A DNA stretch of 42,225 bases from a virus, in the IMG/VR virus record IMGVR_UViG_3300030107_003598, positions 1 through 42,225 of that record, one strand, 5' to 3'. The notes beneath the pieces were generated by a model. The model had not been told where the DNA came from, made no database searches, and saw nothing but the letters and a program-made list of their open reading frames with translations. The translations under genes and the position numbers were made by a program. Positions within the stretch are counted from its first letter, which is position 1. The number at the start of each line of letters is the position of its first letter. Positions 1-42,225 of the stretch are shown here, piece by piece.

Positions 1-85
1 CAATTTTTTCTTTTTTGGCATAATTTTCTAAGTTTTTTTCTAAATTATTTTTATCTTTTGTAAAAAATTCTATTATTCTTCTCAT
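1..85 (-). CDS. 5' part of an unknown gene, running off the left edge
   Basis: Only the first 28 codons lie in the window. The ATG (85-83) overlaps the TGA of the preceding 190-codon gene in an ATGA junction, the same coupling seen elsewhere in this leftward array, which supports the start. The visible peptide begins MRRIIEFF and then is rich in Lys, Asn and Glu, compatible with a helical segment. No function can be given from this fragment. Confidence 0.6.
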   Translation of the reverse strand, partial: MRRIIEFFTKDKNNLEKNLENYAKKEKI

Positions 86-654
86 ATCTTATATTTAAAT
101 CCGTTAATTATTACTTCTACTTCTGGATTAGAATTCTTATTTTCTAATTCACGAGCATACTTTAACTCATTTTCGTATTTCCATTTAGGTATATACTCAC
201 CATCTACTACTTGATTAGCTCGTTTTATATAATAGTTTTTAAGACAATAGCTTATTAAGTATTCTAATCTATCTATTTCTATTGGTATTAGTTTACAAGT
301 TTTTCTTCTCCATTTCCTATATTGACCTGGTATCTTTACTTGTTTATAATCACCATTATCAAGAGTTTTCCACTCATAAGCTTGAAAATACTCATCTTCA
401 AATTCTCTTTTATTTAGTTGATAATTACTATATCCACTATTCTGATTACGTATATAACCAGTTTTAAAACTAGCTACTTCAATAAAAGTTGCGTTCTTTT
501 GATTTCCTGGCCACTCATTTTTGATTGGTAATTTCCAAACTATTGTACCATTTTTACTTTGTCTAGTTGTACTAATATCCATTATTCCTAGTAAATCCAT
601 TTGCTCTAGTACTTTAGCATATCTTGGATCACTATTATATTCTTTTCTATTCAT
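82..654 (-). CDS. unknown 190-residue protein of the leftward (early-type) array
   Basis: I do not recognise the family. The protein is basic and aromatic-rich (WKLPIKNEWPG near residue 41, YRKWRRKTCK near 112), without a signal peptide or membrane segment. It is the longest gene of the leftward array. It starts at an ATG two bases after the TAA of the 31-codon gene upstream, and its TGA overlaps the next start, so it sits in a tightly packed operon. A DNA- or RNA-binding role is possible from the basic cluster but is only a guess. The leftward position away from the structural genes suggests a host-takeover or replication-period gene. Confidence 0.8.
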   Translation of the reverse strand: MNRKEYNSDPRYAKVLEQMDLLGIMDISTTRQSKNGTIVWKLPIKNEWPGNQKNATFIEVASFKTGYIRNQNSGYSNYQLNKREFEDEYFQAYEWKTLDNGDYKQVKIPGQYRKWRRKTCKLIPIEIDRLEYLISYCLKNYYIKRANQVVDGEYIPKWKYENELKYARELENKNSNPEVEVIINGFKYKI

Positions 655-655
655 A

Positions 656-751
656 TTACCATTTTCTTTTGTTATTATTGTGGATATACATTAACATGCA
701 GTAAATTGCATAACCATATCCTACTGTTATTATTATCGCTAACCATTCCAT
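656..751 (-). CDS. 31-residue single-pass membrane microprotein
   Basis: A short reading frame filling the gap between two genes. It begins MEWLAIIITVGYGYAIYC and ends in a basic, Asn-rich tail (HNNNKRKW). Residues 4-22 form one hydrophobic stretch long enough to cross a membrane, and the C-terminal positive charges suggest that end stays in the cytoplasm. The stop lies one base before the next ATG. Function unknown. Similar microproteins occur at 1113-1193, 1942-2025 and 3442-3516. In phages such proteins often target the host envelope (superinfection exclusion, lysis control), but nothing here proves that. Confidence 0.6.
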   Translation of the reverse strand: MEWLAIIITVGYGYAIYCMLMYIHNNNKRKW

Positions 752-752
752 A

Positions 753-968
753 TTATATATTTTTTAACATTGTTCCGTAACCTCTACGTTGAGTTAACTT
801 GGCTATTCTTGCAGCGTCACTGCTTGACATAATCTGTATGGAATTACCGGTTTTATGGTTGATTAATGGTGCGCAACCATATGCTTCGGTTGTGGAGCAG
901 TCTACGCACACTTTATAACCAAGATTAACTCGTTGTAGTGGTATTATATTTTTACATTTACAATTCAT
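753..968 (-). CDS. 71-residue Cys-rich protein, putative zinc knuckle
   Basis: The N-terminus has CKCK (residues 3-6) and CVDC follows near residue 21, giving two closely spaced Cys pairs of the kind that bind zinc. The rest includes SSSDAARIAKLTQRRGYG, a basic helical segment. I chose the ATG at 968, because the upstream alternative is a TTG two codons earlier. This start lies just 17 bases after the GG of the promoter-like motif at 979-1002, so the leader would be very short. Function unknown; small zinc-ribbon proteins in phages often bind nucleic acid or host transcription proteins. Confidence 0.75.
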   Translation of the reverse strand: MNCKCKNIIPLQRVNLGYKVCVDCSTTEAYGCAPLINHKTGNSIQIMSSSDAARIAKLTQRRGYGTMLKNI

Positions 969-978
969 ATTCAATTAT

Positions 979-1002
979 ATTATCCATCTTTATTCGTATT
1001 TA
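979..1002 (-). promoter_or_regulatory. T7-like promoter motif, leftward copy 1
   Basis: On the minus strand this reads TAAATACGAA, seven variable bases, then GGATAAT. The same layout occurs at 1921-1944, 2760-2783 and 3081-3104 (minus) and at 3168-3191 (plus, one end divergent). It lies immediately before the Cys-rich gene ending at 753 and overlaps the last codons of the gene at 980-1135. If GG is the transcription start the leader is 17 nt. Confidence 0.7.
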
Positions 1003-1135
1003 GTTTGTGTTTTTTCTTTCTATTATATTTCTTTTTATTAACAAACACAGCGGATTTAGGTGGATTTACACCCATTTCTAGATCTACTTCACGTCTTATT
1101 TTACTTTTCCGTTTATTTGTAAGTCTCGTCTTCAT
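980..1135 (-). CDS. 51-residue strongly basic protein, unknown
   Basis: A short frame beginning MKTRLTNKRKSKIRREVD and ending KKKHKLNTNKDG, with about a third of residues Lys or Arg and no hydrophobic segment. The charge pattern suggests binding to nucleic acid or to another acidic partner, but no family is recognised. Its start lies inside the end of the 26-codon membrane microprotein gene (1113-1193), in another frame. Its stop falls within promoter-like copy 1, so the promoter and the coding end share bases. Good codon content and the tight packing support it as real. Confidence 0.6.
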   Translation of the reverse strand: MKTRLTNKRKSKIRREVDLEMGVNPPKSAVFVNKKKYNRKKKHKLNTNKDG

Positions 1136-1193
1136 CTCTAATCCATTTAATCATAGTTAAAACTATCGCTATTAATATCACCCAGCCTAACAT
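1113..1193 (-). CDS. 26-residue single-pass membrane microprotein
   Basis: The peptide begins MLGWVILIAIVLTMIKW, one membrane-spanning stretch, and ends in a charged tail (RDEDETYK). It starts in a TAATG overlap with the stop of the 59-residue gene upstream, and its 3' end overlaps the next gene start by 23 bases, which argues for translational coupling. Function unknown. It is one of four such microproteins near the left end. Confidence 0.55.
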   Translation of the reverse strand: MLGWVILIAIVLTMIKWIRDEDETYK

Positions 1194-1372
1194 TAATAAA
1201 GAGTTTTTCCGTTTTTCTCAATTAATTTAGCAATAAACTTATCCATTTGCTCGAAATACCATTTTTTAGTTTTCTCACTATATGGTTTATTATCATAAGC
1301 GTGATTAGTAATTAGTATATCTAATCCATATTCTTTTGCTATTTTTTCTTGTAATTTATCTTCGTATTTCAT
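1193..1372 (-). CDS. 59-residue unknown protein
   Basis: Starts at an ATG 1372-1370 and shares one base of its stop with the next start (TAATG). The sequence begins MKYEDKLQEKIAKEYG, is rich in Lys, Glu and Tyr, and looks helical, with a central NHAYDNKPYSEKTKKWYFEQ segment. No metal site or membrane segment is evident. Function unknown; it belongs to the same leftward operon as its neighbours. Confidence 0.65.
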   Translation of the reverse strand: MKYEDKLQEKIAKEYGLDILITNHAYDNKPYSEKTKKWYFEQMDKFIAKLIEKNGKTLY

Positions 1373-1385
1373 AATTTTATATTTT

Positions 1386-1664
1386 TTAATCTAATCCATC
1401 TCTATTTCCACTAGTTATTCCAGCTTGTTTATCTATTTCTATGCACTCTGCAATAGCGTTTCCAAGTAAATTTTCTTCAGGTTTTACTTCATCTGACCAT
1501 ATTTGGTGAGCGTGAGAAGCAATACTTCTATCGTGAATTTTTAGTGTTGTTATAACATCTGCATCAATATAACCTAAGTGATGCTCAGTTCCATAACTAT
1601 CGAATACACTTACACTATAAACAGTATTATTCTCGTATGTTGTTATTTTTATTTCTCTACTCAT
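1386..1664 (-). CDS. 92-residue unknown protein
   Basis: An intact frame with a predicted mixed strand-helix pattern: the N-terminal half (REIKITTYENNTVYSVSV) looks like a beta hairpin and the middle has a His-rich patch (IHDRSIASHAHQIW, about residues 43-56). The C-terminus is acidic (IDKQAGITSGNRDGLD). No family recognised. It follows the 76-residue gene by one base, so the two are cotranscribed, probably from promoter copy 2 at 1921-1944. Confidence 0.75.
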   Translation of the reverse strand: MSREIKITTYENNTVYSVSVFDSYGTEHHLGYIDADVITTLKIHDRSIASHAHQIWSDEVKPEENLLGNAIAECIEIDKQAGITSGNRDGLD

Positions 1665-1665
1665 A

Positions 1666-1896
1666 TTATCTTTTTTCTTTATAGTTTAAATCTCTGTTGT
1701 GAGTTAAACAATCTATTATATTTTTACTATTTTTAAATTCATTACTATTAATAAATACATAACCTTTCATTTTTATCACACTAGATAATGGTATTTCTTC
1801 GTATTTATGAGGTAATTGGTGTAACTGAAATGGTATATATTTCTCATTATCTATAGTTAATACACCTGTTGTTTTACTTATATTAAATTTATACAT
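1666..1896 (-). CDS. 76-residue unknown protein, first gene after promoter copy 2
   Basis: Begins MYKFNISKTTGVLTIDNEKY and has alternating hydrophobic residues suggesting a small beta structure, then a KGYVFINSNEFKNSKN segment and a basic end. No family recognised. It starts 31 bases downstream of the GG of promoter copy 2. Its A-rich leader shares the string AACAAATAAATA with the leader of the 52-residue gene behind promoter copy 4, so both starts seem to use the same A-rich initiation signal instead of a Shine-Dalgarno sequence. Confidence 0.75.
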   Translation of the reverse strand: MYKFNISKTTGVLTIDNEKYIPFQLHQLPHKYEEIPLSSVIKMKGYVFINSNEFKNSKNIIDCLTHNRDLNYKEKR

Positions 1897-1920
1897 ATTT
1901 TATTTATTTGTTACATTTAT

Positions 1921-1944
1921 ATTATCCGTAGTGATTCGTATTTA
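1921..1944 (-). promoter_or_regulatory. T7-like promoter motif, leftward copy 2
   Basis: The minus strand has TAAATACGAA then TCACTAC then GGATAAT. This copy is the closest to the classical T7 promoter: AATACGAATCACTACGG here against AATACGACTCACTATAGG in T7. It lies between the 27-codon membrane gene, whose stop codon is inside the motif, and the 76-residue gene that it probably drives. Confidence 0.75.
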
Positions 1945-2025
1945 GATTGTAATTATCGCAAGTAATCCTATAATAAAACAAGCTATGAATGCACTAATTG
2001 TTACTCTTATTATTATTTTTATCAT
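1942..2025 (-). CDS. 27-residue single-pass membrane microprotein
   Basis: The peptide begins MIKIIIRVTISAFIACF and stays hydrophobic to the end (IIGLLAIITI), so almost all of it would lie in a membrane. The ATG overlaps the TGA of the 60-residue zinc-knuckle gene (ATGA), and the TAA is the first three bases of promoter copy 2. Function unknown. The coupling and the repeated occurrence of such tiny hydrophobic frames in this array support it as a real gene. Confidence 0.55.
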   Translation of the reverse strand: MIKIIIRVTISAFIACFIIGLLAIITI

Positions 2026-2204
2026 AATTCTAATTCTCCATCATGAAACATAGTAAATAATTGAAATTCTTCAGCGATTTTTCTTCTTAATCTTCTCGCT
2101 TCTGATTCAGAACAAGTACATTTTACTTCTTTAATTTTACCTTCTAACAATAGAATTGCTTGACTAGTTAAATTCTTCTTACATATTTTACACTGTAATC
2201 TCAT
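2022..2204 (-). CDS. 60-residue putative zinc-ribbon protein
   Basis: CKIC at residues 5-8 and CTC near 29-31 provide at least four Cys in a zinc-ribbon-like spacing, followed by a basic helix (SEARRLRRKIAEEFQ). Length and layout fit small phage zinc-finger proteins that bind nucleic acid or host regulators, but no named family is recognised. It is coupled by ATGA to the 27-codon membrane gene. The 150 bases upstream contain a tRNA-like hairpin instead of a promoter copy. Confidence 0.75.
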   Translation of the reverse strand: MRLQCKICKKNLTSQAILLLEGKIKEVKCTCSESEARRLRRKIAEEFQLFTMFHDGELEL

Positions 2205-2244
2205 AATTTCTAAGTTTTAATAGTTATACATTTATTTTAATTGT

Positions 2245-2283
2245 AGTAGTGTGAGAATCGAACTCACATTAACCATTACTACT
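2245..2283 (-). ncRNA. tRNA-like acceptor/T-arm hairpin without an anticodon arm
   Basis: On the minus strand: AGTAGT, a 10-nt AATGGTTAAT, GTGAG, a 7-nt loop TTCGATT, CTCAC, then ACTACT. The 5-bp stem with TTCGATT has the features of a tRNA T-arm (T54, T55, C56, A58). The outer 6-bp stem stacks directly on it as an acceptor stem would. There is no room for D and anticodon arms, so this is not a canonical tRNA. A second 6-bp hairpin (2305-2310 with 2326-2331) lies just upstream. It could be a tRNA mimic, a tRNA remnant or an attachment-site core. Confidence 0.35.
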
Positions 2284-2358
2284 GTACTCATTCACCTTAT
2301 TTATAGTCGTTAAACAAGTGGAACTACGACTCTCATATTTATACTGGTTCATCAGTTT

Positions 2359-2484
2359 TTATTTATACTCGACACACACTATATACCATTTTGGTCTCAC
2401 TACAGTGTACTCACGGTTGTCGTCGCCATCTACCTCGGCGAAGGTGAATCTTATAATATCGAGGCGGAAATTGTGATTACTCAC
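2359..2484 (-). CDS. 41-residue unknown protein with GTG start
   Basis: A frame starting at GTG 2484-2482, inside the stop region of the 78-residue gene (GTGAGTAA). It reads SNHNFRLDIIRFTFAEVDGD and continues to IVCVEYK. Alternating strands and an acidic turn (EVDGDD) suggest a small beta fold. The segment 2405-2470 is clearly richer in G and C than its surroundings, which fits coding or recent acquisition. Only a GTG start is available, and no homologue is recognised, so the call is tentative. Bases 2205-2358 downstream contain only the tRNA-like hairpins. Confidence 0.4.
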   Translation of the reverse strand: MSNHNFRLDIIRFTFAEVDGDDNREYTVVRPKWYIVCVEYK

Positions 2485-2713
2485 ATATTTCTCTCACTAA
2501 CATTGGAACATTATTGCTCGCAGTGTAACTTTTATACTTTTCCCAACATGGTAAAGTTTCAAGTTTTGATTTCATTGCTTCATATGCACTATCATGATTA
2601 TATTTAGCAATTTTACCATTTTTAAATTCTACTGTAATTATTACATTTTTTCCGATTAGTGATTTTCTTACTACAAATCTTTTTGATTTAATTTCATTTA
2701 CTTTTACTGACAT
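2477..2713 (-). CDS. 78-residue unknown protein, first gene after promoter copy 3
   Basis: Begins MSVKVNEIKSKRFVVRKSLI and shows a beta-rich N-terminal half (VIITVEFKNGKIAKY) then a helical region (SAYEAMKSKLETLPCWEKY). No family recognised. It is preceded by a 50-base A/T-only leader and promoter copy 3 at 2760-2783, so it is probably the first cistron of its own transcript. Confidence 0.75.
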   Translation of the reverse strand: MSVKVNEIKSKRFVVRKSLIGKNVIITVEFKNGKIAKYNHDSAYEAMKSKLETLPCWEKYKSYTASNNVPMLVREICE

Positions 2714-2759
2714 AGTTTTGTTATTTAATTATTAATTATTTATTTATTTATCTATATTT

Positions 2760-2783
2760 ATTATCCATTTCTGTTCGTATTTA
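2760..2783 (-). promoter_or_regulatory. T7-like promoter motif, leftward copy 3
   Basis: TAAATACGAA, seven bases (CAGAAAT), GGATAAT on the minus strand, matching copies 1 and 2 at all 17 fixed positions. It is wholly intergenic here, which shows the motif is not a by-product of coding sequence. The 78-residue gene starts 53 bases from the GG. Confidence 0.75.
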
Positions 2784-2849
2784 CATTCTAAAAGTATATA
2801 TTTTGTTTATTATATATTTTTATATTGTATGTACTGCGCTGTGACTCTT

Positions 2850-2896
2850 TGTCATTGACATTTTGTCATTGTCATATTGTCATGACATTTTGACAT
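2850..2896. repeat. cluster of seven TGTCAT / TGACAT hexamers
   Basis: Within 47 bp there are four TGTCAT (2850, 2864, 2870, 2878) and three TGACAT (2856, 2883, 2891), including the palindrome TGTCATGACA at 2878-2887. It lies between the stop of the 52-residue gene and promoter copy 3. The density of a short dyad-related word fits an operator or binding array for a regulator. The array also ends exactly at the stop codon of the upstream gene. Confidence 0.55.
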
Positions 2897-3054
2897 TAAT
2901 CATTAAATATGTTTTCTATTTGCTGATTTCTTTTGTATAAATTCTTTGTTGGTAATATCATTGATAGTTCAAAGAATTCGTCGATTGTTATTATTCCAGC
3001 TACTGCTGCATCGTAGTAATGCTGAATATATCTTTTTGTTAGTTTATTTCTCAT
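2896..3054 (-). CDS. 52-residue unknown protein, first leftward gene
   Basis: Begins MRNKLTKRYIQHYYDAAVAG and continues ITIDEFFELSMILPTKNLYK. It looks like two or three helices with a basic start, of the size of small phage regulators, but no helix-turn-helix can be assigned with confidence. It is the first gene leftward from the divergent control region, 33 bases after the GG of promoter copy 4, and so is likely among the earliest genes expressed. Confidence 0.65.
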   Translation of the reverse strand: MRNKLTKRYIQHYYDAAVAGIITIDEFFELSMILPTKNLYKRNQQIENIFND

Positions 3055-3080
3055 ATTATATTTATTTGTTATTCATATCT

Positions 3081-3104
3081 ATTATCCATATGAGTTCGTA
3101 TTGA
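3081..3104 (-). promoter_or_regulatory. T7-like promoter motif, leftward copy 4
   Basis: Minus strand: TCAATACGAA, seven bases (CTCATAT), GGATAAT. The core AATACGAACTCATATGG is again close to the T7 promoter core. It drives the whole leftward array from the divergent region and faces away from the rightward copy at 3168-3191, 63 bp distant. Confidence 0.75.
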
Positions 3105-3167
3105 CATTGGAAAAACGTGAATAATACTACTAGAAAAATGTCAAAATATAATTATGGATTTCGAGTG

Positions 3168-3191
3168 TAAATACGATTTAAACGTGATAAT
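3168..3191 (+). promoter_or_regulatory. T7-like promoter motif, rightward copy 5
   Basis: Plus strand: TAAATACGAT, seven bases (TTAAACG), TGATAAT. It matches the leftward copies at 15 of 17 fixed positions with identical spacing, but lacks the first G of GGATAAT. It points at the structural half of the genome. The first plausible gene downstream is the 24-codon microprotein at 3442, so the leader would be about 250 nt and would include the G-rich tract. Confidence 0.6.
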
Positions 3192-3226
3192 AATAATGTA
3201 AATCGCAAAAAATTAATACAAAAACG

Positions 3227-3262
3227 TAAAAAATTGGTTGCGGTGGCGTTAAAAAATTGGTT
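3227..3262 (+). repeat. 13-bp direct repeat TAAAAAATTGGTT
   Basis: Two exact copies, 3227-3239 and 3250-3262, start 23 bp apart, about two helical turns. They lie in the gene-free stretch 3055-3441, between the rightward promoter and the G-rich tract. A protein-binding site, origin iteron or packaging element would fit; the sequence alone does not decide. Confidence 0.5.
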
Positions 3263-3271
3263 TTAAACCTA

Positions 3272-3298
3272 GGGGGCCCTGGGGGAGGAGAGGGGGGT
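3272..3298 (+). other. G-rich tract in the divergent control region, possible G-quadruplex
   Basis: Runs of five, five and six G occur within 27 bases (GGGGG CCCT GGGGG AGGAGA GGGGGG), in a genome that is otherwise strongly AT-rich. It is non-coding and followed by a small dyad (CTGTA ... TACAG). Together with the repeats around it, the tract may mark an origin, a packaging or terminus site, or a transcription pause. The gene-free bases 3055-3441 hold only this, the two promoters and the 13-bp repeat. Confidence 0.5.
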
Positions 3299-3441
3299 GA
3301 CGCTGTACCCCAATATTTACAGTACTTTTTTATATGACATTAGGCTATTAATAAGGGTATAGTAACAGGCTTATGTCACATTTAACAATTTCTTAATATT
3401 ACACTAATTAAATATAAGGCGTGTTTTGCAATTATACATAC

Positions 3442-3516
3442 ATGAAACAAAAATTCGACATATCACCAATCATATACATCGTTATAATGTTAACCGTGTT
3501 TTTTCTCTCTACCTAA
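3442..3516 (+). CDS. 24-residue single-pass membrane microprotein
   Basis: The frame reads MKQKFDISPIIYIVIMLTVF and ends FLST. Residues 8-23 are uniformly hydrophobic. It is the only plausible rightward gene between promoter copy 5 and the leader-tagged genes. It ends two bases before the inverted repeat at 3518. It mirrors the leftward membrane microproteins at 656, 1113 and 1942. Short length keeps the confidence moderate. Confidence 0.45.
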   Translation: MKQKFDISPIIYIVIMLTVFFLST

Positions 3517-3517
3517 G

Positions 3518-3564
3518 GATATTAGTTCCTAATATCTATACTAGGATATAGGTTATAGGATATA
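3518..3564. repeat. inverted and direct repeats before the rightward gene cluster
   Basis: A perfect 8-bp inverted repeat (GATATTAG ttc CTAATATC, 3518-3536) is followed by two direct copies of TAGGATATA (3542-3550 and 3556-3564) 14 bp apart. They lie 80-130 bases before the first leader-tagged gene. An operator or promoter region for the rightward genes is the likely role. The remaining bases to 3644 are AT-rich, with a TGATAAT at 3611-3617 that might be a -10 element. Confidence 0.45.
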
Positions 3565-3644
3565 AGAGTAACTAGCTATTGTCATACTTGTAAAAATAAT
3601 TTAAAGTGTGTGATAATAGAGATTAGTAACAAATCAATAAAAAC

Positions 3645-3890
3645 ATGCCTTTCAAACTTAAATACAAAAACACTGCTTTTCCGTTTAAAACATCTGCTCT
3701 TAAGCAAGCAGAGGATATGGAAGATGCTAGTGAAGGACGTACTTTTGAAGATTTTATGGAGTTTACTGAAAAAAATAAACAAGAGACAAAGGAGATGTTC
3801 GATTCAATGTCTAAACAAGAAAGAGGGAAAGCGTTAGCTAAAGGTTTGTTTAGAAGAGGTGGTGGGCAAGGCGCTGCTTCGATGATATAA
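3645..3890 (+). CDS. leader-tagged small protein (MPFKLKYKN...SALKQ)
   Basis: 81 residues. The N-terminus MPFKLKYKNTAFPFKTSALK is a variant of the leader shared by many genes in this region and is most like the start of the HExxH protein at 11084 (MPFKMKYKNEAFPFK). After the SALKQ at 17-21 comes an acidic helical region (EDMEDASEGRTFEDF) and a Gly/Arg-rich end. No enzyme motif. I chose this ATG, not the other frame that overlaps it, because the leader is conserved. Role unknown; see the leader-family finding. Confidence 0.85.
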   Translation: MPFKLKYKNTAFPFKTSALKQAEDMEDASEGRTFEDFMEFTEKNKQETKEMFDSMSKQERGKALAKGLFRRGGGQGAASMI

Positions 3891-3907
3891 ATGTAAACAA
3901 TATCACT

Positions 3908-4105
3908 ATGGCATTCAAGATGAAAGGTTGGTCACCATTTAACCAAAATAAAGAAAATTTAATTGAAAAATTAAAAAGAAGAATGAAAAAGACTCAGATA
4001 TTTTCTGATGAACAAGAAGAAGAGAGAGAAAGAGCATCATTTAGTAAAAAATTACACCAAGATGTATTGGATGCTATAAAAGAATTTAAACAACGTAATA
4101 ACTAG
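3908..4105 (+). CDS. leader-tagged small protein (MAFKMKGWSPFNQ)
   Basis: 65 residues: the leader MAFKMKGWSPFNQ, then a highly charged, probably fully helical body (ENLIEKLKRRMKKTQ; EQEEERERASF). The SPFNQ stands where relatives have SPxKQ. Body unlike any other gene here. It follows its neighbour by 17 bases and is followed after 5 bases by another tagged gene; its leader codons are nearly identical in DNA to those at 4111. Function unknown. Confidence 0.85.
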   Translation: MAFKMKGWSPFNQNKENLIEKLKRRMKKTQIFSDEQEEERERASFSKKLHQDVLDAIKEFKQRNN

Positions 4106-4110
4106 ATAAT

Positions 4111-4452
4111 ATGGCATTCAAGATGAAGGGTGTTCCATACCCAGTAAATAGAAAAGGAAAAATTAATCCAAATTCAGAAGGAAATACGGATTTAAAAGAT
4201 GGTAGATCAGCTTCTGCAGCTTTTCAATATAGCTCACCTGCTAAACAATCTAATAAAGATTTAAAAGACTACCTAATTGATGAAAAGGGATTTAATCAGT
4301 CAGATGCTGATAAAATGATAGAAGATGGTGCTTATACTGTTTCAGATAAAGGATTTTTATCGTGGTATAAAACTAAAGATGAACCAGCTCCAGATGTTGA
4401 TACTCCCGCTAAGATATATAAAAAGAAAAAAGGTTCTCACTCAAAATATTAA
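4111..4452 (+). CDS. leader-tagged protein, 113 residues
   Basis: Starts MAFKMKGVPYPVNRKGKINP. A second motif, SSPAKQ, lies near residue 41 after a polar linker, showing that the leader and the KQ motif are separable. The rest is charged with a DKGFLSWYK segment and a Lys-rich C-terminus (IYKKKKGSHSKY). No known domain. It lies in the run of tagged genes from 3645 to 7198 with gaps of only a few bases. Confidence 0.85.
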   Translation: MAFKMKGVPYPVNRKGKINPNSEGNTDLKDGRSASAAFQYSSPAKQSNKDLKDYLIDEKGFNQSDADKMIEDGAYTVSDKGFLSWYKTKDEPAPDVDTPAKIYKKKKGSHSKY

Positions 4453-4455
4453 AAT

Positions 4456-4836
4456 ATGAAAAAATCAGGATTTAAAATGAAAGGATTTTCAGGATTTGGA
4501 AATTCACCCGTTAAACAAGATTCAAACGCTCCAGAAATGCCTAAAAATCCTTCTGATAGAAAAATAATGCAACAGGAGTGGGATAGTCTTTCTACAGAGG
4601 AAAAAGAATATGTTATAAAACAACAATCAAAAGTAAAACCTGTAATAAAGAAGGAAACTGTAGTTGTAGAAGGTGAAGCACCTGCAAAACAAGTAGATTG
4701 GGGTAAGCAGCAAAATATTCAAAAAGCGTTACAAGCCGGTATACAAACACGGCATGATGTAATGGATATAGATGCGCGTGGAAGGGAAAATCTTAAAAAA
4801 TCAGCTTGGAGTGCTGGTGGAATACAGGATATATAA
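4456..4836 (+). CDS. leader-tagged protein, 126 residues
   Basis: The leader has an N-terminal extension: MKKSGFKMKGFSGFGNSPVK, with SPVKQ at 17-21. A second KQ motif, APAKQVDWGKQ, occurs near residue 75. Between them is a charged segment (EWDSLSTEEKEYVIKQQ), similar in pattern to EWDKMTSKEKDDYIY in the next gene, so the two may be related beyond the leader. No enzyme motif is seen. Confidence 0.85.
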   Translation: MKKSGFKMKGFSGFGNSPVKQDSNAPEMPKNPSDRKIMQQEWDSLSTEEKEYVIKQQSKVKPVIKKETVVVEGEAPAKQVDWGKQQNIQKALQAGIQTRHDVMDIDARGRENLKKSAWSAGGIQDI

Positions 4837-4842
4837 AAAAAT

Positions 4843-4871
4843 ATAGGGAAGTACCCTAAACCAAGTTATTA
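4843..4871 (+). repeat. intergenic hairpin element, copy 1
   Basis: ATAGGGAAGTACCCTAAACC followed by AAGTTATTA. It forms a TAGGG/CCCTA hairpin and is repeated almost exactly at 5131-5160. Both copies lie between tagged genes, with an A-rich leader before the next ATG. No U-tract follows, so a processing or translation element is more likely than a strong terminator. Confidence 0.6.
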
Positions 4872-4884
4872 AAGATAAAAAATT

Positions 4885-5127
4885 ATGTCAGGACCATTTA
4901 AAATGAAAGGCTCACCAATGAAGAGAAACTTCGGTATAGGAGCTTCTCCAGCGAAACAAACAACAAAACCTACCGATGAGGAGTGGGATAAAATGACAAG
5001 TAAAGAAAAGGATGACTATATTTACAGAAATACTCCTGGAGGAAATCCATATACAAACCCTGAAAATAAAGAGTTTTATGGAACAAAAACCGGAAATGGA
5101 TATGAGAAAAAAGAAGAAATAGAATAA
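4885..5127 (+). CDS. leader-tagged small protein (FKMKGSPMKR...SPAKQ)
   Basis: 80 residues. The leader MSGPFKMKGSPMKRNFGIGA is followed by SPAKQ at 21-25: the clearest full-length version of the motif pair in the window. The body has EEWDKMTSKEKDDYI, shared in pattern with the preceding gene, then a Gly/Asn/Pro-rich, probably unstructured tail. Function unknown. It is flanked on both sides by the two intergenic hairpin copies. Confidence 0.85.
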   Translation: MSGPFKMKGSPMKRNFGIGASPAKQTTKPTDEEWDKMTSKEKDDYIYRNTPGGNPYTNPENKEFYGTKTGNGYEKKEEIE

Positions 5128-5130
5128 AAC

Positions 5131-5160
5131 ATAGGGAAAGACCCTAGAACCAAGTTATTA
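5131..5160 (+). repeat. intergenic hairpin element, copy 2
   Basis: ATAGGGAAAGACCCTAGAAC then CAAGTTATTA, a near copy of 4843-4871. The stem TAGGG/CCCTA is conserved while the loop differs (AAAGA against AAGTA), which favours selection on structure. An A-rich leader and the gene at 5180 follow. Confidence 0.6.
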
Positions 5161-5179
5161 ACCAAAAAAACCAAAAAAA

Positions 5180-5470
5180 ATGACTTATTTGTATTACAAG
5201 ACCAGTACAACTGGCACAATTAAACCGAATGAAAAAACTATTAACCAGTGGACACATTTAGCTGACAAAAGTAACTGGAGAATTACACAATTACCGAATG
5301 GGTTTTACCAAACGGAAGTAAATGATCCAGAAAATAACAAAGATTGGCACGATGTTACACGAAGAGAGACCATAGAAGGTGCTGAAGCAGCAATTGACGG
5401 AAGCATCGACCATTTCTCGAAAAAGTTAGAGGCTACAAAAGGCCCAAAAGTTGTAAAAACATTCGAATAA
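5180..5470 (+). CDS. 96-residue unknown protein without the leader
   Basis: Begins MTYLYYKTSTTGTIKPNEKT and has a compact alternating pattern with several Trp (WTHLADKSNWRI; NNKDWHDV) suggesting a small folded domain, then a C-terminal helix (EGAEAAIDGSIDHFSKKLEA). It stands within the tagged-gene run but has neither the FKMKG leader nor the KQ motif, which marks it as different in role. It is followed by a hairpin terminator. Family not recognised. Confidence 0.8.
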   Translation: MTYLYYKTSTTGTIKPNEKTINQWTHLADKSNWRITQLPNGFYQTEVNDPENNKDWHDVTRRETIEGAEAAIDGSIDHFSKKLEATKGPKVVKTFE

Positions 5471-5475
5471 TCAAT

Positions 5476-5500
5476 AAAGGGGAGTAAAACCTCCCCTTTT
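5476..5500 (+). terminator. hairpin terminator
   Basis: A perfect 9-bp stem AAAGGGGAG / CTCCCCTTT with a 6-base loop (TAAAAC), ending in TTTT. It directly follows the stop of the 96-residue gene. The U-run is short, so read-through to the next tagged gene is likely. Confidence 0.65.
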
Positions 5501-5511
5501 AAAACAAAAAT

Positions 5512-5733
5512 ATGGTTTATATACAAGAAAAAAATCCATTTACTAAAAAATCAGCGTTAAAACAAAATGAAATGCTAATACAAGGTGCTTATGATGCCAG
5601 TGAAGGGAAAAAATTAGCAAGCGCAATGGAGGGAGCTAAAGAAAATATAGATGAGTTCGAAGAAGACGCTTCTAAAGAAAAAGAAATAGAAAAATTAACA
5701 AAAACTTACATGCAACAACAAAATCAGGGATAA
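5512..5733 (+). CDS. leader-variant small protein (NPFTKKSALKQ)
   Basis: 73 residues. It lacks FKMKG but starts MVYIQEKNPFTKKSALKQ, so it keeps the second half of the motif (SALKQ, 14-18). The body is acidic and helical (EGAKENIDEFEEDASKEK) with AYDASEGKKLASAM, which recalls EDASEGRTFEDFM in the gene at 3645. These two may be distant relatives. Ends in a Gln-rich tail. Function unknown. Confidence 0.8.
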   Translation: MVYIQEKNPFTKKSALKQNEMLIQGAYDASEGKKLASAMEGAKENIDEFEEDASKEKEIEKLTKTYMQQQNQG

Positions 5734-5735
5734 TT

Positions 5736-6170
5736 ATGGCATTTAAAATGAAAGGTAGCCCAGCCAAAATGGGTACGATAAAAGGTACAAGTGGATATGC
5801 TTCTGCATTAAAGAACGCTTCAGCGTTAAAACAAGTAGTAGAAGAAAAGAATGATCCTATTATAGACTTAAATGATGGCTACGAAGAAGATAGACCGGAT
5901 TTTGTTAGTAAATCTAACACGTACACACTTCATGAAGAGTATGGTGTTGAGGGTGTTCCAAAAGGAGCTGTTATAAAAGATCCTAAAGGATTAGTTGGTA
6001 AACAGTTTGATGAACGTACTCCAGATGCTAATTTTACTTACACAGTTAAAGGTAATGTGGTTACTATAACTGGTGTGTCTACACTTAGTGAAGATGATCC
6101 TGGGTATGAAGATGAAAAAGTTATTTTTGGCCAAGAATTAGTTCCGGTTGAATCAGAAAGACCTTTATAA
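5736..6170 (+). CDS. leader-tagged protein, 144 residues, paralog of the gene at 6863
   Basis: Leader MAFKMKGSPAK, then GTSGYASALKNASALKQ at about 17-33. The same block, GTSGHTSALKSISPFKQ, occurs in the protein at 6863, and both end in a small beta domain (FTYTVKGNVVTITGV here, YIYKVDSEGNHIITGI there). The two are therefore homologous over their length. The body has acidic, exposed segments. No enzymatic motif. Confidence 0.85.
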   Translation: MAFKMKGSPAKMGTIKGTSGYASALKNASALKQVVEEKNDPIIDLNDGYEEDRPDFVSKSNTYTLHEEYGVEGVPKGAVIKDPKGLVGKQFDERTPDANFTYTVKGNVVTITGVSTLSEDDPGYEDEKVIFGQELVPVESERPL

Positions 6171-6193
6171 TAATAAAATAAAAAATTAAAGAT

Positions 6194-6847
6194 ATGGCAT
6201 TTAAAATGAAAGGCTTTCCTATGCAACAAACAGCTGTTAAGTACAATCCAAAAGCTTTAACACCAAAACAAAAAAATCTTTTAGAAGCAGTACCTGATAA
6301 AGAAGCATATGATAAATTATCAGATATTGATAAAAGAGGTTTTAATGATGCAGCTAGAGAAGCTGGTTTACCAACAAAACCAATAAAGTATAAAGCACCG
6401 TTAAAGCAAGTAGATCCAACTTTTGGTCAAAAAATAGGTAAAAATAAAGTAGATTTAGGAAAATACGTTTTAGATATAAGTAGTAAGGAAGGTAAAGATT
6501 TTTTCGAAAAATATAAAAATATTAAAACTGTTAGCTCTAGTGAACCATCAAGAGTGGGTAAAACAACAGCTCAACAATTAAATATTCCTGAAGGGAATAA
6601 AAGTAAAATTCGTAATATATTAAAGAAAACAACAAAGCTTGGAGGAAAAGCTTTGAAAAATTTAATCAAACTTGCTGGGGGAACTGTAGGCGCGCTTGCT
6701 CAATTTATGCTAATGCCTGTTGAAGCTGGAGCTTCTGAAGCAGAGTGGCAAAAAGAAAATTGGGAAAGAATGATGAGACAACTTGAAAAAGATGCGGCAA
6801 AAAATCAATCAGAAGAAGGAGGAGAAGATAAAATAATAATAGAGTAA
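6194..6847 (+). CDS. leader-tagged protein with a hydrophobic segment, 217 residues
   Basis: Leader MAFKMKGFPMQQTAVKY, then NPKALTPKQ and, near residue 73, KAPLKQ. A hydrophobic, Gly/Ala-rich region at roughly 149-180 (LIKLAGGTVGALAQFMLMPV) could span or insert in a membrane. It is followed by EAGASEAEWQKENWE and a charged end. A membrane-active internal virion or lysis-related role is possible but unproven. It is the largest of the tagged genes before groEL. Confidence 0.85.
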   Translation: MAFKMKGFPMQQTAVKYNPKALTPKQKNLLEAVPDKEAYDKLSDIDKRGFNDAAREAGLPTKPIKYKAPLKQVDPTFGQKIGKNKVDLGKYVLDISSKEGKDFFEKYKNIKTVSSSEPSRVGKTTAQQLNIPEGNKSKIRNILKKTTKLGGKALKNLIKLAGGTVGALAQFMLMPVEAGASEAEWQKENWERMMRQLEKDAAKNQSEEGGEDKIIIE

Positions 6848-6862
6848 TAATAAATAGAAATT

Positions 6863-7198
6863 ATGGGATATAAACAATCACCATTTCCAATGCAACAAGG
6901 TACAAGTGGACACACTTCTGCACTTAAAAGTATTTCACCATTTAAACAAGATGATTTAGAGACAAGAAAAATGCAAGCAGCGGAAATGGGTCAAGATGTA
7001 GATGACCAAGGAGTAAAAGAGACATCGACAATTGCTGGACAGTTTTTAACATCAACTGGAAAAGGTAAATTTTATGATGAAACTAATGATATAACTTTTT
7101 CTGATCCACAAGGTATAATTAAAACGCTAGATGAAGATAAAAGTTATATATATAAAGTAGATTCAGAAGGAAATCATATAATAACAGGTATTAAATAA
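6863..7198 (+). CDS. leader-variant protein, 111 residues, paralog of the gene at 5736
   Basis: Starts MGYKQSPFPMQQGTSGHTSA; SALKSISPFKQ follows at 19-29. The FKMKG part is replaced by GYKQSPFPMQQ, so the leader tolerates change while the KQ motif persists. The C-terminal domain (ITFSDPQGIIKTL ... YIYKVDSEGNHIITGI) matches that of the 144-residue protein. It is the last gene before groEL, 41 bases upstream. Confidence 0.85.
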   Translation: MGYKQSPFPMQQGTSGHTSALKSISPFKQDDLETRKMQAAEMGQDVDDQGVKETSTIAGQFLTSTGKGKFYDETNDITFSDPQGIIKTLDEDKSYIYKVDSEGNHIITGIK

Positions 7199-7239
7199 CC
7201 TAAATAGAAGCACAATTTAATCAAATTTAATTTAATTTT

Positions 7240-8805
7240 ATGGAATACAATAATCCTAGCGATTTTGTCAAAGATTTAACTTTTGGCGATTCAGCTAAAG
7301 AAAAAATAATAAAAGGCGTAGATAAACTAGCGAAAGCAGTTAAGTCTACTCTAGGAGCTTCTGGTAAATGTGTCATTTACGAGGACGCCCGAGGGAAACC
7401 GGTAATAACAAAAGACGGTGTAACCGTTGCAGAAAGCGTAGTCTTATTTGACCCGGTTGAAAATATGGGCGCAACTCTCATTAAAGAAGCCGCTAGAAAT
7501 ACAGTTAAAGAAGCTGGTGATGGAACAACGACAGCTACTGTGTTAGCTCAAGCGTTAATAACTGAAGTTTACGACTCAGAATATGATGTTACTATTAGAG
7601 AAATAAAAAATGGTATAAATTCTGGATTAAAAAAAGTAAATAAGTATCTAAATGAAAACGCTATAAAAATAGATGATAGTATGTTGAAAGACGTAAGCGC
7701 TATATCCTGTAATAACGATATAGAGTTAGGCAGTATAATAGCTGAAGCTTACGAAAAAGTAGGTAAAGATGGTGTTGTATTGATGGAGAATAGCGAAACA
7801 GACGAAACATATGTTGACGTTGTTGATGGTATACAAGTTGAATGTGGTCTAACTTCTCCACATTTTGTAACGGATACAGAAAAGCAAAGAGCGATATTAG
7901 AAAAACCATTAGTTTTAATAGTAGCATCAGAAATACCAAATGTTAGAAAAATACAAAATATATTAGAATTTGTAATAAAAAATAACAAGCAACTACTTAT
8001 AGTAGCAACAGTAGCCCAACAGGTTAAATCTGCGCTCTTAATGAATAAAGTCAAAGGTAATATAAAAGTTAACATTATAGATCCACCTGGTTTTGGACCA
8101 ACAAAACAAGATACGATTCAAGATTTAGCTATATTAACTAACGCTACAGTGATTAACGAAGAACTTGGTGATGATTTAGATGGTATATCTCTTGATGTTC
8201 TTGGAGAAGTTGAAAAAGTAGTTACAGATGATAAAAGCACTGTTATTACAACATTAGAAACTAATGAAAATATTTCTCAAAGAATAAAAGAAGTACAAAA
8301 ACTCAAAAATAAAGAAAAAAACGAGTTTATAAAAAGAAAAATAGAACAAAGATTAGCTATGTTATCTGGATCTGTAGGGATTATAAGAGTTGGTGCTGGT
8401 TCTAAAGTAGAGTTAAAAGAAAAAAGAGATAGAGTAGAAGACGCTATTTATGCTACAAAAGCTGCGTTAAAAGAAGGTATTGTTCCAGGCGGTGGTATTG
8501 CCTTGTTGAATGCTTCACAATACATAGACTTTAAAAGTGTTGGTGAAAAAATACTATCTTACGCAATAGCAACACCGTTTGAAACAATACTATTAAACGC
8601 TGGTTTAAAACAAACAAGTCCAAGACCAGAAAAAGGAATAGGTGTAGATGTTGTTACTGGTAAAAGTGTTGATATGATAAAGTCTGGTATTATAGATCCA
8701 GTGCTTGTAACTAAGTCAGCACTTAAAAACGCAGTAAGTGTAGTAAATACGATTATATCAGCTGATTGTGTAATTTCAAATATACGAGTAAATGAAAGCA
8801 GTTAA
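7240..8805 (+). CDS. groL: phage-encoded chaperonin GroEL (Cpn60)
   Basis: 521 residues against about 545 in bacteria. The family signatures are intact: TLGASGK and ITKDGVTVA (residues 38-64), the ATP-site GDGTTTATV at 93-101, VEDAIYATKAALKEG with Asp 401, and VPGGGIAL. The catalytic Asp of GDGTTT and the C-terminal Asp are present, so ATPase activity is expected. The usual Gly-Gly-Met tail is missing; the protein ends ISNIRVNESS. In other phages such chaperonins fold capsid proteins. Followed with a 14-base overlap by groES, it probably forms a self-sufficient folding machine for virion proteins. Confidence 0.97.
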   Translation: MEYNNPSDFVKDLTFGDSAKEKIIKGVDKLAKAVKSTLGASGKCVIYEDARGKPVITKDGVTVAESVVLFDPVENMGATLIKEAARNTVKEAGDGTTTATVLAQALITEVYDSEYDVTIREIKNGINSGLKKVNKYLNENAIKIDDSMLKDVSAISCNNDIELGSIIAEAYEKVGKDGVVLMENSETDETYVDVVDGIQVECGLTSPHFVTDTEKQRAILEKPLVLIVASEIPNVRKIQNILEFVIKNNKQLLIVATVAQQVKSALLMNKVKGNIKVNIIDPPGFGPTKQDTIQDLAILTNATVINEELGDDLDGISLDVLGEVEKVVTDDKSTVITTLETNENISQRIKEVQKLKNKEKNEFIKRKIEQRLAMLSGSVGIIRVGAGSKVELKEKRDRVEDAIYATKAALKEGIVPGGGIALLNASQYIDFKSVGEKILSYAIATPFETILLNAGLKQTSPRPEKGIGVDVVTGKSVDMIKSGIIDPVLVTKSALKNAVSVVNTIISADCVISNIRVNESS

Positions 8806-9049
8806 TCACTATATAATTGTAGAAAATATAAAAACAGAGCCTAAAAAGATCGGAGGTTTAATAATGACAGAAGATTTAGATGATGATAATAGATATATAA
8901 AGGCTAAAGTTATTTCTATAGGTAATTTAGTAGAAGGAATAAAAGATAGCGATACTGTATATTACGATAAACACGCTGGACATGGCGTTCAATATAAAAA
9001 TAAATTATATCAGGTTATAAAATCTGGTGACGTTGTATTAATAGATTAA
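8792..9049 (+). CDS. groS: co-chaperonin GroES (Cpn10)
   Basis: 85 residues, somewhat shorter than the bacterial 95-97. The order is typical: an N-terminal strand (HYIIVENIKTEP), the mobile-loop motif IGGLIM at 20-25 that contacts GroEL, AKVISIG, and the C-terminal strand LYQVIKSGDVVLID. It starts inside groEL, 14 bases before that gene's stop, so translation is coupled. It caps the phage GroEL cavity. The roof-loop region is short. Confidence 0.9.
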   Translation: MKAVNHYIIVENIKTEPKKIGGLIMTEDLDDDNRYIKAKVISIGNLVEGIKDSDTVYYDKHAGHGVQYKNKLYQVIKSGDVVLID

Positions 9050-9052
9050 AAA

Positions 9053-9484
9053 ATGAAGTATTTATATTTTAGAGCAGTAACAGATCAAGCTAACGACGAT
9101 GCTACGGGAGATTCAGCATTATTTCCATTATCATCTCTTATGGGTATGCAACCTACTTCTGATACTGCTTTAACTTTATATTTTACGCCTATAGTTAGAA
9201 GAATGCCGTCTGGAAACGAACCAGATGCTGACGCTAGTTTTGATAATCATGATACAGTAGTATTAACAGTAACATCTAATCGCCATAAAGAGGCAATGCA
9301 AGATATTATGAATAATATAAGTGGTTCTATAACTGTTATAGCTGACGATCTTACAACCACACATTTAACTGGTACGCATGGTCGTACTGGTGCTGCTATT
9401 GATGAAACTGTTACAGCTTCATATATTAGCACTTACATAACAGCATGTGTATCGATAAATGTATCGGCTGCATATGCAAATTAA
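9053..9484 (+). CDS. small virion-type protein, related to the N-terminal half of the next gene
   Basis: 143 residues. Begins MKYLYFRAVTDQANDDATGD. Its pattern LTLYFTPIV ... HDTVVLTVTSNRHKEAMQDI ... ITVIADDL matches IDIYFDSAT ... FDRIIVACTNGEEDRALEEL ... VKIIADDV in the protein at 9560, so the two share one alpha/beta domain. Function unknown; a virion surface or decoration role is inferred from the partner's composition. Confidence 0.8.
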   Translation: MKYLYFRAVTDQANDDATGDSALFPLSSLMGMQPTSDTALTLYFTPIVRRMPSGNEPDADASFDNHDTVVLTVTSNRHKEAMQDIMNNISGSITVIADDLTTTHLTGTHGRTGAAIDETVTASYISTYITACVSINVSAAYAN

Positions 9485-9520
9485 ACCTAAACCATAATCC
9501 TAAACCCTAAAACCTAAAAA
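9485..9520 (+). repeat. four CCTAAA hexamers between two paralogous genes
   Basis: CCTAAA at 9486, 9499, 9506 and 9513, telomere-like in appearance but with uneven spacing. The rest of the gap to 9559 is A-rich leader for the next gene. Probably low-complexity sequence; no hairpin is formed. Confidence 0.35.
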
Positions 9521-9559
9521 CAACAAACAATTATTTATTAACAAATTAAAAACAAAAAA

Positions 9560-10303
9560 ATGAAAGATAATTATTTAATTTTTCACAATGCTGCTGATGA
9601 TTCTTATATGAATACCGCAGCGGCTTTTAGAGGAGCTTATGCTTCTACTGAAACAATAGACATCTACTTTGATTCAGCTACCACATCTGCTGGTTTTGAT
9701 CGTATTATCGTAGCGTGTACTAACGGAGAAGAAGACAGAGCTTTAGAAGAATTAGCGGCTGCTATGTCTGGTAACAAACCAGGTAATGTAAAAATTATTG
9801 CTGATGATGTAAACTCTGTTTACGCTTGTCAAAACATCACAAGTGTTACTAGTATTACTTTAGCTGGTAAAGCTGTAAATTCAGTTGTAGAATCTGTAAC
9901 AGGTAATGACACTTTAACCGCTGCTGACTCAGGAAAAACATTTGTATTTGCTGATGCTGCTGCTGTTTTAACTTTACCAGATTCTGGTGGTGGTGACATC
10001 ATTGGATGGACTGCTAAGTTTATATCTAACTTCCAAGGAACTGGTCAAGAGGTTATATGTGCTGATACTACTAACGAAGTTATGCTTGGTGGTGTGGTTC
10101 ACGTTGATACTGACGATGATACTGTTACTAAAGGTTTTGCTGCTGAAGTTGCTGATGGTTTCTCATCTATAGAAATTACAGGAACAACTGAAGGTGAGCC
10201 TGGTAGTTTATGGATACTTACTTGTATTGCTGCTGACAGATGGATTGTTGAAGGCGTAATGCAATCTGCTGGAACTTCAGCTACTCCATTCGCTGCTTCA
10301 TAG
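9560..10303 (+). CDS. putative abundant virion protein (decoration or head fibre type)
   Basis: 247 residues. Residues 1-95 repeat the domain of the preceding gene; residues about 105-247 are Gly/Thr/Ala-rich with a beta pattern (TAADSGKTFVFADAAAVLTL; WILTCIAADRWIVEGV) seen in phage surface sandwiches. The codons are unusually rich in GCT, GGT and GTT compared with its neighbours and resemble those of the major capsid gene, which points to high expression. It has its own 75-base leader. Decoration or fibre protein is the likely role, not proven. Confidence 0.75.
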   Translation: MKDNYLIFHNAADDSYMNTAAAFRGAYASTETIDIYFDSATTSAGFDRIIVACTNGEEDRALEELAAAMSGNKPGNVKIIADDVNSVYACQNITSVTSITLAGKAVNSVVESVTGNDTLTAADSGKTFVFADAAAVLTLPDSGGGDIIGWTAKFISNFQGTGQEVICADTTNEVMLGGVVHVDTDDDTVTKGFAAEVADGFSSIEITGTTEGEPGSLWILTCIAADRWIVEGVMQSAGTSATPFAAS

Positions 10304-10306
10304 TAA

Positions 10307-10747
10307 ATGCGATTAACCGCGCAAGATTTGCGTGAAATGAATATCCTTAAGTATTACAGGCTCACTAGAAAGTGGGTCTGTAAAACTTACGGGTTAAAAG
10401 ATGCAGATTTAGAATTATTAATTTATTTAGATTGTAAAGGAAGATTTACACGAAAAGATTTCATGGACGGAGTTTATACTTATTCATGGGATAAAAACAG
10501 ATGGGAGAGACTAAGAAGAGAAGGTTGGATAGATACTTGGAGACATCGTAATAGAACTACTATAATGTACTCTGTATTTAAAACATCTTGGAAATGCTCT
10601 CAAATGATAAGTAGAATATATAGAATACTTCTTGGTGAAGAAGATTTACCTACATCAGAAAGAAGTATATTTTTTAATAATAAATCATATACAGACAAAG
10701 TTTATAATAAAGCTATAGATGATATGATAAAAGACAAAGATAGATAA
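10307..10747 (+). CDS. putative winged-helix protein, 146 residues
   Basis: Residues 32-95 fit a winged helix: a helix (DADLELLIYLDCKG), RFTRKDFMDG as the second helix, SWDKNRWERLRREGWIDTW as a recognition helix and turn, and RNRTTIMYSVF as a wing hairpin. The C-terminal half (CSQMISRIYRILLGEEDLP) resembles MarR-type helical extensions. The protein is basic, so DNA binding is plausible. It sits between the decoration-type gene and another tagged gene, with 3-base and 1-base gaps. A late regulator or virion DNA-binding protein are both possible. Confidence 0.7.
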   Translation: MRLTAQDLREMNILKYYRLTRKWVCKTYGLKDADLELLIYLDCKGRFTRKDFMDGVYTYSWDKNRWERLRREGWIDTWRHRNRTTIMYSVFKTSWKCSQMISRIYRILLGEEDLPTSERSIFFNNKSYTDKVYNKAIDDMIKDKDR

Positions 10748-10748
10748 T

Positions 10749-11075
10749 ATGGCATTTAAAATGAGAGGATTTCCAATGCAAGATACTTCAGCATTGAAAA
10801 ATTATAACAAAATGAGTGATTATTCTTCAAAATCTGTAAAATTTGGAGAAGACGAAAAAGATCCAGCATTTAAACAAAAAGAAGGTAAGAAAAAAGTTAA
10901 TATGGATGAGGTTTACAAAATATTAGATGAAAAGATGGGACATACTGAAGGTTTTTCTGCAAAAGAAATAGCAGCTATGTCTGAAAAAGAAAGAGAAGGC
11001 AATATAGATGGTTACGAAATAGGAGATTTTGATAGAATGGTAGCGGAAGCTAAAAAACAACTTGAGGGTAAATAA
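10749..11075 (+). CDS. leader-tagged protein, 108 residues
   Basis: Leader MAFKMRGFPMQDTSALKNYN, with the first Lys of KMKG changed to Arg. A second motif PAFKQ occurs near residue 38. The remainder is charged and helical (MDEVYKILDEKMGHTEG; SAKEIAAMSEKEREGN). This copy lies 3.5 kb from the main cluster, showing the leader is not limited to one tandem block. Function unknown. Confidence 0.85.
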   Translation: MAFKMRGFPMQDTSALKNYNKMSDYSSKSVKFGEDEKDPAFKQKEGKKKVNMDEVYKILDEKMGHTEGFSAKEIAAMSEKEREGNIDGYEIGDFDRMVAEAKKQLEGK

Positions 11076-11083
11076 AGAATAAT

Positions 11084-11455
11084 ATGCCATTTAAAATGAA
11101 ATATAAAAACGAGGCGTTTCCTTTTAAAGGAGAGAGTCACGATTTTGTACATAAGGGTTGGAAAGTAATAAGAAAAGACTTAGATGACGGTATATTAGGC
11201 GAGGCTAATAATGACGGTACTATATATATAGACGAAAGTATACCGGCTGGTAGTGCTAAAGAAAAAGAAGTCGTGAAACATGAAGCGGTGCATCAAGAAG
11301 ATATGGAAAATGGTGATTTAGCATACACAGATAATGATGTTACTTGGAAAGGTAAAAAATACGCTAGAAAAGACGGTAAAATAAAATATAAAGGAAAATG
11401 GTTAGAAGAAGGTGATCACTCTTTTCCTTGGGAGAAAAAAGCACATAACGCATAA
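11084..11455 (+). CDS. leader-tagged HExxH protein, putative zinc metallopeptidase
   Basis: 123 residues. Leader MPFKMKYKNEAFPFK, then a compact domain with HEAVH at 66-70 (preceded by KEVVK), the zinc-binding and catalytic signature of gluzincin/metzincin-type peptidases. A downstream Glu in FPWEKKAHNA near the C-terminus might be the third zinc ligand. The TIYIDESIP strand precedes the active helix as in minimal metallopeptidases. It could process virion proteins, host wall components or leader-tagged partners. The holin follows two genes later. Activity is inferred from the motif only. Confidence 0.65.
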   Translation: MPFKMKYKNEAFPFKGESHDFVHKGWKVIRKDLDDGILGEANNDGTIYIDESIPAGSAKEKEVVKHEAVHQEDMENGDLAYTDNDVTWKGKKYARKDGKIKYKGKWLEEGDHSFPWEKKAHNA

Positions 11456-11458
11456 ACT

Positions 11459-11893
11459 ATGTCATATAAACAAACAAAGAAACCGTATTACATGAAAGAG
11501 AGACCTAGTGGATTAAACATGGGTAGTGGTGATTCGAGTGTATTTTATAGCGATGAAATGTCATCACCATTATATCAAAAACCACATTCTCCATTACATC
11601 CAGCACCTGGTGAAAAAGAAGTACCTGGAAGGTTTGATGTTGGTGCCGTATATGAAGTTTTAGATAATGGAGAAAAAGTAAGAATATCTTATGAAGAAGG
11701 TATTAAAAAAGCAAATCAACTTAAACATATAGTTTTCAGTGGTGATTATTTAATTAAGGCTTTAGAAACGGGAGCTTTAGATGAGTTTAAAAATGATCAA
11801 GAAGCAACTAGAAAAATGATTGAAGAAGAAAGAAGAAAAATGAAAGGTGGATTAAGTGATGAAGAAATGCAAAAAGCTAAAGAAATAGAATAA
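11459..11893 (+). CDS. leader-variant protein, 144 residues
   Basis: Begins MSYKQTKKPYYMKERPSGLN, with SPLYQKPHSPLHP near 37-49, a divergent double version of the SPxKQ motif. The C-terminal two thirds contain a small folded region (VGAVYEVLDNGEKVRISY) and a charged helix (QEATRKMIEEERRKMKGG). No enzyme motif. It is followed by the holin after one base, so it may belong to the lysis unit. Confidence 0.75.
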   Translation: MSYKQTKKPYYMKERPSGLNMGSGDSSVFYSDEMSSPLYQKPHSPLHPAPGEKEVPGRFDVGAVYEVLDNGEKVRISYEEGIKKANQLKHIVFSGDYLIKALETGALDEFKNDQEATRKMIEEERRKMKGGLSDEEMQKAKEIE

Positions 11894-11894
11894 C

Positions 11895-12287
11895 ATGAGT
11901 ATATTAGGAAAAATATTCTCCTCAGGAGCAGGAGAACTAATAAAAAACGTAGGTGGAGTTATAGATAATCTACATACATCAGCTGAAGAAAAAGCAGAAG
12001 CTGAAGCAAAAATAAAAGACCTAGTAATGGGTTATGAGGCAGAAATGCAAAAACAAGTTACTGAGCGTTGGAAAATGGATATGCAATCCGATTCATGGCT
12101 TAGTAAAAATATAAGACCACTAGTTTTAATATTTCTAGTAGTATCTACAGTATTGTTAGTTTTTATCGATGCTGGCGTTATTGCTTTTGAGGTTAAGGCT
12201 TCATGGGTAGACTTGTTACAACTAGTATTAATAACCGTGATCGGTGCCTATTTCGGCGGACGCTCACTAGAAAAAGTAAAAAAATAA
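11895..12287 (+). CDS. holin, GTA/3TM holin type
   Basis: 130 residues. A soluble helical N-terminal part (SAEEKAEAEAKIKDL) leads to WKMDMQSDSWLSKNIRP, then two strong membrane segments at about 74-98 and 104-121, and a basic tail (GGRSLEKVKK). The motif of a Trp/Ser-rich amphipathic stretch, Arg-Pro, and paired helices matches the family called holin of 3TMs for gene-transfer release. Holins form the membrane hole that times lysis. No endolysin with a clear catalytic motif is seen next to it. Confidence 0.7.
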   Translation: MSILGKIFSSGAGELIKNVGGVIDNLHTSAEEKAEAEAKIKDLVMGYEAEMQKQVTERWKMDMQSDSWLSKNIRPLVLIFLVVSTVLLVFIDAGVIAFEVKASWVDLLQLVLITVIGAYFGGRSLEKVKK

Positions 12288-12291
12288 AATT

Positions 12292-12714
12292 ATGGGAATG
12301 AATTCAACAGATACAGCTTATAACTTTGGAATGTTCGGATCAACATTTTTGAGTGGTGATGGAGCTATATTAGATTTAGACGGTGCTAGTGCAAAATATT
12401 ATGTTTGTGCTATAACTTGCCTTACTGATGTTCGGTTTGGTGGTAGTGGATTAGGAATTTTAGACGCGGGTGTAAATCTTGGTATGGGTAACACACATTT
12501 TGCTTCTAATGAAGATACACAAACTTTAGATACTGATTGGGGCGCTGTAACAAACGCTGGCGACAACGATAGTGATCTTATAGTTCTAGATGGTTCAGGT
12601 ACTCTTTTTCCAAAAGGAATTACTATATATGGTATGTATGACTATGTAGAATTACACTCTGGAGATGTTATATGTTATGTAGCACCAAGACCAGATTATA
12701 GAGACAGAGCATAA
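12292..12714 (+). CDS. beta-rich virion-type protein, 140 residues
   Basis: Starts MGMNSTDTAYNFGMFGSTFL. Rich in Gly, Asp, Thr and Val with strands (KYYVCAITCL; VICYVAPRPDY) and few charges, as in phage capsid-decoration or tail-tip sandwiches. No family recognised. It ends in a TAATG overlap with the LamG gene, so the two are translated together and may form one structure. Confidence 0.7.
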   Translation: MGMNSTDTAYNFGMFGSTFLSGDGAILDLDGASAKYYVCAITCLTDVRFGGSGLGILDAGVNLGMGNTHFASNEDTQTLDTDWGAVTNAGDNDSDLIVLDGSGTLFPKGITIYGMYDYVELHSGDVICYVAPRPDYRDRA

Positions 12715-13472
12715 TGTTAGGATTAGGGCACGGTGTACAAAGCGATACCACTAGTTTAGCAGAAATATTTGCTAATAGATACGCTTTAACATTTAATGGT
12801 ACAGATGAGCATGTGCAAGTTGATACTCTTGCTGGTGATATATCAGTTACTAAAGGCACGATATCAGCATGGGTTATATGGGATAATTCACATGGATCAA
12901 GTCAATGTTTATTTCAAGCAAGAGTTGATAGTAATAATATTATTCAATTATTCTGGCATAACTCAGCTGATGAAATAAGATTTACATACAAGGCTGGTGG
13001 AACTGCTAAAGTAGTAGCATATGAAGCAGATCAAGGTGGAAGTGACCCTATTTTTGGAGCTAACTTTCCACACGACACTTTAGTACATATCGTAATGACT
13101 TGGGATACTACCGCTGCAAGTGGGGATGGGGAATTAAAAGGTTATATAAATGGAACACAGGTAGGGAGTACAGTAACTGATCTAGCTACTTGGAGTGGAA
13201 CTATTTCAACTGCAGATATAGGACAAAATACGCAAAATGGCGCATATTTTGAAGGAAGAATAGATGAGGTATCTATATGGAAAGATGCTGTAAGTGTTAG
13301 TGAATTATATAATGGAGGAGTACAACGAAATGTAGAATTTTCAGGTTTAGATAATTCAAATTTAATAGGTTATTATCAATTTGAAGAAGGCACGGGTACT
13401 ACAACTGCGGATGAATCAGGAACTGGCAATACCGGTACTTTAGTAAATACACCTACTTGGACAGCGTTATAA
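12714..13472 (+). CDS. LamG / concanavalin A-like lectin domain protein
   Basis: 252 residues. Residues about 22-245 form one LamG-like jelly roll: YALTFNGTDEHVQVD, TISAWVIWDN, VHIVMTWDT, LKGYINGTQVG, FEGRIDEVSIWKDAVS and LIGYYQFEEGTGT are the repeated strands and turns of this family. Such domains bind sugars or other surface ligands. In a phage a role in host or particle binding on the virion is likely. No signal peptide or catalytic domain is attached. It is coupled to the beta-rich gene before it. Confidence 0.85.
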   Translation: MLGLGHGVQSDTTSLAEIFANRYALTFNGTDEHVQVDTLAGDISVTKGTISAWVIWDNSHGSSQCLFQARVDSNNIIQLFWHNSADEIRFTYKAGGTAKVVAYEADQGGSDPIFGANFPHDTLVHIVMTWDTTAASGDGELKGYINGTQVGSTVTDLATWSGTISTADIGQNTQNGAYFEGRIDEVSIWKDAVSVSELYNGGVQRNVEFSGLDNSNLIGYYQFEEGTGTTTADESGTGNTGTLVNTPTWTAL

Positions 13473-13482
13473 AATAAATAAT

Positions 13483-13713
13483 ATGGCAAAAAAATATGTA
13501 ATAATAGAACCTAGCGAACTATCAAGTCTTGATTTTAATAAATTAACAACTACATCAAGTAATACTGTTAGATATAATTTAGCTAGAGATAAATGCCTGG
13601 TTTCTTTTATAGGCACTATACCGTCTGAACTAAACGGTAAAACAGAATACACCGAAGCACAAATTTCTACAATCATAGATAATATATCTAATGGTTGGTA
13701 TGAAAACGAATAA
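13483..13713 (+). CDS. 76-residue unknown protein
   Basis: Begins MAKKYVIIEPSELSSLDFNK and has an alpha/beta pattern with RYNLARDKCLVSFIGTIPSE and a C-terminal helix (AQISTIIDNISNGWYENE). No domain is recognised. It lies in a run of small genes between the LamG gene and the terminase, starting 10 bases after the former. Confidence 0.8.
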   Translation: MAKKYVIIEPSELSSLDFNKLTTTSSNTVRYNLARDKCLVSFIGTIPSELNGKTEYTEAQISTIIDNISNGWYENE

Positions 13714-13739
13714 CAAACAATTAACTTAAATTAAATAAA

Positions 13740-14012
13740 ATGGCAAAAAGAAAAACTCCTAAGGTTAAAAACCTTAAACCAGAAAAAATTACTAACGAAC
13801 AGTTAGATAGACTACAAAAGTCAGTTAACACTATTAGTAAAGCTCAATTACAGATTGGTGTTTTCCAAACAAATATACATCAACTATTGCATAATATTGC
13901 TGGATTGAACGATAGATTAGTTTTATTGCAAGAAGAATTTAACGAGCAATATGGAACTAGCGATGTAAGTATAGATGATGGAAAAATAAATTACAATGGC
14001 GAAACTAATTAG
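13740..14012 (+). CDS. 90-residue coiled-coil protein
   Basis: A basic start (MAKRKTPKVKNLKPEKI) then a long helix from about 20 to 70 with heptad-like hydrophobics (QLDRLQKSVNTISKAQLQI; LNDRLVLLQEEFNEQYG), ending in an acidic tail. It probably oligomerises. Family not recognised. The next gene starts inside its last 17 bases. Confidence 0.8.
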   Translation: MAKRKTPKVKNLKPEKITNEQLDRLQKSVNTISKAQLQIGVFQTNIHQLLHNIAGLNDRLVLLQEEFNEQYGTSDVSIDDGKINYNGETN

Positions 14013-14217
14013 AAAAATTACAGTAGGTAAAGATTATAAAAACGATGCTATGCACTATGCTGTTGGTCAAGAGGTTTACGGTGGACATACTATTTGTGAT
14101 ATTTTAGAAGAAGAAGATAAGTATTCTATTTATATTAAGAAAAATAAAGATGTTTTACCGTGGAAAGACTTTAATAAAAACATGGCAGTATCTATAGAAT
14201 ATAACTTAGAATATTAA
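13996..14217 (+). CDS. 73-residue unknown protein
   Basis: Starts MAKLIRKITVGKDYKNDAMH and shows a beta-barrel-like pattern (YAVGQEVYGGHTICDILEEE; KYSIYIKK) with a hydrophobic end (MAVSIEYNLEY). Overlaps the preceding coiled-coil gene by 17 bases, suggesting coupled translation and perhaps a joint complex. Function unknown. Confidence 0.8.
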   Translation: MAKLIRKITVGKDYKNDAMHYAVGQEVYGGHTICDILEEEDKYSIYIKKNKDVLPWKDFNKNMAVSIEYNLEY

Positions 14218-14218
14218 T

Positions 14219-14470
14219 ATGGCGTTTAAATTACCTGGACCATCATTATACCCTAATATAAAAATATCAAAAACTGGATATAAAAAAAATAGTCCAGATG
14301 TTAATAATCCACATAATTTAATATTAAGTGGAGATATAACTATGAAAGATGTAGAGTTTTCTGTTCACGGTATAGATAATAAAGGTAATGAAAAAATCAT
14401 GAAACCTGGTAAAGACTATAAGTTTCCAGGTGATATGGTTTTAGAAACGTCTTTAGCAAAAAATAAATGA
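14219..14470 (+). CDS. leader-variant protein, 83 residues
   Basis: Begins MAFKLPGPSLYPNIKISKTG, a variant of the MAFKMKG leader, then KKNSP at about 21-25. The body is a small beta-like domain (NLILSGDITMKDVEFSVHGI) without known motif. Its stop overlaps the next start in ATGA. Function unknown. Confidence 0.8.
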   Translation: MAFKLPGPSLYPNIKISKTGYKKNSPDVNNPHNLILSGDITMKDVEFSVHGIDNKGNEKIMKPGKDYKFPGDMVLETSLAKNK

Positions 14471-15057
14471 AAAGTATTTATAATTTTGTAATAACACCTA
14501 AAGGAGAAAGATATAATAATGTTAAAAAAATTGGTGATAAAGATTTAATACTTAATACTGAAATTTTTAACCATCAATATATAAATAGAGTTGCAAAGAT
14601 TATATCTACACCAACAGTTGGTAATACAGATTTACTTCCTGGAGATGAAGTTATAGTACATCATAACGTTTTTCGTAGATGGCACGATGTAAAAGGAAGG
14701 GAAAGAAATAGTAGAAGTTATTTTAACGAAGAAACCTATTTAATAACTATTGATCAAATATTTTTATATAAAAGAAATAACAAGTGGCAAGCTCCAAAAG
14801 GATATTGTTTTGTTCAACCTATAAAAGATACAGATCAATTTAATATTGAAACTGAAAAACCATTAATGGGTATAGTTAAATATTCAGATGGAACTGTTAG
14901 TATAAATAGTGTTATTGGTTTTAGACCAAATTCTGAATACGAATTTATAATCAACGGAGAAAGATTATATCGAATTTTATCAAATTTTATTACTATTGAA
15001 TATGAAAGTGAAGGAAACGAAGAAGCGTATAATCCAAGCTGGGCACAAAGCAGTTGA
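14467..15057 (+). CDS. putative tandem GroES-like barrel protein
   Basis: 196 residues. Two consecutive segments follow the strand pattern of a GroES barrel. First: INRVAKIISTPTVG, LLPGDEVIVHHNVF and ETYLITIDQIFLYK (about 39-102). Second: YCFVQPI, PLMGIVKYSDG, GFRPNSEYEFIING and RLYRILSNFITIEY (about 113-179). Compare AKVISIG ... SDTVYYDKHAG ... LYQVIKSGDVVLID in the phage GroES. No clear mobile loop is seen, so it may be a structural or specialised co-chaperone; T4 gp31 is a precedent for a phage GroES variant. It overlaps the small terminase gene in another frame. Confidence 0.5.
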   Translation: MKSIYNFVITPKGERYNNVKKIGDKDLILNTEIFNHQYINRVAKIISTPTVGNTDLLPGDEVIVHHNVFRRWHDVKGRERNSRSYFNEETYLITIDQIFLYKRNNKWQAPKGYCFVQPIKDTDQFNIETEKPLMGIVKYSDGTVSINSVIGFRPNSEYEFIINGERLYRILSNFITIEYESEGNEEAYNPSWAQSS

Positions 15058-15277
15058 AGAGTTAATTAAAGTAGCTAAAGAAGCTATTGTTGACTCTGAT
15101 GATGATATATCTGCTGATAGATTAAAGAATGCAGCGGCTACTAAGAAACTAGCTATATTTGACGCGTTTGAAATACTTAATAGAATCCAAGAAGAAGAAA
15201 ACATTTTAGAAGGCAAAGAACCTGAAGAGAAAAAAGAAAGAGTGTTTAAAGGATTTGCAGAAGGAAGATCGAAATGA
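15002..15277 (+). CDS. putative small terminase subunit
   Basis: 91 residues with the ATG at 15002; a TTG two codons upstream is less likely. The protein is helical (KRIIQAGHKAVEELIKVAKE; RLKNAAATKKLAIFDAFEIL) and ends in a charged, basic tail (KKERVFKGFAEGRSK), as in small DNA-recognition subunits. Its TGA overlaps the large terminase ATG (ATGA), the usual order for these partners. It would bind the packaging site and feed DNA to the large subunit. Sequence alone does not prove this; position carries most of the weight. Confidence 0.55.
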   Translation: MKVKETKKRIIQAGHKAVEELIKVAKEAIVDSDDDISADRLKNAAATKKLAIFDAFEILNRIQEEENILEGKEPEEKKERVFKGFAEGRSK

Positions 15278-17490
15278 GTTACGAGCAAAACTTATATAAA
15301 ATAGTAGAACCTATAAAACGCACTACTATAACACGTATGAATCGTGGTAAAAAGTGGAAATACGGATATAATAAAGAACATGATATTATTGTGATATCAA
15401 AAACTGGTGTAATTGGTGAAATATACGAAATACAAGGTTTAGTTATAGCGTTACCAAAAACTCCTAAAGAAATATATAAACATCCAAAAAACAAGTGGGT
15501 TAAAATAGATCAACCAAAAGAATTAAGTAAATTAAAAAATATATTTGATTGGAGAAACTATCCAGATGAAGCTAAAGATCAATGGTTTGATTATATAGAT
15601 GAAGAGTTTAAAAGAAGAGAAGAGGGTTTTTGGTTTAATAATAATGGCAAACCAACTTATATAACAGGTACACACTATATGTATCTACAATGGAGTAAGA
15701 TTGATGTTGGTGCTCCAGATTTTAGAGAGGCAAACAGATTGTTCTATATATTTTGGGAAGCTTGTAAAGCTGATAAAAGATGTTATGGAATGTGTTATCT
15801 AAAGAACAGACGTTCAGGGTTTTCTTTCATGTCTTCTGCAGAAACAGTTAATTTAGCTACTTTAGCAAGTGATAGTAGATATGGGATACTTTCTAAAACC
15901 GGTTCAGATGCTAAAAAAATGTTTACCGATAAAGTGGTTCCTATATCAGTAAACTATCCTTTCTTTTTTAAACCAATTCAAGATGGTATGGATCGACCTA
16001 AAACAGAATTAGCATATAGAGTACCAGCTAGTAAATTTACAAGAAAGAAAATAACAAGCAATGAAAAGCTTGAAGAACTAGAAGGATTAGATACTACAAT
16101 AGATTGGAAAAATACAGGTGATAATAGTTATGATGGTGAAAAACTAAATTTACTAGTACATGATGAGAGTGGTAAGTGGGAAAGACCCGATAATATATTA
16201 AACAATTGGCGAGTTACAAAAACATGTTTACGACTTGGTAGTAGAATAGTTGGTAAATGTATGATGGGCTCAACTTCAAACGCATTAGATAAAGGTGGAG
16301 ACAACTTTAAAAAACTTTATAACGCATCAGATGTCACACAGAGAAATAGAAATGGTCAGACTAAGTCTGGTCTCTACTCTTTGTTTATCCCAATGGAATG
16401 GAACTACGAAGGATTTATTGACGAGTACGGACTTCCTGTATTTGATAACCCTGACACAGATGTCCTCGGGCCAGATGGTGAATTAATAGATTACGGTATA
16501 ATAGAACACTGGCAAAATGAAGCAGATGGTTTAAAAAATGATCACGACGCTTTAAATGAATTTTATAGACAGTTTCCTAGAACTACCGAACACGCGTTTA
16601 GAGATGAAGCTTTAAACAGTATATTTAATTTAGTAAAAATATACGAACAAATAGATTATAACGAAGGTATAGGTGGTTCTTCTGTGGTAAATACAGGAAA
16701 CTTTCAATGGGTTAACGGGGTAAAAGATACTCAAGTTATATTTTATCCAGATCCTAAAGGTAGGTTTAAAATTAGTTGGACACCACCAATGAATTTACAA
16801 AACAAAATAATTATAAAGAATGGAATTAAGTATCCTGGCAATGAACATATGGGTGCCTTTGGTTGCGATTCTTATGATATCTCTGGAACAGTAGATGGTA
16901 AGGGTTCTAAAGGCGCATTACACGGATTAACCAAATTTTCAATGGAAGACGCTCCACCTAATCATTTTTTCTTAGAATATATAGCTAGACCACAAACAGC
17001 AGATATATTTTTTGAAGATGTTTTAATGTCACTAGTGTTTTACGGAATGCCAATACTTGCAGAGAATAATAAACCTAGATTATTGTATTATTTAAGAAGA
17101 AGAGGATACAGAGGATATTCTATGAATAGACCTGATAAAATATGGAATAAATTATCAGTTGCAGAAAAAGAAATTGGAGGTATACCAAATTCAAGTGAAG
17201 ACATAAAACAAGCACACGCTGCTGCAATTGAAATGTATATACAAGAAAAAGTTGGTTCAAATAATGATGGTACTTATGGAGATATGTACTTTAATAGGAC
17301 GTTAAATGATTGGAGTAGATTTGATATAACAAAAAGAACAAAGTTTGATGCGTCAATAAGTTCTGGATTAGCTATAATGGCTTGTAATAGACATCTATAT
17401 AGACCAAACCCTAAAGTAGAAAAACAAAAATTAGATATACATATAGCTAGATATGAAAACAAAGGCAATATATCTAAATTAATTAAATAA
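15274..17490 (+). CDS. terL: large terminase subunit (packaging ATPase/nuclease)
   Basis: 738 residues. Domain order is typical: an adaptor region, a deviant Walker A (YLKNRRSGFSF, 175-185), Walker B LNLLVHDE (291-298) with catalytic Glu, a coupling motif GSTSNA (332-337), then an RNase H-like nuclease with Asp at about 532 and 535 (GCDSYDISG), a Glu in ILAENN near 597 and SSEDIKQAHAA near 640-650. The signature YRGYSMNRPDK near 612-622 is one I associate with crAss-like and related marine podovirus terminases. It cuts and pumps DNA into the prohead via the portal encoded next. Confidence 0.93.
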   Translation: MSYEQNLYKIVEPIKRTTITRMNRGKKWKYGYNKEHDIIVISKTGVIGEIYEIQGLVIALPKTPKEIYKHPKNKWVKIDQPKELSKLKNIFDWRNYPDEAKDQWFDYIDEEFKRREEGFWFNNNGKPTYITGTHYMYLQWSKIDVGAPDFREANRLFYIFWEACKADKRCYGMCYLKNRRSGFSFMSSAETVNLATLASDSRYGILSKTGSDAKKMFTDKVVPISVNYPFFFKPIQDGMDRPKTELAYRVPASKFTRKKITSNEKLEELEGLDTTIDWKNTGDNSYDGEKLNLLVHDESGKWERPDNILNNWRVTKTCLRLGSRIVGKCMMGSTSNALDKGGDNFKKLYNASDVTQRNRNGQTKSGLYSLFIPMEWNYEGFIDEYGLPVFDNPDTDVLGPDGELIDYGIIEHWQNEADGLKNDHDALNEFYRQFPRTTEHAFRDEALNSIFNLVKIYEQIDYNEGIGGSSVVNTGNFQWVNGVKDTQVIFYPDPKGRFKISWTPPMNLQNKIIIKNGIKYPGNEHMGAFGCDSYDISGTVDGKGSKGALHGLTKFSMEDAPPNHFFLEYIARPQTADIFFEDVLMSLVFYGMPILAENNKPRLLYYLRRRGYRGYSMNRPDKIWNKLSVAEKEIGGIPNSSEDIKQAHAAAIEMYIQEKVGSNNDGTYGDMYFNRTLNDWSRFDITKRTKFDASISSGLAIMACNRHLYRPNPKVEKQKLDIHIARYENKGNISKLIK

Positions 17491-17495
17491 CGAGT

Positions 17496-19910
17496 ATGTT
17501 AAAAAGAAATACACATAGTAGTTTTCCAAGTCAAGTTGTTAGTGACGCAGAAAAAATAAGCGGTGAATATGGTTTAGAAGTAGGTAAAGCTATATCTCAA
17601 GAGTGGTTTCATAACGGAAGACATGGTAATAATAGATTTATTAGTATAACTAATAACTTTCATAATCTTCGCTTGTATGCAAGAGGTGAGCAATCTATAC
17701 AAAAATATAAGGACGAGTTATCAATTAATGGTGATTTGTCCTATCTTAATTTAGACTGGAAACCAGTTCCAATTATTCCAAAATTTGTAGATATAGTAGT
17801 AAACGGTATAGCTGAAAGAATGTATGATGTTAAAGCTTATTCACAAGATCCTTTTGGAGTCGCTAAAAGAACTACCTATATGGAATCCATGATGGGTGAT
17901 TTAAAAACTAAAAATTTAAATGAATTAGTAGAGCAAACGCTTGGTATAACTTTAAATGAAAATGAAAAAGAAGAAATACCCGGTTCTGAAGAGGAATTAG
18001 ATTTACACATGCAGCTTACATATAAGCAAGCTGTAGAATTAGCAGAAGAGCAAGCTATAAATGTTTTAATGGAAGGTAATAATTACGAGCTTATTAAAAA
18101 ACGTTTTTATTATGATCTTACTGTTTTAGGTATTGGTGCTGTAAAAACTGGATATAATACATCACAAGGTGTTACTATAGATTATGTAGACCCAGCAAAT
18201 CTTGTTTATTCTTATACTGAATCTCCATACTTTGAAGATATATATTATGTTGGAGAGGTTAAATATATACCTATAAATGAATTAGTAAAACAATTTCCAA
18301 AACTAACACATGAAAATCTTGAAGAAATAATTAAATCAGGAACAGGTCGATCAAATACATATGGAATCAACTTAGATTCACCACATGATGATAATAACAA
18401 AGTAGCTGTGCTATATTTCAATTATAAAACCCATATGAATGAGGTTTATAAAATGAAAGAAACAAAATCTGGCGGAGAGAAAGCTATAGAAAAAGACGAT
18501 ACTTTTAATCCGCCTGAGAATAAAGAAGGTGATTATAGTAAAATGAAAAGATGTATAGAGGTTTTATTTGAGGGTGCTATGATTTTAGGTAGTAATAAAT
18601 TGCTTAAATGGGAAATGGCTAGAAATATGATGCGTCCCAAAAGTGATTATACAAAAGTAAAGATGAACTACGCTATTGTTGCACCAAGAATATATGATGG
18701 TAGAATAGAATCACTTGTTGGTAGAATTACTGGTTTTGCAGATATGATTCAATTAACACATCTTAAGCTACAACAAGTAATGTCACGTATGGTTCCAGAT
18801 GGAATATATTTAGACGCAGATGGGTTGGCTGAAATAGATTTAGGTAATGGAACTAACTACAACCCACAGGAAGCTTTAAACATGTTCTTCCAAACTGGTA
18901 GTATTATTGGAAGATCTTTTACTTCAGAAGCAGAAATGAATCCTGGTAAAGTACCTATTCAAGAAATAGCTAGTGGTAATGGTGGGGGTAAAATGCAGAG
19001 TTTAATACAAACGTATAATTATTATTTACAAATGATAAGAGATGTGACTGGATTAAACGAAGCTAGAGATGGTGCAATGCCTGAAAAATACTCATTAGTT
19101 GGCGTACAAAAGTTAGCAGCTGCAAATTCTAATACCGCAACAAAACATATACTACAAAGTGGGTTGTTTTTAACAAAAGAAGTCGCTGAATGTTTATCGC
19201 TTAGAATATCTGACGTTTTAGAATACTCACCAACAGCAGATGCTTTTATACAAGCTATAGGAGCACATAATGTTGCGACATTAAAAGAAATGTCTGAGTT
19301 GCATTTATATGATTTTGGTGTATTTGTTGAGTTATCTCCAGATGAAGAAGAAAAACAATTATTAGAAAATAACATACAAGTAGCTATATCACAACAAGCT
19401 ATAGATTTAGAAGATGCTATTGATCTTAGAGAAATTAAAAATGTAAAGTTAGCTAATCGGTTATTAAAAGTGCGAAGAGCTAAAAAAGTAGAAAGAGATC
19501 AAAGACTACAACAAGAAAATATGCGTGTACAAGCGCAAGCAAATGCTCAAGCCGCTCAACAAGCCGCTCAAACAGAAGTACAAAAACAACAAGCTGAAAT
19601 GCAAATGGAAATGCAATTAGAAGAGCAAAAATCTAAATTAAAATCTCAAGAAATGATGATGGAGGCAGATCTTAAAAAACAACTTATGGATCATGAATTT
19701 GCAATCAACTTAAGATTAAACAAAATGGAAGTTGATGCAGTGCAATCAAAAGATATGGAAAAAGAAGATCGTAAAGATGAAAGAACAAAAATACAAGCTA
19801 CACAACAATCTCAATTAATTGAACAAAGAAACAAAGATTTACCACCAACAAATTTTGAATCAAAGTTTGATAATATTATGAGCGGTGTTGGTACGGGTAT
19901 AGGATTATAA
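17496..19910 (+). CDS. portal protein
   Basis: 804 residues, immediately after the terminase. The N-terminal part contains the expected mixed fold (YLNLDWKPVPIIPKFVDIVV; YYDLTVLGIGAVKTGYN; VDPANLVYSYTES), the middle a stem/crown region (RDVTGLNEARDGAMPEKYSL), and residues about 665-770 a Gln- and Met-rich coiled coil. The order terminase, portal, scaffold, capsid and the size fit podovirus-type portals. Twelve copies would form the DNA channel at one vertex. The long Q-rich tail may extend into the head or bind scaffold. Confidence 0.88.
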   Translation: MLKRNTHSSFPSQVVSDAEKISGEYGLEVGKAISQEWFHNGRHGNNRFISITNNFHNLRLYARGEQSIQKYKDELSINGDLSYLNLDWKPVPIIPKFVDIVVNGIAERMYDVKAYSQDPFGVAKRTTYMESMMGDLKTKNLNELVEQTLGITLNENEKEEIPGSEEELDLHMQLTYKQAVELAEEQAINVLMEGNNYELIKKRFYYDLTVLGIGAVKTGYNTSQGVTIDYVDPANLVYSYTESPYFEDIYYVGEVKYIPINELVKQFPKLTHENLEEIIKSGTGRSNTYGINLDSPHDDNNKVAVLYFNYKTHMNEVYKMKETKSGGEKAIEKDDTFNPPENKEGDYSKMKRCIEVLFEGAMILGSNKLLKWEMARNMMRPKSDYTKVKMNYAIVAPRIYDGRIESLVGRITGFADMIQLTHLKLQQVMSRMVPDGIYLDADGLAEIDLGNGTNYNPQEALNMFFQTGSIIGRSFTSEAEMNPGKVPIQEIASGNGGGKMQSLIQTYNYYLQMIRDVTGLNEARDGAMPEKYSLVGVQKLAAANSNTATKHILQSGLFLTKEVAECLSLRISDVLEYSPTADAFIQAIGAHNVATLKEMSELHLYDFGVFVELSPDEEEKQLLENNIQVAISQQAIDLEDAIDLREIKNVKLANRLLKVRRAKKVERDQRLQQENMRVQAQANAQAAQQAAQTEVQKQQAEMQMEMQLEEQKSKLKSQEMMMEADLKKQLMDHEFAINLRLNKMEVDAVQSKDMEKEDRKDERTKIQATQQSQLIEQRNKDLPPTNFESKFDNIMSGVGTGIGL

Positions 19911-19948
19911 GGAAACTTAAATTTTTATTAATTATATAATATTTTATT

Positions 19949-21103
19949 ATGGCAAAAAAAGAAACTAAAGAAGTAGTAGTGGAAGAAGTCACTACTAAAG
20001 AACAACCCAAGGCAGATGCTGAGGTTGGGAAAATAAAAGTTAAAAAGAAAACTTCTATGAAAAAGAAAGTGGATACTGGTGAACCTATAAAAGTTGACTT
20101 AAGTAAAACCAAAGTTAAAGAAGAAGAAAAAGAGGTTACAAAAGTAGATTTAACTAAAGAAAATGAAGAAAAAACTATTGAAAACGTAGAAGTAAAAGAC
20201 TCTTCACAAGATTTCGTTTTAGAAGAAGTTACTGATGAAGAAGTAAAAGAAAAACCAATTACGTCTAAAGAACCTGAATTACCAGAAAATATTCAAAAAG
20301 TTGTAGATTTTATGAAAGATACTGGTGGGGATTTACAGGATTATATAAATCTAAATCAGGATTATGGTAAGTGGGAAAGTGATGAGTTATTAAGAGCTTA
20401 TTATAAAGATACAAAACCACACTTAAGTGATGATGAAATATCTTTCATAATGGAAGATAATTTTAAATATGATGAAACTTTAGATGATGAAAAAGATATT
20501 AAAAGAAAAAAATTAGCGTTAAAAGAGCAAGTTGCCAGCGCTAAAACCCACCTGGACGGGATAAAGTCCAAATACTACGAAGACATTAAAATGGGTTCTA
20601 AACTCACAAGTGAGCAACAAGAAGCTATTGAATTCTTTAGTAGTTATAAAGAGGAATCAGAAAAGATTCAACAACTGTCAGAAGAAGCAAAATCTATATT
20701 TTTAAATAAAACCGATGAAATATTCAATGAAAATTTTAAAGGATTTGAATATAAAGTTGGAGATAAAAGATATAGATTTAATGTTAAAGATATTAACCAG
20801 ACTAAAGAAAACCAAGCAGACATTAATAATTTTGTCAAGAAGTTCTTGAATAAAGATAATTTAATGGAAGATGCCGCAGGTTATCATAAAGGTTTGTTTA
20901 CTGCTATGAATTCTGATGCTATTGCAAATCATTTTTACGAACAAGGTAAAGCAGATGCTTTAAAAGAAAGTATTGCTAAATCTAAAAATGTAAACATGGA
21001 TCCACGACAAGAATTAAGTAATAATATTAATACTAGTGGTATAAGCGCAAAAGCTTTGAATTTAGAATCTGATTTTCAATTTAAAATTAAAAAACGAAAA
21101 TAA
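19949..21103 (+). CDS. scaffolding protein
   Basis: 384 residues, extremely rich in Lys and Glu in the first 100 (KVDLSKTKVKEEEKEVTKVD), then helical (LALKEQVASAKTHLDGIKSK) with a basic C-terminus (FQFKIKKRK). This composition and its place between portal and major capsid protein identify a scaffold that shapes the prohead and leaves before or during packaging. The basic tail is the usual capsid-binding end. Its AT-rich leader and first codons (MAKKETK) resemble those of the gene at 22718. Confidence 0.82.
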   Translation: MAKKETKEVVVEEVTTKEQPKADAEVGKIKVKKKTSMKKKVDTGEPIKVDLSKTKVKEEEKEVTKVDLTKENEEKTIENVEVKDSSQDFVLEEVTDEEVKEKPITSKEPELPENIQKVVDFMKDTGGDLQDYINLNQDYGKWESDELLRAYYKDTKPHLSDDEISFIMEDNFKYDETLDDEKDIKRKKLALKEQVASAKTHLDGIKSKYYEDIKMGSKLTSEQQEAIEFFSSYKEESEKIQQLSEEAKSIFLNKTDEIFNENFKGFEYKVGDKRYRFNVKDINQTKENQADINNFVKKFLNKDNLMEDAAGYHKGLFTAMNSDAIANHFYEQGKADALKESIAKSKNVNMDPRQELSNNINTSGISAKALNLESDFQFKIKKRK

Positions 21104-21127
21104 ATAACAATTTAAAAATTAAAAATT

Positions 21128-22627
21128 ATGGCAATTACTGCAGGAGGTAGTTTGAATAGTGTGCCGGCACCAGTGCCACAAACACTACAAACAAATTACC
21201 TAGATTTTACGGGTACTACGGATACAACGTGGGCTCAACAATATTTACCAGATCTAATGGAGAAAGAAGCTGAAGTTTTCGGACCGAGAACTATTTCAGG
21301 TTTCCTTTCGCAAGTTGGAGCTGAAGAGGCTATGCAAGCTGATAGAGTTGTATGGTCTGAACAAGGTAGACTACACTTATCTTATAAAGGTCACATTGAA
21401 AGTGCTACAGGAGGTACAGCATCTGGTGGACAAATAGAGATTGAAACTGATATTGATGGAAATGATATTGGTGCAAATCACGGTATTAGAGTTAATGATA
21501 CAGTTATTGTAGCGAACTCTGAAGGTGTTGTAAAATGTCTTGTAGAAGCTGTTGATACAGGTTCTATGATCGATGTATTACCTTATGACTTTGCATCTTT
21601 AAATACTGCTAGTATAACAACTACTGGTGGAACTCAAGATACAACTATACTAGTTTATGGTTCTGAATATGGTAAAGGTGTAAGTTATAACAACAGTGCA
21701 AACAGTGCTGCTACTGATCAAAGAGGTGCTAATGAGCCTTCTTTCCAAACTTTCCAAAACAAACCAATTATCTTAAAAGATTACTACGAAGTATCAGGTT
21801 CTGATACAGCTAGAATTGGTTGGGTTGAAGTTACGTCTGAAGAAGGTGCTTCTGGATACCTATGGTATTTAAAAGCTGAATCTGACACTAGAGCACGTTT
21901 TACTGATTATTTAGAAATGGCAATGTTAGAAGGTGAATTAAACTTAGCTGATTCTCAATTAGACGGTAACGCTCTTATTGATGGTTCTGTTGCCGGTGCT
22001 GGAAACGTTGGTACTGAAGGTTTATTCGCTGCTATCGAAGCTAGAGGAAATATGTCTTCTGGTATTACTGGTGGTGGTGGTGATTTAGCTGAGTTTGATG
22101 CTATTTTAGCTGAATTTGACAAACAAGGTGCTATTGAAGAGTATATGATGTTCTTAAACAGAAGTACTTCTTTAGCTGTTGATGACATGCTAGCTTCTAT
22201 GAATTCTTACGGAGCTGGTGGTACTTCTTACGGAGTATTTGATAACGAAGAAGAAATGGCTCTTAATTTAGGTTTCTCTGGTTTCAGACGTGGATCTTAC
22301 GATTTCTACAAATCTGACTTTAGATACTTAAATGACTTAGCTACTAGAGGTGGTATTAACGCTGCTAACACTGCTGCTGCAATTAGAGGTGTTATGATAC
22401 CTGCTGGTACATCTACTGTTTATGACCAATCATTAGGAAAGAATTTAAAACGTCCTTTCTTACATGTACGTTATAGAGCTTCTCAAACTGATAACAGAAA
22501 AATGAAAACTTGGACTACTGGTTCAGTTGGTGCTGCTACATCTGCTTTAGATGCGATGCAAATCCACATGCTTTCTGAAAGATGTTTAGTTACTCAAGGT
22601 GCTAATAACTTTATGTTATTAAACTAA
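21128..22627 (+). CDS. major capsid protein
   Basis: 499 residues following the scaffold. Begins MAITAGGSLNSVPAPVPQTL, then LMEKEAEVFGPRTISGFLSQ, an HK97-type beginning, with long loops (ATGGTASGGQIEIETDIDGN) and a terminal TQGANNFMLLN. The gene has the most biased codon use in the window (many GCT, GGT, TCT and TTA) and is followed by the strongest terminator, as expected for the most abundant virion protein. A fold call of HK97 type is from context and composition. Confidence 0.88.
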   Translation: MAITAGGSLNSVPAPVPQTLQTNYLDFTGTTDTTWAQQYLPDLMEKEAEVFGPRTISGFLSQVGAEEAMQADRVVWSEQGRLHLSYKGHIESATGGTASGGQIEIETDIDGNDIGANHGIRVNDTVIVANSEGVVKCLVEAVDTGSMIDVLPYDFASLNTASITTTGGTQDTTILVYGSEYGKGVSYNNSANSAATDQRGANEPSFQTFQNKPIILKDYYEVSGSDTARIGWVEVTSEEGASGYLWYLKAESDTRARFTDYLEMAMLEGELNLADSQLDGNALIDGSVAGAGNVGTEGLFAAIEARGNMSSGITGGGGDLAEFDAILAEFDKQGAIEEYMMFLNRSTSLAVDDMLASMNSYGAGGTSYGVFDNEEEMALNLGFSGFRRGSYDFYKSDFRYLNDLATRGGINAANTAAAIRGVMIPAGTSTVYDQSLGKNLKRPFLHVRYRASQTDNRKMKTWTTGSVGAATSALDAMQIHMLSERCLVTQGANNFMLLN

Positions 22628-22643
22628 GCACTTATTAATTAAA

Positions 22644-22693
22644 GAAGGGGGACGGCATACACGTAAACGTTCTCCGTTCCTCTTCTTTTTTTT
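22644..22693 (+). terminator. rho-independent terminator after the major capsid gene
   Basis: GAAGGGGGACGG (22644-22655) pairs with CCGTTCCTCTTC (22674-22685) with a few wobbles, followed by eight T (22686-22693). It lies 17 bases after the capsid stop and would end most late transcripts there, giving the capsid gene higher message levels than the tail genes. Confidence 0.8.
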
Positions 22694-22717
22694 ATTAATT
22701 TTATTATATATTATATT

Positions 22718-23539
22718 ATGGCAAAAAAACAAGAAACAAAAATAGAAAAAGTAACTGAAGAAGTTACTCAGGTTGTAGAACAACCAAAAATAAGAGAAAG
22801 AAAAAAACCATCTGACGAGTGGGAAATAAAAGATAGATTATATAACTTAAAAGGTAATAAAAGACCAATTTCAAGAATGATTAAATCTTGTAATGTTTAT
22901 TGGTTTGACGAAGAAAAAGGATATGAAAGAGAATTAAAATATTGTGAAAATCAACAAACACCATTTGTAGATGAAATGAAGGGTGATCAAAGATTATCTC
23001 ACATTATTTTTAGAAACGGAGCTCTTCATGTTCCTAAAAACAAAGTAGTCTTACAAAAACTATTAAGTTTATATCATCCTCATAGAGATAAGTTATACGT
23101 AGAATATAAACCATCAAAAATAGCAGCTGAAGAAATAGATGTATTAAATATGCAGGTAGATGCTTTAACAGCAGCTAGAAATATTGATATTGATATGGCT
23201 GAAGCTATTTTACGTGTAGAGATCGGTTCTAAGGTATCTAGTTTAAGTTCTAAAGAGCTTAGACGTGATTTGTTAGTATTTGCTAGAAACAACCCTAAGT
23301 TGTTCTTAGAATTAGCTGATGATGAAAATGTAATGCTTAGAAATTTTGGTATTAGAGCTGTTGAAGATGGTATATTAAGATTATCTTCTGATCAAAGAAA
23401 CTTCTTATGGGGTTCTAATGGTAGAAAGATAATGACTATACCATTTGATGAGCATCCATATACCGCTTTAGCGCATTGGTTTAAAACTGATGAAGGTATG
23501 GAAATTTATCAAAATATTGAGAAACGATTTAATCAATAA
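22718..23539 (+). CDS. 273-residue conserved-position head protein, unknown
   Basis: Begins MAKKQETKIEKVTEEVTQVV, then a charged segment and a folded domain: NVYWFDEEKGYERELKYCEN, LSHIIFRNGALHVPKNKVVL, LLVFARNNPKLFLELADDEN. I do not know the family. Its place between capsid and connector genes suggests a head vertex, completion or decoration role. The leader and N-terminus are similar to those of the scaffold gene. No enzyme motif is evident. Confidence 0.8.
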   Translation: MAKKQETKIEKVTEEVTQVVEQPKIRERKKPSDEWEIKDRLYNLKGNKRPISRMIKSCNVYWFDEEKGYERELKYCENQQTPFVDEMKGDQRLSHIIFRNGALHVPKNKVVLQKLLSLYHPHRDKLYVEYKPSKIAAEEIDVLNMQVDALTAARNIDIDMAEAILRVEIGSKVSSLSSKELRRDLLVFARNNPKLFLELADDENVMLRNFGIRAVEDGILRLSSDQRNFLWGSNGRKIMTIPFDEHPYTALAHWFKTDEGMEIYQNIEKRFNQ

Positions 23540-23549
23540 CAACTAGTAA

Positions 23550-23578
23550 AGCAACCACTCAATAAAAGGGTGGTTGCT
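23550..23578 (+). terminator. intergenic 11-bp hairpin without U-tract
   Basis: AGCAACCACTC pairs with GGGTGGTTGCT around a 7-base AATAAAA loop (one T-G wobble). It is just after the 273-residue gene and before the 54-residue gene. There is no run of T downstream, so it is more likely an RNA stability or pause element than a full terminator. Confidence 0.5.
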
Positions 23579-23598
23579 ATGCTAAAAAATCAAATTAT

Positions 23599-23763
23599 AT
23601 GAAATTATCAGAATTCCAAAAATCACGAGGATTAGGTGATACAATAGAAAAATTTACAAAAGCAACCGGAATTAAAAAAGTTGTAGAAAAAGTAACTGGT
23701 AAAGATTGTGGTTGCAAAAAACGAAGAGAAGCTTTAAACAAAGCTTTTCCATATAAAAAATAA
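23599..23763 (+). CDS. 54-residue protein with a CGC motif, unknown
   Basis: Begins MKLSEFQKSRGLGDTIEKFT and contains KDCGCKKRREALNKAFPYKK at the end, a compact Cys-Gly-Cys followed by a basic helix. It sits between the head gene at 22718 and the connector gene, with a 5-base gap to the latter. The CGCKKRR element might bind metal or nucleic acid. A clear start, sensible composition and tight spacing support it. Confidence 0.7.
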   Translation: MKLSEFQKSRGLGDTIEKFTKATGIKKVVEKVTGKDCGCKKRREALNKAFPYKK

Positions 23764-23768
23764 AATAA

Positions 23769-24476
23769 ATGGCAGTAAATGTAGACACAGTATATCAAAG
23801 AGTTTTAACTTTGGCTAATAAAGAACAAAGAGGATACATAACACCACAAGAATTTAATTTGTTAGCGAATCAAGCTCAAATGGCTATACTTGATTCCTAC
23901 TTTTCTGATAAAAAAGGAACAGTAAGAAATGATCCAGGTAATAACACTGAATACTCAGATAGTTCAACAACTTTAGATGAAAAACTTAGTGTTTTTGAAG
24001 TTTTTAATGAAGCTATTACGGTTGTAACTGGCGCTGGTACCTTTCCTAATAATTATAAAATAGGAACACTTTTTTATCAAACTCCAAATACAAACACGTT
24101 AACTGAAATAGAATTAGTAAGTCAAAAAGACATAATACTATTTAATCAGACGCCGCTAGCACAACCTTCACTAACTAGACCGGTTTACATTACAACTTCT
24201 GGAACAGCATTTCAAATATTCCCCGATGATATTGATTCAGGAATTACGTGTAACTATTTACGTATACCAACTAGAGTAGAATGGGGATATGTTATAACAC
24301 GAGGAGAAGCGCTATATAACGCTTCAGCATCAACAGATTTTGAATTACATCGTTCTGAAGAAACTTTGCTTGTTATTAAAATATTAGAATTAGCGGGTAT
24401 CGTAATAAATAAACCAGGAATAGTACAAATAGCTGGAAATGAAGAAGCAGAAGTTATAACAAGAAAAAATCAATAA
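23769..24476 (+). CDS. head-tail connector / ring protein, putative
   Basis: 235 residues. Begins MAVNVDTVYQRVLTLANKEQ then GYITPQEFNLLANQAQMAIL, a helical start like those of podovirus adaptor proteins that dock under the portal. The remaining beta-rich part (EIELVSQKDIILF; RPVYITTSGTAFQIFP) and final helix (ETLLVIKILELAGIV) agree with tail-tubular A or ring proteins in layout and length. Followed after 3 bases by the second ring-type protein. Assigned from pattern and position. Confidence 0.6.
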   Translation: MAVNVDTVYQRVLTLANKEQRGYITPQEFNLLANQAQMAILDSYFSDKKGTVRNDPGNNTEYSDSSTTLDEKLSVFEVFNEAITVVTGAGTFPNNYKIGTLFYQTPNTNTLTEIELVSQKDIILFNQTPLAQPSLTRPVYITTSGTAFQIFPDDIDSGITCNYLRIPTRVEWGYVITRGEALYNASASTDFELHRSEETLLVIKILELAGIVINKPGIVQIAGNEEAEVITRKNQ

Positions 24477-24479
24477 TAA

Positions 24480-25931
24480 ATGGGATTACTAGACGGAACA
24501 ACTCAAGCAAGTTATTATCAAGGTTCAAATCTTGGTAATTATCAATTTATATCTTTAGAAGATATAGTAAACAACTTTATGGTTGCCTACGTTGGTGAAG
24601 GTAAAATAATATCTAAAGTAAAAAGAACAGATGTAGCTTTTCATGCAAAAAGAGGTTTAGCAGAATTAAGCTATGATACTCTAAGATCTATAAAAGCTCA
24701 AGAAATAGAACTACCACCACACTTAACAATGATGTTACCTCAGGATTATGTTAATTATGTAAAGTTAACATGGAGCGATAGCGCTGGTATAGAGCGTATA
24801 ATATATCCAATATCTAAATCTTCAAATCCACTTAAAATTTTACAACAAGATAATGGTAATTATGATTTTGGTCCTGTAGCGGGGAATGAACTTGTTACTA
24901 ACAATGATTTCTCTAGTGCGTTCGCATTACCCTGGGTACACTCTTATATAAATCCAAATTCACCATCAGATCCAGACACAATAAGTATTTCAAATGGTCA
25001 ATTAGCGATAGGTACTAATCCATTTTCGTATTCTGGAAATTTTCCAGGTAGAGTTTACGCTGTTTGGCAAGAAATAGATGTTACTGGAATAGATTTTGTA
25101 ACAATATCCGCGAGTGGTACGTCCGCAGCTGCAGAAGCGGGTAAAAGTGACGCTGGTCTTTTAAGATTTGGATTAAGTACTGTTCCCGGTGATAATGATA
25201 CAAACCCATATAATACAAATAATATAACAGATAATATTAATCCACCTGATATAGCTTATTTAGAGTGGAATGCTGGAGATGATACAGCTGCTACAAAAGA
25301 ACTAACCAGTGTGGATGTTAGTGCATATAGTTCTGTATATGTTCTAATAACAAGTAGAACGGTATTTTCAGATGTTACCGCTGTAACTAGCACAAACTAT
25401 ATAGATGATATCTCTGTAAAATCTGAAACCGCTTTAGATAACTTACAAACAACCACATCAACAACTTGGACAAATTATCAAAGTACAACAAACAATCCAG
25501 TAGCTACTGATGAGTCAACTAATTCCGATAATGCTGTAGATGCTGATAATTACTTTTTAAATCATGGACAGAGATATGGTATAGACCCACAGTACGCTCA
25601 AGCAAATGGTTCTTTTTACATAGATGATAATACTGGTAAAATACACTTTAGTTCTAATATAGGCGGTAAAACAGTTATATTAAAATATATAAGTGATGGC
25701 TTGGGAACAGACTCTGAAATGGTTGTACATAAATTTGCTGAAGAAGCAATGTATAAATGGATGGCGCATGCTGTATTAGCCACCAAAGCTAATGTACAAG
25801 AGTATTTAGTTACAAGATTTAAAAAAGAGAGATTTGCAGAGGTAAGAAAAGCTAAATTAAGATTGTCCAATCTAAAAATGGAAGAATTAACACAAATATT
25901 AAGAGGTAAATCAAAACAAATAAAACACTAA
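24480..25931 (+). CDS. ring/adaptor protein with an inserted jelly-roll (CBM-like) domain
   Basis: 483 residues. Residues 1-130 (ISKVKRTDVAFHAKRGLAEL; LPQDYVNYVKLTW) and 320-483 (SFYIDDNTGKIHFSSNIGGK; FKKERFAEVRKAKLRLSNLK) read as one adaptor-type fold. Between them, about 135-312, an insert has the pattern of carbohydrate-binding modules: NELVTNNDFSSAFALPWVHS, ISNGQLAIG, VYAVWQEIDVTG and YIDDISVK. The core would form a ring below the portal, and the insert would project outward. The insert identity is inferred from strand pattern and the terminal IDDISV motif. Confidence 0.65.
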   Translation: MGLLDGTTQASYYQGSNLGNYQFISLEDIVNNFMVAYVGEGKIISKVKRTDVAFHAKRGLAELSYDTLRSIKAQEIELPPHLTMMLPQDYVNYVKLTWSDSAGIERIIYPISKSSNPLKILQQDNGNYDFGPVAGNELVTNNDFSSAFALPWVHSYINPNSPSDPDTISISNGQLAIGTNPFSYSGNFPGRVYAVWQEIDVTGIDFVTISASGTSAAAEAGKSDAGLLRFGLSTVPGDNDTNPYNTNNITDNINPPDIAYLEWNAGDDTAATKELTSVDVSAYSSVYVLITSRTVFSDVTAVTSTNYIDDISVKSETALDNLQTTTSTTWTNYQSTTNNPVATDESTNSDNAVDADNYFLNHGQRYGIDPQYAQANGSFYIDDNTGKIHFSSNIGGKTVILKYISDGLGTDSEMVVHKFAEEAMYKWMAHAVLATKANVQEYLVTRFKKERFAEVRKAKLRLSNLKMEELTQILRGKSKQIKH

Positions 25932-25934
25932 CGT

Positions 25935-28900
25935 ATGCCTGAAATGAAGCATAATTTTCTCAAAGGTCGTATGAATAAAGATCTTGATGAGAGATTAGTA
26001 TCTGATGGAGAGTATAGAGAAGCTATGAATATAGAGGTGGCCACATCCGAGTCTGATGCTGTGGGTACTGTTCAGTCTACTCGTGGTAATATTATGGCTT
26101 ACAATACGGTACTAGATACACCTAGTAATAGGTTGGCTCCACAAGGAGGAGAAATAGTAGGATCTTATGCACATGGTAGAGAAGATACTATATACTTATT
26201 TGTAACATGTAAAGAATACACGCATGCCGCTAGTGGTCATATAGTTAAGGATATGATTGTTGAGTATAAAGATGGTAATGTATTTCCTGTTATTGTAGAT
26301 GTTCATATGGTTACATATAGAGCATCAGAAATTGATTCTATAGACACTGATACCCGTAAAATATTTATGGATACTATTGCCACTGATGGTGTTGCGAATG
26401 TAGATAGTACCCCAGGTAATACAGTTACTTTTTATAATTCAAATGGAATAATGTTACTTGAAACAGAATTATACTCTACAAATACAGCGAGTAATAGTTT
26501 AACATTCGTAGATGACGTAAGCTTATATATGCCTTGGGTTGTAGACCCAGCAATGCGAGTAAGTACAATTGTTTATAATCGTAAAAAAATTTTAAATTTT
26601 AAACCATCTAATATTATAACTGGGATAAATATTATAGATGATTTGTTATTTTGGACAGATAATGTATCTGAACCTAAAAAAATAAATATACAAAGATCAA
26701 AAGAAGGAACATCAGGTTTTCATCAAAGATCTAAATTTAGGGTTCGCGCTGAAGATGGTAGTGTGCAATCTGAAAAACCAATGCAAGAGGAGCATATAAC
26801 TATGGTAAAACGTTCTCCATTAAAACCACCAATATTAGAAATGTATAATAATATAGATGGTAGAGGAGAGATTGCTGGTCGTACGGATTTGGTAAATCTT
26901 ACAACTCGAGTAGATATTGGTAATGGTGTTTTTGAAGTAAGACAACCTAATGTAGATTCTGTATTAGAAATACCTATGTCGGGTAATATGCCAGAATATG
27001 AAGTTGGTGATATATTATTATTTTCTAATGATGAAATTAATATTAACGTAGGTGGAGCATTTGATAGTGACTGGCAAGTAAGAGGATATTTGATGGAAAT
27101 AATAGGTAGTAGTTTACGTATAAAAGTATTAGGAGTAGATCCTGATTTTTTTGATTTTGTAGAAGACCTTACAAATAATACAGTAGGTGAAGTGTTTGCT
27201 GTTTCATTAGAACAAGCAAAAGCTCTATTTGAATTTAAATTTCCTAGATTTGCGTATAGATACAAATATCAAGATGGTGAATACTCTTGTTTTTCCGGAT
27301 TTTCAGAGATAGCGTTTTTACCAGGAAATTTCAAATGGAATTCTTCGTCAGGTTATAACATTGGAATGGTAAATCAATTAAGATTTTTAAAAATAATGGA
27401 TTTTGTTCCTGATGGTATACCAAAAGGCGTTACGTCTATAGATATATTATATAAAGAATCAAATTCTCCAAATATATATACTGTAAAAACAATAAAAAGT
27501 ACAGATAGTGAATGGAACGCCGTTGGATCTGGTGGTCCAACAGCTATGACTAAAGGTAGATTAGAATTAGAATCAGAAGTAATATACGCAACTGTTCCTT
27601 CTAATCAATTATTAAGACCATGGGATAATGTTCCAAGATTTGCTTTAGGACAAGAAATTGTTGGTAATAGAGTTATTTACGGTAATTATGTACAGAATTA
27701 TAATATACCCAAAGACGTTAGTAGTAATATAAATATAAAAACATATATAAAATCAAGATCTATAGACAGTATTCTTGCTGAGATAGATGTTTTAGGTCAA
27801 CCAGGTAAGTCTATAAAATCTTTAAGAACTTACCAATTAGGAGTTGTATATAAAGATATTTATGGTAGAGAAACTCCAGTCTTAACTAATGAAAAAGCTT
27901 CTTTTAATATAGGTAAACAACAAGCTGCTGAGTATAATAGTTTATCTATACAAGTTAGAAATCCAGCTCCAGAATGGGCAGAAACATTTAAAGTTTTTGT
28001 TAAAGAAACCTCTAATGAATATTATAATTTAGCAATGGATAGATGGTATGAGGCTGAAGACGGTAATATTTGGATGTCTTTTGCGTCAGCTGATAGAAAT
28101 AAAGTCCAAGAAGATAGTTATTTAATATTAAAAAAAGAACATGATAGTGACGAGCCAGTATTAGAAGAGGGTAGATATAAAGTATTAGCAATAGATAATA
28201 ACGTACCAGATTACGTAAAAACAGAAAGACATAGTTATGGTGATGGTGACTGTGAAAATGATACCTTTTCCCCAGATGATGGTGATTTTACAGTACAAAA
28301 ATGGGAAGAAACTCAATTTGAAAATCAACTTGAAAAAGAAGCTGGATTACGTGTTAGATTAATGGATGCCTCAGCAGCTAATAAAACAGATTGGTATAAA
28401 ATAAAATCTATAAAAGTTAAAGGTGGTAGTAATAAAATTGCAACTATATCTATACGTGGCTCGTTCGGTGAAGGTATAGAAAGTATAGCACCAGAACCAA
28501 CGACAGCTTACGATCTTAAATTTGAAATATCTCAATTTAAAGAAGTAATGAAACCTGAATTTGATGGGAGATTCTTTGTTAAAGTCGTAAAAGAAACTGC
28601 GCTTATAAATAAAATAACTTTAAAAAACGCAAGTCTAACAGGCAAACAGTTTGTCGTATCAAACTTTGCTAGACAGTATTTTATTAGAAACATGGATCCG
28701 AATACTAGATGGAGTAGAGAGTCTCAATGGTATGACTCTAGTCAGGGTTGGAAAAAGAAAATGAGAAAACACACTGGAAGAAATGAAGCTTTTTTTATAG
28801 ATGATCTACGTAGAGGTAGCGCCACAGGATACGGAGTAGATAATGGCTATGGAATTAATGGTTCTAGACCATCGAATAAAGCCCCGGAATTAAGTTGTCA

Positions 28901-31900
28901 TTTAGAATTAGGATTAACTGGTATTGAGGATGGAGGTAAAAGAGGTTTTAGTATTGGTAGACACCAACAAGATCAGCAAAATTTTTATTATAAAATAATA
29001 AAAGTTGGTACTTTTTTCAGATGGAAAGAAGATCCTAATGGAAATATATATAGAGTAACAAAAACAAAATCACATGGAGATAGAATGTATGGTGATGTTC
29101 ATGGTAGTGGTATATATAATCATTGCGGCTCTGCTAAATGTAAATATTATAGAAGTAATAAAACCAGAAGAATATATATGCACATGGAGCATACTGGTTA
29201 TTATTACAGAGAAAAAAGTGACGATACATTAACATATTTTGATCAGTATGGCGAGGTAGATGAAGACGTAAGAGGATCAGTACCTAGATGGATTGACGAA
29301 AATAGTTCAATACCAGGCGCTTTTTCACCAATATATAGTGGTAGAAGTTGGCTTGAACAACAAGAAGGAGAAAATTTAACTACTGGTACAAAGTGGAAAA
29401 ATAATCTTTTAGATATAACTGCAGATATGCAGAACGCAACAACTCCACTTGAATTAGCAACAGCTTGTCAAGCTCAAGCTTTACTACAAGATGATACAAA
29501 TCAAGCAGCTGGTACGAAATGTTTAGCAAACGCTTCTCAAGGAAATCCAATAGGTAATTTTTATTTATCACAAGCTGATGGACTTACTGGTCTTATAGTT
29601 GGTGTGACAAACCCCTCAAACGAGATTGGTGTTCAACAACCACTTGTAGATGCTACTTGGAACTTAGCTGCAACCGGAAAAAAACAAGAAGTAAAAGATA
29701 TAAATGGTAATGTTAACACGGCTTGGAACGTTCATACAAATAAATATGTTACTATAGAAATTTTAGAAGCTTTTGAATCTGAAACAGATATGTTCGCTAG
29801 TGATAACCCCGCTATATTTGAAACAGAACCAAAAGAAGATGTTGATTTAGATATATATCATGAAATAGACCAAGCATTTCCAGTTAAACTAACAGGCGCG
29901 ACAAATGAATTGTTTATACCATATGGTTCTATAGTAAGTTCTGATAATCCCGATATTGTTTTAAGAAATGTACAGCCAATAGATATGCCTCCCTGCTCTC
30001 CATGTTGGGATGAGGGAGAGTTTACTGGAAATGAAGATATTGTCACATTAACTAGCGCGGCTAATTTAAGTGGTGAATATATTGTTCCTGGACAAGTAGT
30101 AACAACAAATGATAAAAATACAATACCACAATGGAATCATATCGATCCAAACCTTCGATATGATACTACTGTAATCGCTGTAGATGGAACAGGTTTACTT
30201 TTAAGTAACGTATCAAATGTATTAGCAAATACAACAGTAACAAGGGTTATAAATTATTATAATGTTTCTCCAGCGACTGTTAACCAATGGTCAGATAATA
30301 GAATCGCCCTAAATTGTGATCCAACAAACCCAATGGCAACTCGTTTACCAACAACTGGAGCGCTTACTGATCTTGCCACTCCTAACGCAGCGTTATTAAA
30401 AAATATACTTAAGTTTACAAAACCAAATGGTACTACTGTTACGGCTAGTATTAAACCTAGTTTTCTTGGTGGTTTTAACGATACACACAATATAAATTCA
30501 ACTGGAGTAAATCAAGGAGCTGGGGTAGCTACAAATTTTCCAAACTGGTCAACACCCGCAACGTTTTTTATGTTAGATATAAACACATCAGATACAATGA
30601 TAGATTTAGATTGGCATAATTGTTATTCTTTTGCTAATGGTGTAGAGTCAGATAGAATTAGAGATGATTTTAACGCCGTTAGAATAGACAAGGGACCTAA
30701 AGCATCAACAACTTTAGCAGAGAAATATGAAGAAGAAAGAAGACAGAATGGATTGATTTATTCTGGAATATATAACTCTACTAGTGGTACAAATAATTTA
30801 AATCAATTTATACAAGCTGAGAAAATAACAAAAGATTTAAATCCAAGATTTGGTAGTATACAAAAACTACATGCTAGAGATACAGATCTTGTAACATTAT
30901 GTGAAGATAAAGTGTTAAGATTATTAGCTAATAAGGATGCTGTTTTTAATGCTGATGGTAATCCTCAATTAGTATCAACGGATAGAGTTTTAGGACAAGC
31001 TGTTCCATATTCTGGAGATTATGGTATATCTAAAAACCCAGAATCATTTGCTTCACAATCATTTAGATCATATTTTACAGACAAACAAAGAGGTGTTGTG
31101 TTAAGACTATCAAAAGACGGGTTAGTACCTATTTCAGATCACGGTATGAAAGATTGGTTTGCTGATAATTTAAAAGCTGCAAGTGGTAATTTACCTATAA
31201 TTGGTAGTTATGATGTTAAAAAGGATAGTTATAATTTAACTTTGCGTAATACTTACGATGGTAATATTACTGTTACATTTAATGAAAGAACTAATGGTTG
31301 GCCGAGTTTTAAATCTTTTATACAATATGGAGGTGTTAGTTTAAATAACACTTACTTTACATTTAATGACGGTGAAATGTATAGGCATCATATAGATACT
31401 AGCATTCAAAATACAGCTACGTTTTATAACCAAAGAACTAATCCTTACGTAGATGTTTTATTAAATGAAGCTCCTGGAAGTATAAAAAGTTTTGGAACTT
31501 TAAATTACGAGGGTAGTAAAGCTAGTATAACAGAAAATTTAACAGATGGAGAGTACTATAACAATGTTGCTGAATCAGGTTGGTTTTTAAGATCTGGAGA
31601 AACAGATTCACAATCTATAGATACTTTAGAATTTAAAGATAAAGAAGGTAAATATTTTGCTAGAATAAAAGGTCAAAATACAACTTTAAATAATTTAAAT
31701 GAAAAAGAATTTTCAACGCAAGGTATAGATATAGCGTCTAATGTTGTTATTTTTCAATCTTCATATGATTGTCTTGATGGACAGTGTTTAGATCCAGGAA
31801 CTGGTTTAGGACAATATAGTACGCTAGCTGATTGTGAAGCTAATTGCAGGCAAACTGAACCACCTAAATGGATATGTAAAACTATGCCAGGAAATACAAC

Positions 31901-32414
31901 GCCTACATGTGAACAACTTAATTCAACTGATTCCGGTTATAATCTTGCTCCGTATTCTAGTTTAGCAGATTGTCAAAACTCAGGATGCGGATCGGTAGCA
32001 ACGCAATCTTGGGATTGCAGTGCCGGAGGATGTATTGACCCTGGTAACGGACAAGGACAATATTCAACACTTGCGGCGTGTCAAGCAGCGTGCCCACAAA
32101 CACCTCCACCTTTATGGATGTGTGGAACAATATCCGCAGCGTGTACTCCTAATTGTTGCGTAGAAGTATTACCAACAGATAATACGTATTCATCTTTAGT
32201 TATAGGTAGTAATGCTTGGTTAACGCAATCGCAATGTAATAATGCTTGTCAAGTACATGGTTGCACTGACGACGGTAACGATCCTAATTTCCCTGGAAGA
32301 CCACCAGGATGGATAGGACCTGCATCTAACTATTACGCTGGAGCAACTATTGACGATGGTAGTTGTCAGTATTTACAAAGTATAACATTTAAAGACGATC
32401 CATCGGATCATTAA
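25935..32414 (+). CDS. giant tail stabilization / muzzle-type protein
   Basis: 2159 residues. Starts MPEMKHNFLKGRMNKDLDER, followed by EYREAMNIEV, which I associate with podovirus 'stabilization' tail proteins of crAss-like and marine phages. Around residue 1646 comes RDTDLVTLCEDKVLRLLANK, then STDRVLGQAVPYSGDYGISK and DKQRGVVLRLSKDGLVPISD, the conserved tail-tube end. The last 220 residues are Cys-rich: repeats like CLDPGTGLGQYSTLADC and CIDPGNGQGQYSTLAACQ, ending with GCTDDG ... DDGSCQY. The body probably builds the tail tube and muzzle; the Cys end may be surface exposed and bind host or particles. Confidence 0.8.
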   Translation: MPEMKHNFLKGRMNKDLDERLVSDGEYREAMNIEVATSESDAVGTVQSTRGNIMAYNTVLDTPSNRLAPQGGEIVGSYAHGREDTIYLFVTCKEYTHAASGHIVKDMIVEYKDGNVFPVIVDVHMVTYRASEIDSIDTDTRKIFMDTIATDGVANVDSTPGNTVTFYNSNGIMLLETELYSTNTASNSLTFVDDVSLYMPWVVDPAMRVSTIVYNRKKILNFKPSNIITGINIIDDLLFWTDNVSEPKKINIQRSKEGTSGFHQRSKFRVRAEDGSVQSEKPMQEEHITMVKRSPLKPPILEMYNNIDGRGEIAGRTDLVNLTTRVDIGNGVFEVRQPNVDSVLEIPMSGNMPEYEVGDILLFSNDEININVGGAFDSDWQVRGYLMEIIGSSLRIKVLGVDPDFFDFVEDLTNNTVGEVFAVSLEQAKALFEFKFPRFAYRYKYQDGEYSCFSGFSEIAFLPGNFKWNSSSGYNIGMVNQLRFLKIMDFVPDGIPKGVTSIDILYKESNSPNIYTVKTIKSTDSEWNAVGSGGPTAMTKGRLELESEVIYATVPSNQLLRPWDNVPRFALGQEIVGNRVIYGNYVQNYNIPKDVSSNINIKTYIKSRSIDSILAEIDVLGQPGKSIKSLRTYQLGVVYKDIYGRETPVLTNEKASFNIGKQQAAEYNSLSIQVRNPAPEWAETFKVFVKETSNEYYNLAMDRWYEAEDGNIWMSFASADRNKVQEDSYLILKKEHDSDEPVLEEGRYKVLAIDNNVPDYVKTERHSYGDGDCENDTFSPDDGDFTVQKWEETQFENQLEKEAGLRVRLMDASAANKTDWYKIKSIKVKGGSNKIATISIRGSFGEGIESIAPEPTTAYDLKFEISQFKEVMKPEFDGRFFVKVVKETALINKITLKNASLTGKQFVVSNFARQYFIRNMDPNTRWSRESQWYDSSQGWKKKMRKHTGRNEAFFIDDLRRGSATGYGVDNGYGINGSRPSNKAPELSCHLELGLTGIEDGGKRGFSIGRHQQDQQNFYYKIIKVGTFFRWKEDPNGNIYRVTKTKSHGDRMYGDVHGSGIYNHCGSAKCKYYRSNKTRRIYMHMEHTGYYYREKSDDTLTYFDQYGEVDEDVRGSVPRWIDENSSIPGAFSPIYSGRSWLEQQEGENLTTGTKWKNNLLDITADMQNATTPLELATACQAQALLQDDTNQAAGTKCLANASQGNPIGNFYLSQADGLTGLIVGVTNPSNEIGVQQPLVDATWNLAATGKKQEVKDINGNVNTAWNVHTNKYVTIEILEAFESETDMFASDNPAIFETEPKEDVDLDIYHEIDQAFPVKLTGATNELFIPYGSIVSSDNPDIVLRNVQPIDMPPCSPCWDEGEFTGNEDIVTLTSAANLSGEYIVPGQVVTTNDKNTIPQWNHIDPNLRYDTTVIAVDGTGLLLSNVSNVLANTTVTRVINYYNVSPATVNQWSDNRIALNCDPTNPMATRLPTTGALTDLATPNAALLKNILKFTKPNGTTVTASIKPSFLGGFNDTHNINSTGVNQGAGVATNFPNWSTPATFFMLDINTSDTMIDLDWHNCYSFANGVESDRIRDDFNAVRIDKGPKASTTLAEKYEEERRQNGLIYSGIYNSTSGTNNLNQFIQAEKITKDLNPRFGSIQKLHARDTDLVTLCEDKVLRLLANKDAVFNADGNPQLVSTDRVLGQAVPYSGDYGISKNPESFASQSFRSYFTDKQRGVVLRLSKDGLVPISDHGMKDWFADNLKAASGNLPIIGSYDVKKDSYNLTLRNTYDGNITVTFNERTNGWPSFKSFIQYGGVSLNNTYFTFNDGEMYRHHIDTSIQNTATFYNQRTNPYVDVLLNEAPGSIKSFGTLNYEGSKASITENLTDGEYYNNVAESGWFLRSGETDSQSIDTLEFKDKEGKYFARIKGQNTTLNNLNEKEFSTQGIDIASNVVIFQSSYDCLDGQCLDPGTGLGQYSTLADCEANCRQTEPPKWICKTMPGNTTPTCEQLNSTDSGYNLAPYSSLADCQNSGCGSVATQSWDCSAGGCIDPGNGQGQYSTLAACQAACPQTPPPLWMCGTISAACTPNCCVEVLPTDNTYSSLVIGSNAWLTQSQCNNACQVHGCTDDGNDPNFPGRPPGWIGPASNYYAGATIDDGSCQYLQSITFKDDPSDH

Positions 32415-32424
32415 ATAAAATAAT

Positions 32425-34908
32425 ATGGCGCACGGAAATTATACAGTAACACAACATACTACCCCATATCAAGCTGTGGGTACAGCTGCTAATGGTCCAT
32501 TTTATTTAAAAATTATTCCAGAACCCGGATATATTGTAAAAAAAGAAAATTTTAATATTAGTGGTGACGCTCCTGATAACGCTACATATTCTTACATTAC
32601 ACAAGATGGCGATGAAATAGTTTACGAAAATGGTGTTAACAATTGTGTGTTACCAACAGGTATAGACGCTGTTGGATTTATGGATGTTGACAACGCTCCA
32701 TATGATCCTTCTTTTATAGCTACAGTAAGTAATGAAGTTACGGTAATAATATATATGTCACCTGGTTTTGTTATTCCATCTACCCAAACTGATTTTGAAA
32801 TAGATATAGATGGTTATTCTGAATCAGAAGTACAATATCATCATTGTATAAGAGAATATTATTCTAGTGATTTATGTACACCTCAATTTTGGCCAGATAA
32901 TCCTGGTGGTAATAGATCAACACCGTGTCAGTCGTTTTTTACAGAATATGCTTTAGATATTTATGATCCAACCCAAGTACAAGGTTCTTTACCTGTACCA
33001 AGCGCGCCTAGTATATTAAATAGTGGTTGGTCAACACCAAATAACGATATGTTTAATCAAGGTGCTTTTTCATGGCAATTAGCTGGACTTGTTACAGCTA
33101 ATGCAAACGAAGTTATAATAAAAAGAGTTTTTTGGACAGGTGTTGGTCATCATTTTTTAAACTCACCAACATATCAATTTTCTACAACAGCGGCAGCTGC
33201 TAACTATACTGTTCTACAAACAACTAATGTTAATATAACAACAACAACTTCAGATAGTGTATCTGGTAGTACTAAAATACCTATAAGTGATCCAGCTGGA
33301 ATTATACCGGGTATGATAATTGGTGGTGGTAGTATATTATCTCAAGCAAGCTCTACAACTTTTCCATATAGTGGAAATGATGTTAGAGTCGTTAGTTATC
33401 CATATGAAGATAGCGGTAGAATATATATAGATATATCAGATGAACAAAATTTAGGTAGTGGGGAGCAGTTAACGTTTCAAACTAATGATGATCAAAATAG
33501 GGTAACAACTAAAGAGTTTACAGTTGTGTATAATCCTATTAATTTTATTGGTTGTCCTAACGGTCATTTTCAACCTGGAGCTCATGAAATACATTATTCA
33601 AATACAACAGCAGTACCTAGTGATATAATACACGGTAGTTCTGTAACAGGGCCAGTTCCTTTACCAGTAGCAAATCCTATAATTAATAACGTTACATTTG
33701 GTAGTTTTGGAGGTGGTAATACTATTCCTAATACTGGTGGTTTACAAAGATTAAATGTTTCTGGTAACGCTGGTGCTACTTATAGAGCTCAAATAACAAA
33801 TAATGCTGGTAACACTTATAACTTTGAAACATCTCAATTTACAACTACCTCAACAAATTCTGGTAATTTACAGATACCTTCTAATGGTCTTGCTAGTTTT
33901 GAATTTTCTGTGCCGGCTATAAGCACGGACGAAGAGTATAGTGTTCAAATAACACCTGTTGGCAGCACTTCTCTTGGTGCTAATGTTCCGTCAGCATTAG
34001 AAACTTTTAAACTAACACAGTTAGCTGGTAAAACAATAACTTTTGATACAACTGGTACTGGGTTAAGTATAGCAGCAACATTAGATACAACATTTAAAAG
34101 TTCTGCTAATAAAGTAGAATATCAATCTAGACCTTTTACAATAAAAGGTGCTATTACCGCTAGTGATGGTGATATACTATATGTAACACGACAACCCGAA
34201 ATTGATGCTGACGACGATGGTGATTTTACAAATTCAAGATATTTAGAAAAAAGAGTTGTATCTATTACTGATAACGCTGTAACATTAGATAATGTAACTA
34301 ATATAAGTGCTAATTTTGTTGCTTGGGGAGAAAATATAAATGAAACAATAACGGTTTCTGCTATAAGTGGTAATATAGTAACTTTATCTAAAAAACAAGA
34401 AAATATAAAACCCAATCAAATTATTAGTTTTTCAAAAGGTGGCCATCATATAGAAATAGGTTCTGCAACAATAGAAGGTATGGGTACTACTAGTTTAACC
34501 GCTACAATAGAAGGTGTTATAAAAAGATTTGGATCTGAAAATACAACTATAACTTTTCCATTAGATAATTTCGTAACAGATGATCCAAATTCATATAACG
34601 GTGAGGTTAATTGTTCTATTGGTGATGGAAATGTTGTAGATATTGATTTAACAGCATTTGATCCAGATATTAATGTAGGTGATAAAACATATTCATTAGT
34701 TAGTGGCGAAGGTCCAGCGAAAGGATCATTAAGTGGTTTTGGTGGTACCGGTAGTGCTTTTGATAATAATAAAGTAAGATATACACATACAGGAGCAGAT
34801 ACTAACGCTGGTACTACAGATACTTTTTCATACAAATCAACAGTTAGTAGTGATGCTGGTGATGCAGCTGCTGAATACGGTACAATAACAATAAACATAA
34901 TAGAATAA
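32425..34908 (+). CDS. tail appendage protein with cadherin-like C-terminal domain
   Basis: 827 residues, almost all beta, rich in Thr, Ser, Asn and Gly. The final 90 residues (VDIDLTAFDPDINVGDKTYS; SGEGPAKGSLSGFGG; VRYTHTGADTNAGTTDTFSY) match bacterial cadherin/Ig-like tandem domains with Asp-rich calcium sites. Earlier parts show Ig-like strands (FEFSVPAISTDEEYSVQITP). Follows the giant tail protein by 10 bases. A tail fibre or spike with adhesion function is likely. No depolymerase motif is seen. Confidence 0.7.
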   Translation: MAHGNYTVTQHTTPYQAVGTAANGPFYLKIIPEPGYIVKKENFNISGDAPDNATYSYITQDGDEIVYENGVNNCVLPTGIDAVGFMDVDNAPYDPSFIATVSNEVTVIIYMSPGFVIPSTQTDFEIDIDGYSESEVQYHHCIREYYSSDLCTPQFWPDNPGGNRSTPCQSFFTEYALDIYDPTQVQGSLPVPSAPSILNSGWSTPNNDMFNQGAFSWQLAGLVTANANEVIIKRVFWTGVGHHFLNSPTYQFSTTAAAANYTVLQTTNVNITTTTSDSVSGSTKIPISDPAGIIPGMIIGGGSILSQASSTTFPYSGNDVRVVSYPYEDSGRIYIDISDEQNLGSGEQLTFQTNDDQNRVTTKEFTVVYNPINFIGCPNGHFQPGAHEIHYSNTTAVPSDIIHGSSVTGPVPLPVANPIINNVTFGSFGGGNTIPNTGGLQRLNVSGNAGATYRAQITNNAGNTYNFETSQFTTTSTNSGNLQIPSNGLASFEFSVPAISTDEEYSVQITPVGSTSLGANVPSALETFKLTQLAGKTITFDTTGTGLSIAATLDTTFKSSANKVEYQSRPFTIKGAITASDGDILYVTRQPEIDADDDGDFTNSRYLEKRVVSITDNAVTLDNVTNISANFVAWGENINETITVSAISGNIVTLSKKQENIKPNQIISFSKGGHHIEIGSATIEGMGTTSLTATIEGVIKRFGSENTTITFPLDNFVTDDPNSYNGEVNCSIGDGNVVDIDLTAFDPDINVGDKTYSLVSGEGPAKGSLSGFGGTGSAFDNNKVRYTHTGADTNAGTTDTFSYKSTVSSDAGDAAAEYGTITINIIE

Positions 34909-34909
34909 C

Positions 34910-35293
34910 ATGCTAATATCAATAAGTTTTCCAAACATAATAAACGTTTCTGTTCAACCTAATCCAGACGCGTTATACACAAATGTACAAGGAGCAGATG
35001 TAGCGTATTACGTGCAAACAAACCCAGCAACATTACCACAAGCAACATCTGTAGGTAATATAGTAGAAATTGGACCCGTTGTAGAAACGACTAATAATTC
35101 TATAATTTGTGATGTTAATCCTAATTATAATATAGCTGATATAGCAGGAAAATTTATATTATTTACAAAAAATGCAAAAGCAAATATGAGTAGTTTACTA
35201 GGTTATTATGCGAGGTTTAGGTTTGAAAACTCTTCGGGTGAAGACGCTGAATTATTTTCAATAGGAAGTGAGTTCTTTGAAAGTAGTAAATAA
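34910..35293 (+). CDS. 127-residue virion-associated protein, unknown
   Basis: Begins MLISISFPNIINVSVQPNPD. It contains GADVAYYVQTN, FILFTKNAKANMSSLLGYYA and a C-terminal ELFSIGSEFFESSK. Largely beta. It starts one base after the appendage gene and so is probably made with it. No domain known. A small appendage accessory or tail completion protein is the best guess. Confidence 0.75.
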   Translation: MLISISFPNIINVSVQPNPDALYTNVQGADVAYYVQTNPATLPQATSVGNIVEIGPVVETTNNSIICDVNPNYNIADIAGKFILFTKNAKANMSSLLGYYARFRFENSSGEDAELFSIGSEFFESSK

Positions 35294-35363
35294 TGATAAA
35301 AAAGTGTAATTATAGATTAAATTAAATAAGTATAAAATAAATTAATAATTAAAAAGAAACAAT

Positions 35364-36029
35364 ATGGACCCAATGGCAATGATGGGCGCGATGACGTCGG
35401 CAGGTGGTATAGTAAGCGGAATAGGTGGTATAGCTAAAGTTGCTGGATCATTTATAGGTAGAAAAGCTAGAATAGCAGAGCAAAAAAGAGCAAATGCAGA
35501 ACTAGCAAAACGTAAAGCCGAATATGAAGGTATGGACATTACTAATCCCTATGCTAATTTAGAAAATACTTATGAAGATTTAGAAGTAAATACACAACAA
35601 GCAGATTTTGTTGCACGACAAAACCAACAACAACAAGCAAATATCATGCAGGGATTACAAGGTGCTGCTGGTGGGTCTGGTATAGCAGCGTTAGCGCAAC
35701 AAATGGCTAATCAAGGGCAACAACAAATAGCCGCTGCCTCAGCTTCCATCGGACAACAAGAGCAAGCTAATAGAATGGCTGCCGCTAGAGGAGAAGAAGC
35801 TATACAAGCGAAGAAAGCTGCTGGTGAACAATGGAAATTTACTCAAGAAAAAGATCGTACAGAAACTTTATTTGGTATGGCACAACAGAGAAAGGGAGCT
35901 GCAGATGCCGCTAGACAACGAGCAACAGACATGATGGTGTCTGGAATTGGTGATATTGCTGGTGGTGTTATGTCATTTGGTATGGGTAATAAAATGCAAG
36001 GCAAAACATTTATGGGTGGTGCGGCGTAA
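35364..36029 (+). CDS. putative internal virion (ejection) protein
   Basis: 221 residues. A Gly/Ala-rich amphipathic start (MMGAMTSAGGIVSGIGG; AKVAGSFIGRK), an Ala/Gln-rich helical middle (RQNQQQQANIMQGLQGAAGG; QQQIAAASASIGQQEQANRM) and another Gly-rich end (GIGDIAGGVMSFGMG). This composition is typical of small podovirus internal core proteins such as T7 gp14, which insert in the host membrane during DNA ejection. The two large cargo-type genes follow, which agrees. Assigned by composition and context. The 70 bases before it are plain AT-rich DNA. Confidence 0.6.
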   Translation: MDPMAMMGAMTSAGGIVSGIGGIAKVAGSFIGRKARIAEQKRANAELAKRKAEYEGMDITNPYANLENTYEDLEVNTQQADFVARQNQQQQANIMQGLQGAAGGSGIAALAQQMANQGQQQIAAASASIGQQEQANRMAAARGEEAIQAKKAAGEQWKFTQEKDRTETLFGMAQQRKGAADAARQRATDMMVSGIGDIAGGVMSFGMGNKMQGKTFMGGAA

Positions 36030-36046
36030 ATTAAAATAAAACAAAT

Positions 36047-38725
36047 ATGGCAAAGAAATCAAAGAAAAAAGATAATAGTTCCGCTTTAAACAGCAATATA
36101 TCTCCATTAAAAATAAATTCAACTTTAGTTAAAGGAGCAGCATTAACTAATTATTATAGTGGTGGTGAAACAGCTACTGGTTATGGTGAAATTAAATGGG
36201 ATAAAATGTTTGATCCTATGAAAAAAGCATTACAAGATGCTATGAATGTTTATCAAAAATTTGGAAGCAAGGGTGATAGCGATGTTTGTGAATGTAAAGA
36301 AGAAGGAGCAGACGGTGTTACAAAAACTTATACTGGTAGAAGAAATCCTGAAACTGGTAAATGTGAATGTGATCCTGGTTCTGGAAAAGGTGAAAGCGAA
36401 ACAGACAGAGAAAAACCCGAAACACAATCTAAAAAGATTTGGCCAGAAGATAAAAAGGAAATGTGTAAATGTGAAGGTAAAACAAATTTATTTGCAGATG
36501 ACAAAGATTGTGATTGTTCATCAGATGATACTTCAGCAACAACAACAACACCACCTACCGAAGTTCCACCAGATTTTGTACCACAAGATTGTGAGTGTAT
36601 AGGAGCAGATGGCGTTACAAAAACTAAAGGTAAAACAACACCAGATGGAGGTTGCGATTGCGCAGCAGAAGAAGCAGTATCTACAACTACAACTACAAAC
36701 CAACAAGATTTAGATAAACAAAACGAGGAAGAACAAGAAAAGTTAGACGAACAAAAGAAAGCTGAAGAATTAAAAAAACAACAGCAAGCTGAAGCTGAAG
36801 AATTAAAAAGGATTGAAGAAGATTTAAGAAAGAAAAATCTAAAAATTAATCGAGATAATGAGTATAGTTCTAGTCAACAAGAAGCGTTTAATAATTCTTT
36901 GTCTGAAGATAATGTAAACGTAAATGTTGTAAGTAATTGGACTGATAAAAATTCACCTGCAAGTAATCATTTAGGTGGTGGTAATTTAGAAAGAAAAAAA
37001 GGAAATTATCAATATAACTTTGAAAAAGTTGGTGTTGATAAAAATGAATTTATGATAGATGCTAACGGTGAGAAAATAGTAGATGCTAACGGTAATAATA
37101 TAAAAAATCCTAATTATAAAAAACCAATATATAAAATAACTGGTCAGACAAATAAAGGTAAAGACAGTCAAGGTAAAGAATTTGACTATAGTTTTAATAC
37201 TGAAGATGGTAATATAAATTTTAATGCTAATGTCTGGAACCCAACTCTTAGTAAAATTCCTGGATTTCCAGGAAAAAAACCACCTAAAGGTAAATATTTA
37301 ACTATTTCTCCAAATGATTGGAATACTTTTGTTGATAATTATACACAAATTTTAAACAGCGCTAAAATAAAAAGAAGTAAAGTTAAAGAAAGGGGAGATA
37401 TAGCAAAACAAAATTTTACTAAACAAGAAATCGCCGTTTTAAAAATGGAAGCTAGAGGGTTTTTTACGAACCCTATAGTAGAACCACCACCGGCACAAGA
37501 AGATGATAGTGGTCTTGGTGGCTATAAAGAAGATTCACCAGTTACGTATAAAATACCTATTAAAAAAACAACACCGTTTGCTAGACGTGATCGAGGTTAT
37601 TTAAATGTTCGTAAAAAGTGGATGCCTAATCAACCACAACAAGATATGATGGGTAATATGGGAACACCTATGGAGTATGATAGCCCATTTCATCAAGAAG
37701 AAATTATTGAAGATTCATTACAGCAAACACCTGTCTCTGAAAGTGGCGAAACAATATGGGATAAAATGATGATGTATGGAGATGGTATAGATAATCAAGT
37801 TGAGAAATTTATTAGCCATACAGAGTATGATCCAAATTTCCAAAAACCTATAGAAACTATAAAAAATCAAGAATGGGTTGGCACAATAACAAAATGGTTA
37901 AAAAATAAAAAACAAGAAATAATAGATGCTAGTAAAAACAAAGATAAATTATTAGAACAGCAATTAAACGCACATGTAAACACTTTAATTCAAGACGTTA
38001 CTTCGTACGCTGGTAAGTTTATAGAATGGTTAGAAAGAAATGGTAGTGATGCAACTCCAGGAGCAATAGGTGGATCTGTGGTTTCAGATGGATCTAGAAA
38101 AGATGAAAAATTTATAGCTAATTTAGCTTTTATGGGTGACACAAATACTGATTTTGGTATTGATCCTGAAGGTAGAATAGGTATAAAATCATATGGATTA
38201 GAAGATATAAGAAGAGTTCAAGATTTAGATGGTGGTGTATTCCGTAAAGATGATTCTGGTTTAGCAACATTTTTAGATATATTAGGTACAATGCAAGATG
38301 ATGCTGAAGCAAATAGACCTTTAAATGAAAATATAGTAAAAGGACAAGCTGATTTATTAATAAAACAACAAGATAGTTTACTTTCTTGGGCACATGATCC
38401 TTTATACGGTCAAGCTTGGATACAAGATTTTGCGCAAGCAAATCCTAATGAAGATATTTCTTGGGCAATGCCTGAAAGTGATATGTTTGATAAAGAGAGA
38501 TTAGAAGACGAAATTCACGGTTGGTTGGTTAACAAGTTAACACAAGCTTATAATAATAGAAGACCTAAAAATGAAAAATCTGTAGATCAAATACATAAGG
38601 AGACTATGGTAAGTTTAGAAAAACAAGAGACTAAAAAGAACCAAAAATTACCACAGCATATGATGCGAAATAGTCCACTAGCAAATAAGTCAAGAGCACA
38701 GCAATTAATAGAAAAATATAGTTAA
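36047..38725 (+). CDS. large internal virion or cargo protein with SPLK and CxC motifs
   Basis: 892 residues. N-terminus MAKKSKKKDNSSALNSNISP followed by LK: both SALN and SPLK echo the KQ motif of the small tagged proteins. Residues about 79-210 have three Cys-x-Cys pairs-of-pairs, as in VCECKEEGADGVTK ... CECD and DCECIGADGVTK ... CDC. A Glu/Gln/Lys coiled coil follows (220-265). Further SP motifs occur (EDSPVTYK, YDSPFHQ) and the C-terminus is MRNSPLANKSRAQQLIEKYS. Position after the ejection-type gene suggests packaging inside the head. No enzyme motif recognised. Confidence 0.7.
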   Translation: MAKKSKKKDNSSALNSNISPLKINSTLVKGAALTNYYSGGETATGYGEIKWDKMFDPMKKALQDAMNVYQKFGSKGDSDVCECKEEGADGVTKTYTGRRNPETGKCECDPGSGKGESETDREKPETQSKKIWPEDKKEMCKCEGKTNLFADDKDCDCSSDDTSATTTTPPTEVPPDFVPQDCECIGADGVTKTKGKTTPDGGCDCAAEEAVSTTTTTNQQDLDKQNEEEQEKLDEQKKAEELKKQQQAEAEELKRIEEDLRKKNLKINRDNEYSSSQQEAFNNSLSEDNVNVNVVSNWTDKNSPASNHLGGGNLERKKGNYQYNFEKVGVDKNEFMIDANGEKIVDANGNNIKNPNYKKPIYKITGQTNKGKDSQGKEFDYSFNTEDGNINFNANVWNPTLSKIPGFPGKKPPKGKYLTISPNDWNTFVDNYTQILNSAKIKRSKVKERGDIAKQNFTKQEIAVLKMEARGFFTNPIVEPPPAQEDDSGLGGYKEDSPVTYKIPIKKTTPFARRDRGYLNVRKKWMPNQPQQDMMGNMGTPMEYDSPFHQEEIIEDSLQQTPVSESGETIWDKMMMYGDGIDNQVEKFISHTEYDPNFQKPIETIKNQEWVGTITKWLKNKKQEIIDASKNKDKLLEQQLNAHVNTLIQDVTSYAGKFIEWLERNGSDATPGAIGGSVVSDGSRKDEKFIANLAFMGDTNTDFGIDPEGRIGIKSYGLEDIRRVQDLDGGVFRKDDSGLATFLDILGTMQDDAEANRPLNENIVKGQADLLIKQQDSLLSWAHDPLYGQAWIQDFAQANPNEDISWAMPESDMFDKERLEDEIHGWLVNKLTQAYNNRRPKNEKSVDQIHKETMVSLEKQETKKNQKLPQHMMRNSPLANKSRAQQLIEKYS

Positions 38726-38733
38726 AATATAAT

Positions 38734-41700
38734 ATGAGCAAATATCTAGAAAAACTAGTAGAGAACATGTTAGCAGACAATGTGTCTGAGGAAGATATTA
38801 AGTTAGTTATAAAAGAGATTAATCAAAAATCTCCTTTACGACAAACTATAACGTCCCCTAATATTGATGTACCACCACCTAGTGTTAATATAAGTGGTCA
38901 AGCTTTAGAAGAGTCAGGTGATATGTATGCTTTTGCTCCAACTGGATCAGAACAATTAGTTACAGAAGAAGAGAAGGAACAAGAGGAACTTGTAGCTATT
39001 GAAGAACCGATTGAAATTGAAACAGTTGAAGAAGAGGTAAAAGAAGAACAAGAAGATATAAGTGATAAGCAAAAAGAAGTAGAGGAAGAACTAGATAAGC
39101 AAATAGAAAAAGAAGAAGAATTTGTACATCCTTTTTACAATGATGATTTAACTATAAAACCAGAATTCTTTGAATTAGACGAAGACAAAGGACGATCATC
39201 TCTACAAAATTTCTATGGCGGTTTAGGACTGAGTGTCGATACAGAGGGTTATGGTACTAATAAAATATCGTTGAGTTTTCCCGATTATGAACCAGTGTTA
39301 GAGATACCTATGAATGTTTGGCTAGAAAAAAATAGGGAAGAATATACTAATCAAATTAATGAGTATATAAACAGTTATATTAATGATGAGTTTGGAAGAG
39401 AAAACTTTAATGTGTATTCTGAGGCTGTTTACAAAATGACTAAAGATATAAATGATATTAATAAGCAAGTAAAACCAGAAGGTGTTAAAGAATCAGAATT
39501 GCTTTTATCTAGTCAAGATTTAAATTGGTTAAATTACTTTAGCGAATTTAAACAAACAGATGTGTTTAAAAAAATACAAGAAGAATCTAAACCTACAGAT
39601 GAAGATATAAACGGGCTCATTAAAAGAGAAATTGAAAATTTATCTATAGAAGAAAGACAAGAGATAGAAAAAGATTATACTATATTAGAAAAAAAATTAG
39701 AACTTGCTATTGATGATTTGTTTTTAACAAACATTATGTATAACGAAGATTACGAAGCGCATATGAGTTTAATTGAGGGCGCTATAAATTCTGTTTATAC
39801 AAATAGAATAAAAAAAGCTGTAAAAACAGAAACTGGAGATGAGTATTATCCAATAATCTTTAGAGGGCCAGATAACGATCTTTTACAAGGAATGTATGAT
39901 GCTGGGCGTTTTGTTATACCAATGGGTCTTAAAAATGCAAAAATGTGGAGAAACGCACAAGAACTTAAATTAGTAGAAAATATAATAAGTAGATATAATC
40001 TAAGAAATAGAAACCCTAATGAGAAAATTGAATTTGAAGGATATCAAAAATATTTTAAAGAAACCGAATTTAAGTGGTGGTTTGGACCGGTTTCAGATAA
40101 AAGAAAAAAAGAATGGGGTTATAAATGGTATTGTTTAGAGCCGGGTAAAAAAGATATAAAAGCAAATTACAAATATGTTGCTGACGTAAATAAAAGACCA
40201 AAAGAAAGTGTTTGTAGGTTATTACCAGATACAAGACAGTTAAATCAAGCGTTAGATATACAACCAACAAAAAAATTTCCAAAAAAATTTACTAAGGAAT
40301 GGAGAGAAATAACAGGTATTGAACATGGAGATTATAAAACTCTAAAATCGAGTTATTCCCAATACAATCAAGCTCAAGCCAAGAATAAATTAGAAAAAGC
40401 ATACGGTTCTGGTCCAACCGAGTATACTGTTGGTGAACTATTAAAAAAATTAGAAGAAGTTGGTGATATTTGGCAAGATCAAATATTTGAATCTTTTTTA
40501 GAAGTTCAAGAATATCAAGAAATATTACAAAAATTAGGGCAACCTCAATTTGTTACTGACGCAAACGGTGAGACTAAATGGAGTTATGATATTGATGATA
40601 ACCAGAAAGTTTTAGGTACTCAAATTGTGCAAATGTTTGTTAATATAATGACTTTTGGTATGACAAACTTCAACCAGTCTGCTGGTGGATTTTTTTATGA
40701 TGCACTAATGGATATTTCTGCTAAAGAAATAGGTTTATCAATAGATGCTTTCAATAAATTACCAGTTAGCTATCAAACACAAGTTATGTTTGATGTTATT
40801 GAATCTGGTCTTATGGATAAAGCTATAGCCGATGCTCATGCCGTTGGTACTGGTAGTTGGTTTTTAGAATATCTTGGTGATTTATTTGTTATTGGAAGAT
40901 TTGGTGGAACAATTTTACCTAGAGGTTTTTGGCAAGGTATTACAAAAGAAGGACTTAAAAAGACATTGAGTCAAACTTCTAGCAAGAAGGCTTTAAAAAA
41001 TTTTACTAAAGAAGGATTTAGTACAGTATTTGTTGAAAAAATTGTTGAGGTAGGTCAAGAGGGTATAAGTGATTATTATAAATTAAAAAATAATGTATCT
41101 ATTGGTACGCCTGGGGAAATAAGAGCTAGATATCTAAACGTTGCTTTTACAACACTTATTACTGTTCCTTTTATATTTATGGGTGGAAGATTAGGTAATC
41201 AAACTGTTAGTCAAGCTTATGACGCGGTACAAAGAAGAATTTTATCTTATAAAAACCCAGAGCATGTACGAATAATGTGTGAAGCGGAAATAGACGGTGT
41301 AAAAAGTGCTTATCAAAATGGTGATTTAGATTTTGATGATATGACTAAACAAATTGAAGCGCTAGAGGCAGCTAAAAGTGGATTATCAAGTTTAGACGAT
41401 ACTGTTCTTAAGAGTTTAAATGCTAAAGAAAAGCAAGCTATAATAAATGAAGAGTTAGTAAAGATAAAGAATACAAAAGAAATAACTAAACTTGAAAAAG
41501 AGTTAGAAGATTTAGAAAAAGGATCTCGTGAATATAAAAATTTATATGCAAGAATTTACAGAAGAAAAAGTAAAGTAAAAAACGCTCAACAAAAACAAGT
41601 TAATATAAGACGTGTAAACCAACTATTAACAGAAGGAAAAGATAAGTGTAATCAAATAAATAACAACACGACACGAGAAGGACATAAAGATTTTGGAAAA

Positions 41701-42225
41701 AAAGCGGTTTATTTAAAATCAAAAGATGATGTTAGAAGACATTTTGAAAAAAATGGATACGGTAGTTTTACTAAAGAAGAAATAGATAATTACTTAAATG
41801 AAAAAGAAAACAATAGCGGATCTAAATCTCTAGCGTTAACTAGTAAAGATAATATGATGTTTGTTATATGTACAGATATAGTACAAAACATGATAGAAGC
41901 CGAAGGTGATTGGGCAGCCTCAAATACAGTGGTTCACGAAGTAGTTCACATAGACACCGCGGATTTAACACCAGAACAATTATTGTTAAAAATAATTACA
42001 ATAGATAAAACTATACAAGAGGCTAGTAAAACTGATCCAATATGGAAAAGCATTGCTGAAGATCAAAAACTTAGAGAAACAGCTTACTTATTAAAAGAAC
42101 TTAGTGAGGGAAAAAGTTTTGAAGAAGCAAGAATTGTAATATTAGAAGAATACTTACCTACTTTATCCGATGTAGTTAATAACTATAGATTAAATGATTG
42201 GTCTGTTGAGGGTTCTGTTTACTGG
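38734..42225 (+). CDS. giant internal virion protein, 3' end outside the window, with HExxH
   Basis: At least 1164 residues with no stop before the window edge. Starts MSKYLEKLVENMLADNVSEE; SPLRQ at 33-37 matches the leader-family motif. Then an acidic stretch (about 70-130), a mixed region, hydrophobic segments near 710 and 810 (FLEYLGDLFVIGRFGG; LITVPFIFMGG), a coiled coil near 880-960, and VVHEVVHIDT with HEVVH at 1068-1072, a zinc-peptidase signature. The size, order and hydrophobic segments fit a podovirus ejection protein that carries an enzyme domain. The peptidase call rests on the motif only. Confidence 0.7.
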   Translation, partial: MSKYLEKLVENMLADNVSEEDIKLVIKEINQKSPLRQTITSPNIDVPPPSVNISGQALEESGDMYAFAPTGSEQLVTEEEKEQEELVAIEEPIEIETVEEEVKEEQEDISDKQKEVEEELDKQIEKEEEFVHPFYNDDLTIKPEFFELDEDKGRSSLQNFYGGLGLSVDTEGYGTNKISLSFPDYEPVLEIPMNVWLEKNREEYTNQINEYINSYINDEFGRENFNVYSEAVYKMTKDINDINKQVKPEGVKESELLLSSQDLNWLNYFSEFKQTDVFKKIQEESKPTDEDINGLIKREIENLSIEERQEIEKDYTILEKKLELAIDDLFLTNIMYNEDYEAHMSLIEGAINSVYTNRIKKAVKTETGDEYYPIIFRGPDNDLLQGMYDAGRFVIPMGLKNAKMWRNAQELKLVENIISRYNLRNRNPNEKIEFEGYQKYFKETEFKWWFGPVSDKRKKEWGYKWYCLEPGKKDIKANYKYVADVNKRPKESVCRLLPDTRQLNQALDIQPTKKFPKKFTKEWREITGIEHGDYKTLKSSYSQYNQAQAKNKLEKAYGSGPTEYTVGELLKKLEEVGDIWQDQIFESFLEVQEYQEILQKLGQPQFVTDANGETKWSYDIDDNQKVLGTQIVQMFVNIMTFGMTNFNQSAGGFFYDALMDISAKEIGLSIDAFNKLPVSYQTQVMFDVIESGLMDKAIADAHAVGTGSWFLEYLGDLFVIGRFGGTILPRGFWQGITKEGLKKTLSQTSSKKALKNFTKEGFSTVFVEKIVEVGQEGISDYYKLKNNVSIGTPGEIRARYLNVAFTTLITVPFIFMGGRLGNQTVSQAYDAVQRRILSYKNPEHVRIMCEAEIDGVKSAYQNGDLDFDDMTKQIEALEAAKSGLSSLDDTVLKSLNAKEKQAIINEELVKIKNTKEITKLEKELEDLEKGSREYKNLYARIYRRKSKVKNAQQKQVNIRRVNQLLTEGKDKCNQINNNTTREGHKDFGKKAVYLKSKDDVRRHFEKNGYGSFTKEEIDNYLNEKENNSGSKSLALTSKDNMMFVICTDIVQNMIEAEGDWAASNTVVHEVVHIDTADLTPEQLLLKIITIDKTIQEASKTDPIWKSIAEDQKLRETAYLLKELSEGKSFEEARIVILEEYLPTLSDVVNNYRLNDWSVEGSVYW

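Follow-up and report, generated by a model that had tools for sequence, protein, structure and literature searches.

Do the short S-P-x-K motifs that recur near the N-termini of two large ejection-cluster proteins and of many small late proteins of one virus act as an address for the inside of the particle? The question is raised by the adjacent E2 and giant genes in a window of 42,225 bases (the whole stretch of DNA analysed, a virus fragment of 32% GC). A sequence-only reading had claimed that the motif marks the two largest probable internal virion proteins and ties the small leader proteins to the interior of the particle. Gene calls were mechanical, the E genes were assigned partly by synteny, and all features given below with both ends are on the + strand.

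The TerL, portal and major capsid protein (MCP) of the window match virus families, and the portal matches P22_portal. The closest named relatives by TerL are ctfjg026 (64%) and the Flavobacterium elemo phages (47%), with Maribacter phage Panino and Cellulophaga phi38:1/phi40:1 (Pervagoviridae) also near. MCP and TerL matches were obtained with the elemo, Panino, ctfjg026 and Cellulophaga phages, and the gene order is homologous too. By TerL, portal, MCP and gene order the window phage is assigned to a Pervagoviridae-related podovirus lineage, and the window to an uncultured podovirus-like one; the lineage with the tag consists of uncultured marine bacterial viruses, podoviruses. The late genes start in the order TerL (15274), portal (17496), putative scaffold (19949), MCP (21128), structural protein (25935), anchor (34910), E1 (35364), E2 (36047) and giant (38734, running past the window end). 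The putative scaffold (19949..21103), proposed here as the tag receptor, lies between portal and MCP, and its lineage homologues match phi40:1 gp92. The MCP (21128..22627) is an untagged control, and a conserved protein of about 120 aa upstream of the ejection cluster (34910..35293), recognised by alignment, served as synteny anchor.

E1 (35364..36029), a helical ejection-cluster protein of 221 aa, is untagged in the window phage and directly precedes E2 (36047..38725), the second protein of the cluster, which is tagged, has 892 aa, lies between E1 and the giant and is syntenic with phi40:1 gp100. The giant (38734..42225) has at least 1164 aa and is cut by the window end. Both motif-bearing genes therefore lie by an ejection-type gene, as had been claimed, and the motifs fall where they had been placed: in the translation of E2, SALN occupies residues 12-15 (36080..36091) and SPLK residues 19-22 (36101..36112), within the first 25, followed by TPFARR (residues 509-514, 37571..37588) and SPFHQ (546-550, 37682..37696) in mid-protein and by SPLANK at the C-terminus (876-881, 38672..38689; RNSPLANK at 874-881), and SPLRQ is found at residues 33-37 of the giant (38830..38844). 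The objection that such motifs might be as common in shuffled proteins failed for both proteins, since in whole-protein shuffles two S[PA][LMFIVA][KNQR] matches within E2 residues 1-25 occurred with a frequency of 5e-5 and one within giant residues 1-40 with a frequency of 0.012. Across the full E2, [ST]P[LMFIVA] was found 8 times against 1.36 expected (0/2000 shuffles); along the part of the giant in the window it was not enriched (1 vs 1.19 expected). The description of E2 and the giant as the two largest probable internal virion proteins calls for a small correction, in that the structural protein at 25935, with 2159 aa, is larger than any other protein of the window. This protein has a lone internal SPLK at position 294 that is likely to be a chance occurrence; N-terminal motif enrichment was looked for in its family and none was seen. 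The SALK of GroEL presumably belongs to a conserved GroEL stretch. Residues ~79-210 of E2 also contain repeated Cys-x-Cys units (CECKEEGADGVTKTYTG..., CDCSSDD, DCECIGADGVTKTKGKT), the E2 relative of L286 has similar CxC stretches with poly-Asp runs between them, and the giant shows HEVVH, a possible zinc-metallopeptidase signature, near the window end.

No relatives of E2 were found in cultured phages or in the first viral scan, and a scan with an E2 profile recovered two contigs, both of one sister group (L217, the sister phage, and L286, which is closely related to it); motif retention in them thus represents two independent lineages at most. The L217 ortholog of E2 is 46% identical over aligned columns. 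SALN is absent from it, and the remaining motif sites read SPFN (for SPLK), SPFERR (for TPFARR), SPMMQ (for SPFHQ) and TPMQYK (for SPLANK), with SPLKQ for the SPLRQ of the giant, so that the possibility that orthologs lack the motifs did not hold. Much of the sequence flanking these sites has diverged. The predicted contrast between a kept motif and varying flanks is sharpest upstream of the E2 SPLK and in the giant, since the stretch that follows the E2 SPLK is conserved as well. Complete-looking giant relatives have 2400-4000 aa. The N-termini of the giants of L210-L263 occur in several exchangeable modules (FLxxxPNA, LExLVxxMxxxGxSExxI and YVxTANNP types), which might be alternative docking modules, and in one giant the first 70 residues match ctfjg026 (E=4e-11).

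The small late genes carry the motif in another setting, behind a leader. Five small leader/SP-tagged genes (3645, 3908, 4111, 4456 and 4885) occupy 3645..5127, and four further tagged ones (5512 with SALKQ, 5736, 6194 and 6863) lie ahead of GroEL in 5512..7198. They are accompanied in the window by a leader protein starting MAFKMRG with SALK (10749..11075), a small leaderless protein with SPLYQ and SPLHP (11459..11893) and a leader-variant protein starting MAFKLPG (14219..14470). A DNA pattern for the MAFKMKG start was found in at least 119 viral stretches, and the TerL family phrog_6681 was present in 48 of the 50 leader contigs tested (the exceptions being a 120-kb and a 23-kb contig), so that the leader marks the lineage. 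The fetched loci yielded 204 distinct leader proteins (203 of at least 50 aa), which fall into about 106 body groups without detected similarity beyond the leader. Within residues 8-60, S[PA][LMFIVA][KNQR] is present in 85 of the 204, against 6.6 in shuffles, and the first motif has a median position of 15. Leader and motif are restricted to late genes: across six long genomes, the 302 genes of the late strand include 37 for motif proteins (7.2 expected) and 27 for leader proteins, and the 193 of the opposite strand include one for a motif protein (3.3 expected) and none for a leader protein.

Selection acts on the leader as a peptide, since its codons vary synonymously (Gly 0.38/0.23/0.20/0.19), and an origin at nucleotide level, as a translation signal, is not favoured for the same reason. 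A general cellular motif was also rejected: the pattern gave 27 matches in 257 Gb of cellular genomes, close to the 15 roughly estimated for chance, none of the 27 had phage homologues nearby, and nothing was found in the literature for the leader string. The largest leader group (L203 and 37 others) includes YKSDAQRKAVHASKAE and tandem AAMKMKKE-like repeats. Another leader protein (L198:348-683) has SPAK twice and a C-terminal RKSYCARSAG...WKC domain, which several functionally unassigned PHROG families also have at their ends.

The same motif was then sought in 49 ejection clusters from relatives, located via the conserved anchor gene. The main pattern was [ST]P[LMFIVANTH][KNQR] in residues 1-40, sequences with 70% identity across those 40 residues being discarded as near-duplicates; all patterns were chosen after the motif had been seen, and related genomes are not fully independent. 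Ejection proteins were tagged in their first 40 residues in 24 of 136 cases and late controls in 3 of 454 (Fisher P ~1e-13), the controls being the TerL, portal, scaffold, MCP, 22718, 23769, 24480, 25935 and 32425 families, GroEL, GroES and others; with the narrower S[PA][LMFIVA][KNQR] the counts were 22/136 and 4/454. By gene, tags were found in 14/46 E1, 5/45 E2 and 5/45 giant proteins (0.33, 0.61 and 0.78 in shuffles), and the anchor protein was at background level. In E1, with its own pattern, 13 matches fell in residues 1-20 (0.36 expected) and none in residues 21-320. Glutamine at the fifth position, which had not been searched for, followed 8 of the 26 N-terminal matches (31%, with a background of 5%; P ~4e-5) and only 5 of the 90 downstream ones. 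It is also common at this position in leader proteins, which identifies the motif of both sets as the same. The tag consensus is S-P-[L/M/F]-K-Q near the N-terminus.

E1 is one homologous family, and on its tree the tag has been gained or lost at least 9 times, with at least 4 changes forced by well-supported (starred) branches. No tagged E1, E2 or giant was found in 30 of the 49 clusters (~60%), so that the tag is not obligatory for entry. The earlier proposal is supported in part: the motif of the small leader proteins does mark the ejection cluster, statistically and specifically, whereas an interior location of the leader proteins and their internalisation by the motif would be further steps, and the clusters with no tagged member speak against a required role. 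Chance, composition or shared descent alone is a very improbable source of the N-terminal motifs, common as serine-proline pairs are in disordered N-termini and tagless as most clusters are, because composition-matched shuffles and gene-class controls contradict it, as do the residue at the unsearched fifth position and the repeated gain and loss on the E1 tree.

The link to the virion comes mainly from phi40:1, in which gp99-101, at the E1, E2 and giant positions, are virion proteins according to an MS/MS-based GenBank annotation, as are the small basic gp69 and gp80. The E1-E2-giant order downstream of the head and stabilisation genes is common to the 49 clusters and to phi40:1, where it is MS/MS-backed. 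A profile of 49 E1 proteins matches phi40:1 gp99 (E=3e-6); the E2 and giant profiles, run against the cultured relatives, gave no match to gp100 or gp101, and E2 and the giant are assigned by position. In two genomes the lineage homologue of gp80 is tagged (MKGSPIRL and MTGSPIKL, the latter if translation begins inside the mechanically called ORF), and a weak phmmer match between gp69 and one leader protein (E=8e-4) was given no weight. In G055, whose E1, E2 and giant are untagged, a 553-aa SLT transglycosylase carries SPLKQ at residues 12-16 and two more SPxK. This tagged lytic transglycosylase and the tagged gp80 homologue agree with the pattern. Peptidoglycan-cleaving domains on ejection proteins were found in relatives only (the G055 SLT and a phage lysozyme domain at the N-terminus of the L210 giant relative) and none in the window. 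No tagged proteins were found in the regions examined of MS-analysed cultured phages, nor was a cultured or mass-spectrometry-analysed tagged phage found.

The E1 model is helical with a mean pLDDT of 71; neither a sequence comparison with the PDB nor Foldseek with this medium-confidence model gave a match, and E1, E2 and the L217 giant had no Pfam match. No homology to T7 gp14-16 or P22 gp7/16/20 was found by sequence or fold, and the ejection set is for this reason likened to the T7/P22 families and not filed under them. The E1 C-termini of L223, L225, L254 and L260 (KNIxLIGxSxSGLxIYxFEYK-like) have what we take to be a resemblance to a tail-spike chaperone domain.

The motif is probably, if not securely, an N-terminal tag targeting proteins to the particle interior, acting like the capsid targeting sequence of T4 or the N-termini of the P22 ejection proteins. 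S-P-[L/M/F]-K-Q would be a short linear motif recruiting late proteins into the assembling head, probably through the scaffold or the inner procapsid face, and the recruited proteins would be packaged and then ejected alongside the DNA. The small late proteins would present the motif behind the MAFKMKG leader, and E1, E2, the giant and the lytic transglycosylase would present it alone, with repeated gain and loss. For the tagged clade we infer a location in the virion, recruitment by the motif with the scaffold as partner, and ejection into the host.

In T4 the first 10 residues of IPIII are sufficient for head targeting (PMC9026906). The targeting sequence of IPI-III and Alt is likewise a short N-terminal peptide on unrelated small basic late proteins, with fast turnover of the bodies and the peptide placed where an interior address would be (PMC9026906); here too a short peptide is common to unrelated proteins, the leader to the body groups and the tag to E1 residues 1-20. 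The T4 sequence is a different one, however, and in the window lineage the large ejection proteins are tagged too. This lineage is also podovirus-like with a P22-like portal, unlike the T4-like myoviruses, and no gp21-type protease or cleavage is shown here. P22 also has three virion-internal proteins, gp7, gp16 and gp20; according to the available part of one account, the ejection proteins enter via N-terminal parts, which suffice for gp7 and gp20, and require the scaffold (PMC8402733), but that part describes neither a common portable motif nor a big set of small proteins sharing a leader (PMC8402733).

Cleavage of T4 propeptides brings up a different function, since these join targeting and cleavage in one segment: the motif could be a processing site, at or near which a phage protease cuts SPxKQ during head maturation to remove N-terminal propeptides. 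We regard this as unlikely, although a candidate protease could be the leader-bearing HExxH metallopeptidase (11084..11455). H66, E67, H70, W116 and E117 are invariant across 48 homologues of this protein, which is late, lineage-wide and ~100-165 aa long (61 found, among them L179, L264 and L095) and starts nearly always with M[AG]FK[ML]. Its predicted structure is a disordered leader on a folded body, with a weak resemblance to selecase (4qhf; profile E=0.015, plus fold), and a role as a maturation or an ejected protease is possible. Of those window proteins that were scanned, none was recognised as a serine prohead protease, which also counts for processing. However, the usual substrates, capsid and scaffold proteins, are untagged, and several motifs along the length of E2 are retained.

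Somewhat less probable still is a contact with nucleic acid in the manner of the S-P-K-K minor-groove unit, through which small basic proteins would be held on the packaged A/T-rich genome. The leader N-termini are indeed basic (mean +4 in 30 residues), 96 of 217 S[PA]xx occurrences have lysine as their fourth residue, and phi40:1 packages small basic proteins; but position 3 is mostly hydrophobic and not basic, E, D, Q and T also occur at position 4, and position 5 prefers Q as well as K. To a generic signal of late proteins apart from the particle, such as a handle for the phage's own GroEL/GroES or for a host factor, we assign a similarly low probability: many leader genes adjoin chaperonin genes, but the capsid and other late proteins are untagged when the ejection cluster is tagged, and the elemo phages have GroEL/GroES without the tag in the regions examined.

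The interior-targeting reading can be set beside two further groups of phages. In phiCrAss001, which also is a podovirus-like phage of Bacteroidota, gp45-gp50 are large protein cargo of the head that exits via portal and tail (PMC10172136), but the cargo proteins are few and large and the available part of that account describes no loading tag (PMC10172136). The Pervagoviridae/Elemovirus phages (phi38:1, phi40:1, elemo phages) share the TerL-portal-scaffold-MCP...E1-E2-giant order and a homologous E1, but have neither the MAFKMKG leader nor SPxKQ in the late proteins examined. A fuller version, in which leader and tag (MAFKMKG + SPxKQ) form a two-part code that loads and delivers up to about a dozen fast-evolving small proteins per genome, including the metallopeptidase, together with the ejection machinery, is offered tentatively and may well prove too strong. 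If the reading is true, sequence alone would be enough to predict which unknown small late genes of these marine phages encode proteins that travel in the virion and enter the host, a second short capsid-loading peptide would exist besides that of T4, unrelated to it and shared with the ejection machinery, and the motif would give a possible handle to package chosen proteins in podovirus shells.
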